Origin: Beverwykella pulmonaria
Taxonomy: Eukaryota > Ascomycota > Dothideomycetes > Pleosporales > Melanommataceae
Assembly (NCBI GenBank): GCA_001599595.1
Contig: BCHH01000015.1
Location: 401,431-465,430, forward strand
Direction: 5' to 3'
Length of the DNA: 64,000 nucleotides
The translations under genes and the position numbers were made by a program. Of this stretch, positions 1 through 64,000 are shown one piece after another (positions within the stretch are counted from its first letter, which is position 1; every line of letters begins with the position of its first letter). Below the pieces are notes generated by a model that was not told where the DNA came from, ran no database searches, and was given only the letters and a program-made list of their open reading frames with translations.

Positions 1-411
1 ACGCAGGTGTTTTACGCTCAAAAGATACTGCCAGAACACATTAAGCAGATCCAGGCTTTGGAAGCCCGTCACAGCGTCAAATACCACCTGCAGGAGGATG
101 GTGATCCAAGCCACAGAATCAAGTCGCCAAACAGCGTGCCAGCACACCTAAAACGGGACGCAGGCCTGCTCATACTTGTCCATCCTCCTCAATCACCTAA
201 TCTTAACCCTATTAAGGCATGCTAGAATATTATAAAGGGTAGATTAGCTGGTCAGAGGTGGTCAACTGTAGCTCAATTTAAGGCCAATATCCAGGCAGAA
301 TGGGATAAGATAACACTCAAGGAAATTCGAGATCGTATTAGGGAGATGCCCCATCGCTGTAAATTAGTTCAGGAACAACCGCAGGTGCGAATCAAAAGCG
401 CATTGTGGTAA
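1..411 (+). pseudogene. Tc1/mariner transposase, C-terminal fragment
   Basis: The frame starting at base 1 reads as the last ~135 residues of a mariner-type DDE transposase and runs off the left edge. It shows EDGDPSH (second catalytic Asp region) and the HPPQSPNLNPI block before the third catalytic residue. The residue expected to be Glu after NPI is Lys, and the conserved Trp that follows is a TAG stop at 223-225. Both fit G-to-A change in a TG or methylated context, i.e. RIP. The frame then stays open to TAA at 409-411. Non-functional remnant. Confidence 0.8.
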
Positions 412-704
412 TAATTTGAATATACTCGATTTTTGCGATTGGTGGTGGCCCCTGCGCGCTCAATTCTTGCACACCCGTGATGCATGCAATTCATTACGAG
501 AGCACTTTACGCCATGTGAAAGGAAAAGGGAATAAAGCTAAACCTACTCATGGCGGAAATCGCTTTATAGCCGCCCAATGAGGGTGTAGAGATCATTAGG
601 GGTCTCCACAGGTGGCGAGACAGGGCCAATGACAGCCAATATGCCTTCCCAGCCGAAATTTTGCGTACACTTTCATTTTCATTGTTAGAGGTGGAAGATT
701 GTTG

Positions 705-1110
705 TAATAGAGCCTCATCCATGGTAGTTGTTATCTCCATCGTGAGCTTTTACCTTCATGGGACGCTCCCGGAAGTTCATCCTCAATTGCTTGCACTTGC
801 CATCCGCGTATTCCCATTCATCAGTTATCAACGCCCAACCTTCTTCAATAGCCTCCTTGTTCACAGAGCAATTGAATCTCCCCTCTAAAATAAATATCCT
901 TCTTGTAGTCTCACACGTCTTCTATTATGTTGAGGTTAGGAGAGTTTGGAGGGTGTGGAGCGCGGATACCGGTAATGCCTTGGATGTCGTACTCAGCTTC
1001 ATACATCGCGATTGCTTTCTGTTGTACAGGAGCTTCATCCTCCACAAAAATAATAAGGCCGCTAGGGTTAAGCTTTTGAAGCTCTATACAGTAAGGGAAC
1101 AGCTTTAGAT
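705..1110 (-). pseudogene. Mariner transposase, C-terminal half (part of 547-3932)
   Basis: Minus-strand reading gives IIFVEDEAPVQQKA (second catalytic Asp region) and HPPNSPNLNIIEDV followed by a TAG where Trp is expected, so the third catalytic Glu is kept. Further TAG/TAA stops follow. The N-terminal half lies at 2850-3757 on the same strand, separated by insertions. No intact product is possible. Confidence 0.7.
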
Positions 1111-1166
1111 AGGGAACAAACTTGCAGTATAGTAGCTTTAGATAGGGAACAAACTTGCAGTATAGT
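1101..1166. repeat. 33-bp perfect tandem duplication
   Basis: Bases 1101-1133 and 1134-1166 are identical copies beginning agctttagatagggaac. Looks like a recent slippage or repair duplication in degenerate transposon DNA; no coding function seen. Confidence 0.85.
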
Positions 1167-1333
1167 AACCAGTCAATCCTACGTGTTTTCTCACCACGCT
1201 AGATAGACTCATTGTTGGTTTCACAGGGCTATTGCAATAGCAATGGGGGTTCTCAAAGGGGGTAATAAATCGTTGTGTCTGTCTATCTTGAAGCGGTGCA
1301 GCAGAGGGAATACCATCCACCTCACCGTCGCGT

Positions 1334-1424
1334 GCACTAGCCGAGTATGGCTAGTGCCCCACGTGTCCACACGTGATTGGTACCTCCACACGTGATCCAT
1401 ACATCCCACGTGATCCACACGTGA
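1334..1424. other. Hairpin followed by five CACGTG palindromes
   Basis: A perfect 9-bp inverted repeat (gcactagcc at 1334-1342, ggctagtgc at 1349-1357, 6-nt loop) is followed within ~70 bp by five CACGTG hexamers in CCACGTG or ACACGTG context. CACGTG is the E-box bound by bHLH factors in fungi. There is no clear gene nearby, so this may be an internal satellite of a repeat and not a promoter. Confidence 0.5.
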
Positions 1425-1455
1425 TTCCCACATTCTATATACTCCCAACACTCAT

Positions 1456-2185
1456 GCTGTGGTGTAGTAAAGGTGGGATATAGAAATAGAAGAGTAAAGG
1501 CGACTTGCAGCCGTGCGATGACTGAAGCAGCAATGCACTGAGGTGAGAATATTAAATGTTGTGAAGGACGTTTACAAAGAAGATGAGGCGGCAGCAGTCT
1601 GTTGCAATTTTGATGTATCTAGCTACAGAAGGAAAGATATATATAAGTAAGTGCAGGGAGATTTCTAGAAGAGTTGTTCATGGTCTTGTTTGTTTTGGGT
1701 TGCGTGTTGGATGTATTGCGCCGTAGCGAAGTGCTGCTTTGCGCGAGTATACCACTGGCATGGGTGGAAGGCTTGGATGCATGGTGCAGGGAACAGGTTT
1801 TAGTTTCTCTGTCAGCTGCTTGCTTCGTCATCACTCAACGCGGTATATATATGGGAATCCGAACACGACACACACCCATCGGAATCGCGAAACGATTGCA
1901 CAACAATCGCAACGAACACGAACGAAATAGATCACAAAAACACACGAACCGACCCCCAACGAGATCACGAATGTTTTATCTGTTTTCTATCACACTTTCT
2001 TCTTTTATTTGGTTTGGTAGCTAGATACAACAAAATTGCAAACAGTCTACTGCCAAACCTCCAACTTGATTCTTTTCTCCCGCCGTTCAGTGCATTGTTG
2101 CGTCGGACATCGCATGGCTGCGAGTCGCCCTCCTACCCCTATGTGATTAGTTCTTTATCACACACACCCTTTACTCCACCGCAGC
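1456..2185. repeat. Short inverted-end repeat family M2 (MITE-like), full copy
   Basis: The left ~80 bp (gctgtggtgtagtaaaggt ... aatgcactg) and the right ~90 bp (cagtgcattg ... ccaccgcagc) are diverged inverted repeats. The interior holds the block gcgccgtagcgaag. Related copies occur at 2300-2391/2754-2850, 20745-21185, 48140-48345, 49755-49835 and 50440-50812. There is no coding capacity, so this is a non-autonomous DNA element. No clear target duplication was found. Confidence 0.6.
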
Positions 2186-2299
2186 ATATATATTGAAACG
2201 GTTTAAGCTTGTTCAGATGTAGTTAGTTGATATTGGTCGGACAGCTTATAAGCTGCTCTGACTTGATCTGACCCAGAACAACGCAGTTGCCATATGATC

Positions 2300-2850
2300 A
2301 TTGTCCCCATCTGAAAACCCTTACATATATATATATATATTGCGTTAAATAATGGCAATGCAAGCAGCTGAAAGAGAAGCCCAGACCTCTTTGCAAGGGG
2401 CTGGGTGCTCGAGGAGCCAATATAGTGCCAGAAGAATACTTATGAATTTGATGAAGAGTCTCGGAGGTTTGGAACCTCAGCTATATACGTGAAATGTGCT
2501 TAGTCACCCCGACCTAAGGTTCCGAGGTTCACCAACCGATTATTCCTGAGGTCTGTAGCCTCTTACATCTCAGAGGTTCGGAACCTCAGCTATATACGTG
2601 AAATGTGCTTAGTCACCCCGACCTGAGGTTCCGAGGTTCCCCAACCGATTGTTCCCGAGGTCTGTGGCCTCTTACATCTCGGAGGTTCGGAACCTCAGCT
2701 ATATACGTGAAATGTGCTTAGTCACCCCGACCTGAGGTCTGTAGCCTCTTACACTCTTCGCTGTACCATGCATCTAAGCTTTCAAACATTGCCTGACGTG
2801 GATTTGGGCAAAGCAGCTCTTCGCTACGGCGCAATGCTTAAAGTCCTAAG
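2300..2850. repeat. M2 family fragment split by solo LTR 2392-2753
   Basis: Bases 2300-2391 and 2754-2850 together match the interior of the copy at 20745-21185 (the gaagcaagcagccgaaagag block and the catccaagctttcaacca ... cgctacggcgca block). The break falls exactly at the solo LTR and its CTCTT duplication, so the LTR landed in this copy. Confidence 0.65.
2392..2753 (+). repeat. Solo LTR, family C, TSD CTCTT
   Basis: Begins TGCAAGGGG and ends CTTACA. It is flanked by CTCTT at 2387-2391 and 2754-2758, a perfect 5-bp target duplication. Internally it has about three ~115-bp repeats of a block containing aatgtgcttagtcaccccga. The longer relative at 35233-35748 is inverted to it. Solo LTRs form by recombination between the two LTRs of an inserted retrotransposon. 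Confidence 0.85.
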
Positions 2851-3757
2851 ATACGCTGCATGCTAACAGCATAAGCCTCTGCGCGACGCTTTTGGTTATA
2901 AAGTTGTACGTTAACATTAACCTTAGCTAGGATCCTATTTTCAATTGTGCCTACCTTTACTGCAGCGTTCTGCCTCTCCTCTTGCAAGACCTCATTATCT
3001 AGGTTATCATTATCCAACTCCTTTGCATAAACTATCTTTTCTGCTAGCGTCTCACACTCCCATAGAAGCTAAGGATATATTACCAAAGTATCCTCACACA
3101 TCGCGCTCCATTGCATAATCTTAAAATACACTAGATCTGTAGGCTTAGCTCTCTACTCAGGAGCCTCTCCAAATATTGCTGTTACGCGTTTCCACTTGCG
3201 GGGACGTCCTCTAGTAGCAATGCACGTCCTATTAGTAAAGACAAATAAAGCGCCCTTGTCAAGCTAGAACCAGTACTAGTTGACGTATTCCATGCGGAGG
3301 TCTCATAGGGATTGTAAGAGAGACGGTTTGAAGGTCTCTAGGTGGCGCGTAAGAGGAGGTCGGCCGCTAGGATGAGGGTGCGTTCTGCAGATGTGATCTA
3401 TTGTGCGCTGGGTAAGATTCTTGAATGGTGTATGATTGATAATTGCCTCCTCTCAGGTCTCCTTCTGGTATCACCAGCACGCGTCTTGTATCATTACTAG
3501 CTCCTCTGAAAACTTCTGTACCTTAATCACTGCCTTGCCAGCTGCCTTCCTGTTGTTCTTGGAGTCCGTATGGTCTAGCAGATCAGGAATATCCTTATTG
3601 CCAACCAAGTCAACTGCGCGCCGCACAATCCAGCTGGCAGTCCATTTCTTGACATAGCAGACTCAATATCATCGAAATTGTACTTGCAAACAATGTGCAG
3701 GGTAATGACAGCAGCGCGTAAAGCACGAGATGTATCAGAAGAGCCTTTGGGCTTCAT
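2850..3757 (-). pseudogene. Mariner transposase, N-terminal half (part of 547-3932)
   Basis: An ATG at 3757 opens a 60-codon frame with a helix-turn-helix-like start (SRALRAAVITLHIV). The downstream minus frames carry frameshifts and TAG stops, then GALFVFTNRT, where mariner families have FTDE around the first catalytic Asp, and GRPRKWKR, then a Lys/Glu-rich stretch. The reading breaks off at ~2850 where repeat M2 is inserted. Inactive: Asp changed to Asn, with several stops. Confidence 0.6.
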
Positions 3758-4317
3758 ATTGGCATGAGAACGATTTTACGATATCACTGACATGAAAATG
3801 AAAGTGTACGCAAAATTTCGGTTGCGAAGGCATATTGGTTGTCATTGGCTGTATACCCTGTCTCACCACCTGTGGAGACTACTGGTAATCTCTATACCTT
3901 CATTGGGCGGCTAAAGTGATTTCCGCCCTGAGCACATGTGGAGGCGCACGGAGTTTCTTTGCTGCGATGACGCTACAGCTGGAGCGATTTGGTCTCCGAA
4001 ACTTTATGCTAACGCGTTCGGCGAAGAACTTCGGCACATATTCCAATTCGTTTCCATTCAGGCGGGGATGAAGATGGCGGATCTTGGAGAAAATCTCCCT
4101 CGGGAAAGTGGAACGAAGAGGCTGCTAGTTTCTGCAGGGTTCGGCTTGGCAGGACCATTGTGATACTGGGTACAGGTGGCCACCTGCTCGTGCAACCGAG
4201 TGGCTCGTGCAACCGAATTTCCTTAGTCATCACCCACACAAAAATGAGGCTATGGAGCTCAATAGTATAGTAAAATCGCTCAATTTTTTGGTGTTGTAGT
4301 CGCACTAAGTAGAGCTA

Positions 4318-4674
4318 TCAATCCTCGTAGATCTCGAAGTCTTTTAAGTAGCCTGGCCGACGGCGTTGCCGTCGAGGCCTGGATGGCCCTGGCTCTCCTT
4401 CCTCCGCATCCATAATCTCATAGTCCTCGACTATCTCCATTTGGATAGTAGTTTTCCTTGTAGTACGATTCTTGGTGTTTCTCTTAGCGAATTGGGAGTC
4501 GTTTTTGAGCTGGCGATTGAGCTCTTGGGCCACCTTTGCTTCTTGCCTAAGTAGAGCTTTAGCAGCTGCCTCAGCCTCTTGATAACGCTTGGTATTCTCG
4601 CGCGTCTCCTTCCTTATCTGCTTTGCAGCCTCCTTACTCTCCTTCTTCTGCTGCTGCTCAAGCTTCTTAGCCAT
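4318..4674 (-). pseudogene. Pogo-like transposase, C-terminal charged tail
   Basis: A 118-codon open frame, very rich in Lys, Glu and Gln at its start (predicted coiled coil) and ending with an acidic then Arg-rich segment (GPSRPRRQRRRPGYLKDF). This matches the usual C-terminal tail of Fot/pogo transposases. The frame upstream (4680-5400) is broken by TAG/TAA stops. It is part of the element 4173-6924 and is not a free-standing gene. Confidence 0.7.
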
Positions 4675-5416
4675 CTTGCAATCTAATTTGGCCTATTTTT
4701 TATCCTCCTTTTGCTGCAACAGCTCCTTGGCACAGGCCACCTTAGCCAGGCTAAAAAATAGCTGGTAATGCTTATCCTTAGCACGTAGAAGCTCTGTAAG
4801 ATTTTTGCCACGCTTTCCCTTCTTCTTCTCTGCAACTACTATAGCTTAGAGATTAGATACTTTATCTCTTAGAAGGATAGCTGTATTAAGAAGATGGAGG
4901 ACTGTGTTCTTAAGCAGCCAGCCATTAGGTGTAAGCGTAGATACCTCTTCTGTAAGCAGCTGCTAAATCCTTCTCTTATCTTTCAAGGAGAGCTTAGAGT
5001 TGCTAGAGTTGCTGCTGGATGGCCAAGGGGGCTCTTTTAACAGCTCTATTTTAAATGTATTAAGGACAATAGCCTTGTTAAGCAGATAGATGCCGCACTG
5101 CTAAAATCCTAATAGGATATTCTTTTTTGTAAATAATTTAACCTAGGCTGTGTAGAACAGCTTAAAGAAATTACATTTTGTAAGTGCTGAGAGGCCCTAA
5201 GTACAGTGCATGTAGCTGTTTAGCTCTAAGGTGTAGGCGCTTTAAAGAGGGCTAAACAACGTACAATCTAATAGCTAGGTTTAATGAGTAGTATAAGGTA
5301 GGAGGATATTAACAAGGATCCTGTGCTTTATACAGTACTCAAGAAAAGTTATAGTAACGTGCAAGCTGTGGCCATCTATTATTAGAAGTCTCTAGTCCCT
5401 GCTATTACAAGCCTTA

Positions 5417-6040
5417 TGTTACGGTTCGAAGAAGTAGCACAGATGCGGGCTGCAGATGAGGAACCAACCCCGTCAACAGGCGCAGCACGGCGCGCAGGCG
5501 GGCGCAAAGGAACAGCGAGGATTCGCGCAGGTAAGCGAGGCACGTGACAGAAGATATCCCGCCAAGGAAGAGGAAACTCGGAAGAATCGAAGGATCCTCA
5601 AGATCCCGCCAAGGAAGGGGAAACTCGGAAGAATTGAAGGATCCCAGAAAATTCCGCCAAGACAAAGGAAACTCGGGAGAATCGAAGGATCCCAGAAGAT
5701 CACGCCAAGACACAGGAAACTCGGGAGAATTGAAGGATCCCAATTATCCCGCCAAGAAGAAGGGAGACCTGGGAGACTCGGGATTCCATGGTCAAAGAGG
5801 AAATATATAAGGAGGACAGTTTCCTATGTTATGTTTGCTCTTTGTAGTCAACTCAAATAACTTCACTCGTCTCTTACCCAGATTGATACAGCAAGTTAGT
5901 TAGTCAATTTATTGATTGGATTTACCACCCCGTTGTCTTATATCATCGTCTTCGAACCTCACAGAATAATCCTACGACACCTACGCTTACGCACCGCCTT
6001 AGTACGGACCGGACCCAGTAAGTGTTCACCTCGTATAACA
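5417..6040 (+). repeat. Solo LTR, family A, TSD CCTTA
   Basis: Begins TGTTACGG, ends TATAACA, and is flanked by CCTTA at 5412-5416 and 6041-6045. Bases ~5545-5765 hold about five ~47-bp tandem repeats built on cccgccaaggaagaggaaac, followed by a TATA motif (atatataagg near 5805). An inverted relative lies at 22371-22954. Inserted into the pogo-like element. Confidence 0.92.
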
Positions 6041-6515
6041 CCTTAGCCTTAGTCTTACAATTAAAAACTTTTTCTACCCACTTAATTGCCACCTTATTAT
6101 TTGTCTAACTAGTCTCTGTACTAGTAAAGTAGCAAAGCTGCGTCTTAGGATTAAAGTCTTGGAACTAGGAGTCTATTAGAGTAGTATTTTTAGCTGGGTA
6201 GATGAGAGCTGGGGGGACCTAGCTGCTGTCAACACTAATACATGCTATAAGCGTAATCTACTTGTGATTGCTATTAGTGCTAGCCCCCTTTAAATAGCTA
6301 CTCTCCTAGAGATCCTTGGAGAATATTTGCTTAAGCATGGTAAGGATCCCTGGCAAAAAGCCTTTCTCATCTATATTGTATGTGTTACATGGCTAGATGT
6401 TGTACTTCTTTACCTTCTCTGCTAATCTGTCGTAGAATGGCCCTATCTATACTGGGTTATTAGCTCATTTTTGTTTAATGTTAAATGCTTTGAGATATCC
6501 ACTATCCAGTTGATC

Positions 6516-6830
6516 TTAATTGCGCTTGAGAAACTTCTGAATATAGTTCTTGCCTGGAGGCTTCTTAGCTAGCTCTCTAATGAAGTTTTGAACTATTGCC
6601 TTTGTAGGCGGCAAGCCACAAAGCGTAAGATCGTTTATATAGCGTATGAGATCCTCTGTATCCTGCGCCTTTAACAAACGTTGTTTTTCGTAGCCTTCAT
6701 GCTGGGAGCCAGTAATTCCTCTCTGTCGCCGCCACACAGTTGATCGATGAGGTCCTGGTTTGATTGGTAGCTCATTTTGTTCGTCTGGTTTTAACGAGTA
6801 AATATCATCAAAAATTTTGTCAATATCCAT
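6516..6830 (-). pseudogene. Pogo-like transposase, N-terminal DNA-binding region
   Basis: A 104-codon frame starts at an ATG just inside the right inverted end. It contains a segment (STVWRRQRGITGSQ) like the psq/Tc5-type helix-turn-helix and a second helical region (DLIRYINDLTLCGLPPTK) as in CENP-B-like domains. The following minus-strand reading includes NIDEKGFLPG near 6360, the first catalytic Asp region, but with TAG and TAA stops. Inactive transposase. Confidence 0.75.
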
Positions 6831-7208
6831 CGTGGTTGTTGAGTTATTAATTTTTCAAGTTTAGTGTGCGACCAAGTTTTGGTGTTGCATAAGCGAGTCG
6901 GTTGCATAAGCAGGTGGCCACCTCTAGTGCATATGGCGATTTAAGAGCCACCCCAGTGCTACTGTATATTTGGTGTTTATAATACACGAATCAGAGCATC
7001 TCTGCGTGTTATAGAATCAAATCCCTAGAGATTTTTGTACGTACTGATTCAGGTGTTTTGGGAGTCTCTTTGTCTGCCTTACTATCGCTACCTAGATATT
7101 CAAAAACTCATCATCTCATTTTCGCGGTGATGCCACCTATTGATTTTGACTTTATATTGAACCCACTGTCTCCGCGAGCCCTCTGCCATTCATACCTTTC
7201 TTAAAGTC

Positions 7209-8800
7209 TTGTTTAGTGCTCGAAAATCAAGACAGATAATCGATCGATTATCAGTGATTTTTGTGATTATTTGACTCGAAATCAAGACAGGCCGTGCGCA
7301 AGAGGGGCTAGGCCTTAAATGGGTTTCTCCGGGCTACGCCACACTTTTGCACGTACTTGCACGTACCTTTCTCTCTCTTGTTTACTGCTCTGCATTAAAT
7401 CAGAACCTTTCCTTTCAAACTATGAGTGATTAACTAACGCCAAGGTTGATCAGCGCCTTAGCTACTATATAAGGCAAGGCTCTTGCCTTTTGCCGTAAGG
7501 TGGTTTGCCAAGAAGGATGTAAACTTTAACACACCTCTAGAGGTGTGGGAGGCTCTGGCAAACCAGCTTCGAGGCCTTGAACAGGCTCTAACGGGAACTA
7601 ATTCTCTGCCAAGGACGATTTTCAAATTTCGAGTTCTCGAGCACTAATTAACTAACGCCAAGGCTGATCAGCGCCTTAGCTACTATATAAGGTGGTCTGC
7701 CAAGAAGGACGTAAACTTTTACACACCTCTGGAGGTGTGGGAAGCTCTGGCAAACTAGCTTTGAGGCCTTGAACAGGCTCTGACGGGAACTAGTTTGCTG
7801 CCAAGGACGATTTTTTCGATTTCGAGTTCTCGAGCACTAAACAAGGCCTAAGAAGACAGTTCGCAGAGGACCACAAGAACCAAGGCCGTGAGCAGCGGTG
7901 AATAATACTATAGAACAACGAGATCTAGGTAATAGAAACTAGGCACTGGAAGCAGTGGGTCACCCGCCGGGCACACAAGGAGCTTAATGATACCTGTGTC
8001 CTTGCTAAGCAGCGGAGACGCAGGGGATATATGTTCTGGGGCTGCTTTAACGTCCTTATTAAAGGCCTCAGCCTGTTGAGAAGAAGAAGTGGGGCTCTAT
8101 TAATAGTGAAAGGATAGTCCCTTTCATCTATGGCTGGTTACGTCACAATCCTTATCTGAGGTTCATGAAGAATAGAGTACTGGGGTATTTAGCAGCAGCT
8201 ACTGAAGCCGAGATGGAGAAGAGCGGTATCTACAATATCTACTAGCCACCATATTCGCCTCATATAAACCATATTGAGACTATATGGAACGTTATGAAGG
8301 ACAATATTGAGCGTAAATGGGGCCTGTGACGGTGCTGCTAGTCAGCTCGACCACACGTTACATGAGCATGAGTCAGATGTAATGGTGACGCACATTCAGC
8401 TCAAACACTATCACATCGGCGTGAAGGGTATCAGCCGCACCTTGTCCCGATCTTCAGACATGCTCTATCGGCTTGCGCCCGGACCGTACCCCACTGTATA
8501 TAGTATCGTTCTCCCTGAGTACCTCTTCTCTCTCTATCGTAGTGTAGCTGAAATAGAGACTACTTATCCTGTTATTGCTTCCCTGTATCCACGATAGTGA
8601 AGACCGAGCTCGTCATTACAGGACCCTAATCATGAGTTTACGTACAATCAACTACGTGGGGTAGTTCGGGAAGCGTGGGATGAGGTTATTGAGTAGCAGC
8701 CTAGTGATATCATCGATACTATGCAACAATGGTGTCGGACTACATATATATCATGTGCATCCGGGACGCCTACGTATCGAGAGACACGAGATATATATAA
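7209..8800 (+). mobile_element. Degenerate mariner-type element with internal ~215-bp duplication
   Basis: Two direct copies of a ~215-bp block (7431-7648 and 7649-7845) each encode the same transposase start (TNAKADQRLSYYI). They are followed by plus-strand blocks GYMFWGCFN (near 8030) and PPYSPHINHIETIWN (8246-8295), the latter with the third catalytic Glu present. The reading resumes after the solo LTR at 8325-8620. An inverted match (7208-7224 against 7828-7845, cttgtttagtgctcgaa) may mark one end of an inner segment. Outer ends are uncertain. Frames contain several stops. Confidence 0.55.
8325..8620 (+). repeat. Solo LTR, family B, imperfect TSD
   Basis: Begins TGTGACGGTGCTGC and ends CGTCATTACA. 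It is flanked by GGGCC (8320-8324) and GGACC (8621-8625), one mismatch. An inverted relative with a perfect duplication lies at 23533-23859. It interrupts the transposase reading right after NIERKWG. Confidence 0.8.
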
Positions 8801-9857
8801 TATGATATTTTATCTTTAATCTGACAACTCCCGGATATTCGGGCTCCGAAGTCCAAAGCTGGCAAACTCACACCGCGAGCATCAAAATGGCAGCCAACGG
8901 GCTCCTTTGAAATACAGCGCAGGGTATGTACCTCAATAATGAGATGAGTGGTCTTATGCTGCGAGACGGAAATGTCTGGGCCGTTCCCTCCAACTTAATG
9001 CACACGCCCGCCGAACTCAAAAGTATGTCCGTCCGTCTTGCGGCTAGATAGATTCCCTTTGGCGCCCCGGAACCGGGAGCCAGTGACGTCATCTGTTCAT
9101 TTATTTCCGGGCTCGAACTCTAGACGCATATGGCTGCGGGTAGCGCATATCGCGCTCTAGCACTGGTGAGGAGGATGTAGGGCTACATGCTTGAAGGGCC
9201 AGGGATGACGAGCTCAACCTTTGTCGAGGGCCACGCGGTAGAAGGATCACTGCGCTATGTGCCATATTCCATGATCTGAAAATCAGCCACGCGCACGACT
9301 GGTCGAGAGGACCAACATCAGTTTTAACCTTTAATATTTGCGGAAATTAGGCTGGTGAGGCTAGCGGGGAGCGGGTGGAGGGTCGAATCTAATTTGGGCA
9401 ATTTGACGAGGGCGGAGGTTGCCAATGCTACGGCACCTGAGCGAACACAATCTGATTGCTGTGAAACAATATGTAAGCAAGTAGAAGACGAAGAAGCATA
9501 CGTTAATAGGTGTGCCTGAAAGCAGAGCGTATACTAACTTACTGTCGTGCCTGTTGGTAGTGACTGCATTTATATGCTAGTTAGGGCATGCGCCGTCTAT
9601 ACACGACTTGGAGGATTTTCAACATGCATCCAGAGAGGAATAGAGGGAGCTATCGTCACCTGCGCCTTATGCTCTTCATGTTGCCCTATGCACTCGCTTG
9701 GAAACATCTGGCCGAGCGGGCTAGTATCAACCCGCCAGAATTTCGAATCCCGGCGTTGGTAGCAATTCAACCAAGGCTCTTTTTGACCTTCTCTTCCTCG
9801 GAGGCAAAAGTGTGTCGCAAGACTGCCATCGTTGATAACTCGGGCTATATAATCTGT
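8801..9857. other. Intergenic, no gene recognised
   Basis: No coherent protein, repeat pair or splice structure was found. Short open frames near 9547-9929 lack family resemblance. GC content rises from ~8850, consistent with leaving the transposon block. Confidence 0.5.
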
Positions 9858-11230
9858 CTATTCGCCGGTTACACTCGCAGTGAGGCACGTGGTACTCCCG
9901 CTCCGCTCTACTATATTCCCCCTGCTTAGCAAATCAGGCCTGACTATGCTGCTTCCCCTCACAGACTCAGATCGGCGCGGCCCCAACCGGGTGCTTTGCA
10001 GCTCAAAACTCGGAAGGTTATAACCCTGTTGGTGTCTTTCCTCTCGGCTTTCGTAAAGGTTACGCCTGCCTAGCCAACCTTTCGAAGAAAGTATGGAACT
10101 GTCCAGCCATTTTGGGCACCGGTTCTTGGAAACTGTTACCGCGTAGGGTGAGGCGATGCTGACGGCCGCGGCATCCGATCGATAGGCGTCCAGAATGCGT
10201 TTAAGGCCGGGTATGCAGGCAGTAACGATGGAAAGGTTGAGCGCGATTTGAGACCAAATTGTCGGCATGACAGCGTCACGGGTTGGATCCGGAGACGGCG
10301 ACGAAAAGAGCCACGCCAGCGAGACCTGGGAAGCGACAACAAAGCCGGCGACGCTTGAATGACAAAGAGTTAGGATGATGAACCTTTTAACAGCATACTA
10401 TGCAAAAGTTATGTACCGGGGTGGGAGTGTATAAACTTACACGAGTCTAGTGGAGAAGAGGGCAATGATTTCGTACCTTGCCGCCAAATGTGATATGAGC
10501 ATCAGGTACGTGGGGATCACAACGAGTGCGACATCGGTAATGATGTTGATGATCCCTATATAGAGATATAAGGCTTGCTGGTCGAGGCATGCTCCAGCGG
10601 CCGAAATCCACGGCTCAGGCAAGCGGCATTGCACCGCTAGAGCCGTAACCCCCGAGATGGCCCATAGCAAGACCACGGCAATTGTAACATGGCAGAGGTT
10701 CAAGATGACGGCATATGGGCTTAAAGTTAGGAGGAAGAGGGCGACAGACGCTTTGGAGAAGGCTTGCGAAACAACTATGAGAATCGAGGCGATATAAGAA
10801 AACTATATATGGGAGCGATAGTGAGAAGGTATACAGAGCCGGAGTTAATTGCGATGGCTACTGTACCTTGGACATTAGCCTGAATGAGGCATCATTGATA
10901 GCAGCCCTATACTGGCCGAGGCCATGTTTGCAGGCGAAGACGATGCACACCGTCTCGGCCAAAGCTAAAAGCTGGTCGCGTTAGCGAGCAATGCAGGAGG
11001 GAGCAGGGGATGAAGCTGGGGGTAAGCCCACGTACCGTTGCGGCTACTAGAAATGCGTCGTAGAGGCCGGGTGCGACAGACCTGGATCGCGAGATGAGCA
11101 GCTTCACAACGAGGGCGAGGACAGAGAAGACGAGGAAGATGCAGCTCGTGACAATGAGCCAGCCGGCGTGGTCGGCGGCCGTGATGGCGTGGAAGGCGGG
11201 GGCCTCGTCCGGATCAGAGATGTTGGACAT
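9858..11230 (-). CDS. Rhodopsin-domain integral membrane protein (fungal SAT4/PTH11-like)
   Basis: Four exons on the minus strand: 11230-11036, 10971-10867, 10802-10441 and 10383-9858, with introns of 64, 64 and 57 nt. Phases join cleanly to give 395 residues. The start at 11230 leaves 24 residues before the first membrane segment (WLIVTSCIFLVFSVLALVV); an upstream in-frame ATG at 11305 would add 25. Multiple hydrophobic helices follow, including FSYIASILIVVSQAFSK, then a motif usual for this family (SKASVALFLLTL) and a polar cytoplasmic tail of ~120 residues. The family is the fungal rhodopsin-like domain; individual ligands are mostly unknown, and some members (PTH11) sense surface cues. 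No stops or RIP signs. It diverges from the permease at 11708. Family call confident; function inferred only at family level. Confidence 0.85.
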
Positions 11231-11707
11231 AGCAAAGAACGGCGAAATAATGTTGTAACGGTTGGAAGGCTTTATGTTGGTTGCTGAAAAGCTCCCGGCT
11301 TCCATTGTCTAGGCACATGGTGTAGAGTGGTCTCATCACTGCCGCCACTCGGCTACTAGGTCGCGGGGCGCAAAATGTGGCGCTTTCTAGAAGGCAGTAG
11401 CAAGCCAGCGGAAAGTTACGGAGGGAGCTGTCTGACTCTTCTACCGCGACGGAAAGACGTCATTTGACGACAGGACGAACAAATTGCCAAGACTGTCGTG
11501 CCCAACTTACCCTGGATCCCACAATTGCGTTCGCTTGCCCCGGTCCGCATGCAGCCCCTTCCCTGGTGCATGCCGTGGATGCTATGGGGCTTGATAGTAA
11601 GTAGGGAGTAGGACTGCGAGTAGCGTCGCTCTTTATTTCTTCTTCTACGTCGTCTTCCCCATCTGCTCCACTCTCCAAAATTCGCCGAGACAGCAGAAGC
11701 ATTGACT
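11231..11707. promoter_or_regulatory. Shared upstream region of the divergent rhodopsin/permease pair
   Basis: About 480 bp separate the two ATGs, too short for another gene, so both promoters must lie here. No canonical TATA box stands out. Joint regulation is possible but not shown by sequence. Confidence 0.5.
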
Positions 11708-13583
11708 ATGGAAGCCAAGACTCCCAATCCAGCTGCGGTGCTAGCCAATGAAAAGAATGCGCTTGACGTTCAGACAAAGATCCGGGTATGAACTTGCCGC
11801 GATACATTGAGACAAGGCACTCGAGCGCTCCAGGATATTAGCTGACTGTGACATACAGAGGCTCTTCGGCTTCGCCCAGATCTTCGCTTTTTCTCTGACT
11901 TTTATGTCGACATGGGAGGGCATGTGCACGTACGTTGCTACCATGCACTCTTGTGATTCCCCCGGGAGCCGCAAAGGTTGCTGACCTAAGAATCTGCCCG
12001 GTAGGAACATGTGGTTCGCCCTTTACAATGGAGGGCCACAGACGTTTGCCTGGAGTATCCTCATCGTCTATGTCGGCGCCCTTGCGCAATCCGCATCTCT
12101 GGCAGAGATGGCTTCGATTCAACCCATTGCCGGTGCCCAGTACCATTGGGCCCATCATCTGGCACCTGAGCGCTGGAAGAGGCTTATTACTTGGATTCAG
12201 GGTGAATTTCCCTCTAAACACATGTTGCCCAGGACCCTATCACGCCGCTACGTCTAGCCCGAACCCCTACTGATTCGACGCAGGATGGATGACCTGGTTC
12301 GGCTGGGTTTCGCTCGAAGCCGGTATCGTCAACATCACTGGCATCATCCTGCAGAGTGTGGTGCAGCTACAAAACCCTGATTATACACCAAAACAGTGGG
12401 ACCTCACTCTGATCGTCCTGGCTATGCTCCTCGTCCAAGGATTGATGAATATGTACACCTTTTGGTTGATTCCCTGGATTGAGCTTTTCGCCGGCATAGC
12501 GCATATCTGCTTTTTCGTCGTCTTTGTCGTCGTTCTCGTTACCCTCGGCCCACGCCACAGCGGCCGGTTTATTTTTCTCGAGCAATCTATTTCTTCGGGA
12601 TGGTCTGACAAGTTTGTTGCCTGGAATCTTGGAATGCTGACCTGCGCATGGAGTTTCACAGGTAATATCTAGCCAATCACCACCAACGTGTCGTGATAGA
12701 GTAAAGCTAAAGTCTTCTCATCAGGATTTGATGGCGTGCTTCATATGAGCGAAGAGGTCCACAAGGCGAAATACAATGTGCCTCGCGCCTTGTTCTGGAC
12801 CACTGCCCTTAATGGCATCCTAGCGTATGCCATGGTCATCGTAATCTTGATGGCCTTGGGTAACATTGACGATGCGCTCCGCTCTAGCTTCCCAATCATC
12901 GTTATCATACAGACGGTTACAGGCTCAACAGCAGTCACGACAGCCCTAGTCGTCGGCCTCTTTGTCATCTCGTTCGCAGTTTGCCTTGCCAGTATTGCTT
13001 CGGTGTCACGTTTAACATGGGCCTGGTCCCGTGACCGCGGGTTGCCATCTTTATTCTCTGTGGTAAGTTGCAGCTATTGTTTCTTAAAGTCTTTGTTTTG
13101 GAGTATAGAGAACCGTCCTTTTCTCACACGAAATAGGTCAGCCGCAAGCACCACGTCCCCTCTCGTGCCATCTGGCTCGTGGTCACTGTAGTCGGCCTTC
13201 TTTCTCTCCTCAACATCGGCAGCACTGCCGCGTTCGGCGCCATCGTCGCACTCTCCTCGCTGGCTCTGTACTTCTCCTACTTCATCGCCATCAGTTGCAT
13301 GTTGCACGCCCGCTTCAAGGCTAACCCCGTGCAACTTGGTGACTGGAACTTGGGCCAGTACGGTGTCGCAGTCAACATCTTCGCGCTCGTTTACACAATC
13401 TGGATCATGATCTTCTTACCGTTTCCTAACATACTCCCCGTCACGGCCGTCAACATGAACTATTGCGGACCTATCTTCGGCGCCGTCGTTCTCTTCGTGC
13501 TGAGCCTGTGGTTCTTGCGAGGTAGGAAGCACTGGCCTGGGCCAAATGTCGAGATCATTCGGCTTGTTGTCGGCGATGAGTGA
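11708..13583 (+). CDS. Amino-acid/choline-type permease (APC superfamily)
   Basis: Six exons: 11708-11785, 11859-11929, 12005-12201, 12284-12661, 12725-13062 and 13137-13583. All junctions are GT-AG and in phase, giving 502 residues, the usual size for fungal GABA/choline/amino-acid permeases. Family features in order: RLFGFAQIFAFSLTFMSTWEG (helix 1), ALYNGGPQTFAW, ASLAEMASIQPIAGAQYHW (the consensus loop of the family), FDGVLHMSEEVHKAKYNVPRA (the conserved post-helix-6 motif), SRDRGLP and VPSRAIW. About twelve hydrophobic segments are visible. It sits in the plasma membrane and should import a small amino compound by proton symport; the substrate cannot be told from sequence. No stops or frameshifts, so likely functional. 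Confidence 0.92.
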
Positions 13584-13617
13584 GACTTTTTGGATTTTTT
13601 GCGGTACCTGATTCAAC

Positions 13618-13641
13618 CATCATCATCATCATCATCATCAT
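13618..13641 (+). repeat. (CAT)8 microsatellite
   Basis: Eight perfect CAT units 34 bp after the permease stop, probably in its 3' untranslated region. Confidence 0.95.
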
Positions 13642-14267
13642 GGACGAGCTTATATATACAAAATTTCAGGATTCATCACGTAATCCACAAGCGAGCGGGC
13701 CAGCTATAGTAGCAGTCTTACAACTGTGGCGTGTAAAATCAATAAAGAGTCTGTACAATCTTATCGGCCCGAGCAAGGTGTGGTAGTTGGTTTTTGGAAA
13801 AGAACAAGGCTATATTTGGGGGCGCAGGCTTGAAGTGCGTTCACGTGACTGCTATCTAGATGAGGTTCTTAAGCTGCCGTGAGCGTCAATACTTGATCCA
13901 GAATCTCACTCAGCACGTCAATCGTGAGCCAGCTGTTCGGCCGAGCGCAAGCGTGATAACTATCTACAAACAAGCAAAAACAGAGAATTATGAGGTGGTG
14001 GGCGGGATCGCAGAATTGTACAATCTGGAGCCGAATTGATTGCTTGATGAGGTTGCTGATAGTTGATAGTTGAGGCTCCAAGGCATCCTGAGATCGACTC
14101 GGGAACTCTGCTGAGAAGCTTGGCGGCCTAACCAAGTATAGAACAAAACAAAATATGTGACGGGTTAGACCCGATAGTTCCTCGGTGGTTACACTCGGTT
14201 GCGGCGCGACAGATTAGGCCCGGGAGACTTTAAGGTGCCCCATAAATATACCCTTACACTTTTACAA
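13642..14267. other. Intergenic, no gene recognised
   Basis: Downstream of the permease. Only short open frames without recognisable content. Confidence 0.5.
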
Positions 14268-14338
14268 CCCCATGCCACTGTCACATCTGACACGTGCTCA
14301 TGTAATGTGTGGTCGAGCTGGCAAGCAGCACTGTCACA
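14268..14338 (-). repeat. Family B LTR fragment
   Basis: The reverse complement begins TGTGACAGTGCTGC and follows the first ~65 bp of the LTRs at 8325 and 23533, then stops matching. A truncated copy directly abutting the next repeat. Confidence 0.7.
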
Positions 14339-14346
14339 GTTCAAGT

Positions 14347-14419
14347 TGTAAGCCCAGGACACCATAATGTCACGTGGATATGCCACTGACTAACCAGTCC
14401 GTCATATATATATCAGCTA
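14347..14419 (+). repeat. Family S (131-bp) repeat, truncated copy
   Basis: Matches the first ~70 bp of the 131-bp repeats at 38570 and 48179 (tgtaagcccaggacaccata ... cagtccgtcatatatatatc), then breaks off. Confidence 0.75.
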
Positions 14420-16931
14420 CAGCGCGCTGTAGCCGCTGCAAAGAGCCTGGGAACAACTTACGTAATTGTAAAAAGGATACTGTAGGTCTACTCAGCCTCA
14501 AATAGCTATTATATAGATAGTATTTTGATGTGTGGTTGAACTACGTGGTTGGGGAGGTACAAAATGTTGATGGGGTGGCCAACTCGCTTGTATGGACGGC
14601 TCGCTTGTAAAGTATGTTATAGAATGTAATGATGTTGGTCATAAAAGCCGCGCAGGACGTACTCGAAGAGAGGCTCCAAGCAACCCGAGGTCCAAGAAGG
14701 CAGGTAAAGTTTCACAAGAGTCTCTCCTTTCATTACTTCAGACCGACTACAGAACCTCCCTCACAGTCCAAGAAGACTCTCGAACATTCATCGTCATAGA
14801 AGACGTGATTTGATGAGACCGAAATGTGAAATAATATGCATTCACTACTCAAGTCTAGAAAGATTGCAATATAATCTCACTCACCAAAGAAAACCACCGA
14901 ACCTGGCACACATATGGTAACAATAACTGCAAAATAAGCCACTGCAATCGTCCCAACACCTTCTTATCGAGGGTTTCAGGGGTTCCCGTGGGGAGTTAGT
15001 TCGGCCAAGCGGTTTTAATAGGATAGGGGATTCGTTGGTCCAATACGGAGTTGGGTTTCGGCAATAATGGTGGTTGCTGAGTAGGGTTTTTGGAGCTTTG
15101 GATAACAGGGGCTGAAGCTGGGATTGGAAGTTGTCGGGATGATTCGGTGTGCAGACACAAACTAATCTGAGATCAGTTCGATGCTAGAGTCGAGAGGTGT
15201 TTGGAAATGCGTACGTGGATGTGATATAACTAGACCGAGGCCGGGCTGTAATTCGCGCGTTGGGGGCCTGGAAATCAGGATAGCATACTGTCGTGGTGTG
15301 ACGGAGTAGATAGAAAGGAAGATGAATTGATATTGATTCTACAGAGGAACTACCGAAGAGATATAGTCTTACCAGGCAAGCTAGGAGCCTGCCAAGATAG
15401 TGAATCACAAACATAAAGATGAGTCACATGAGCAAACACGGAAGTGAGTCACATGAGCAAACATGAAGTTGTCTCATCATGTGACACATAGGCCGACACA
15501 TACCCTGCTAGAAGGCAAAGACGGAAGAGAGGTGGTCTGTCTAGTAGTGCTTGAAGATAACGAAGGCGCATATTTCGCTGATCGATGGTCACAACATTTT
15601 ATTATCCCCGATGCCTCCCTTGCGGCTTTGACGGCATTCTGCGCACTTGCAATTTAAAGCCTTGTTGTAGTAACCCCAAAATTCCACAGCATAGGTTGGT
15701 GAGACCTTGTACTCCCAGAACTCCTTTTGGAGGGTTTCGATTTCGGGGCAGTAATAGCACATTGCTAGAAAAATTGCAGAGCACGAAAATATCGCGGCGA
15801 GAGTACAGAGAGTAGAAGATGGGAAGAGGTTCAAGAAGGAAAAGGAGGGTGGACTCGAGATGAGGTAAATATCCGTCCATTCACCACTCTCCCATAATCT
15901 CGAGTGTGGTTCAAGCGCATGTTTTGGAATGGTGAGGGAGGAGCTAAATGCGCATCTTTGTGGCACAGCATGCAGCCATCGGAGGAACCAGCTTCGGCAT
16001 TTGTATATCGCTCAATCGATCGAGCTACCAGCATCCATTTTGGAAGAAAACATGTCTCTAATGTTTAGGAATTCTTATTTCTCCCTCAGGCTCAGAGAAA
16101 TTAGATACTAGTAGATGGGCGAGTTGCATCAAATACCCAATTGATTTGAGACTCGGCTCAAGATTATTGGACGCTTATGGCCGTGAAGCAGATGTGAGGA
16201 ATAAGGATATCAACACTCGCGTCAAAACTTTGTCTGTAATCCACATGTTGTAAACAGATGCAAAAAGCTGTCTTTAACTTTGCTTTTGATAGTTGTTCTT
16301 CAGCATCTATACAACAATATTACTCATAGCAAATGAGTATGATGGTACTCTGCTCCTAAAGGTCTCAACATCCCTCATTGTTTGGCCCAGTTTTGAGCCC
16401 AAGTTCTAAGCCATATTTCTATGGCGCTGAACCGCGCCCCAGTCGGCGCTTTGACAGAACAATCGAAGTAGCGTACTGTGTACTTGGAGTGATTCGTGTT
16501 GTCGGAGGTGTTGATACTCGATCTGCAATAGTACTAATTATAGCGTAGGGCACCGCGATGGATGACTAGGATAACCGAAGCAACCTGCGATTGAAGTCGA
16601 GCCAGCACCATGGCTTTAAAATTGATGCGAATAGGGTACTTATCACGTCTCTGCACTACCAAAGACTGTCGTGTTTCTGGCTGAAGCCTCGATGCGTGTT
16701 CCATGGCACCATGAAAGTGCAGCCGCGACATAGTTGGGGTTGGTCCAGGTTGCGATATCTGATTCGAGCCAGCCTCTGCGCGGCCTGGACAACCGTTATT
16801 GCGCGCGCAGTTTAAAAATACGAAAAGTAGGTGTAGTTAGTGGATGTTTACAAGGATCCCTAGTACTGGCTCGATCGTACACTTCCAAGTCAGCCCGTGC
16901 GTCTCGCCAAAGTGGACCCACCTTTCCCAAA
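14420..16931. other. Gene-poor stretch
   Basis: No convincing gene. A minus frame at 15589-15966 is described separately. Frames at 14592-14813 and 16534-16952 have no recognisable domain or splice support. Confidence 0.4.
15589..15966 (-). CDS. Hypothetical 125-residue protein, doubtful
   Basis: A single open frame from an ATG at 15966 with one hydrophobic segment (STLCTLAAIFSCSAIFLAMC) in the middle and a Cys pair (CKCAEC) near the end. A second minus frame overlaps it almost fully and no family is recognised, so this could be chance. If real, a small single-pass membrane protein. No intron signals seen. Confidence 0.25.
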   Translation of the reverse strand: MPQRCAFSSSLTIPKHALEPHSRLWESGEWTDIYLISSPPSFSFLNLFPSSTLCTLAAIFSCSAIFLAMCYYCPEIETLQKEFWEYKVSPTYAVEFWGYYNKALNCKCAECRQSRKGGIGDNKML

Positions 16932-17055
16932 TACAGTAGACTCTCGTTATAACGATTAATCCGTGCACACAATTTTATATCGTTATATCGAAATATCGTT
17001 CAATCGATGCTGACAAATATGCTCTTGGCTATCCTTGGCTACCTGGCAGGGGAGC

Positions 17056-17355
17056 CTACAGCCACTCTGATATCGTTGACTGCCTCATATTTCTGATCGA
17101 CAAGGTTTTCAACGACCTCTCTAGCCTTTTCATGTACAGTATATCATCGTACTTTACAGCTTCCTGATACTCCTGATAGTGAAGTAGCGTCTGTACAGCC
17201 TGAAGAGCTTCCAAGACGCTAGGAATAGGAGGAGGTATTACCTCCTCCTCCTCCTCCTCCTCCTCTGCATGAACCGTCCCTAGCTGAGCAGCAATAATAT
17301 CCTGTAGCGAGGTAACTTCCTCCTCCTCCCCAATATCCTCGTCCAATGGATCCAA
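17056..17355 (-). pseudogene. Pogo-like transposase, acidic C-terminal part
   Basis: A 99-codon frame with a run of eight Glu residues (AEEEEEEEEV) encoded by a CTC-rich repeat, then a helical region ending RQSTISEWL. It is the last part of the transposase of 16934-19262. The preceding residues (SLTAIENFLDPLDED) read through the left edge of the small insert. Confidence 0.6.
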
Positions 17356-17380
17356 AAAGTTCTCAATAGCTGTGAGGGAT

Positions 17381-17541
17381 ACTTCTGTTTCCCGGCGGAC
17401 CTCCTGCGGAGGCCCTTCGGAGGCCTATCGGGCCGTGTGTCTGCAGGTCACGTGACACATCACATATATAGTTTCTTCGAATCCTCTGAGCATCCTCAAG
17501 GATTCGTCTCGACTCTGATGAATCAAGCCTGTTTACTTCTG
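17381..17541. repeat. Small insertion flanked by 7-bp direct repeat acttctg
   Basis: The heptamer acttctg occurs at 17381-17387 and 17535-17541 around ~147 bp of GC-richer DNA unlike its surroundings. Removing it reunites the transposase region. It does not have TG...CA ends, so it is more likely a short non-autonomous DNA element than an LTR. Confidence 0.4.
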
Positions 17542-17765
17542 ATCCATCCCTTCGTTCTGTTCCCTGCCAGTACTGCTCTCACAATAGCCATAGCATCATA
17601 GATCTAACCAGCCTGAGTAGCAGCCTGATATAAGGTCTCAACTAGCTCATCTCCATCTAGTCTAGCATCTCTAGGATTCTGCCACTGCTTTGGGATACAG
17701 GTGCTCTTAATATAGCAGTTAAGAATTGTTAAATCCTTGATATTAAGCAGCCAAGATTCAACTAC

Positions 17766-18009
17766 TGTCGGTAACCCCGAGGTTATTCACGGTCACAGTA
17801 GAGGTAATCGACTGGTTGAATGTATTACCACGTAGCAGTGGGCTCCAATACCGTAGTATTAGTGTCCTGCTTGTGTGGTGATGATATTCTTAAGGTTCTA
17901 AGATACGAGGATCCTTGAGGATCCTTGACTCAGAAAGCTGATCATGTGACTGCCGCCAGAGCGGGGAAATCACGTGATATCAACGCTGAGAAATCATGTG
18001 ATACCAACA
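17766..18009 (+). repeat. Solo LTR, family D, TSD ACTAC
   Basis: Begins TGTCGGTAACC, ends ACCAACA, and is flanked by ACTAC at 17761-17765 and 18010-18014. Only copy of its family in the window. Nested in the pogo-like transposase. Confidence 0.85.
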
Positions 18010-18869
18010 ACTACCCAATAGAGCATATATAAGATTGTTATATACTTAAAAGGATTAAGGCCTAGGTTGTAGCGTTTAATGCTAAATCTAAGCCACTGCT
18101 TCCTGTAGAAAGTCTTAAATTTCTAGATAATCCCTTACTCAAGAGGCTAATATATGCTTGTTAAGTTCTTTAGCAAGAGCTGGATAGTAATATTGTGTGG
18201 AGGAGGCTGTTGTTGAAGGCCTGTTAGGTGTGCAAAGAAGTTATCTATAAGGAGAATAACCTTCCTTGTCTGGCCAATATAGTTGTAGAAGGCAGACAGC
18301 TACTTAGCTATAATTAATTGGTTTACCCAGCCCTTGCGCGAGGCTCTCTAGACGCAGCCTATAGCAGATATATTAACTCCTTGTAGAGCTCTAGGCTGCT
18401 TTGCCTTCCCTATTACCCATGGAGCCATACGCTAAGTACTAGTAGCGTTACAGCAGAGGACAATAGATACTCTTGCTTTATCTTTCTTAACGCTAGGTAG
18501 GGAGGCTGTAGCTAGCCCTCAGGATATCGCCCACCTCTAGTATAGCCCAGTCTCATCCATATTAAATATATCGTCCTCTGCGTATCAAATACAGAGGTTC
18601 TGCACATCTGCCATGTCCTTAGCTGCCTGTTGTGGGACAGAGCTCTGCTCTCCATATTGTTTAACCTCTTTTATCTTGTATTGTTGCTTAAACTTTGTAA
18701 CCTAGCTAGAGGAGAACTCAGGGATAGCCTGTCCTTAGTAGGTAGGAATCTAATGCCAAATTTCTTGAGCCTTCTAAGCTAGTATATTGCCTAATACTAG
18801 CCCACTATAAGCTTGTATCCCCTGCTGCCACTCAAACAGTATAGACTTAAGTAGAGGCTAGGCATCTCC

Positions 18870-19154
18870 TCAAACGCGATAAGCTGTATTAGATATAGGG
18901 GTGGCGGCGGTGGCGACGGCAGAGGTGTTGATGTTAAGGTATTGAAAGCGATCGTCAAGGGATTCGGATACAGTTAATTGAGAGAGCTTCCTGCCGAACT
19001 CAGCTTCAAACCATGCAATAATAGCCTTCTGGCGGGGTTGTGGCTGCTGTGAGAAGGTCCATGAGCAAATAGCCTTCCTCTCTGCATTAGAAATCCCTTT
19101 CCGTCCCATATTAGTTATAACGATATTTTGGGTGAAAGGTTTATTAGATATCAA
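18870..19154 (-). pseudogene. Pogo-like transposase, N-terminal helix-turn-helix
   Basis: From an ATG at 19154, or more likely the in-frame Met that starts MGRKGISNAERKAICSW. This resembles the psq/Tc5 N-terminal DNA-binding domain of pogo transposases, followed by RQKAIIAWFEAEFGRKLSQ. The frame fails after ~95 codons. Confidence 0.7.
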
Positions 19155-19264
19155 ATATCAAATACAGGGGTAGTTTGTGTGGATTTGAATCCGTGCAAGC
19201 GAAAAATATCGCTATATCATGAATATCGCTAAAACAAACATCGTTATAACAAGAGTCTACTGTA

Positions 19265-20125
19265 TTAGTAATCTCCTAGGCACTGCATCATCTCAATGTA
19301 ATTCTGGAAACTTTGGTTCTCAAGCCTCACTTCTAGTATGGTCCGCTACATATGAAGACACCTCGCTTTATTTAGGTCCGACGGCGCTGGAGACCAGTCT
19401 GGTAGCCCGGTGAGGAGAGGATTCGGGACTAAAGGCACACTAGGATTGCTCCAAGACTTCGGAAAGCTAGAAAACTTGGAACCGGCCTCCGAGACAACTC
19501 TTGGATGGTATGGTAACCCCGTTTTCGCTGAGCAACATTCTTCCTCAATCCCTACCCACTCTGAGATTCCCGTTGGACTTTCAGTCGACTCCTATCACGA
19601 GCATGAATAGGAGTTTTTGAGAGTCAAGTTTCGGGTTTAGTGGATATGCGAAGAATCTGCAGAGTGTTACGCACCTACATGGCCCAAAGCAAAGGGCCCT
19701 ACTACTTTACGCCACCAGCACATTAGTCCAGGGGCCTTTTTTTAATTATGGAGAGACGCCAGAAGCTAAGACAAGCGCGTTTGCGTTGTGGAATGTTTTG
19801 AGGACGTATCTTATATGAGCACATTGTTCAGTACGAGAAATGTTGTCTCATATGGTGAGAGGTGTTTCTAAGGCTAAAGCAATTGTTCATCGGCTCACAA
19901 CAAATTGAATATCCGCACTTGTAAAAGTTTCGAACACAAACACGGCCCGAAATTGCAGTAAACTTCGCGGGCTTCTTATACTTTTGAACACAACGAGAAT
20001 ATTATAATCACTAGTCTTAGGCACACAATCGAACGCATCATGATCAAAATTGTCTGTAAGCAGAAGTGTGGAGCAAAGAGCATCAAGATGTGTATTCAGT
20101 GTGATGTATGTATAGCTGATCTACT
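19265..20125. other. Intergenic, no gene recognised
   Basis: Short open frames (19219-19413, 19410-19610) have no domain, splice or context support. No repeat partner found in the window. Confidence 0.45.
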
Positions 20126-20580
20126 CATCACTCCCGCCTGCAGGAAGTAGGTAGTTTGGTTTTGGAACGCTTGTATTGGGGGCCAGAGCTCGTCTCGCCT
20201 CACGTGATTGACCGATAGGCTCAAGCTCGTACTCAGGCTCGTGATAGGCCCTGTGAGCGTTGCGCTTGCCTTGAAGCTTGCCGTGAGCTTGGCAAGACAG
20301 ACCTATCAGAGTGGAGAGAGTAGAGATTCTCTATCGATCAGTGAGGTGTTGATCTGCCTGAGCGGAGACCGAGACGAAGCTGGGAGATGCTATCTAAAAC
20401 ACAAAAAAAAAAAAAAAAACAACGCTGAAATGGTTGGTGCGTGGGTGATTCAAATCTTCGATCAAGCGTCGCGTAAGAGGCTTGATGAGATGAGCTTACA
20501 TGAGGTGGATGTGATGAGGCTGAGATATCTCGTCGCGAGAATTCTTGTGGATGAGGTGCTTGGCAACCTAACCATGAATA
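20126..20580 (+). repeat. Dispersed repeat family F, copy 1
   Basis: About 450 bp beginning tcactcccgcctgcagg and ending ttggcaaccta. It contains a poly-A run in the middle and a block acgtgattgaccgataggctc. An inverted copy lies at 57581-58005, inside an intron of the dynamin-like gene. Ends are not terminal inverted repeats and no target duplication was found, so its class is undetermined. Confidence 0.65.
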
Positions 20581-20589
20581 GAACAATCC

Positions 20590-20656
20590 ATATATATAGG
20601 ACGGACTGATTAGTCAGTGGCATATCCATGTGACGGTATAGTATCCTAGGCTTACA
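20590..20656 (-). repeat. Family S repeat, truncated copy
   Basis: The reverse complement matches the first ~65 bp of the 131-bp repeat (tgtaagcctaggatac ... cagtccgtcctatatata). Confidence 0.65.
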
Positions 20657-20744
20657 TCGTCTTCACTAGTTTCCCCCTGTCTTTCAATGAAGATATGGCG
20701 ATTTGTGATCGGCTACGTCAATCTCTTAATGTGGTGGAGTAAAG

Positions 20745-21185
20745 GTGTGATAGAAATCAGGAGGGTATCAGGAGGGTAAAAGGGCGACCCGCACCTGTGC
20801 AATGTCCGAAGCAGCAATTCACTGAACGAGATGTACGAGATGTGTTTGTAACCAAAAAGACGTCTTAATTATATATTTCTCGAATAGAGATATATGTATA
20901 CTGCTTACAGTGTTTGATAACAGTCTGGTGCTATTTCGTTGTATGTATTTTAAAGAAAGAAATATATATACAGAATAAATGAATTGGTCGTCTTCTCGTT
21001 GATGGTCCGATGGTTTTTCCCCCCGTCGTTGTTTCAAGTTTGGTGTTGGATGTACATATATATATAATGACGAAGCAAGCAGCCGAAAGAGAAGCCAAGA
21101 ACTTTTCCTGACACCATGCATCCAAGCTTTCAACCATCGCCTAAGGTGGATTTGGCCAACGTACATCTTCGCTACGGCGCATTAA
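20745..21185 (-). repeat. M2 repeat family copy
   Basis: One end reads gtggagtaaaggtgtgatag, like the other M2 copies, and the far end carries the gcgccgtagcgaag block in inverted form. It holds several TA-rich stretches; no coding content. Confidence 0.6.
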
Positions 21186-21849
21186 ACCTTTCAACAATGC
21201 CCATCATTCGTTTCTTCGGCCTCGTCCACCCGTGCGGCTTCCCTTCGCTTACCCACAATCGTAGCGAACTTCACCTTCTCCTTCTCCTTTACCTTCTACT
21301 TCTCTGCACCTTCAAAGCTTGACGTTCAGCCATACACATATTCAACTTCGAGTGCGGCGTCGATGTTCATCTTATGCTTTCGTCGTCTCAAGGGTGATGA
21401 GGAAACGGCGAGAACTCGTTTTGCTGGCGCAGGGCTTTCAACCGGCCGTATCATGCTACGGACCGCTGAATTTGAAGCCGTAACTTTTGTAGGTCAGCTA
21501 TGTTATAGAAGTTCGCTTGGTATCGAGAACCAATTATGATTTCTGTTGTAGAAGTCATCTACAAGATGTATGAAATTTCTGGCCACGCTAGGAGTGACTG
21601 CTTGAGATTTAGCAAGAATGTACTTAGGGAAAGATTTGCTGGCACGCACCTCAAGACAGCGCGCACTGCCAAGAAGTGTGCTGCTACTATCACGAGTCCT
21701 ACGTGTTTCACCACCGCCTATAGTCGTTGTGCGAGCCATCGATTCTTCATGCAAAGATCTATATATCCATGAACACGAGAGAGTGGCTGCACAGAAATCA
21801 TATAAACGTTGACTTTCTGTCCTACTTACTAGACAGAAATCTTATTAAT
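21186..21849. other. Stretch with no recognised gene
   Basis: Open frames at 21503-21812 overlap on both strands and show no clear domain. A possible remnant of a signalling-protein N-terminus (VIYKMYEISGHARSD) was considered but is too weak to call. Confidence 0.35.
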
Positions 21850-22370
21850 GTTGTTGTTGTTGTTGTATTGATTTACGTCCTATAGACTTGGCCGGGGCCT
21901 TTATCTACAAGAGCCTCCCGTGGGGCATAAGGGACGCGCCTCTCCCCGTGAGGGGGAGACGTTTCATGCAAAAGCTGCTCTATCAGTATAGAGCCTGTCG
22001 GTTCTCCTAGACTCCTCTGTGCGAGTAAAGTAAGAAATTCTGTTCTGTGTAGCGCCGTAGGCGTTAGGGTCTTGTCTAAAAGAGGACACAATTGTAGTAG
22101 TTAAAAGGTAAGGAAATAGTAGGGAAAATGGGGGGTAGGGGGGTCTGTGTAGTAGTATAATTAGAAACTTTCGTTTCCTGGAGGTGCGCCGGACAGGCAC
22201 GTTGTGATGTGCTACGTGTTCGTGATGTGTGTACCCAGGAGAGCAACACACCGCGGAGGTGCTTAGTGTGTAGCCGCAGAGTAGTAACTGACTAGTCTTC
22301 CTGTTGCTTAGTGACCCCTAGAAGGTTAGATTACAGAGCCTGTAGTCTAGGCTAGTTAGGTGCAGCAGTC

Positions 22371-22954
22371 TGTTATACGAGGTGAACACTTACTGGGTCC
22401 GGTCCGTACTAAGGCGGTGCGTAAGCGTAGGTGTCGTAGGATTATTCTGTGAGGTTCGAAGACGATGATATAAGACAGCGGGGTGGTAAATCCAATCAAT
22501 AAATTGACTAACTAACTTGCTGTATCAATCTGGGTAAGAGACGAGTGAAGTTATTTGAGTTGACTACAAAGAGCAAACATAACATAGGAAACTGTCCTCC
22601 TTATATATTTCCTCTTTTGAACATAGAATCCCGAGTCTCCCATCTTGGCGGGAGACCTGGGAGATTCCCATTCTCCCTATTCTCCCATCTTGGCGGGATC
22701 TCTGGGATCCTTCGATTCTCCCGAGTTTCCTCTTCCTTGGCGGGATCTCTAGGATCCTTCGATTCTCCCGAGTTTCCTCTTCCTTGGCGGGATATCTTCT
22801 GTCACGTGCCTCGCTTACCTGCGCGAATCCTCGCTGTTCTTTTGCGCCCGCCTGCGCGCCGTACTGCGCCCGTTGACAGGGTTTTGGTTGTTCGTTGGCG
22901 GGGTTGGTTCCTCATCTGCAGCCCGCATCTGTGCAACTTCTTCGAACCGTAACA
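22371..22954 (-). repeat. Solo LTR, family A, TSD CAGTC
   Basis: Reverse complement of the LTR at 5417-6040. Runs TGTTATACGAGG to CCGTAACA and is flanked by CAGTC at 22366-22370 and 22955-22959. It has fewer of the ~47-bp internal repeats, which accounts for most of its shorter length (584 against 624 bp). Confidence 0.92.
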
Positions 22955-23532
22955 CAGTCCTTCTTGATACCCCCTTAGGGCTCACAAGCCCTATAAAGGT
23001 GACAAAGTCCTCTGGGCTGTTAAGAAGCTCCTTAAGGTACTAAAGCCCCTCGCGAGTGTTAGTTAGTAGCTAGCTTAGTTAGTAGGGCCAGCTAGCAAAG
23101 CGTCTACGTGCCCTTAGGCAATAGACTATGTGGCCAGGGGCTTTCTCTTTCCTGTATGCGCAGTTGAGCTCTGCGTCCTTGTGTTTGAACTTCCTGTAAT
23201 ACTAGGCGTAGTTACTATGCATAGTCCTAGTTGACAGCAGCTTGGCTAGGATTCTCTAGCTAAGGCTAAGCTCTGCTAGTGCGGTGGTGCTTGTATAGGG
23301 TAAGTCCTATTAGTGATACTATGTGGAGAGCGTTGTTTTGTTTTGTCTCCACCACTCTATTTCCGCAAGCCAGCGCTTAACTTAGGCGTTAGACCTTAGT
23401 CCTGTAACTGTAGGTTCAGCTGCCTGTAGTGTTAGGGGGTAGGGGTTGTAAGCCTCTAGATCTACTAGGCAGTCTGCCCTTTTGTTCCCAAGTATACCTA
23501 TATGTCCTAGGGACCAGCGTACCTTTACCTCT

Positions 23533-23859
23533 TGTGATGACGAGCACGGTCTTCACTATCGTGGATGCGCGCAGGCAAATGAAAGGATAAGTTGGCTCTA
23601 TTTCAAGTACACTAAGATAGAGCGAGAAGAGGTTCTCAGGGAGAACGATCCTATATACAGAAGGGTATGGTCCGGGCGCGGCCCGACCAAGCATGTCCTG
23701 ACAGTGTGGCATGGTGGCTAATACACTTCACGCCGATGTGAAGCTGAGCGTGCGCCACCCCGTCGCATCTGATGCGGGGTCCCGCTCAGCTCCCGCCACC
23801 ATCGTCTCAGACACGTGTTCATGTGATGTGTGGTCGAGCTGCCGAGCAGCACCGTCACA
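23533..23859 (-). repeat. Solo LTR, family B, TSD CCTCT
   Basis: Reverse complement of the LTR at 8325-8620. Runs TGTGATGACGAG to CACCGTCACA and is flanked by CCTCT at 23528-23532 and 23860-23864. Inserted within the LINE RNase H region. Confidence 0.92.
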
Positions 23860-26360
23860 CCTCTACAGCCTCTATAACCTGCTAGCATTAGAGGAAGGCC
23901 TACTAGGAGGAGGACAGTGTGTTCCCTTATAGGCACTATATAACTAATGTCCCGGATAGACAAGCTAGCAGAACTAACAAAGAGAACCTTAAAGGAGAGG
24001 AGGCAACCCCTGCAGTACGCAAAAGGAACAGGCGCCACGCTAAGGCAGAGGAGCACAGCCCCACCCCCTCTAGCAATTCTCTAGGCTGCTTGCGTAAGGC
24101 TACTAACAGTTTAGGTCCCTAGACTGCCAACCTTAGGAGCTAGAATGCCGCTCCTTTAGACTAAGGACTAGGAACTAATAGCACGCTGGCAGGTAGTACA
24201 GCCAACCTAACTCCTAGTCCCTCTATGTTAAGACTAAAGGAACTAGACTTTGCTACTATGTAGCATAAGGTAGAAACCTTAAAACGTGATAAACAGTACT
24301 AGTCTATTAAAGAAGCTGTAATAGACTAAGCCTGGAGGTTTAAACCTTGTTAGAAATTAACTGCTAGCATAGAGGAATGCTCTATTAACCCCTAAGGGAA
24401 ACTTTGTTACTAGGATAGAAGATAGGTCCTAAACTCTAAACCTTTAAGAACAAGCCTAGTAGCTGTAGCCTACAGCTCCCTAGCCTCTAGCTATTTAGGC
24501 AGGGAAAACATGTATAAGATCCTTGCTAGAGACTACTTCTTCCTAGGGATGTTAAACTACGTGTGCTAATATATTAAGAACTGCAACGTGTGCAGTTGTA
24601 CAAAACCCTAGAGGGAGGCAAAGAGAGGACTGTTAAAACCTCTGCTGTTGCCTAAGCAAGCATAGAAAGATATTACTATAGACTTTATTACTAAGCTACT
24701 AGAGAGTGAGGGATGCACTAATATTATAGTAATTGTAGACTAACTTAGCAAGGACATAAAATTTGTAGGACTGCTAAACCTTAAAGTAGAAACAGTAGTT
24801 AAAGCCTTTATAAGACACTAGGTTGCAGACTATTTCCTTCTAGACTTAATAACCTTAGACTAGGGAGGACAGTTTGTAAGCAAGTTCTAGACCTACCTTT
24901 GCAAGCTTACAAGTATTAATTAGAAGCTATCTACAGCTAAACACCCTAAGACAGACAGCTAAACAGAGCAAATAAACTTAGTCCTAGAGGAATACCTTAG
25001 GGTATACTGCAATTAGCAGCAAGATAATTAGATAAGGTAGTTGCCCTTAGCCTAAATTACTATTAAGGGGCAGGACGCCACCTCTACAGGTGTTAGCCTG
25101 TTTTTCTTGTCTTATAGCTAGAATGTAGAACCTATACAGTTACTACCTACTAAAGAGGTACGCGCAGCATAGGGCGCTTTAAACTAGGCAAAGGCTGCAG
25201 AGGCTATAGTAAATAAATTCTACAAGGTTTTTAAGTTTGCACAGGCTAAACTAGCCCTAGCCTAACAAGAATAGGAACGCTAGGCAAATAAGCAGAGAAA
25301 GGACGCTCCTATCCTAAGGGAAGGTAATAAAGTTTAGCTTAAATACAGTAACTACTTAAGGAATTTAAGGCCTAGCAAGAAGCTTAACTAGAAAAATAGG
25401 AAGTTTACAGTTAAAGAGGTAGTAAACTCCTATGTTGTAGAGCTAAACGTGCTGCCTAGCATGCACCTAAGGTTCCACGTGGACTAGCTTAAACTGTCTC
25501 CTAACAATCCACTCCCTAGCTAGATAACTAACAACTCCTAACCTCCTACAATAATTACTAAAGAGGGCAAGGAGGAGTATAGTGTAGTAGATATCTGCAA
25601 AGAACGCTAGTCACACAACAGCAAGAGGGTTAAATACCTTGTGCAATAGGAGAATTACGCTAAATAAATGTAGGAACTACAAGAAAACTTTAATTAAGTA
25701 GTAGCACTAGACAGGTAGGAAGAGTTCACCTAGTCTTATTAGAATAAGCAAGGAAGATTACTACTAAACTTCTACTACTATATACCCTAAATCTCCTTCT
25801 ACTAGAATTAAGAAGGGGGTTCTAGATTAGCATAAATAGTAGCTGTTAAAGAAACCTACTAAAATAGGGAGGCTACTAAGCAGCCACACAGAACGCATAG
25901 GGGAAGAAAACGCCAATACATTAAGCGCAGTAGCCTAGAACCTACTAACTATAGGAACTATTAATATTACTAACCTTACTACGCTTACTACCTACAAGAG
26001 TATTAGCAAAAGCTCTAGACAAGGCAAAGAATTACAACCTACCTACAGAACTATACTCCTTACAAGTAACAAAGTAGGCGCGCATAGCATTAGCAAGAGC
26101 GTTAGCAAACAACTTAGGGAGACCACAAACTTTAGCGCACAGCAACTAAACCTTAGACACAAGCGCCTGTACAATATTAGCTTAAGAAAATCTAAAGCAA
26201 AAGGAGGATAGCTAAGAACTTACAGGGAGGGGAGCACAAAGCTATTTAAGCTTAGCTATAATGCTACTAAGAGAAGGCGCAAAGGCTGCCTAGACAACAC
26301 AACTAAGCTTAGGAAGGTTGGGAACGCTAAACTTCTAGCTGCTAGTCTTCTAGGCGTTAT

Positions 26361-26787
26361 TGTAACGATTCGAACAATCGTTCCATCACGTGACCGAGCC
26401 GCTCCCTGCCCGATCCCGATACAGATCCTATCCCTACCCGAACCGCTAGGACTTCGGTTCCCGACCTGCTCCCTACTCAACTCCGATACAGGCTCGATCC
26501 ATACCCAAACCTGTATTACCTCGGTTCCTGACCAGCGCCTGATGCAACTCCGATACGGGTCCTTATCCAAACCTATAGTACCTCAGCTTTGTTCTTTCTC
26601 ATCTCTCTTCGTGTATATAAACCAGTCGTGTCGTTAGTTAGATTAGGCAGCTTTTGAATATCCTTTTGTACCCGGCCTATAGGTGTTAATTTAATCTTGG
26701 GTATTTCGTTCTCACTTGTGCACTCCCATATGCCTTAGTAGTAATTCGCACCCGAATCCAATCGTCCTAATATCCTGCGCCATTACA
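26361..26787 (+). repeat. 5' LTR of the complete gypsy element
   Basis: Contains a TATA motif (gtatataaacc, near 26632) and a cacgtg. Relative to the 3' LTR all differences are C/T or G/A and there are no indels. Confidence 0.95.
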
Positions 26788-27084
26788 TTATATTCAAAAG
26801 CTCACGACAGCCAGTGACGGCCTCTTAATAATATCGCAACAATTGTTTGTTTAATTACGTCCAAGCCCCAAGACGCGTCTAATTCAGTTGTACAACTCAC
26901 ACACTGTCACATTAAATTATTTAGTTATAGATTAGATCCCTAAGACCTCTAATTAACTAAAGCCTTTAGGTTTAGAACTTCCTATCCTCTGCGATTAGGA
27001 TTGCCTTTAGAAAAGTTGTAAAGACTACGCCACAGTAGAAACTCAGAGACTACCAATAACCCATTAGAATTAGATACAACACTA

Positions 27085-28380
27085 ATGTCTGACTCCTAAC
27101 TAACCCCAGGACCTTCTACTAGGTCTAGAAATCACGCTGGCTAGAAGGGTAAAGCAACCTAGCCGCGCAACAAACCCCTACCTCCACTGCCAACAACTAA
27201 ATCTGCACCCGCAGAACCTGAAGTTGAAGAATTATCTAATTTGGAGTTAGATTAGAGACATGCCCAACTTGTAGAGCAAATTGCCTATTTAGAAGCCTAG
27301 CTAGAGCGTTTCATGCAGACGCAATCTGTCCCCCTAGAACAACCCCTACNAACTACCAAATTAGCTATAATAAGCGCCCAAGTCTCTCCTGCTCCTCCTG
27401 CCACAAGATCCCCTTTAGGCACCCTAGGACTATCTTAGATTAAACTTACAGAACAAACGCCTGACATCCTTAAACTCTTAGATGGCAAGAATCCTACGTT
27501 CAAACAGTGGCAAGCCTTAATTATTAACTAACTAGAAATTAATGCGGACTATTTTCAGAGTAAACGTGCACATATAAATCTTATATAGGGACACACTTCT
27601 AGAACAGCTACAAAGTATCTAGAACCCTAATACCTATCTAATTCGCCTAAGAATAAGTTCTAAAATGCAGAACAGATAATCTCCCTGCTCTAATCCTATT
27701 TCCTCTCTAGCAACAAAGAAGCGGAGGCCTGACAGGCTTTCCAGAGACTAAACATAGAGAAGAGTAAAACCTTTCCTGCTTTTAAAGCTTAATTCCTTAG
27801 TGCAGCTATTAGCAGATCTGTATCTCCTTTAGAGTGGTCTTTCTACCTATAGGAGAAGATTACCCCTAGCCTAAGGATGCCTAACCTTAGGTTCAAACAC
27901 CTATAGGAGGACTCCTTTAATAAGATAGTTTGCCACCTTACGGCCTACAACATAGAACAGCGGCACAATCTAACAATAGACAGGATTTTATTAATGTCTT
28001 CCTCCTCCACCTCCTATTCTAGTTTAGATAAGAATTAGAAGCCAACTGTAGTGGCTCCTAAGGTTGTGTACAGCGCTAACAACTCTAAGCCTTTGTATAT
28101 AAGCTCTGCAGTGCCTTAGTCTACGCCCTTTGTCCCCTAGCAGCCTAGTTAAACACCTGCCCCTAAAAGGCAGCTGACCCCTAGTACCTGTTACAACTAC
28201 AGCAAGCTAGGACATTTTGCAAACAATTGTCCTGTACCTAGAATCTACAAGATTAAAGTTAAACAACAGGAACTAGAAGATAAGTTTGTCAATGCCAAAG
28301 AATTTAATCCTAATGCATATTAGGTGGGAAACAGAGACACCTAGGAAAACTCTCTGTCCTAGGCTTAAACAAGTATAATC
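27085..28380 (+). pseudogene. Gag of the gypsy element (broken)
   Basis: Opens at ATG 27085 (MSDS then TAA). A gag-like helical region follows (PDILKLLDGKNPTFKQWQAL, with stops elsewhere). Near the end is a zinc knuckle at 28189-28234 reading CYNYSKLGHFANNC; the second Cys of the CX2CX4HX4C pattern is Tyr (TGC to TAC), a TG-to-TA change as RIP makes. There is an ambiguous base n at 27350. Not functional. Confidence 0.8.
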
Positions 28381-28439
28381 TAGCAGGCATAGATCTATTA
28401 AACTTGTTTAGAGGAAAACATTTCTAAGTCCTAATTGTT

Positions 28440-31400
28440 TTATGTTTACAGGGCGCTGGCGTCTAATTATGCTTGTTACTTAATACTAGCGCACAAGGTT
28501 TTCTTTTTCTAAATACAAAAATTACAAAATCCCTATCCAAATCCCTTTATGTTCCTATCTAACGCCTACCTTTTAAGCTTGTGGTAAAAGGGTTCTAAGA
28601 CGCAATTAAGACCTACATTTACTAATACATCCGCCTTTACATGTAAATTAACAGACGCACTATTTAGAATTGCCCTTTTGTAGTAATAGATCTTGGTTCT
28701 TAGGATTGTATTATTGGAATTAAATGGCTACGCAAATTTAAACTCCTACTTAATACAGACAAAAATTAGATTGTCTAGCCAACTAAATATCCCCCAACCT
28801 ACAAGCCTTCCCCTCCCCTTATTATGCAAGTTAACTGTCCTGAGCAGGATTACAATGCCAAGGAGGATGTGAGGCGAAGAGATCTCCTATAGGAACAAGA
28901 CAGTTATTAACAGACCTACAGCCCCACAGTACATTATATTCAAGGCTTACTCCAATTTCCAAAAATTAACTAAATTCTAGTCCCCCACCTTCCGCAAACA
29001 CTACAAGCACTCCAAACTAACAAGAATTAGCTAGAAACAAAGACTGCTCTAGTTGTTATCCAAACAGCCTTAATTGCTATAATTTCTGCCAACGCCTTCT
29101 ATTTTAATATAAAGAGAAAGGAAAACAAATTCTTCACAACCTCCTTGTATAAGATTAAATAGGTGTTAGAAGAGAAACAGGACGTACTTGTAGACAATCT
29201 AGATAATAAACAGTTGTTGAACAAACAATTGCTAAAAATCTATAGTTTGTATTGTGATTTGTTTAATTAGACAGAGGCAGATCAGCTTGCAGAACATTGC
29301 ACCTATAATTACAAGATAGTGCTCACTAAACCCCTTCTAAATTACTATAGTCCCTTGTACAAGCAGAATGTGGAGGAGCTTAAAGCAACTAAGGCCTATA
29401 TTATAGACAACCTTGCAAAAGGTTAGATTAAAGCAAGCAAGAGCCCTTTCGCATCCCTGTTGTTGTGTGTTTGGAAGCCTAACAGTAGTCTACGCATCTG
29501 TGTAGATTATTACAAATTAAATGCCTTGACCTGCAAGGATTCCTATCTAATACCACGCATAGATAAACTGCTAGCGCGACCCGCCAAAGCCAAGATCTTT
29601 ACTAAGGTAGATATTTGTGCGGCTTTCAACAAAATTAGGATTAACCCCGCCTCTAAAGAGTATACTACTTTTTGGAGCTAATACAGATTATATAAGTGTA
29701 AAGTCCTACCTTTTGGATTATGTAACAGCCCAGCTACTTATCAGTGTTACATAAACAACGTGTTAATTAACTATCTAGATAATTTCTGTATTGCTTACCT
29801 AGATGACATCCTAATCTACTCCAAAGACAAAGCTACTTATGTTAAACATGTCAAGAAAGTATTTAATTAACTTTGCCAAGCTAGTCTCTAGATTGATATC
29901 CTGAAAAGCGAGTTCCACGTAACCCAGACCTAATACCTAGGGTATATCCTTACCAACACTAGACTAGAAGTCAACCCCACTAAGGTAGAAGCCCTACGCA
30001 ATTGGAAAAAGCCCACCACAATTACAGGCGTGAAATCCTTCTTGGGCTTCTGTAGTTTCTATTAACAATTTGTACCTAAGTTCTCCTAAATTGCAAAACC
30101 AATCCTCTTATTGCAAAGCCCTGCAATCTCTTTTGTATAGACTTTAGAGTGTAATGCAGCCTTTAAGAAGCTAAAAGCAGAATTACTTAAGATACCTACC
30201 CTTTGTTATTTTAACCCCTTATTAGAAACTAAGGTTAAAACAGATGCCTCTAATAGTGTAGTAGCAGGGACCCTCTCACAGAAACACGCAGATAGAAAAT
30301 AGTATCCTGTGGCGTTTTACAGCAAGGTCCTGTCTAGTTTAGAACTCAACTGGGAAATACATAACAAGGAACTGTTCACAATTATCACCACCTTCCAACT
30401 ATAGAGAGCCAAATTAACCTCTGTTACAACTAGGACCCAGGTGTATTCCAATCATCACTTATTAGAATATTTTATGACCACTAAGGTGCTCAATTCACAA
30501 CAGGTCCAATAGGCAGACATATTAGCTTAGTATAACTTTCAAATTGTGTACACCCTAGGCAAGGATAATGCTCATGCTAATATTCTTAGTTATTAAGAAC
30601 AGGACATGGAGAATCTAAGATTAGCTCAAATCAACAACTAATTACAGGTCTTACTTGGTCTACACTAACTTAACAACTAAATTAATGCCAAATTAGCCCT
30701 AGTATACCTTAAGCAGACCACCACCTGTGTAGCCACGTTGAACACTATTTAGGGCGTGGAAGAAGCCATGTCTTTAGATTCACTAGAGCTAATCAATGCC
30801 TTACTTCAAGAGAACTGTGCCTCCTTTAACTTAGAACAGAAACTACTGCCAAAGCAATATTAGATAGAGAACAGACTGTTACTCTATAGTAACTAGTTGT
30901 GTGTCTTAGCAGACTCCCCTATAATTACTTGTCTTATCTAAGAAGCACACAACCAACTATTATTAGCTTACCCTAGTGCCACAAAAACCTATTAGTTATT
31001 ATCCCAAAGATATTACTAGAAAGGTATAGAGGCTACGTGTAAACAATATGTTTGGAATTGCATTGCATGTTAGAAGGCACATCTAAGACAGACCTAAATC
31101 CCTAGATTAATCTACCCACTCCTAATTCCTAATTATCCTATACAGCACTTGTGCATTAACTTCAAAGAATTCCTAAAGGACAAGTTTAGTTACAACTAGA
31201 TAATGGTAGTGATTGACTAGCTATTAAAACAGGCGATTTCCATCCCATGCCACAAAACAATTAACTCACAAGGCATAGCCAACTTGTTTATTTAATAGGT
31301 ATATTGCTTTAGTTATACTCCTGAAACTATTATCTTAGATTACAGACCTTAGTTTGTGTCTAGTTTCTAGTCTAAATTCTGTCAGATTATAGGCACCAAA

Positions 31401-32303
31401 GTTAAGTTGTCAACTGCCTATTATAAAGAAACTAACAGACAAACAGAAATTATAAACAAGTATATTGACTAGAGGCTGCGCCCTTTTGTATCCTTCTACC
31501 AGGACAATTAGAGCAAACTCTTGCCAATAATCAACTAAGCTTAGATATTGCTGCCCCACTCAGCCATTAGTATAACTCCGTATTATATTCTATATGGATC
31601 TGAACCTTGACAGAGTTGGGACTAGAAACACTTAGCTAAGCCTGTCACAATTACTAACAAGCTCAATCACGCAGAAGCTCTAAAATTAGCCACCTGCATG
31701 CACGCTGCTTAGGAAACAGCCAAAGTCAACATAGAAAAAGCCCAAGATTAGATGCGAACAGTAGTCAACAAACATCGCCAACTAATTAACTAGGAAGTTG
31801 GTGATATAGTCTACCTAGATACTTGCAACTTGGCAGTTCAACGTCCTAGCCAAAAGCTATCTAATAAGTAGGAAGGTCCTTTTAAGGTGCTTGAACAAGT
31901 AGGTAACTCCTATTAGTTGGAATTGCCTCCTAGATTAAAGATCTTTGACGTATTTGCACCCAATCTTCTATGCAAAGACCCCTAGGACCCCCTACCTAGA
32001 CAAGAAGCTCTAAAACTACCTAGTATCCCTATCAACAGAGTTAAAGAATAGGAAGTAGAAGAGATATTAGCCAGCAAGTTGTATTGCAACAAGCTCAAGT
32101 ACAGGGTCAAATGGGTGGGCCACAATCCTAACCTAGTTTGGTATAAGGCGTCTAACTTCATAGGAGCCCCATATAAGCTAAAGGCCTTTCACAATAAGTA
32201 TCCAAATTAGCCAGGACCTCCTCGTGCACTTGGTCGTTGGATTAAAGCTTAGGAAGCTAGTGTAGAAGACATAGATTACTTAGAAGATAACAGAGCAGAG
32301 TAA
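28440..32303 (+). pseudogene. Pol of the gypsy element: protease, RT, RNase H, integrase, chromodomain (broken)
   Basis: The protease motif reads LNTSAQG near 28480, with Asn in place of the catalytic Asp. RT has VDICAAFNKIRI and an intact YLDD box at 29796-29807. RNase H follows at ~30220-30600 (KTDASNSVVAGTLSQ). The integrase zinc-binding region and core lie at 30900-31550. A chromodomain-like segment at 32055-32215 (YRVKWVGHNPNLVWYKASN) precedes TAA 32301-32303. One 73-codon stretch (29460-29681) is stop-free. Stops are almost all TAG where Trp or Gln is expected. Dead by mutation, not truncation. Confidence 0.88.
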
Positions 32304-32944
32304 GAGTGGAGAAAGTCCTCCCTAAAGGGACATACCATTGTGGGGAATAGTGCTAGAAGTACATCCAGAACTCGTCCAACTCAATCACTACCCTCCGCTC
32401 TATCTAACAAGTTAGTAGGAGGATTAGAGACAGAGGTACTGTCTTCACCATCCTCCGCCTCCTGACGACTACCATCCTCCGCATCCTAACAGCTACCACC
32501 TTCCACCCCCTAACAACAACAACCACGCCCTCCTCTTCCTCCACCCCATCCTCCTTTTCCGCCTACCTGACCACCCTAAACACCTCCTAAACCCCCGCCT
32601 TTTCTAGTACCACTCAAGAGCCTACCAATATCATCACGCAGCAAGGATACAAGCGTCTCCAGAGAGGATGCAAGTGTCTCCAGAGAGGTAACCCGCTGGA
32701 GCAGCTAAGCGTTCAAATAAAACAAAGCCACCTGAACGTCAACTACAGAAAGCTTGGCTTCCTAACGTTTCACAACCTGGGCGATCAACGCCACCTTCCG
32801 GGCAGCCGCCTGAACGGCACTGAATGCGGTCTCCTTCTCCTCACCCTCCTCCGCCGCCTCCCACACCGCCAAAGCACCCTAGAGGGTCACGAACTCATCC
32901 TCACAAAAGGAGGGAACCTGCAACAGCGTCAACAGCACTGTCAT
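32290..32944 (-). pseudogene. Antisense open frame in the 3' part of the gypsy element (broken by TAG)
   Basis: On the strand opposite pol, an ATG at 32944 opens a frame of ~215 codons interrupted by about six TAG codons and one TGA, the pattern expected if Gln codons were hit by RIP. It is rich in Ala, Glu, Val and Leu with heptad-like repeats (VTSLETLASSLETLVSL), then a Gly-rich segment (GGQVGGKGGWGGGRGGRG) and an acidic tail. No family recognised. It could be a real antisense accessory ORF, which some gypsy lineages carry, or a chance opposite frame. Confidence 0.4.
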
Positions 32945-33628
32945 GCCTACTGAATCACTAGTAATTCAGCTCAGTATAAAACCTTACAGGGTTGCACTTC
33001 TCATTCTTGGAAATGCAGTACTGGCATTTCTTCAAGCTCAGACGCCCAAAACTGTATAGTACAGCCATGCCACGCGCGAACGCACGGCAGGACTAAAGGC
33101 AAATAACCCAAAAGGCCAAGGCAGAAGCACCAGGGGGCGCGCGGAGCGGCATGTTTGCGTGGTGTGTATGTATGTGTTCGTGAAGCTGCGATACAGGTCA
33201 ACAATACTAAACCAACAACAATAGAAAACGGACAAAACAATACGTACGCAAGAGAAATGTATGATGAGTTGAGCAAGAGAAGAAAATAGGAAGGTAGGAT
33301 TGTTGATATACTGGTGAAAAACAGTGGTTGCCCCTAACAACAACAAAATGACTCCTCTTTCACCTCAAGAAATATAAGCCTCTTATTTGTCTATCAACAA
33401 GCACCCTATTTAGAAAAGAAAACGAGGTAAAAGCAATTGTGTAGTGGTTATTATAATTCTTCCACCACAACAACAAAGAATCAACCAAACAACAGCTTAG
33501 TGCCACAATTATACATTACTAATTCTTTGTGTAATTCACCCTAGTTTCAGACGCAGTTTACAAGGACAAACAAGGGCAATTCAGACCTCACAAATATAGG
33601 ACTATTTGTCTACCAGGAGGGGGGGTAG

Positions 33629-34055
33629 TGTAACAATTCAAACAATCGTTCCATCACGTGACCAAGCCGCTCCCTGCCCAATCCTAATACAGATCCTATC
33701 CCTACCCAAACCGCTAGGACTTCGGTTCCCGACCTGCTCCCCACTCAACTCCAATACAGGCTCAATCCATACCCGAACCTGTATTACCTTGGTTCCTGAC
33801 CAGCGCCTGATGCAACTCCGATACGGGTCCTTATCCAAACCTATAGTACCTCGGCTTTGTTCTTTCTCATCTCTCTTCGTGTATATAAACCAGTCGTGTC
33901 GTTAGTTAGATCAGGCAGCTTTTGAATATCCTTTCGTACCCGGCCTATAGGTGTCAATTCAATCTTGGGTATTTCGTTCTCACTCGTGCACTCCCATATG
34001 CCTCGGTAGTGATTCGCACCCGAATCCGATCGTCCTGATATCCTGCGCCGTTACA
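33629..34055 (+). repeat. 3' LTR of the complete gypsy element
   Basis: Same length as the 5' LTR, directly after the polypurine tract and followed by the duplicated GTTAT. Confidence 0.95.
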
Positions 34056-35232
34056 GTTATTATCCTTAACTATAAAGTTAATCCTCTCTAGTAGCTTGTA
34101 AACCTTAAGGGGGTAGCTAGCCTTCTACAGCAGACTAGCAGTATTAGTATACATGTAGTACTAACCTACGCAGAGATTGGCGTACTTAAGGCAGAGAGTG
34201 GCGTCATCTAATAGAATAAAGAAGTAAAGCTGTAACAAAATTAGGAGCTACACTAAGAAGCTAAGGAACAAAACTAGACTTACAGGACTAGAACACTTAT
34301 CCTGCCTACTGCTACTCTAACAGTTAGCGCAAGGGCAATACTTAAAGTTAGGTAGAACAGACTGCTTAACAGAACAAGAAGCGCAGTACTTGCACTTATA
34401 GGGCAAATCTATATAGTAGTGGCAGTTCCTTAAGATACTATTAGTAATTTAAACCTACTTGTGCTCCTTAAGCTTAGTAAGAGAATTAGAATTAAGACTC
34501 TAATCCTTAAGCGTTTACACAAATTAGCTAAGGAAAGCTATAGAACAATTTAAGTACCTACTAAGCAAGCAGACTTAAGCTTATCTTTATTAACAGCAGG
34601 AGCAAACTTGGCCTTAACTTTGCAGCTAATCCTTTAGGGTAAGCCTTAAAGCAAGCCCTTAAAATAATCAACGCGCTACAGCTTAGGTGTGCTAGGCTAG
34701 AGCTCTAAAGAGGCCTCGCGCTTGCTAGTTATAGTAACTAAGGTATACAAGCAAGAAAGAATGTCTAAAAGAAAGAGTTGAGGTGCTCAAAGCTCTAAAG
34801 AGGAAGGGTTGGCATAGAAAGAGAGCAAGGAAAGGGAGCTTAACAACAAAGGACTGTTGTTTATGTTAGAACCTTCTATCGCAGGAGCAACTAATTACAA
34901 CATCTAAAGCTTAGAGCCTTAGGTAAAAGCAAGAGCGCAGGTTTCTAGGTAAACAAACAATAACAAAGTAAAAGCAGCGCTAAACCCAGCTGGAAACTCT
35001 AAGTTACAATACTAAGTAATAGAACCTTAGGATAGAGCTGCGGCACAACGCTAAGCCTTAAAAGTACAAGCAAGCGTAGATATTTAAGGATTTAATAAGG
35101 TTTTTTAGCTACTACTTAGGGATACCTTAGAATGCGCGCAGAGCGGGCAATACTACAACCCTTGTTGCAAACGTTAGCACCTAAGCCCCTAGTTTAAGCC
35201 TGTTAACCCCGCTTTAGGAGAGCAGGAGGGTA

Positions 35233-35748
35233 TATAAGAGGCTACAGACCTTAGGAATACTTAGTTAGTAAACCTTAGAACCTTAGGCCAGGGTGACTAA
35301 GCACATTTTACGTATATAGCTAAGGTTCCCAACCTCCAAGATAAAAGAGGCCACAGACCTTGGGAGGCCGCAGACCTTAGGAGGCCACAGACCTTAGGTG
35401 GCCACATACCTTAGGAGGCCACAGACCTTGGGTGGCCACATACCCCAGGAGGCCACAGACCTTGGGTAGCCACATACCTCAGGAGGCAACAGACCTTGGG
35501 TGGCCACATACCTTAGGAGGCAGCAGACCTTGGGTGGCCACATACCTTAGGAGGCAACAGACCTTGGGTGGCCACATACCTCAGGAGGCCACAGACCTCG
35601 GGAGGCCACAGACCTCGGAACCTCTGATCAGGGTGACTAAGCACATTCCATGTATATAGCTGAGGTTCCAAACCTCCGAGACTCTGCATCGAATTCATAA
35701 GTATTCTTCTGGCACTACATTGGCTCCTCGAGCACCTGGCCCCTTACA
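35233..35748 (+). repeat. 3' LTR, family C, with internal minisatellite
   Basis: Starts TATAAGAGGC (TG changed to TA) after a purine tract and ends CCCCTTACA. It is inverted relative to the solo LTR at 2392-2753. Bases ~35360-35610 hold about eight imperfect ~34-bp repeats (ggccacataccttaggaggc / acagaccttgggtggcc). The flanking 5-mers GGGTA and CACTA do not match, consistent with one LTR of a longer element. Confidence 0.75.
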
Positions 35749-36370
35749 CACTACGCTTTCTCCACTTCAGAAGCCAACCCTGAGCCCTGCTCGTCCATTG
35801 CCTAACGCTATGCCTGGAATAGGAAATAAGAAAGCAATGTAGTACTAAAATATAAGGGTTCCAGGACGAGGGGCGAGAGGGGTATTTTATAGACCCCGTG
35901 TCCGTGTGAAGATCTTAAACATGACGAAAGAACTTCGGGTTATTATTCGAGTGATACTGTATGAGGGAATCATCTTCGAGCCACTGCAACTATGCGCTAC
36001 TCATTGATAGATTCGTTGTAAACCCGTGGGCTCTGAAGACTGCAAAGAAACTGCGTGGGGAGTCCTGAGTATCAATAGGTAGTAATCTTAAGCATCGAAA
36101 TGTGGAACTCAGCAGAGTAGATATATAATCGTGCGAAAATTGGCTTGAAGGTCAAATTTTATTGCTAGCAGTGACAGAGACTAGTGCCAAAGTAGGCTTG
36201 CATCCAGAGATAACTTTCGCCTGATCAGTATCCCGACGCTCATAATAGGTACAAGTAGGATTGGCTGATGTTGAATCATCATCCCATTAGCACAATTTTC
36301 TTTTAACACTCATGAGAGGAATATTTAGAATTGGATGATGTTTAATCTCAATCCTACTCGAGAAAACAGA
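35749..36370. other. Intergenic, no gene recognised
   Basis: Start of a stretch with few recognisable repeats, 3' of the small secreted protein gene. Confidence 0.5.
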
Positions 36371-36763
36371 CTAGTAATAGCAGACGCATTGGAATGGGTT
36401 CGTGTAATATCCACAATATGGATACGGGCTGCAGCAATAATAGCCAACGCAAGGGCTTCCGCAATTGCGGCACGCTGGAGTATGTGATTAGTTATAGTAT
36501 ACTTTTGAGGGCACAGTACGGATAAAAAAGGCTCGCACATACAATCTGCCACAACGGCGTCGGGAGAAAGCAGCTTTGCTGCCGTAACCACCTTATCAGT
36601 CGGGATGGACGTAAACTCTGATGTCCCGAGTTAGTTCTCCTCTCCGCTGAGAAAATAAGTAGAGGGCAAATTCACCAGTCACCTCCTGGACATCCGCAGC
36701 AGGGACGGCAAGAACCTGAGCCATCTGAGCAACGAGGGCTATAAGAATGAGTTGTGGACGCAT
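36371..36763 (-). CDS. Small secreted cysteine-rich protein, effector candidate, three exons
   Basis: Exons 36763-36676, 36617-36543 and 36474-36371 (stop TAG 36373-36371). Intron 1 is 58 nt (GTGAAT ... CTAAC ... CAG); intron 2 is 68 nt (GTATGT ... CTAAT ... CAG). Phases agree, giving 88 residues. Residues 1-19 form a clear signal peptide (MRPQLILIALVAQMAQVLA). The last 33 residues contain eight cysteines at relative positions 1, 4, 8, 13, 14, 20, 29 and 31, and are rich in Tyr; the middle is plain. A TATA-like cttaaatat lies at 36864-36872, ~100 nt upstream. Small size, signal peptide, paired cysteines and gene-poor repeat-flanked location are typical of fungal effectors. No family recognised. 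The unspliced frame hides the cysteine-rich end, so single-ORF scans miss it. Splicing is predicted, not shown. Confidence 0.75.
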
Positions 36764-38569
36764 GTTGATTATGAAAGATTGGGTGGAGATTGGAATCTTG
36801 TTTCGCCGAGGAGAATGAGGGAGTGGAGTTAGAGAGCCGAAGGAAATAGAGGATTTATGTGGGCTTAAATATCGTGGCAGCGAAGGATTTTTGCTCTAGC
36901 CTATGCTCCTCAACCCTCGCCGCCTCCGTTTATTATTCTGTTTCCATTTATCGTCATTCATAACTATCTTCTTCAGCTTACTCGACCGGCATAGCCCTCC
37001 GGCGGGTTGGACTTTTTCATGAAGCAACATTGGCTAATAAGACACATGTGTACCACGTGAGGGTTAATTTGGACTTCGAGGTTGCATAGGTAAGCTCCCA
37101 AATGCTTACACGAGAAAATGAATTGATACGCTACCTTTCGTATTCATCTCGCCGTCGGCGTGAAGTCGCATTTGTTTCCGCAATGGTCCTTCAGCTTTTA
37201 TCTACAGCATGCCTTGGCCCTTCTCTACCTACCATACATGGGGGATTCATTAAAATTTAGTAAAGATGCGAATTCGTAGGAGTCTCTTCACAATCTACTG
37301 TTTCTCCAAAATTTGTACTACCATTTTGTCTCTTTGTGAAAGTGTGTAATGCTGTTTTCTAACCCTTCCTTTAGCTGTTGAAATTTCTTTATAACAAAAT
37401 TTTGGTCTACTTTTTAAATGGAAAAACTTAGTTTTCCTCTAGCAAGGCCTGAAGGGTAACCCCAGCCTCTCCAAGGCTATTTCCGGCCCCGCAGTAAGAA
37501 GAGTAAGAGGGGGGGGGGGAAAGGAATAATCCGGTGAATTTCTGAATGACAAACAGCCTTACACTTACGATCCTTTACCGCTCACATGCCGAAATTAAAG
37601 TTCCAGAGCGTAATGGTGGGTCAGGAGGGGCTAGCTACATATACATATCCATTAACTCCAAGTATCAGCATAGGGCGTAAATCAGTGTCCCTATTATAAC
37701 CACTTTGTTTATTCTTCTATGTCTCCATTTATCCTATATTTCAGTTGAACTAAACTGGCCATAACATTCTTCAGTGATAGCAGAATGCGGAATGGGGCAG
37801 GCATTATTACAGTTAGACCTTGGCATTACACAAACACTATGAAAATTGCGGGGTTAGCCAAGTCTGGTACTACAACTCAGCCTGGATGCATTAAGCCCCG
37901 ATTGCAGTAAGCCCCGATCACAAATTGAAATCCGTTGTGAAGGTCATAATGGGTGGTTAATATCGGTTGGGCCCTGATAGACATGAATCTTTGCGAGGAA
38001 TGCGAAGCACACGAGTAAACTGAGTAAATATGAAAGTAAACTGAAAAGAATAGGCAAAAGAGTTGTAGAAGCTGAATATGCTTCGCAAGCTAATCCATGC
38101 AAGAATTGCGTCTTTTTATGCTTGCAATGTATTTAATATTCGTTGCAATATTGGGGTTTCAATAATTGGTATAATTATGTTAAGATTGTGTAACACCGTG
38201 CAACGGCTTACAGGGTTTTGGCTGTGTTAGGAGGCTGAATATCGCTGTTAAAGATTCTAGAGTTATGGGGTCGGTTCTACATTTGATTTTTTAATTTCAT
38301 TTGTGCATTTGATTGTCAATTGGTTTGTTTGTTCGTTACTGCGTACTTCTTTCTCTGTTATAGGTCGAATACCATTTTGATCTAATCCCTTGAATCTTAT
38401 TGGAAATATTAGGGAATCCATTAAATTCTACGTGCGCATGTATCTACCCTGTTTTTTAGCTCCTAGCCTTTGGTGAAAAATCCGCAAGACGCGAGATAGA
38501 AGCCGTGATAGAGAAGTGGATTTTATATGCTCCTTTGGTTTGGCTTGCTTGATCTTTAAATTCACATTC
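36764..38569. other. AT-rich gene-poor stretch
   Basis: No coherent coding region or repeat partner. Contains a G9 run at 37511-37519 and several homopolymers. The first ~150 bp should include the promoter of the gene at 36371-36763. Confidence 0.5.
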
Positions 38570-38700
38570 TGTAAGCCCAGGACACCATAATGTCACGTGA
38601 ATATGCCACTGACTAATCAGTCCGTCATATATATATCAACCGTACATACTTCACATACAATACACATCTGGACACCGTTTCCTCCACCCTTCAGCTTACA
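38570..38700 (+). repeat. Family S 131-bp repeat, TSD CATTC
   Basis: Runs TGTAAGCCC to CAGCTTACA and is flanked by CATTC at 38565-38569 and 38701-38705. Interior: cacgtg near the start, actgactaatcagtccgtc, a TA run. TG...CA ends and 5-bp duplications are LTR-like, but 131 bp is very small. Confidence 0.9.
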
Positions 38701-40090
38701 CATTCAAATTAATACTACGAATGATATTACAAGAGAAGACCCCTCTTGGCGCATCTAAAGCCTACTTGCATTATTCCTTATATATCTACTACTGTATCCT
38801 TACCCCACCCCAAACAAGTTGCAGAATTACACCATAGAGTTATAGCTCCTCATCGCCCTAAGCTACTGCATCTTCAACTCCCATGTGCATCAGTGTCAAG
38901 TGCAATTGAAGAGCAGGAGTGTTAGGCTGTTTCGCGCGTCTTGGGTATTCTGGTTTTGCCGGACTTGTTTTGTCGCTTGGATGGTGGTTACGATAACTAG
39001 TGTCAGCCTAATTTTGAGGCTAAATGGCGTCATCATGTTTATTTTAACGTCAAGTGATAGCTGCAAGTAGAACCAAAGGCGGGTAGAGAAAAGTCACGAA
39101 ATTCAGAGACTTGTGTCTGTTACAGTCTATCTTGAAACTGTTCTTATGTAAAGTAATAGCATATTGATGTCGGCAAAATTACCCATTGGGAAGCCCTTGG
39201 ATTGTTTATAATTCCAGTAATGTTCAAGACGTATAGTGATCGGAGAAGCAGGAAGGGCGAAGACTGCAGCAATGCGATCAAAGATTGCTACTAAGGCAGC
39301 GCCCAAGAGAGCTCATGGGGGCAAAAAGAATGGAGTAGCGTGTCGTAAGTCGGTATGATGGAGTCGGTGGTTAGTTTATTACTGGTCTCCAGCAGTACCT
39401 TACCAAGGCTATCGCTCCTAAACCTAAGCCTGCACGGAAGCCTGCGCCTTAACCTCCTAAGCCAGAGCCGCCGTCATAGATCACTAAGATGGAGGCCGAT
39501 ATCACTTATATTATCCCATTGTTACCGCCGTTGTTGCCCAATGCCCAGCCCCAACCTAATCGCACGCCTAAACCTAAGGTTAAACCTTAACTAGAACAGC
39601 CAAGTTTTGATATAAAGATACAGTACATGCTTGGTGTAAAGGGCTGGGCTCTGGCTAGAGGATCCTTCGGCTCGCCTCGAATGCTTTGTACCAGGTCTTG
39701 GCGGGACCTTATAAGCTCCGCCTCTGCGTCGTCGTCTTCTTCTTCATACTTCCTCCTGTTATTATGTTAGGATACAGTGCTTATCATTTGAAACTCTTCT
39801 ACACCATCACACTTTGAGTTAATAGGATTAAAGTTGTAGACAATAGTAAGTATCTTTATAGTAACTTGTTTATGCTATTATTTGCAGAGGACTGTGTCAC
39901 GAAGTGACACTGTCAAGGCACTGTATTCTACAGTACTCTTTGAACGAAGAGCTTAACAGAGCCCTGACGCACGAACTATACCGAGTACTTATTGAATGTC
40001 TAGGACCTCTAGTTAAACTCTTCACACAATGTCTTGTATGTTAACCATATCGCAACTAAGTTGTATCCGTAGTCTCCGATACCCTCTCGT
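38701..40090. other. Stretch without a recognised gene
   Basis: A frame at 39355-39594 is Leu/Ser/Arg-rich in one phase and Pro/Lys-rich (PKPKPARKPAP) in another, i.e. a low-complexity repeat around cctaaacctaagcct; not called a gene. Bases 39600-39780 are GC-richer with a possible direct repeat (atacagt), unresolved. Confidence 0.4.
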
Positions 40091-40208
40091 GACAGTCTGC
40101 GCCCGGACCGCTCTTCTCTCCTCATCCTAGTCTAGCTGACAAGGAGCCTACTTACCCTATTATTGCCTCTCCGCATCCGCGATAGTGAAGACCGTGCTCG
40201 TTATCACA
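40091..40208 (+). repeat. Family B LTR, internally deleted copy
   Basis: The right ~110 bp match the LTR at 8325-8620 (tgcgcccggaccg ... gatagtgaagaccg, ending ATCACA). No flanking duplication seen. Confidence 0.6.
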
Positions 40209-40465
40209 TTGAAAGTAAATTAGCCAATGTACTCTTGTGTGGTCACGTGATCCTGTCTAAGAGCCGTGGCTGGCCCGTGTCTAGCTCGGAGCCTGTCCGA
40301 GGGCTGGCGATGTACAATATAGTATAGGATCTTTACAATACTATCTAAAACTTTGACAAGAAGGTTGAACGTGTGACGGACAGCCATTTGAGCAGAGAGC
40401 TGAAAGTGGATCGTATTACAAAATAACAAGGTGCCAAGATGAGGTAACTCGGCAGTCTGGTTATA

Positions 40466-41784
40466 CACCCCCCTCCCATGAACGGATTTGTAGTGTGGTT
40501 ACAAAGCAGGTCCGTGCATGGAAGCTGCATGAAGCTACTGGAAACAATACATAAGTTTATATAAGGCTCCAATACAAAGCCAAGGTATTTTTCTTATCCA
40601 GTCAGCCACCTATCATCCACCCACCATGCCAAAAACACCAAATCGTCGACTCACATACAAGGAGCGCGTCAAAATCCATACACTTGCAGAGATCAGATGG
40701 AAGCAAACAGCGATCTCCAAACAGCTAGGAATCTCACAACAAACTATTTCCAATTGCCTTCGATCACCCACAACTCCTACAAAGCCTAAGGGTAGAGAAC
40801 CTATACTTAATACCCCACTTCGACACCTCCTTGTTCGCCATGCCACTGAAAATGTTGAACAACGTCGAAAAACCAGAGAGCAGATTGCTCAAGAGCTTGG
40901 GATTAACGTGTGCCGTCGTACACTTATCAAGGCCTTTGAAAAGGAGCTCTACCACCGCAGGAAGGCAACAAAGAAGCCTTTTATCTCTGAGGAGAACAAG
41001 GCCTTAAGGCTGCAATGGGCATGGAGTCACCTTTGGTGGGGAGAAGAGCAGTGGACTAGAGCTAGCTGGAGCAATAAGATGACAGCTCAAGTTGGCCAAG
41101 GAGAGATATGGGTGACTCGCAGAGCTGAGGAGGCCTTGCTACCTAATTGTCTTGTCCCACAATTCAAGAACTTTAGCAGCTGCATGGTGTGGAGCATCAT
41201 TTCAATCCACACTAAAGGACCTCTTGTATTCTTTGAGAAGGAGTGGTGTACAAACGAGAAAGGCACTGTTGATTCAAATGTCTATATTCAACATATCCTA
41301 CCCTTGGTTTCAACTCACCAGCAGGACTACAAGGCTTCCTCAGGCAAAGAACATATCTATATAGAGGACAACGCCTCAGTACACAACTCAAAGGCCACAA
41401 GAGCTGCCTTTAAAGCTCTAGGAATCAACAAGTCGTGGTGGCCAGCTAATTCCCCAGACCTCAATCCAATCAAAAACGTGTGGCAGCTTCTAAAGTGGCG
41501 GCTGGCGAAGCGCTTCCCTAAAACTAACGCTGAGGTAAAGCAATACCTTAAGGAGGAGTGGGATAAAATTGAAGTTAATGACTTTAAGAAGTATATTACT
41601 TCCATGCATGAGCGTTGCTGGGCAGTTATCCAGGCAGGCGGCGGGCCTACCAAGTGGTAGATGAGAAATGTCAATTTGATGACTGTTTGTATGTAATTTA
41701 CATGGAAAATAACATATATTCGCCTCTGCGTGCACAGACGAAAAGATTCTCCGACGCTACAAATCCGTTCATGGGAGGGGGGTG
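40466..41784 (+). mobile_element. Full-length mariner element with 29-bp inverted repeats, TA target
   Basis: Ends cacccccctcccatgaacgg (40466) and the inverted copy to 41784 match over ~29 bp, flanked by TA (40464-40465, 41785-41786). It is 1,319 bp with one uninterrupted transposase frame, the classic mariner size. Best-preserved DNA element in the window, with no other copy here. Confidence 0.93.
40626..41660 (+). CDS. Mariner-family transposase, open frame but catalytic residues changed
   Basis: 344 residues. N-terminal helix-turn-helix (YKERVKIHTLAEI ... ISKQLGISQQTISNCL, about residues 11-47), a second one (REQIAQELGINVCRRTL, 84-100), then the DDE core. The first catalytic position reads SWSNKMTAQ where the family has SDE, the second is IYIEDNASVH (Asp kept), and the third block is NSPDLNPIKNVW where Glu normally precedes Asn. 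So the first Asp is Asn and the third acid is Lys, both G-to-A changes. Length and frame are intact, yet cut-and-paste activity is very unlikely. It may still bind its inverted repeats. Confidence 0.88.
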   Translation: MPKTPNRRLTYKERVKIHTLAEIRWKQTAISKQLGISQQTISNCLRSPTTPTKPKGREPILNTPLRHLLVRHATENVEQRRKTREQIAQELGINVCRRTLIKAFEKELYHRRKATKKPFISEENKALRLQWAWSHLWWGEEQWTRASWSNKMTAQVGQGEIWVTRRAEEALLPNCLVPQFKNFSSCMVWSIISIHTKGPLVFFEKEWCTNEKGTVDSNVYIQHILPLVSTHQQDYKASSGKEHIYIEDNASVHNSKATRAAFKALGINKSWWPANSPDLNPIKNVWQLLKWRLAKRFPKTNAEVKQYLKEEWDKIEVNDFKKYITSMHERCWAVIQAGGGPTKW

Positions 41785-41786
41785 TA

Positions 41787-43590
41787 TACACGGAATAAGC
41801 GAGGTCATGTGACAGGGTTACAAAGGTCATGTGTCAGAAGTCATGTGACGAGGTCGTCACAAATCCTTGTGTTATACGCGTTTATCGCGTATAATTACAC
41901 CTAGGTTGTTAAAGTGCTTCCAGAGGACATCTCTTTGCTGCGCATCTACTCGTGCTGCTTCCTGTGGCTTTTGTCGTACCTTCTTTATGTTCTTGTTGGC
42001 GCGTATTGAATGAAGAAGTCGCGTCTAAGTGGGTGCAAGCGCGCGTACTCCACGGGTGGAGTCGTGGATTACCGAATCGTCTCCGTAGCTGCCCTCCACA
42101 TAGAAATTAATGGCTGCTGGCCTAATTGGATCAAGGTAATAAATTTACAGCTCCAGCTGCTTCAATTGAGCCGGCCCTAATTGTTGGTAGGTTGGCACGT
42201 ACTTCGTGAGTTGGGGTTCTTCATCCGCCGCCGTAGCCGTTGAACATCCACCGCCGATACGTTGCAGCTTGTTTTTGTAAATACGTGCTTCAAGGCAAGT
42301 GCAATCCGTTGCTCCTGTTCCTGATATTTATTTATCGCGTTATGGGTGTATAAAGTAGGTTTGATCAAAAAAGTGTTGGCGTTTCGATCATTGAGCCCAG
42401 TTCTATCGTTGAGCCTGGGACCACGACTAAGCTTCGCTTAGTAGTGCCGCGAGTACCCCGCTGCATGGCATTTTTTCAGCCCCATACTCCCTCCTTCTAC
42501 AGAGATCAGCTGCAGCTCATGACTAATTAATCCATCAACTTAGCCGCATGCTATATTGGCAGCACCATGCTTCTTCGACCTTATCGCAGTCAAACAGTTC
42601 AAAGAGGAATTGATGAGCAGAGTCACCAGAGCCAACAACCCAATATTTGGAGGTGTGGAATCAGCCGCACTAATGTGGGGCCAAATTGTCCTGAGAGCAG
42701 AATTAATTCCTGGCTGATTGGAACTACCATCCCTTCACTCAAACCTTTTCAGGATAACATCTTCTATCTCGCTCTGGTTTCTGCTTATTCATGGCACTGC
42801 AAGACATTGGCGAATAAGTTCGTGCATACACAACTGAGTAAAGGCACGATCCGCTTAAGTCCCGTGCATCTAGATTCATTGGTACTAATTAAAGGGATGG
42901 ACACCTTATTATAAGGATCTATAGTGTATGCTAACAATGTGCATTACAACATTTAATGGTCAGCAAGGTATCACTCAGCCGCTCCAAAACGTAGCAGGTT
43001 CTACCCTAGCAAGCTACATGCTCTCAGCGTTGCCTCTTGCTTTTGGTCAAAATAGTCGCGCGTCTAGGCCGAGTAAGACAGATCTACTTATGTCTATCTT
43101 GCACATTTGGCTGAACCACAAGGCTAGGTAGAAAGTGCGGGGGTGAGATCAGCAGTGTTATAGATTGGTGCATCACGAAATTACAATCGGGTCATCCGCC
43201 TTGGTTGTTGTACTGTATTATTGCTGAGCTCCAAATTTCTACAAGCCACAGCGATGAGTCCGTTCGTCAGCCATTATGCGACTGCGCTTAATTGGTAGTG
43301 TTCTTACTGTAGTCACTTGTTAAAAATACACGGCATCTACTTCGGGATTTGTAGATCTAGGTATTGCAGCTCTGTGTATAAACAAGAAACCGCTTGTGCA
43401 GGTAAACTAGACAATCTTATTCTTTGAAGAAATCTGGCCTGGGCAATTGATTTAGGGCTGAATAAAGTTTTGATTACGAAGAGCGCTTCCTGAATCGCAT
43501 GAAACTAAATGACGACATGAAAGCTTGGCAAACTCATATTACTTTGTCTAAGTCAGCTTGAATTAGAAAAGCAACTAAGCTTGACAACTG
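41787..43590. other. Intergenic stretch with one transposase fragment
   Basis: Apart from the fragment at 42177-42368 nothing is recognised. The frames at 42567-42914 and 42928-43131 have no domain or splice support. Confidence 0.4.
42177..42368 (-). pseudogene. Pogo/psq-type transposase N-terminal fragment
   Basis: About 60 residues (KYQEQEQRIALALKHVF ... AVDVQRLRRRM) resemble the start of psq/Tc5 helix-turn-helix domains of fungal pogo transposases. The surrounding minus frames are broken. Small relic. Confidence 0.4.
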
Positions 43591-43597
43591 TATATAA
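43591..43597 (+). promoter_or_regulatory. TATA box of the micro-exon gene
   Basis: TATATAA 114 nt upstream of the ATG at 43711, with a CT/CA-rich leader between (ctctctccgacacctacatcc). A strong core promoter by fungal standards, supporting a real transcript start near 43620-43650. Confidence 0.6.
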
Positions 43598-43710
43598 ACT
43601 ACAACAAGTTCCCATCTTATAGAACATACTTTTAACATTTGCAAGCTATAGTACACCTACTTCCATTAATACATTAATAATACCTCTCTCCGACACCTAC
43701 ATCCATCAAA

Positions 43711-46700
43711 ATGAGATCCTTCTTGTTGCTTGGCATGATTACACCCTTGATGGCTTCCGCCCTCCCGAGTACTCCCGACGCCCTCCTTAGTATTATTCCC
43801 GACGCCCTCCCTAGTATTATTCCCGACACCCTCCCTATTATTCCCGACCTGTTCGGCAAAACAGAACAAGCGCTTGAGGTTCGACAGGTGTTGGTAAGTC
43901 ATTTTCATGTCGTTTTTGGGTCTACTGATGAGGCAAGTTGCTAACTGCTGGTCGCGGTGTAGACAGTAAGTCATTTTCATGTCGTTTTTTGATCTACTGA
44001 TGAGGCAAGTCGCTAACTGCTGGTCGTGGTGCAGCCTGTAAGTGGATACCTTCTTGTTTAATCACTAATGAGGCAACTTGCTAACTAGTGGTTGTGTTGC
44101 AGTGTGTAAGTGAATCAAGTCTTCTTGCTTAACAGGCTATAAGGGAAATCGCTAACTGTTGGTCTTGGTGCAGACTGTAAGTAGATACCTTCTTTAACCA
44201 GCTGATGATGGAACTTGCTAACTGCTGCTCGTGGTGTAGCTTGTAAGTGGACCCGACGTCCTTAACAGGTTGATGAAGGAAGTTGCTGATTGCTGGTTGT
44301 GGTGCAGAGTGTGAGTGGATACCTTCTTGTTTAGTCACTAATGAGGCAACTGGCTAACTAGTGGTTGTGTTGCAGTGTGTAAGTAAATCAATTATGCTTG
44401 TTTAACAGGCTAATAAAAGAAATCTCTAACTGTTGGTCGTGGTGCAGACAGTAAGTGGATACCTTCTTGTTTAACAGGTTGATGAGGCAAGTTGCTAATT
44501 GCTGATGGTGGTACAGGCAGTAAGTGGACCCGATATTCCTGATTGAAAGGTTAATGCAGCACTAATTGCTGGTCATGGTGCAGACTGTAAGTGGATACCT
44601 TGTTCTATATAAACTCATGAGGCAAATTGCTAATTGCTAGTGGTACAGGGTGTAAGTAAATCTTATATCCTTGCTTGATAGTCTAATAAAGCACTAACTG
44701 CTTGTCATGATGCAGACGGTAAGTTGACTTGATGTCCTTGCTTGAAAGGCTAATGAAGCATTAACTACTGGTCGTGTTACAGGTTGTAAGTGAATTCCGT
44801 GTTCTGGCTTAACAGACGAAGGCAAGTTACTAACAGCCAATGGTGATACAGTGTGTAAGTGGACCCTATTGCCTTGCTTGAAAGGTTAATTAGGCAAGTT
44901 TCTAACTGCTAGTGGTGGTGCAGTTTGTAAGTAAATCCCCTTTTCCGACCCGGCAGGCTGATGAAACAAGTTGCTAATTGCTGATTCTGGTACAGTCAGT
45001 AAGTGGACCCGATATTCCTGATTGAAAGGTTAATGCAGCACTAATTGCTGGTCATGGTGCAGGCTGTAAGTGGATACCTTGTTCTATATAAATTCATGAG
45101 GCAAATTGCTAATTGCTAGTGGTACAGGGTGTACGTAAATCTTATATCCCTGCTTGATAGTCCAATAAAGCACTAACTTCTGGTCGTGATACAGTGTGTA
45201 AGTGGATCCAATGTTCTTACTTGATAGACTTAAAGAAACTAACCTCCGGTGGTGGTACAGACTGTAAGTGGAGCCGGTATCCTTACTTGACAGGCTGATA
45301 AATCATTAACTCATGGTCATGTTATAGCTCGTAAGTGAATCCAATAGTCTTATTTGCCCTTATTTAACCAGATGATGATGGAACTTGCTAACTACTGGTC
45401 GTGGTGTAGCTTGTAAGTGGACCCGATGTCCTTACTTGACTGGCTGATGAAGCAAGTTGCTAACTGCTGGTCTTGTTTCAGGGAGTAAGTGGACACCTTC
45501 TTGTTTAACCAGTTGATGAGGCAAGTTGCTAACCGATGGTCGTGGTGTAGCTTGTAAGTGGACCCGATATCCTTGCTTGACAGGAAGTTGCTAACTGCTG
45601 GTCTTGTTTCAGGGAGTAAGTAGATACCTTCTTGTTTAGCCGGTTGACGAGGCAAGTTGCTAACTGCTGGTCTTGTTTCAGGGAGTAAGTAGATACCTTC
45701 TTGTTTAGCCGGTTGACGAGGCAAGTTGCTAACCTATGGTCGTGCTGTAGGTTGTAAGTGGACCCGATGTCCTTGCTTGACAGGCTGATGAAGCNAGTTG
45801 CTAACTGCTGGTCTTGTTTCAGGGAGTAAGTGGATACCTTCTTGTTTAACCGGTTGATGAAGCAAGTTGCTAACTGCTGGTTTTGTTTCAGGGAGTAAGT
45901 GGACACTTTCTTGTTTAACCGGTTGATGAGGCAAGTTGCTAACCTATGGTCGTGCTGTAGGTTGTAAGTGGACCCGATGTCCTTGCTCGACAGGCTGATG
46001 AAGCAAGTTGTTAACCTCTGGTCGTGGTGTAGGTTGTAAGTAGACCCGATATCCTTACTCGACAGGCTGATGAAGCAAGTTGTTAACTGCTGGTCTTGTT
46101 TCAGGGAGTAAGTAGATACCTTCTTTTTTAACCGGTTGGTGAGGCAAGTTGCTAACCACTGGTCGTGCTGTAGATTGTAAGTAGACCCGATGTCCTTGCT
46201 TGACAGGCTGATCAGGCAAGTCGCTAACTTTTGGCCGTGGTACAGACTGTAAGTGAAACGCCCCCATATACTTGATAGACCGATCAGGCAAGTCGCTAAC
46301 TTTTGGTCGTGGTGCAGACTGTAAGTGGAACGCCTCCATGTCTTTGCCTGGTAAACTTATAAGCAAATTGCTAACTGCTGGTCTTGTTTCAGGGAGTAAG
46401 TGGATACCTTCTTTAACCAGCTGAGGATGGAACTTGCTAACTGTTGGTCGTGATTTAGATTGTAAGTGGGCCCGATATCCTTGCTTGACAGGCTGCTCAG
46501 GCAAGTCGCTAACCGCTAGTGGTGTAGGTCGTAAGTCAATACCTTCTTGCTTAATCAATTGATGAGGCAAGTCACTAATTGTTGGTTGTGATGCAGAATG
46601 TAAGTGGTTTTCTTGTTGATAGGCTCACGAAGGAAGCTACTAACTGCTGGTTGTGGTGTAGGCTGTAAGTTGGCCTGATGTCCTTGTTTGAAAGATCAAT

Positions 46701-47811
46701 GAAGCATTAACTGTCGGCCGTGTTGTAGCTTGTAAGTTGACCTAATGTTATTACTTGAAATACTAATGAAGAATTAACTGATGGTCGTGGTGTAGCTTGT
46801 AAGTGGACCCGATGTCCATGCTTGACTGGCTGATGAAGCAAGTTGCTAACTGCTAGTCTTGTTTCAGGGAGTAAGTAGATACCTTCTTGTTTAACCGGTT
46901 GGTGAGGCAAGTTGCTAACCTATGGTCGTGCTGTAGGTTGTAAGTGGACCCGATATCCTTACTCGACAGGCTGATGAAGCAAGTTGTTAACTGCTAGTCT
47001 TGTTTTAGGGAGTAAGTAGATACCTTCTTGTTTAACTGGTTGATGAGGCAAATTGCTAACTGATGGCCGTGCTGTAGATTGTAAGTAGACCCGATGTCCT
47101 TACTTGACAGGCTGATCAGGCAAGTCGCTAACTTTTGGTCGTGGTGCAGACTGTAAGTGGAATACCCCATGTCTTTGCCTAGTAGACTTATAAGCAAGTT
47201 ATTAACTGCTGATCTTGTTTCAGGGAGTAAGTGAATACCTTCTTGTTTAACCGGTTGATGAGGCAAGTTGCTAACCGCTGGTCATGCTGTAGATTGTAAG
47301 TAGGCCCGATGTCCTTGCTTGACAGGCTGATCAGGCAAGTCGCTAACTTTTGGTCGTGGTGAAGTCTGTAAGTGGAATGCCCCATGTCTTTGCCTGGTAA
47401 ACTTATAAGCAAGTTATTAACTGCTAGTCTTGTTTCAGGGAGTAAGTGGATACCTTCTTGTTTAACCGGTTGATGAGGCAAGTTGCTAACTGCTGGTCGT
47501 GCTGTAGATTGTAAGTAGACCCGATATCCTTGCTTGACAGGCTGATCAGGCAAGTCGCTAACTTTTGGTCGTGGTGCAGACTGTAAGTGGAACGCCCCCA
47601 TGCCTTTGCCTGGTAAACTTATAAGGGAAATTGCTAACTGCTGTTTGTGGTGAAGGTTGTAAGTGGATCCTGTGTTCTTGTTTGACAAGCTGATAAGGCA
47701 AGTCGCTAATTGCTTGTCATGGTGCAGTGTGTAAGTGGATTCCTATGCATTTTCTATAGTGAGATGCTGGTGATTTGGCGAGAGCGATACTAACTATTAA
47801 TTTAGCCATAG
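43711..47811 (+). CDS. Secreted protein encoded by exon 1 plus 55 three-nucleotide micro-exons
   Basis: Exon 1 (43711-43893, 61 codons, ends in phase 0) encodes a signal peptide (MRSFLLLGMITPLMASA) and four imperfect 8-residue repeats (core IIPDAL). From 43894 to 47805 run 56 consecutive intron-like units. Donors are GTAAGT except intron 7 (GTGAGT) and 19 (GTACGT); acceptors are CAG/TAG except 50 and 54 (AAG). Nearly all have CTAAC, CTAAT or TTAAC 15-25 nt before the acceptor. Adjacent units are separated by exactly 3 nt in all 55 cases, always a sense codon; the last acceptor is followed by CCA TAG. The product would be 117 residues with Cys at 64, 68, 75, 80 and 116 and a Gly/Val/Ile/Thr-rich stretch at 84-115. 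Micro-exon codons: 11 GGA, 7 ACT, 6 GTT, 5 each ATT, CTT, TGT, 16 others. Without splicing a 77-residue protein results. No family recognised; splicing untested. Confidence 0.7.
43894..47805 (+). repeat. Tandem array of 56 intron-like units (59-79 nt)
   Basis: Unit consensus: gtaagtggataccttcttg, a variable middle, gatgaggcaagttgctaact, ggtcgtggtgcag, then 3 nt and the next gtaagt. Unit lengths vary (59, 62-66, 68, 69, 71-73, 75, 79; most often 66 or 69). Later units fall into subtypes tied to the following codon: tcttgtttcag precedes GGA, gtgctgtag precedes ATT or GTT, gtggtgcag precedes ACT, gtggtgtag precedes CTT. Higher-order copies of two or three units occur after ~45400, implying recent tandem growth. 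One ambiguous base n at 45795. Confidence 0.95.
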
Positions 47812-48139
47812 TTCGGAAAGAGGTAGCTGTTGCAGAGATGGATACGATAGTTTTTTCCGTTGTATGGAGTTCCTAAATAGGTTTCAGCTCAGGCCGGACG
47901 AAACGGGTTACTGTCACTACTATACATGAGTTGCGAATATCAATTTCATTCTATTAGAGCAGGTTCATCCTTAATATTGCTGTGGCGTACATTCTATCGT
48001 TGTGTAAAACTCGCTAGACTTAATCTTTGCCTGGGCGAGATCTAGCTCGGCAACATAGTTAAAGGGATTGGAAACAAACATCCCTCAGCTAAATTGAACT
48101 AACCAAAAGTGCTCTAGGTAGAAACATTTTTCATGAATT
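47812..48139. other. Presumed 3' flank of the micro-exon gene
   Basis: No open frame of note. Would contain the 3' untranslated region and terminator. Confidence 0.4.
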
Positions 48140-48345
48140 ATTTGTGTAACGAAAAAGACGTCTGAATTATATATTTCTTGTAAGCCGAGGACACCATCAG
48201 GTCACGTGGATATACCACTGACTAATCAGTCCGTCATCTATATACATCAGCTGTACATACTTCACATACAATACACATCTTGACACTCTTTCCTCCACGC
48301 TCCAGCTTACATTTCTAGAATAGACATATATATACAGCTTACAAA
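48140..48345 (-). repeat. M2 fragment split by a family S repeat
   Basis: Bases 48140-48178 and 48312-48345 match 20845-20910 (aaaaagacgtcttaattatatatttct then agaatagacatatat). The break coincides with the 133-bp repeat and its TTTCT duplication, which fixes the order of insertion. Confidence 0.7.
48179..48311 (+). repeat. Family S repeat (133 bp), TSD TTTCT
   Basis: TGTAAGCCGAGG to CAGCTTACA, flanked by TTTCT at 48174-48178 and 48312-48316. Closely similar to 38570-38700 and 49452-49583. Confidence 0.9.
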
Positions 48346-49144
48346 TTGATTGAATTCTACTCGATTTCTGCGCTGATTTCTGCCCAGCTATGCCTGGATG
48401 CAGAAGTTTGGCAAACATCCAACGCTTTGTCGCACGAATCAGCGCGCACAGGTTCACCACACGGGTATAGCTAGCTGTTCCCTCGCCTACACATATAGTC
48501 TGGTCTATCTCTCACGCATCATCATCAGGGAAGTAGGTGTTTATCTTGTTTGTAACGCTTCATTTGGGGTCGTAAGCTCAGGGGCAGCTCCCGTAGTTGA
48601 GTCTCGTGTGAGAGTTCTCATGGCCTAGTCACGTGCGAGCGATGAGATACCCTCCGAGGGTACTCAGGAGCCTACAGATATTGGAAAGTACGTAGTACGT
48701 AGTAGTACTCTGAGTGGGAGCTGGTCACCCGGCCTCGGACTATATACAGAAAAGCAAAGAATCAAATAAATGCAAAAAAAACAACGCAACGCAAGTAGTT
48801 TTGAGTTCGTGTTGAACTTGTTAGGAGGGTGGGTAGGGATACAAATTGAGCCATATTGGCCTATTGAGCGTACAATGAGGCTATTGATGATGACTGAGGA
48901 GAGATGGACAAGGTGGAGGAGAAGCACGAGGAAGTTCTGCCCTGAGGCACCAAAGCCCGTGCCGGGACTTGGCATCAACCACGTGATATAGAACCAACCA
49001 CTTTTTTCTACAACAATATACCATTTGTCTCAAGATCAATTGCCGGAGCCTGGTGTAAATCTAAAGGAGAGATAGAACGACGGTAAGACAGCTCTTCACC
49101 AAACCGCATTTAATGGCTATGTTGTGATGGTGGATAGACTTGTG
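48346..49144. other. Stretch without a recognised gene
   Basis: Frames at 48398-48628 and 48664-48991 on both strands lack domain or splice support. Confidence 0.4.
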
Positions 49145-49290
49145 TCACGATGAGAAGAGGCGGTTAATCGTCTGATGGGTAGAGTGTGAAAGCCGTGAAG
49201 AGCTGACTGCTCGCACGACGACTATATATCCTTCAAGGGAAGCTAGCTAGAATAGGACATATGATAGAACACGTGCGACACGTAACAATT
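49145..49290 (+). repeat. Dispersed repeat family G, copy 1
   Basis: About 145 bp from tgtcacgatgagaagagg to acacgtgcgaca. Relatives at 50184-50355 (inverted) and 60943-61105. Short matching ends (TGTC... / ...GACA) suggest a small non-autonomous DNA element; no clear target duplication. Confidence 0.6.
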
Positions 49291-49451
49291 TGTGGAGCTT
49301 TGTATGTCAGGTGTCATGGAAAAGTACTCTAAAGTGGCGCTGGAGGTGATAGTGGGGCAAACGGCTGCAGTTTACGTTGCGATTCAGATACAATGTCATG
49401 GAAAGATGCTCTATGAATGAGTCCCAATTCCAGTTTTTGTTCGACAACATG

Positions 49452-49583
49452 TGTAAGCTGAGGACACCATCAGGTCACGTGGATATATCACTGACTAATC
49501 AGTCCGTTATATATATCACAGCTGTACATGCATCACATAGAGCACACACCTTGACACCTTTTTCCTCCGTCCTCCAGCTTACA
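49452..49583 (+). repeat. Family S repeat (132 bp), TSD ACATG
   Basis: TGTAAGCTGAGG to CAGCTTACA, flanked by ACATG at 49447-49451 and 49584-49588. Confidence 0.9.
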
Positions 49584-49639
49584 ACATGCTATATTACTCT
49601 ATAACCTTAAAGACAGCTAGATAAACAACCTATTGCTTG

Positions 49640-49747
49640 TGTAAGCAAGAGTGCGGAGGAAAAAGGTGTCAAGATGCGTATTGTATGTGAAGTATGTACA
49701 GCTGATATTATGGTGTCCACGTGACATGATGGTGTCCTGGGCTTACA
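49640..49747 (-). repeat. Family S repeat, internally deleted inverted copy
   Basis: Both ends of the family are present (tgtaagcaagagtgcgg ... gggcttaca), but ~25 bp including the actgactaatcagtc core are missing. No target duplication found. Confidence 0.75.
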
Positions 49748-49754
49748 TGTTAAG

Positions 49755-49930
49755 TGCATTGCTGCCTTGGAAATCGCATGGCTGCGAGTCCTATTTCTAC
49801 TTTCCACCCTTTACTACATCACAATAGGAACATTACTGTCGGCCCGTAGGTCACATGATGAGCCACCTCCATGTTTTCTTTCACTATCTTGGCAGGCTCC
49901 TAGCATTCTTGGTAAGACTATAGATATGGC
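49755..49930 (+). repeat. M2 end fragment followed by repeat H
   Basis: Bases 49755-49835 match one end of M2 (gtgcattgctgcc ... ccctttactacatcac). Bases 49838-49930 match 58737-58855 (tcggcccgt.ggtcacatgatga ... cttggcaggctcctgc). No coding content. Confidence 0.55.
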
Positions 49931-50183
49931 TTCGGTAGCTCCTTTGTAGAATCAATATAATTAACATCAATATACAATCAACTTCGTCAGATCACGATAG
50001 TTGCTATTGAATAGCTCGAACTTAGTCATTTAAGTAACATCCACTGCTTTGAGTTTTTGCAATCTGTAGAATTCTGCTAGAGAATTAACAATGCTCATGT
50101 CCGCAAATACAATAATCAAGCGAGGCAGGGGCCTAAGCCGATCAATAGTGCCTTAGATGAAGTATTTGTGGCGAAGAGTGTCA

Positions 50184-50355
50184 CGTGTTACACATATTCT
50201 ACCATCTGTCCTTCTCTAGCTAGCTACCCTTCATGGGTATATATAGTCATCGTGCGAGCAGTCAGCTCATCACGGCTTTCACACTCCTTATATACAAATT
50301 TACTCATCAGGCGATTGACTGCTTCCACTCATCGTGTCAGTTCGTCCAATAATCA
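50184..50355 (-). repeat. Dispersed repeat family G, copy 2
   Basis: Inverted relative of 49145-49290, recognised by gctagctaccctt, ggtatatatagtc and cacggctttcacac. Confidence 0.6.
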
Positions 50356-50439
50356 GTTCGGTTTTTGTCACATAGTGTCAATCATCCGAATAATTGATGT
50401 GTACTAAAGGGTGCGAATGTTTTTTGGGGCTAAGCAATC

Positions 50440-50812
50440 GTTAGAGGATGTATATATATCCATGATGGTGCGCCGTAGCGAAGAGCTACTTTGCCCGAAT
50501 CTACCTCAGGCGATGGTTGAAAACTTGGATGCATCGTGCAGTGAAACGGTCTTGGCTTCTTTCCAACACCCAGCCTAAAAAAAAAGTGGAACAACGAAAA
50601 AACTACCGGACCATAAACAAGAAGACAATTGATTCATTTATTCTGTGTACATGCATATATATTTTTCTTTAAAATACATACAACGAACTAGTACCGAACT
50701 GCTATCAAACACATCTTGTACATCTTGTTTAGTGCATTGCTGCCTCAGACATCACACGGCTGCGATTTGCACCCTTACCCTCCTTTTTCTATATCACACC
50801 TTTAAACCCCCC
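50440..50812 (+). repeat. M2 repeat family copy
   Basis: Begins with the gcgccgtagcgaagagct block and ends with the shared end gtgcattgctgcctcagac ... tatatcacacc. It abuts the 3' end of the kinase-like pseudogene and may have truncated it. Confidence 0.6.
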
Positions 50813-50814
50813 CG

Positions 50815-51721
50815 GTTAGTATAATAGTAGCCCAAAGGGCTGATAAATAGTTTCTTCGAGGGATATTCTTCGTTCCCTAATCGTAGAGAGTCAGAGACCC
50901 GCTACCAGAATAATGCACTAGTATCCCCCGCAACTAACGTCCCGTCAGCGGTTATGGCCAACACCGTCTCCAGGTGACCTTCACCAGTGAAAAAGGTCTC
51001 GTCAAGCCTAATTTCAGCTTGAGAAAGATTGAATTTCTCAATATGATGCCGGAAATCGTGTAGCAGGATTGAGACTTTGGTCAATGTCGCCTGATGCGGG
51101 GTTACAAGCGAGAACAAAATGTCATGATATCGACAGAGACGGCAGAGCACAGCTTTGGCAGTCTGTAGCAATTCACGTAAATGAGCAATTATGTAATTGT
51201 CGTAGATGGTCGGCTTCTTTCTGTATCAACTAGACGGCGTTGCATCACGACTTCAGCGAGGACGTCCAGGTAGAGTATATGTGAAAACGTGTCCAGGTCA
51301 CTTTGAGTATACACCGGCCGTTCTTTCTCTTCTTCTTCTCCTTCAGGCCAGAATATGAAGTGGCCGGTAACAACAGCAACTTGTCCGCTATTAGCGCATC
51401 TTTTTCAATCATTTCAATAGCAGATTGGCGCCAATGTTCCTTATCTTGCTCTTCTAGTTTCTGAAAGGCCATAAAACCGCCGAGAACAAGGTTAGCAATC
51501 ATCTCTAAGCATTCATAGAATGTAAAGCCCTTCTGTCCCAGTGTTTACTTCAACTGATTCAGCAGAAATGTCTTCCCAGAACTAGAGACTCAGTAAAGGC
51601 CAATAATTCTTACTTTGCCACTGATAGAAGGATAGTCTCCAAATGCACGCGATTAATTTGGATGATGATACGTCGTCGATCTAGGCACACCGCCTGATAC
51701 GTTCTTGCTGTGAAGAAACAT
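50815..51721 (-). pseudogene. Broken P-loop kinase / HAD phosphatase-like fusion gene
   Basis: Reading minus from an ATG at 51721: GDYPSISGKVRIIGLY, a stop (TGA), then SSGKTFLLNQLK, a damaged Walker A P-loop, another stop, then the block MIANLVLGGFMAFQKLEEQ and frame-shifted TGHFIFWPEG and LDTFSHILYLDV. The later part (50902-51171) has LFSLVTPHQATLTKVSILL and VLAITADGTLVAGDTSALFW, where the phosphatase motif DxDxTL is altered to TADGTL. This layout matches a conserved ascomycete protein with an N-terminal AAA-type kinase and a C-terminal phosphoserine-phosphatase-like domain, recalled from general knowledge. At least three stops and one frameshift; 3' end lost at repeat M2. Confidence 0.65.
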
Positions 51722-52208
51722 TGTAATGATAACTTAAGTTTTTGAGAGGGTTGGTAGAAGGAGTGGCCAAAATAAATTCAGCCATTGAGGAGGTTTTAGG
51801 CAACTAAGGAGGGAAACTAGAGAACTGTCACGGTATATATTTTATTCTATACGCACCTCACCCTATTGGGTTCACTGCACCTTTTTAGGTAGCGCTGGTC
51901 GAGTGGTATAGAGCTTGCTCCTGACAAGAACAGATATAAAAGTCGCCAAATGGCTCCTAAGATTTTTCAGTCAGTTTTCTAAAAGGAACTTCACCAGATT
52001 ATATCAGATTACTCACAGGACTATCTTTGAGTTTGCAATGAATTCATGCTTAATTATCCAAACTCAAGCTTAAAATTCTAATAGTGCTTCTTACCCCTCA
52101 GATCAAACAACAACTATTGGCCAATCTACATCTACCACATCATGCTTACTCTGTAGTGTAACTCGAGCCTCATCGTAGCTGAGCCTAGTAATCGCTAAAA
52201 GCACATCC
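51722..52208. other. Spacer between two minus-strand genes
   Basis: No gene seen. A TATA-like gatataaaagtc lies near 51930 without an evident plus-strand gene after it. Confidence 0.4.
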
Positions 52209-52667
52209 TTAAGGGAGAAGAGGCCAGAATCGTCGCAGCCGGCTCCCAATTCGTATGAATGTTACTGGATCGATTTGATGACGAGAGGCAACTTCTGCAA
52301 GCTTATGATCTTTGCTGGGGTTCACCACCTCACATACTAAGTTGTGTTGAGGAGCATTGGAGAGCTGAGCTACTACTCGATAGAATTTCCAGCGCAATGT
52401 GTATTTCGCTAGCATATACACATATACCAAAACATGGTGAGGGGTGGAAAGGGGCGGCAACTTCCGGACTGGAAACCCATCGTGTTGGCCTCGACTGATA
52501 GAAAAGAAGACATCTGATGTCTCGCTGAGTTTTCGCAAGCGTGTTGCAGTCCGACGTTCCAATAATTCCTCTAGAAGCCGATCCCGATACCAAGATGGAG
52601 GTGATTGCAGTGAAAGACCCAACATTTCATGCCACCGACGTAGAAAACCGTTATTTGTGTGACGCAT
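52209..52667 (-). CDS. Conserved hypothetical protein, 152 residues
   Basis: Single exon from ATG 52667 to the stop at 52209, no interruptions. Contains RRWHEMLGLSLQSPPSWYRDR, a Glu/Arg-rich helix (LLEELLERRTATRLRKLSET), VFFSISRGQHDGFPVRKLPP, a membrane-like or amphipathic stretch (HVLVYVYMLAKYTLRW) and ends RLRRFWPLLP. I recognise this end-to-end pattern as a widespread ascomycete protein of unknown function, though I cannot name the family. No signal peptide. It lies upstream of the broken kinase-like gene in the same orientation. Sequence looks unmutated, so probably active. Confidence 0.65.
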   Translation of the reverse strand: MRHTNNGFLRRWHEMLGLSLQSPPSWYRDRLLEELLERRTATRLRKLSETSDVFFSISRGQHDGFPVRKLPPLSTPHHVLVYVYMLAKYTLRWKFYRVVAQLSNAPQHNLVCEVVNPSKDHKLAEVASRHQIDPVTFIRIGSRLRRFWPLLP

Positions 52668-53491
52668 CTTATTTGGTAGCTGATAAGTAGTGGTCGGTCA
52701 AGAAATATCGGCTGTTTTATGTGCACTTGAGAACCAAGGTGCATAAGGGGCAAAGATGAGTGCGAAGAATAAGGAAGTGGAAGGCGTGAGGTTAGGGCTG
52801 ACTAGCAGAAAAGCTTGGATCGCTAAGGATTATTAATACAAACGCTGATGCTATCCTGCTTTCGGCGAGTTCCATCTGCTAGAGGTCGCAACGTCCTGTA
52901 TTGGGTTAGCGCGAACCGCAGTGTTGACGCAGCTCAACGCAACGCCCAATATGCTTAGTGTCAAATTGTCCTCCCTTTCCCTTCTTTATCGACCACCCTC
53001 CCTTGTAGCTACCCTGCAAGCCGCAACTACCTACTTCTTGAATGAGCGCTACTCAGCTCTTCGGAGAGGAAGGACAGCAATTAACACTTCGCCATGTGGC
53101 AATAATCCCATGGTTTTTCAATCTTCACCGCTACACTTTACAGCACAAATAATCTTTACCTCGCAGCCTGCAGGATCCTAGGAAGAGATGAGAGTGTCCA
53201 AGCGCGCTCCATATTTGACTTACGCTGTCTATAGTTACCAGGGCAGATTTGGGTACTGTCTCATTACTGCCTAAAAAGTTTGTCACGGACATTCATAACA
53301 CAGCCTTACCCCACTTGTAGAGCGTGTACTATGCCGTGTAACATGCTCACAATGTTGACCGGATCTTGATTCAGGAACCACCATGATTCATACTCTAGCG
53401 CCATATAAGGTCGCATGTTGGCAGCAGTTTAGATAAAAAAAGTCATGCAATACACCATTCGATACTATCTACCTTACAATTTATCACAGTT
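52668..53491. other. Intergenic, no gene recognised
   Basis: Upstream regions of the two flanking divergent genes. A Leu-rich frame at 52921-53181 has no clear signal-peptide cleavage or domain. Confidence 0.45.
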
Positions 53492-55534
53492 ATGAATCTC
53501 GATTACGTACAAACAAAGATCAATTACAAGTTTGCGGATATTGAGCTACTTCGCTCTGCTCTTAAGGCAGCGCATAGAAACGACGAGGAAGGAACATCCG
53601 ATGACGGTAACAGGGGTTTAGCTAGGATCGGGTTTTGCGCTGTGGAGATGGTGGAGACACTCAATGCCATTGTTGTGGAGAATAACACCAAGAGTAGGTT
53701 CTATTACCTATTACTTCGTTGGCAGATTTCACAACCGAATAGGGGACTTGAATACCCGTGACCATTGGTTTAGGAGCAAACAAAGGCGTGCGGCTGTATG
53801 CGAAATATTAGGGATAGACCACTATATTATACAAAGCATCCGGCAACAACACGAAAAGCCGTCCTCGACGGTTCTCGCAAACGCTTTGAGCGCCGTCATT
53901 GGCGCTGTCTGGCTCGACTTGCAGAGACGAAACGAGAGTATCTCGGATATTTTGGGACAGGTTATCGGGGTTTTACGCCGAATAGATGAAGTTATCGCTG
54001 ATACGCCAGAAGGTGGGATCTCAACTACAGATGAGAGCAGGCCTCTGGCTTCGGAAGGAAACCATGGTGTCCAAGAGAGTATAACCGGAGAGGCACCGAA
54101 CTTCACTTCGCTGAACGAAATTTCGGGTCAAAATATCAATCCTACGGAAGTTTTCATGCTCCAGTCATTAGGCGAAAGCCAGAATGGTACTCTCCTGGGC
54201 ACCGATCTAACATCGTTTTCTTCCGATAGCTTCCAATCAGATCTAGAGCCCCCCTTATTTAACGAGGCTCGAGGTATATTACACGACCTACAAGATTTTG
54301 CATGTCACTGACACTCGCACAGCTTATATCCAAGATATGGACTTTATGGACTTTATGGACTTTGATTCAAATACAATTGGAAGCATCTGGACCAGTAACG
54401 CGCTTCATGGATTCAATGAACCGGACAAACATCAAGAGCAGAGAGTCCAAGTCAGAAATGAACGAATAGCCGATGCTCGCCAAGGTTCTTTGAACACAGC
54501 CGAGAATTCACAGCTGACTGTCACACTTGGAAAGAGAAAGTACTCGCACAATCACGAAGGACAGCCATGTGATACCTCATTGCATCAAAGACTTGTTAAT
54601 GAGGAAATGGAAAAATTGAATAGCTTCCCAACCTATATTCGTGGCGATCTGGAAGATCTCCTAGACCATCCCCATATTGAAGAACTTAGCGCGGAGGCTT
54701 CGAGGGTGATGCAGCTGCGTTTGTTATACTTCTTAATTGGCAGCTGTCAATCGCTCATAAAATTCAAAGAAACACTCCGCATTGCCAGAGACATGCCAAG
54801 TGACTCTATCTATACCCTAAGGCCAGATTTATGTTCTACGGAGAGATTCAGGGAGATTTGTCGTCTCGACAACCAAGAAGCGCTTTGTGTTCTTCTGAAG
54901 CGGTATCATGTCATTAAGTTATTTGAAACAGAGCAGTCTAGCCTCCTTCAGAGCAATGAAGTTATTGTAGAGACGCCATCGACTTTTGGCATGGGTCATA
55001 GAGCGAGGGCGGGCAATCCTGCCATGAGACTGGAGGCAGATTTGACAGATGCGGTGATGGGCAAGATACGACCAGATTTAGAAAAAGGGGCACCGGGGTT
55101 CCAGAGAATTCGATCACAAATTTCGCAGTTGCGGAGACTGGCGAAAGTGTTGCAAATATTGACCGAAACATACGGCTTTGGGATCCTCGCATTGCTTCCA
55201 TCTGGTCCTACCTTATCAGATTTCCATCTCACCGACAACATGTAAGTACTCAAGTTTTATTATCGAAAGGAGAAAAGTTAATTAGTTTAGGCTGTTGTCT
55301 ATTACTGAGAATAAGTTCAGGCTCTTTACCGATATTCTATATCGGAAGCAAGGGCCGGTTCTGAAACGGCTTAGCAAAGCCGTTGAGCCTGCCCTCATGG
55401 CGCTAGTAAACGGATACTTGTCATCCTTCAGCTTATTTCCAATCGAGTTTACGGATTTGACAGTTTTCGAGCGCTTACCAAAAGGCTCACAGAATATTTT
55501 CGAACATTTAATCCAACCAACATATGGTGGCTAA
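53492..55534 (+). CDS. RNase III-domain-like protein with long C-terminal region, four exons
   Basis: Exons 53492-53693, 53743-54273, 54323-55241 and 55291-55534. All three introns are exactly 49 nt, GT-AG, in phase; intron 2 has CTGAC near its end. Product 631 residues. Residues 1-130 follow the RNase III fold: NYKFADIELLRSALKAAH, GNRGLARIGFCAVEMVETL, HWFRSKQRRAAVCEILGID and STVLANALSAVIGAVWLDLQ. The signature that normally reads ERLEFLGDAVL has ARIGFCAVEM, so the acidic residues that bind metal are missing, suggesting a non-catalytic RNase III-like protein. The remaining ~480 residues are unassigned, with a DMDFMDFMDFD repeat and a basic KRKYSHN. The first intron removes ~16 residues of an alternative reading and is the least certain. 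Related small RNase III proteins in fungi are of unknown role. Confidence 0.7.
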
Positions 55535-57116
55535 TAACGATTGCACATCAATATTTTGAGGGGCCGAAGCAGCGATTTATTTGGGTATTCATAATCCATT
55601 AATTGTATTCATGGTATTACCCCCCGAGCTGTATCGAAACTCTTAGTCCTAGAAGCTTTCGCCACCATAACTCGCACTTTGGGGTGCTTTCTATAGCTTA
55701 TGACGTTATTACTTTCTGCTAAAGCTAAATTATTCCGCTTACTTTCTTCGCTTCACTATTATCTTTGCCATTTCCTCTAATTATAAACAACATGTGTCTA
55801 CAAATTTCATGCGGGTCCCTGCTTTACCTGCATAAACGGTTCATCTTGGGAGGGTTTAAGCCACCGTCTGGTTGCATGAAACCAGCATAATCTATTATTC
55901 GTATATAAGAATTTGCTTTTCACTAAACATCTTTCTCGAGGAGCAAGTTCGGTATTTAGCAATGATTTACTGTGCAGCACGAACAGGCTTTAACAATCTA
56001 CACTGAGACTACGCGTGCGATTGATGACCTGAATCTGCGTTGAATTGGCTGCTCTAAATGATTTACTCTGCTGCTGTTAGGTAAAGCCTGCTTCTAGCTA
56101 GCTACTGTTTTCTAATCAACTTACTTGTGATCTAATGTAGCGCATCCTCGTGAAAAATATTAGGGGCGGAAGTAGTAAATTCGCTAGAGAAGACGAGGCA
56201 GATGCTAAGAAAGGAACATCCCAGAACTTAGAAATTAGCAAAACAGCCTCTTCATTGCTGCCTTGAGCCTATAGCGCAAATTCGAGAATTTTCATGGTGG
56301 TCAGTGTGGTCAGTGTCTCTGGATACTCCTTAACTCAACAATGATCACATCTCCCAATCCAAAAAATGAGTGCCCGCTCGTGACTGCTGATACTGATAGC
56401 CTTTTGCGCGTTTGTTTAGGATGAAATAAAGCAAGTACAGGAGAGTATGCATTATATTAGCTGAGGACAGCACATGATAGGGAAACGTATTATCATGAGT
56501 TGGAAGCATGTACTTCGGCTGGGAATTAGCGATATTAAGTGGAAAGGTAACAGTCAGCCGGAGTTGGGGTCAGAGGGATAGGGCTAAGCGCTGCAAGGTG
56601 GAAGCCTGCTACTGTACATTCCTCCAAGCTCGCTGCGGTATTCTAGATTTAAAATTTGCGCTAAATTTGTGGAAATTTCCAACATCAAGTCTTGGGTCCG
56701 CTTTTTTTTTTATAGAGCTAGACCGCGGGACCAGTGAAGGGTCCCCCTTTGTGTTCCGCCTTGTTGAGGGCAGAGGTGACAACTGCATGGCTGCACAATG
56801 CCCAACCACTGTTTTCTCTAGACGTCCAGACTTTTCTGGCCTGAATGTACCTCTGAAGAAACGGTGATGCCTAATCAGCTTACTGGTCTGGATGAAGATT
56901 AACCAAGTTTGATATCTCATATACAGGGAGGTGTCGGACCTTCATTGGGCCAAAGCAGTAATTGGCACATGGGATATCCAAGACTATGAAGATGGGATGA
57001 GACTATTTAGGATTCTAATTATATTGACACCGTCTTTATGACTGTGGTTGCTGGAAAATTCTCGTCATAGTTCACTTGGCATTCAACCCAATCCTCTATT
57101 TGCAAATTCGCTTACC
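55535..57116. other. Intergenic, no gene recognised
   Basis: Contains a poly-T run at 56702-56712. Frames at 56508-56920 overlap on opposite strands without domain support. Confidence 0.45.
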
Positions 57117-58655
57117 ATGACTCTCGATTCATTTACACCGAAGTAAGATCATCTGGCAAGCCCGGCTCTATTGCGCAAAATAGATTAACTGCGCGAGAAT
57201 AACGTTGGCCAACATGTTCCACTTCCCCAGGTAAGCGCCCGCGGCGATGTTCCTGCTCAATTACTCAGACATATCTACCTACAGCTTGTTGTCGTCGGCG
57301 ATCAAAGCTCCGGTAAATCATCTCTTCTAGAAACCTTAACTAACATTCCCTTTTCACGTAACTTGGAGCTATGTACACGCTATGCGACGCAGATAACGTC
57401 GCTTCGTGAACCCGAATCTCGAGTAGATATCACTATTAGCCCCGGCCCTCGTGCATCTGATACGCACAAAAGCCATCTAGCCGATTATCATCCGAAAATC
57501 GCATCTACTGAAAGTTTCCGCGTTCAATTCCCTGATATTGTGAAAGAGGTTAATGTATTGTTCTATTTACAGTTAGGCTGCCAAGAACCTCATCTACAAG
57601 AATTCTCGCGACGAGATATCTCAGCCTCATCACATCCACCTCATGTGAGCTCATCTCATCAAGCCTCTCACGCGACGCTTGATCGACGATTTGAATCACC
57701 CACCCGCCGTCCCTTTTAGCTTTGGTTTTTGTTTTTGTTTTTTAGATAGCATCTCCCAGCTCGTCTCGGTCTCTGTTCAGGGGGATCAACACCTCACTGA
57801 TCGATAGAGAAGCTCTACTATCTCTACTCTGATAGGCCTGTCTTGCTAAGCTCACGGCAAGCTTCAAGGCAAGCACAACGCTCACGGGGCCTATCACGAG
57901 CCTGAGTACGAGCCTATCGGTCAATTACGTGAGGCGAGACGAGCTCTGGCCCCCAATACAAGCGTTCCACAACCAAACTACCTACTTCCTGCAGGCCGGA
58001 GTGATAAATAGATCCCACTTAATACATTGACATTGTCATAGCCGCTAACTGTTGGGATAGGCGAATGCCCGAATGGGAATTCGAACTAAAATTTCTTCAG
58101 GCGAAGGGACAGTCGTCAGCGAGGATATCCTGAAAATCGAGATATGTGGTCCTGATGAAGACTACTTAACAGTCATTGACGTTCCGGGCATCTTCCGTAA
58201 TCCAACCGAGGGCGTGACGACTAGAGCGGATATTCAGCTTGTCCAAAACATGGTCAAAGGCTACATTAAAAACAGTCGCACCATCATTCTCGCTGTCCTT
58301 CCCAGTAATTTTGATATCGCTACACAGGAAATCCTCACCCTCGCTGAAGATTTCGATAAGACTGGAGAGCGCACCCAGGGCGTATTAACGAAACCAGATT
58401 TGGTAACCGAGCAAGTGCGCAAGCCAACATTTGCAATCTTGTGCTAGGAAAAAGGAGACCACTCATACTTGGACATTGCATCGTTCGGAGCCGCGGCGCG
58501 GATGACGACGACACCTTTGGGCCTGCGGATGCAGAGCAAATCTTTCCGGATGCGCCCTGGAATAAATTGCCAAAAGAACATGTCGGTCTACTGGCCTTGA
58601 AGTCACGACTGAGTGAGCTCCGAACTTACGTACAACACGGCGCACCATTTTTTTA
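57117..58655 (+). pseudogene. Dynamin-like GTPase (fungal Mx-type), broken
   Basis: Exon 1 from ATG 57117 has two TAA codons (after FTPK and KID) where Gln/Arg are expected, then LRENNVGQHVPLPQ. After a 54-nt intron, exon 2 (57285-57554) has the G1 motif GDQSSGKSS and LCTRYATQI. Intron 2 is 506 nt because repeat F (57581-58005) is inserted in it. Exon 3 from 58061 has MGIRTKISSGEGT, the G3 motif DVPG, the invariant RTIILAVLPSNFDIATQEIL and the G4 motif TKPD. A frameshift near 58430 separates it from GKRRPLILGHCIVRSRGADDDDT and PWNKLPKEHVGLLALKSRL, after which the stalk is lost. Intact relatives are several hundred residues longer and bend membranes. Non-functional here. Confidence 0.85.
57581..58005 (-). 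repeat. Dispersed repeat family F, copy 2, inside a dynamin intron
   Basis: Inverted relative of 20126-20580, from ttaggctgccaag to ggccggagtga. The intron's own donor (GTATTG) and branch/acceptor (gctaactgttgggatag) remain on either side, so the insertion alone need not have killed the gene. Confidence 0.75.
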
Positions 58656-59690
58656 ATGTCCGAGATCATGTACGGTCGGCTCGTGTTGCTCCCAAAACGC
58701 AGCTTTTGGCGGGAGGGCGCAGAATCCCCATCATGGTTGTCGGCCCGTGTGTCACATGATGAGTCACCTCGATGTTTGTCATGTGGATCACTTCCATATT
58801 TGTTTCTGGCTACCTTGGCAGGCTCCTGCCGTGCTTGGTAAGACACTAGATATTCATCACTCTCTATCAATTTCGTCACATCATGACAACGGTAACGGTC
58901 AAGAAGGAAGGCAGAGGCCAGTGTTCACTGTGCACAGCTGGCCGCTGAGAACAACCCCTTTCGACCGGTGGAGCCCTTCTAAGGCAGGATTCTATGTTGT
59001 GGAAGGAGCAATATTATTTTGCTATTGAGATTCTACAACGAGGCTGGCACCTTGCGACGTTCAACAACCGTGAAGAGAACCGAAAATATGGCGTCTAGCA
59101 TGAGCTTTCTCTCTGAGTATAGCTGATAAAAAATACAGTATATGTATTGCTCGTTGGGAGGGAGCAGATTCTTCAGTAGCTGCAGCCGCACATAAAAACT
59201 CTGCTATACCTACGTGCAATCATCTAAAGAATGAATGTGTATATAAAGAGTGTGTAAACAATTTGGATCTAGTAGCTAGCGCGAAGACTATATGCTCATT
59301 GCCAAGGAAACAAACTAGAATAGGCAGTGGTGAAAGATGTACAACATGTGACACACCCGTGTGGGTCGGGCTGGCATCTCAGGCTGATCGAAGACAGGAT
59401 CAAGTAAGCGGTGAGACTCCAAATAGGGTCGGAGCGGGTCCCTCAGTTTGTGAGAATAATATTGTTTCAAGTCTTGTCCCGCCAGCTGTGTTACCGGTAC
59501 CCATTTCCGCACGAATCAAAGAGGACGTTCGTGACCCCGAGTATACAAAAATTCGTTTACAACCTCTTTCTGCAATACGGCCTTGTTCGAACAAATCTCC
59601 AAAAGACTTAATTTAGGCAGTATCGCGAAGCCATCCAAACTAAAGGGAGTACTCGAATTACTATATGGGATGACCATTCCCGCTTTCAAT
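58656..59690. other. Repeat remnants and unassigned sequence
   Basis: Bases 58737-58870 match repeat H at 49838-49930. The rest (58880-59690) shows no gene; a long frame at 59263-59616 has no ATG start. Confidence 0.45.
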
Positions 59691-60437
59691 CTACACATTC
59701 ACCTCCCTCCATGCCTCCTCGATCAACGTATACCGTGATACTCCGGTCACGAATTTATGCCAATCCGCTTTGTCGATCCCAAAGTTATTTGCCAAGATCT
59801 CTCCAACAGTGACCTTCCCACTTCTTCTCTCCTCATCTTCAAATCCAAATCTTTCTGCCTCTTTGAGAGCTTCGCTTGGAACGGTAACACCCCTACTAAC
59901 CAATCCTTTCGCGGTTTGCTTTGTGGCATTGAAAATCACAACCACACCATAGTCGACGGCTGTTCCTCCGGTGGTGGAACGCTGGATGTAATTCTCGATA
60001 GCGCCAACCAACACTATGCCGATTTTGTTTTCCTTTAGAATGTCGACGTGTTGTTCTATATATAGAAGAGCATTGAGAATTCGATTGTAGGCGCCTTTAA
60101 TGCCGTTCTCATCATACGGTTGGTTTCCTACTCCACTGTCGACGTCTTGTTGGAAGACAACTAGTTTTGATTGCTCATCTTTCTGCAGTTGTGTTCGGAC
60201 CTTGGCCTCTATAGCCTTCTTCTTGAACTCATTGGCGGTGGGTATGAATAGAAAAACATTGCCCCCATATTTTTCGGCTGGTACCGAAGAAGTAGTATGT
60301 AGTGGTGGGAATATGACCGACGAAGGTGCGGGGACGATAGTTTGTCTGTACAGTATCTTGTCTCCGACCTGCAGACAAACTTTTTCTGATGGCGAGTGTT
60401 CTGAAGATTGCTGGATTCCTACTGATATTTCATTCAT
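59691..60437 (-). CDS. Non-canonical purine NTP phosphatase/PRRC1-like (DUF84-type) protein
   Basis: Open frame ending at TAG 59691-59693. The start at 60437 gives 248 residues; an upstream in-frame ATG at 60602 would add 55, but that leader (MDAAPRPLPCIHVY) has no family resemblance. Conserved blocks: VFLFIPTANEFKKKAIEAKV (substrate-binding start of the fold), DSGVGNQPYDENGIKGAYNRI, IGIVLVGAIENYIQ, AVDYGVVVIFNA, VTVPSEALKEAERFGFEDEE, KVTVGEILANNFG and KADWHKFVTGVSRYTLIEEA. This is the ITPase-like fold related to YjjX-type inosine/xanthosine triphosphatases, which hydrolyse damaged purine nucleotides; fungal members are uncharacterised as far as I know. No stops or RIP signs; likely functional. 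Confidence 0.8.
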   Translation of the reverse strand: MNEISVGIQQSSEHSPSEKVCLQVGDKILYRQTIVPAPSSVIFPPLHTTSSVPAEKYGGNVFLFIPTANEFKKKAIEAKVRTQLQKDEQSKLVVFQQDVDSGVGNQPYDENGIKGAYNRILNALLYIEQHVDILKENKIGIVLVGAIENYIQRSTTGGTAVDYGVVVIFNATKQTAKGLVSRGVTVPSEALKEAERFGFEDEERRSGKVTVGEILANNFGIDKADWHKFVTGVSRYTLIEEAWREVNV

Positions 60438-60942
60438 GTTGTCGTTGAGTATGCTGTAGGAGCTTTCAGAAAATGCGAAAGTTGTTTGGGTTTGCGCATA
60501 TCTTATTTGGAGTTCCAAGGCATAGCCCCAATGCCGGAAACAAAGCTTAGCCAAGACAAGATAGACATGGATGCAAGGCAGCGGACGTGGCGCAGCATCC
60601 ACCCACTATAGGCCCCCTTACTCGTCGCCTTTTAAATCTCCCCTCTTCTTTCTATTCTGGCTGTCTCCGGCACTAGTTTCGGCACTAGCGTGCTACGAAT
60701 CGTTTACGTCGCGCCATCAAGTCGCGCCGAACAGCAGGAAGACTTTCCGCATACTGACAATCTTCAAAGAATTTAATCCTTTGTTATCCTTTTCGATTTT
60801 GATTTTCGATCATCTGGGCCCGACCCAGAGTAGCAATGTTCAGCCTCAATTTCCATTTCAAAATGCCTTCCAGTCTAGTTCCTTGTAGAAATATTTAGCT
60901 CAAGAGATGCAGCGAGGCCAATGTAGGCCTACCATTCCTGTA

Positions 60943-61105
60943 ACGATGAGAAGAGGAAGTCAATCGTCTGGTGGGTAAAGTGTGTATTAGGAGTGTGAAA
61001 GCCGTGAAGAGCTGACTGCTCGGACGAACTATATATACCCATGAAGAATGAGCTAGCTAGATAGGATATATGGTATATCACGTGCGACACTTGACAATTC
61101 TATCA
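60943..61105 (+). repeat. Dispersed repeat family G, copy 3
   Basis: Relative of 49145-49290 (acgatgagaagagg ... gaaagccgtgaagagctgac ... cacgtgcgaca). Confidence 0.65.
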
Positions 61106-61424
61106 GAGAGCTCAATTAAATAGACTTGGCCCCTGACTCCATTGTTCTCTTTTTATGTTTTTTGTTACTCTGAGCAGGGTGTCCGTTATACCTCATTACA
61201 TCGCGGTACTCTTTTCAATTTGCATGTTAATTTCGATTTCTATATTAGCCTAGTGTAGAAGAGAGCATTGCGCTTTACTGATCGATTTTAGATGAATAGG
61301 GAAGGTTTTGATTTTGTTTTCTGGGTGGTGCTTCACGGTTCTGCTGGATTTAGAACCTACATTAATGCTGAGATGGCTGTACGGATCTGCTCGAGCGACA
61401 TCTGCCACTTGGCCACAACCGAAT
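61106..61424. other. No gene recognised
   Basis: AT-rich, short frames only. Confidence 0.45.
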
Positions 61425-61814
61425 TCAATGTTTTTTCATAATGGTGAAGGTCGCCAGCGTCCCTATTAAGCAGATTAGTCCTCTTCCTATCTTTCTTCTG
61501 GAAGTACTCCAAATAAGTTGATACCGTTGATCAAAGTGCCCTATGGTTGATGTATGCTGTTGCTTGGCTAATTGCAGGAGGCATGTAATCGAGGGTACGT
61601 ACCAAATCAACCAGTCACCTTTGGCAGAGACATCTTCGAGCTTGTTCCGGAGGAGCTGAACAACTTGGCCTTTTCCCACGGTATGTAATTCCTTATTTCG
61701 AGATGTGACTAAGATTGATCCGTGCCGGCCTTGTGGTACGGACCACTGGCATATTCTGGCAGTCTCCTCGTCCACGCTTTCGCCTTGGATAGAACGTGTC
61801 AACGTCGCCCGCAT
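61425..61814 (-). pseudogene. NB-ARC (NLR-type) fragment
   Basis: In a 129-codon minus frame the segment ETARICQWSVPQGRHGSILVTSRN matches the NB-ARC RNBS-B region (GS-ILVTSRN), followed by VGKGQVVQLLRNKLED. The rest of the frame has no NLR features, and no P-loop or repeats are seen nearby. Fungal NLRs with this domain act in non-self recognition; this is only a scrap. Confidence 0.4.
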
Positions 61815-61918
61815 TGTCTCAAATCATATTCCACCGCCCATTGGCCTCGTCGCACAGCTAATTTCTCACCAGTTGGAAGGGTGTCAATCTTCGGGTCGTT
61901 TTGGTCAGGAAGGTGTAT

Positions 61919-61920
<2 letters not shown>

Positions 61921-61957
<37 letters not shown>
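61921..61957 (+). repeat. (TG)n microsatellite
   Basis: About 17 TG units (38 bp) at the truncated edge of a family S repeat. Confidence 0.95.
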
Positions 61958-61960
<3 letters not shown>

Positions 61961-62041
61961 AGATATGTACAGCTGATATATATATATATGACGGACTGAT
62001 TAGTCAGTGGCATGTCCTCGTGACAGTAGTGTCTGCTTACA
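61958..62041 (-). repeat. Family S repeat, truncated copy
   Basis: Ends gtctgcttaca and carries gacggactgattagtcagtgg and gtacagctgatatata. The outer ~45 bp are replaced by the TG run. Confidence 0.75.
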
Positions 62042-62249
62042 AGTTCTGTACGCTTTTCCAAAGCGTACCCTGGTGCTCGCGTATAGCTAGAACATCCAGG
62101 TCTGCGGCGACGTTTCGTGGGCATTGTGCGTGTACCAAATGGCGAACTGCGACTTGCTGTTGTATCGTTGAGCTCGACTATGGGGAAGTTGCGCATACCA
62201 GGAAGTTGCACAGCACCACAAAATCAAGAAACTGTACAAAATGTCCCTT

Positions 62250-63693
62250 TTCGAAGGCAACGTAGCTGGTAGCGTCATTCATTACACATATTTGCAAGAT
62301 TCTAAGCTGCAGCAGCTTCAGCAGACTTTTTGGATAGTGCTTCCTGCGGCCTTAACGACTTCTTTAGCCTCTTGAGCCTTCGGCGTCCGAATAGCCTCAA
62401 CCACCATATCTGTACTTGCAAAACGTTCATTTGGGTCAACCTGAATAGACTTTTGAGGCTGTATAGAGATGTTGCTTTCTATTTGATATTGTCACCATTT
62501 TTGTATTGCTTCAAGCCCTGCTACCCTTTTATTTGCTTGTGATAGTGCCTTGCCTACCTTCTGGAGTAGTAATCGGGGGGTACGTGAGAGCTCTTCAGAG
62601 CGCTCAACGTACTGCTGCACCTGGCATAGATCCTGAGGTCCTTTGGTGTTATGAGGGTCTGCGCAGGCTCTTGGATCTGGTGGCAGTAATTTTGACGTGA
62701 TTACCGAGAATGGCGCTAGATTAAGAGGTTGTAGGACGTGTGAGGTAGAGGTGGCAGGAAGAGGAGCTATGTACGACTCAGCTTTGCCATTAGTGAGAAC
62801 TCAGTATCAACGTGGCTGCCGTGGCCGCCGTGGCCGCCGTGGCCGTCCAAAATAGATAGCCGCTAGTCCTCTGAAGGAGTTACAGTCTTAGGTATAAAAA
62901 TATGTTTCAACCACTTAAGCCCTATCTATTTTGATGTCTAGCCGTTCTCTGAGGTTGTATTATAGCTAGTTAGGTATAGATATAAAGGGGAGCCAGCTTT
63001 TTTGAAGGCTCTGGTCCTTAAAGATTGCAGCGCGGCGCAGCTTCTAGCGTGTTGCTGATATGCAGTAGAGGAGTGATACCTACTGACGAGTCTCTGGAGA
63101 AGCAACATAAGCCTTCTTCATTAATGAAGATGTAATGACTTGGGCGTTTGTACAGACCACTAGGGCAACGCCAGTCTCATCTACATTGTAGGTATTGTCG
63201 AGTGATATGTGGAACCGTCGTTGCGTCGCATTGTAGAGCTCCAGAAAGGTGACACCGAATCAGCTGTAGCAGCTTTAGCTCGTGGATTTTTAAGCTTCCT
63301 GCCCACAACAGATGCAACGCTATTGTGGCGCGTAAGGAAGCCTGTGATCCAGTATTTCCGAAGTGGCTGATCGTTGCCGTTCATACGCAGTATTCGACTC
63401 GCCATATCGCGCGCTCGGAGAAAGGTAGGAGGGTAGCCACGCGCGGCTTCTTCAAGGATCTATTCAACAAGGAATTGCTCTTCAGTAGGGGTGAATCGCT
63501 GTTGTTCCTCATGAGCTTGGACGCGATTTGTTGCTCCATCGAGGCGGTCGCGTAGCGTCGACTCAGGGACTCCGTACGCCGCTGCAGCAGCTCGTTTAGA
63601 CTGAAAAACACGAGTATTGAAGGCATGAATAGCTTGCTGTATCACCTGCTCACGGGGATGCATAGTAAATGGTATGGGGTTGGATGAAAACAC
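62250..63693 (-). pseudogene. Pogo/Fot-like transposase, broken
   Basis: The minus frame from ATG 63661 (an in-frame upstream ATG lies at 63693) begins MHPREQVIQQAIHAFNTRVF and RAAAAAYGVPESTLRDRL, a psq-type helix-turn-helix, then FTPTEEQFLVE and MASRILRMNGNDQPLRKYWI (CENP-B-like region). Next is a catalytic block NTYNVDETGVALV near 63170, then SILDGHGGHGGHGSHVDTEF near 62830, the second catalytic Asp region with a short repeat expansion. The remainder to ~62250 has many stops. Repeat DNA at 63913-63987 also occurs at 1213-1292 and may be its end sequence. Confidence 0.75.
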
Positions 63694-63912
63694 GATATTT
63701 TGGGGCTTCCCTTGTGCGCGGCTTCCTGATGCCCGAGCTTAGCACTCGCTTTGTGGACCCTCCGAAGTTGAAGTTCTCGGCCCGCATACGGTGGACTGTT
63801 GTTGGGTTTCGTGCAACAATTAATTCCGAGTTTGAAAACCAAAAGTCACCATTTTCAGCCACCCACAACACAGCGAGCAGCTGTCCAAATTGAGTCAAAC
63901 AATAGTGTTGGT

Positions 63913-63987
63913 CTCACAGGGCTATTGCAATAGCAATGGGTGGGTTCTAAGCAAAGTATTGATCCGTGTATGTCTCTATCTGAGGTG
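63913..63987. repeat. Repeat shared with 1213-1292
   Basis: Core cacagggctattgcaatagc, which contains the palindrome tattgcaata, is identical in both places and the flanks are similar. Possible terminal region of the pogo-like element at 62250-63693. Confidence 0.55.
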
Positions 63988-64000
63988 AGGCTCAGGAGGT

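Follow-up and report, generated by a model that had tools for sequence, protein, structure and literature searches.

A candidate fungal gene family with predicted exons of a single codon arrayed between short related introns

The nearest known genes to those described here are the micro-exon genes of schistosomes and the bicycle genes of aphids. Exons of the Schistosoma micro-exon genes measure 6-81 bp (3-81 bp is also given) and mostly 15 bp, and lie between introns of 0.1-5 kbp (PMC10526429), while the bicycle genes, encoding putative effectors, have about 17 exons on average and more than 100 micro-exons in a megacycle gene (PMC9168663). The introner-like elements of Dothideomycetes are described as scattered over unrelated genes (PMC4457414), the stwintrons of Hypoxylaceae as complex fungal introns removed in consecutive steps (PMC8469720, PMC9024468, PMC12403724), and the known cases of recursive splicing as subdividing long introns in human and fruit fly (PMC5126111). 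In a fungus, the splicing of a 1-nt exon has been shown by read data for Fusarium CYP621A (PMC12940212). Our search of mainly open-licence literature, with few preprints or subscription papers, found no report of genes with arrays of codon-sized exons, in line with the original prediction made on the present locus, which knew of no described gene of this build.

The window, i.e. the whole stretch of 64,000 nucleotides of Beverwykella pulmonaria DNA analysed here, very probably contains a protein-coding gene with one codon per exon, one of a family with at least seven members, grown by duplication of an intron together with a codon (Table 1). A script parse resolved the interval from 43894 to 47805 into 56 introns of 59-79 nt and 55 gaps of exactly 3 nt each, so that the spacing and intron lengths first proposed for this array were recovered without exception. 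As read from the sequence, 55 of the 117 amino acids of the product each have a 3-nt exon of their own. Every unit had also been credited with a donor, a branch-like CTAAC and an acceptor; a branch-like motif is indeed present in 56 of 56 introns, whereas the exact CTAAC occurs in only 37, the others having TTAAC (7), CTGAT (6) or CTAAT (6). In 47 of the 56 introns, the distance from the start of this motif to the intron end is 22 nt. The donors of the 56 introns are GTAAGT (54), GTGAGT (1) and GTACGT (1), and their acceptors CAG (34), TAG (20) and AAG (2). All 51 copies of YAGNNNGTAAGT in the window fall within the array, against a mean of 1.41 and a maximum of 5 in shuffled sequence. A single N lies inside an intron near position 45795. 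The source is probably a filamentous ascomycete, with which its HET and kinase domains are consistent; a search for 5.8S rRNA gave 0 matches. Upstream of the array, exon 1 would encode a signal peptide, recognised by eye, followed by a proline-rich repeat stretch and a propeptide end, LEVRQ-VL.

Table 1. Positions in the window of the features of the predicted gene
Feature	Position	Strand	Remarks
Possible TATA box, TATATAAA	43591..43598	+	120 nt 5' of start codon; read from sequence, function inferred
Exon 1	43711..43893	+	61 codons; ends in phase 0; paralogues have a comparable exon 1
Array of 55 pairs of an intron (59-79 nt) and a 3-nt exon	43894..47730	+	Script parse
First 3-nt exon, ACA (Thr)	43963..43965	+	Script parse
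55th and last 3-nt exon, TGT (Cys)	47728..47730	+	Script parse
Last intron, 75 nt	47731..47805	+	Script parse; acceptor chosen by paralogue comparison
Start of terminal exon, Pro codon and stop (CCA TAG), then TTCGGAAAGAGG	47806..47811	+	Sequence and paralogues
3'UTR motif common to paralogues, around CCGTTGTATGGAGTTCC...GGTTTCAGCTCAGGCCGGA	47857..47897	+	By eye

Beyond the window gene, at least six others with this build were found in the genome, making at least seven in all: the window gene and the loci labelled L005, L006, L007, L008, L011 and L013. All of them open with a similar first exon that starts like a signal peptide, continue with tens of units of an intron of about 69 nt plus one codon, the introns being of one family, and end with a stop exon and the 3'UTR motif (only the first part of which is within view in L007 and L008). 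The peptide that they spell differs from gene to gene. The first exon ends in phase 0, with RQ in five of the seven genes, and a TATATA lies 214-226 nt 5' of the first donor in five of the six paralogues scanned, none being found in L006. In all six paralogues the stop codon stands right behind the last acceptor, and a similar motif comes next (by eye in L005 and L013); in the window gene, one codon precedes the stop. Comparison with these paralogues was the reason for keeping 47805 as the last acceptor of the window gene, rather than 47835, preferred by the automatic parse, or an AG ending at 47811 as a third option; with this choice the Pro-stop ending foreseen for the gene holds, as CCA TAG at 47806-47811. 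By a count made by eye, CTAAC begins 16 nt before the end of this last intron, as it does in the corresponding introns of L005, L006 and L011.

The seven genes were parsed with exon length left free between 0 and 60 nt, using splice-site profiles trained on units found via the 3-nt motif, and 420 of their 427 internal exons measured 3 nt. The seven exceptions were of 0 nt (twice), 4, 7, 13, 9 and 56 nt. The exon at the junction of introns 1 and 2 has 0 nt in L008 and L013 and 4 nt (possibly 0) in L007; such an AG/GT zero-length exon is a form typical of recursive sites. The 7-nt and 13-nt exons each have a 3-nt alternative by eye, the 9-nt exon belongs to L006, where an acceptor has been lost, and the 56-nt exon lies beyond the stop of L011. 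The largest array, in L007, is predicted to contain as many as 88 codon-exons. Intron length within the arrays ranges from 58 to 79 nt, with 114 of 419 introns differing from 69 nt and 83 of 419 not being multiples of 3. This variation bears on the hardly credible alternative that the minus strand is the coding one and specifies a tandem-repeat protein with units of about 23-24 aa: open frames of up to 275 aa do cross parts of the window array on that strand, but they overlap in different frames and break up, as would follow from so many unit lengths not divisible by three, and the conserved columns are the splice signals of the plus strand.

Across the genome, the pattern GTAAGT-N50..80-AG-NNN-GTAAGT gave 383 matches versus 29 in a reversed control, and the corresponding search for exons of 4-16 nt gave 305 versus 215. 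Arrays with longer exons elsewhere were considered and rejected, the 4-16-nt matches listed being mostly 3-nt units caught via an internal AG, scattered singles, or the perfect satellite C6:1862661. The intron consensus had 168 matches in the genome and, among the matches listed, all were inside arrays. Four arrays (L009, L012, L014 and L015) were left out of the seven genes and of the count of 427 exons. L009 differs in its first exon and, for the most part, in its introns, yet its gaps are of 3 nt: 15 of its 20 exons measure 3 nt and five 32 nt in a free parse with main-family profiles, and 20 consecutive 3-nt exons are read by motif when this length is assumed. In L010 too, the introns are dissimilar and the spacing is likewise 3 nt. 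The other three are degenerate: L012, which is short and interrupted by an insert, L014, which has lost several splice signals and in which no start was found by eye, and L015, a fragment. In the free parse, four of six exons measured 3 nt in L012 and likewise in L014.

The units of the arrays are clearly related by tandem duplication, with a period near 72, which could suggest a non-coding minisatellite whose unit of about 72 nt resembles an intron by chance. We judge this very improbable, as donor, branch and acceptor AG are the best-conserved columns of the unit and the triplet is the least conserved (0.09, 0.08 and 0.77 bits for the three exon positions, whereas the donor reaches 1.89 and intron columns other than donor and acceptor have a mean of 1.13). 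Moreover, a first exon, a stop exon and a 3'UTR are common to seven loci, the dissimilar introns of L009 and L010 nonetheless keep the 3-nt spacing, and a true satellite of the same genome, C6:1862661, has no branch motif. The introns showed no conserved RNA structure: 304 distinct introns of 69 nt had a consensus folding energy of 0.0 kcal/mol, versus a column-shuffled mean of -0.16.

The behaviour of the triplets as coding sequence was examined in comparisons between paralogues, over stretches picked by protein similarity. For 24 codons of L008 and L013, identity at codon positions 1 and 2 was 0.77 in register versus 0.24-0.38 out of register, the free intron sites giving 0.749 versus 0.66-0.73; a 7-codon stretch of the same pair gave 0.79 versus 0-0.50. 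Over 16 codons, both L007/L013 and L007/L008 gave 0.66 versus 0.07-0.46, with introns at 0.699 versus 0.69-0.75 in the former and 0.749 versus 0.70-0.76 in the latter. Alignment z-scores, the only values here corrected (by shuffling) for the picking of stretches, reached 14.9 for the exon triplets of L008/L013 versus at most 4.5 for 15 intron triplets, and 5.3 versus at most 2.5 for L007/L013; L007/L008 failed this nucleotide-level test, alone of the three pairs (-0.1 versus up to 3.5 for introns). At the amino-acid level, z was 13.3 for L008/L013 and 6.6 and 4.9 for the other two pairs. Codon conservation is thus seen, in sequence comparison, in three of the seven genes (L007, L008 and L013). 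No alignment was obtained between the peptides of L005 and L008 (z -0.6) or of L006 and L011 (z -1.4), and the window peptide aligned with neither of the two paralogues tested (z 1.3 and 1.7), so that the direct evidence of codon conservation comes from its paralogues. Triplets that are in register between introns with little or no register signal are hard to explain unless they are joined and translated. The proposal of one codon per exon under selection on reading frame therefore gains from six more genes of this kind and from joined triplets that can be aligned in three, while the single gene initially envisaged is replaced by a family.

The absence of stops points in the same direction with modest strength: none was observed among the 420 triplets of the seven genes, where 3.9 were expected, and the stop-free fraction of shuffles was 0.018. 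That all 55 gap triplets of the window are sense codons, as had been noted, is correct and is weaker evidence than it seems, because their third base is mostly T. These observations also weigh on a reading in which the whole array is a single composite intron, exon 1 joining the terminal exon, the units being decoys or a repeat grown inside the intron, and the product a bare signal and propeptide. Repeats can grow within introns, the outer donor and acceptor are both present and, since a stop opens the terminal exon in the paralogues, skipping of the array would leave a short open product. Such a composite intron nevertheless appears improbable, given triplets that keep register among three paralogues where introns do not or hardly do so, the lack of any stop in 420 triplets, the donor, branch and acceptor kept in the units, and a product that would be devoid of any mature peptide.

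No homologue was found in the protein database for the window product, the L006 product or a profile of the seven genes, through which the products of L005, L007, L008, L011 and L013 were covered; one of these searches was limited to scoring the 8000 candidates with the most shared words, and genes of the codon-exon build would be absent from predicted-protein sets. In Pfam, the L006, L011 and L009 products gave nothing above cut-off, with a sub-threshold match of L009 to DUF1505 at E 0.017, and L006, assigned to no Pfam family, matched no PDB sequence at E values up to 10. Knottins, or inhibitor cystine knots, have the cysteine spacing C-x3-7-C-x3-8-C-x0-7-C-x1-4-C-x4-13-C. The L006 product fits this spacing, which is matched by 2.8% of shuffled orders (0.5% with adjacent CC); the peptide tested contains one codon whose acceptor is lost, and, by count, the fit holds without that codon and disappears if the 9-nt exon from the upstream AG is used. 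Intronless copies were not found in the genome with two protein queries (L011 exon 1 and the L008 product), a search of limited sensitivity because it missed exon 1 of the window gene and of L005; its matches were the genes of the queries themselves, L006, L007, L013 and one chance-like match at E 0.6.

Under the preferred reading of one codon per exon, splicing is inferred from the sequence, and each intron would be removed by the ordinary spliceosome via intron definition. Since an acceptor and the next donor 3 nt away are hard to occupy together, removal would probably be stepwise, exon 1 gaining one codon at each step, with a donor re-formed next to it, in a recursive, ratchet-like order. 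The product would probably be secreted and cleaved after the propeptide, leaving a mature peptide almost wholly derived from codon-exons. A retained intron would end or shift the frame, none of 418 introns being retainable without a stop or frame shift, and a skipped codon-exon would cost one residue and keep the frame. As 420 of 427 internal exons are of 3 nt, in genes that keep phase 0, this last property counts in favour of a variant compatible with the preferred reading, in which the codon-exons are real, their inclusion is variable and each gene, through the skipping of single codons, gives rise to a cloud of related peptides. The products do resemble small secreted peptides, but the conserved C-terminus of the L007, L008 and L013 products points to a preferred full product, and we consider the variant rather unlikely. 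The arrays would evolve through tandem duplication of intron-plus-codon units, by which the protein could gain or lose whole codons, with positions 1 and 2 of the codons free to change. Accurate joining over 56 consecutive introns is, as a counterpoint, demanding. We tentatively go further, with chances put somewhat below even, in suggesting that the spliceosome acts as a one-codon-at-a-time assembler, on units duplicated, lost and shuffled like beads, with combinatorial skipping of codons and at least two origins, the main family and L009. Secreted peptides may in this manner gain, lose and exchange single residues without risk to the frame, and two such origins would suggest a lineage that routinely draws on codon-exons to make new secreted peptides.

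If transcripts confirm this organization, the spliceosome would be joining up to 88 codon-exons in a single gene (L007). The 3-nt exon would be a routine substrate, revealing what the spliceosome can do when only 3 nt separate acceptor and donor, and whether splicing proceeds stepwise could be tested directly. New proteins would then arise by duplication of intron-plus-codon units. Ordinary gene finders are expected to miss such genes, and similar ones may therefore lie unseen in other genomes.

Compared with the systems described so far, the family resembles the Schistosoma micro-exon genes, at the sequence level, in its variable, probably secreted proteins, many tiny in-frame exons and organization as a gene family, and departs from them, as they are described, in array exons of 3 nt and in introns of 58-79 nt that are tandemly related (PMC10526429). 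With the aphid bicycle genes, which are fast-evolving putative effectors, it shares the many micro-exons, but their internal exons are almost all in phase 2, whereas those predicted here are in phase 0 and hold one codon, between introns forming a tandem family (PMC9168663). As with introner-like elements, similar spliceosomal introns, here with donor, branch and acceptor recognised in the sequence, have multiplied within one fungal genome; unlike them, all consensus matches listed lie in arrays, with a codon accompanying each copy (PMC4457414). A possible likeness to recursive splicing lies in the stepwise removal proposed here and in the predicted AG/GT zero-length exon between introns 1 and 2 of L008 and L013, possibly also L007, the difference being that each step here would leave one codon (PMC5126111). 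The small exon of Fusarium CYP621A is a single, isolated one in an enzyme gene, as opposed to an array (PMC12940212), and stwintrons, as reported, are nested introns splitting a splice signal, whereas the present introns are complete and side by side.

The gene in the window follows exactly the array announced by the original prediction: a first exon, then 56 introns between 59 and 79 nt long with 55 gaps between them, each of exactly 3 nt, and an end in Pro and stop. Donors read GTAAGT in 54 of the 56 introns, and acceptors CAG (34), TAG (20) or AAG (2). The CTAAC claimed for each unit (an intron and its codon) holds as a branch-like motif, present in all 56 introns and starting 22 nt before the intron end in 47, but the exact CTAAC occurs in only 37. 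All 51 copies of YAGNNNGTAAGT in the window lie inside the array (shuffle mean 1.41). Of the 117 residues of the conceptual product, exon 1 provides 61 and the three-nucleotide exons (codon-exons) 55; the remaining one is Pro.

Location of the array gene, other array loci and repeats (G000, this fungal genome; C, its sequences; L, loci with 3-nt-gap arrays, with coordinates internal to each locus)
Feature	Location	Strand	Remarks
Array gene	window 43711-47811 (C15)	+	
Exon 1	window 43711-43893	+	61 codons, ends in phase 0
Coding repeat of exon 1	window 43758-43848		about 24 nt, PDALPSII-like
Last intron	window, end taken as 47805	+	followed by CCA TAG
Open frame	window 45529-46356	-	275 aa, crosses part of the array
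Tc1/mariner-type transposase frame	window 40626-41660	+	about 2 kb upstream of the array gene; DDE_3 (E 4.3e-15), HTH_Tnp_Tc3_2 (E 1.1e-13)
34-nt tandem repeat	window 35347-35615		7.9 copies, 91% matches
L005	C1		
L006	C2		
L007, L008	C3		
L009	G000:C3:1858.8-1860.3 kb	-	introns 60-80 nt, different first exon
L010	1646-2238 (G000:C3:4031145-4031737)		seven consecutive 3-nt gaps: AAT GAG TAC AGA TTT ACT CCC
L011	C5		
L013	C15		
Assembly gap in L013	L013 about 5070-6159		about 1.09 kb of N
L012	G000:C11, about 577.5-578.2 kb		decayed array, insertion
L014	G000:C6, about 1021.0-1021.8 kb		decayed array, several splice signals lost
L015	C10		short or decayed array
74-nt satellite	at least G000:C6:1862661-1863554		perfect, with GTAAGT, lacking a CTAAC branch motif, not related to the arrays

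Searching the 45.6-Mb genome for GTAAGT, 50-80 nt, AG, 3 nt and GTAAGT returned 163 + 220 matches versus 15 + 14 for the reversed pattern used as control, and splitting this search by codon letters located the array loci. Seven genes display the full build (the window gene, L005, L006, L007, L008, L011 and L013), the array of L013 being interrupted by an assembly gap flanked by similar units. Their first exons are alike and begin with a hydrophobic stretch that looks signal-peptide-like by eye; five end in RQ, the one of L006 in TRD and that of the window gene in RQVL. In the six paralogues a stop codon opens the terminal exon directly after the acceptor and is followed by a similar motif (read by eye in L005 and L013, where the automatic parse chose a later acceptor), whereas the window gene has a single Pro codon before its stop; a 3'UTR motif is common to the family. 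The prediction of one codon per exon is supported by sequence and extended, from the single gene initially proposed to a family of at least seven.

A chain parse scoring donor, branch and acceptor, with exon length free from 0 to 60 nt, gave 3 nt for 420 of 427 internal exons in the seven genes, and other settings over twelve loci gave 318/320 and 408/412, the splice-site profiles being trained on units from the 3-nt motif, which biases signal strength and not exon length. Introns depart from 69 nt in 114 of 419 cases and from multiples of three in 83; were exons to change length as often, about 5 would be altered, versus the 7 exceptions, most of which are parse ambiguities or lie at array ends. 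Near the array start of L006, one intron lacks an acceptor AG, and an upstream AG would give an in-frame 9-nt exon. Retention of any of 418 introns would bring an in-frame stop in 410 cases and a shifted frame in the other 8.

Over 305 introns of 69 nt, donor columns hold a mean of 1.89 bits and the rest of the intron, acceptor excepted, 1.13, versus 0.09, 0.08 and 0.77 for the three exon columns, which indicates that the triplet varies independently of the repeat. Joined triplets of L007, L008 and L013 give alignable proteins. Over 24 codons picked by protein similarity, L008 and L013 share 15 amino acids and agree at codon positions 1+2 by 0.77 in register versus 0.24-0.38 out of it (free intron sites, 0.749 versus 0.66-0.73). 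Over 16 codons each, picked likewise, L007/L013 and L007/L008 reach 0.66 versus 0.07-0.46, with no register signal in the introns (0.699 versus 0.69-0.75 and 0.749 versus 0.70-0.76). To correct for this selection, the 34 final units were aligned and their order was shuffled, which gave amino-acid z scores of 13.3 (L008/L013), 6.6 (L007/L013) and 4.9 (L007/L008). With triplets at 15 intron positions as internal control, the nucleotide z of the exons was 14.9 versus at most 4.5 for L008/L013 and 5.3 versus at most 2.5 for L007/L013; this test failed for L007/L008 (-0.1 versus up to 3.5). Four further pairs gave no alignment: window/L008 (1.3), window/L013 (1.7), L005/L008 (-0.6) and L006/L011 (-1.4). 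The 420 triplets contain no stop versus 3.9 expected (stop-free shuffles, fraction 0.018), nor Met or Trp, in keeping with the rarity of G directly before the donor (9/420).

Three lines of evidence support a coding role of the triplets: the low information of the exon columns, the conservation among L007, L008 and L013, and the absence of stops. As this conservation concerns only three of the seven genes, slightly more weight was given to three doubting and still improbable readings, namely one long composite intron, a non-coding minisatellite and a coding repeat on the minus strand, while the odds of the main reading were left as they were. The 275-aa minus-strand frame is probably a side effect of the period, which is close to 72 nt. 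The window peptide aligned to neither paralogue tested (L008, L013) and had no database homologue (of 64 candidates, none reached an E of 10 or less), nor did the family profile among 8000 candidates scored. The case of the window gene rests on the shared build and its own array. In the three bins of window unit pairs whose introns are most alike (8, 29 and 44 non-independent pairs), the per-site difference of codons is 1.7 to 4.5 times that of intron sites other than donor and acceptor. A contrary pattern is that GGA is the codon of all 11 window units whose acceptor is TTTYAG, even though 17% of sites differ among their introns, which span 59 to 72 nt.

Two other arrays have dissimilar introns, suggesting that 3-nt exons need not be the by-product of one repeat. 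In L009, whose introns show a mean identity of 0.57 with the first 20 of the window (shuffled letters 0.50), 20 consecutive codons were read by a motif assuming 3 nt, and 15/20 exons were 3 nt long in the free parse run with the profiles of the main family. L010 introns are unlike one another (six of them share 0.46-0.61 identity pairwise). By eye, their gaps are in phase 0, with a protein-kinase frame on one side and, on the other, a frame immediately preceding a HET domain; this locus could join kinase and HET parts in one fusion gene through a linker of one codon per exon, or else separate two neighbouring genes. The build may therefore have arisen more than once. L012 and L014 illustrate how arrays appear after loss of constraint.

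Signal order and spacing, phase, and paralogue conservation in three genes are established at the sequence level. The introns would be removed by ordinary splicing through intron definition, and stepwise, since a donor and an acceptor 3 nt apart could hardly be bound together. A zero-length exon (AG|GT), the typical form of recursive splice sites, joins introns 1 and 2 in L008 and L013, and possibly in L007 (zero-length or 4-nt reading), and would fit this order. The tandem relation of units suggests that arrays grow by unit duplication. From the appearance of exon 1, the product would be secreted and its propeptide cleaved in the usual way of such propeptides.

The family may encode several kinds of small secreted peptides. 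The predicted L005 product is rich in Gly, with Arg, Glu and His; those of L007, L008 and L013 are rich in Thr, Leu, Ile and Pro and carry a C-terminal Cys pair; L006 and L011 give Cys-rich products, and the window peptide has a Gly/Val/Ile/Thr stretch. A Cys spacing of cystine knots is matched by the L006 product, but also by 2.8% of shuffled orders, and neither Pfam nor PDB sequence searches supported such a knot. Any role towards host, rival or cell wall is conjecture.

No description of runs of single-codon exons was found in the literature searched (mainly open papers, few subscription papers and preprints). Schistosome MEGs (PMC10526429) and aphid bicycle genes (PMC9168663) are likewise genes for secreted or putative effector proteins made of micro-exons, but their exons are longer and of varied size, or in another phase, and a tandem intron family is not mentioned for them in the passages considered. 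Introner-like elements are described as dispersed (PMC4457414), whereas here the intron-consensus matches, among those listed of 168, all lie inside arrays. The 1-nt exon reported in Fusarium shows that fungi are capable of splicing tiny exons (PMC12940212).
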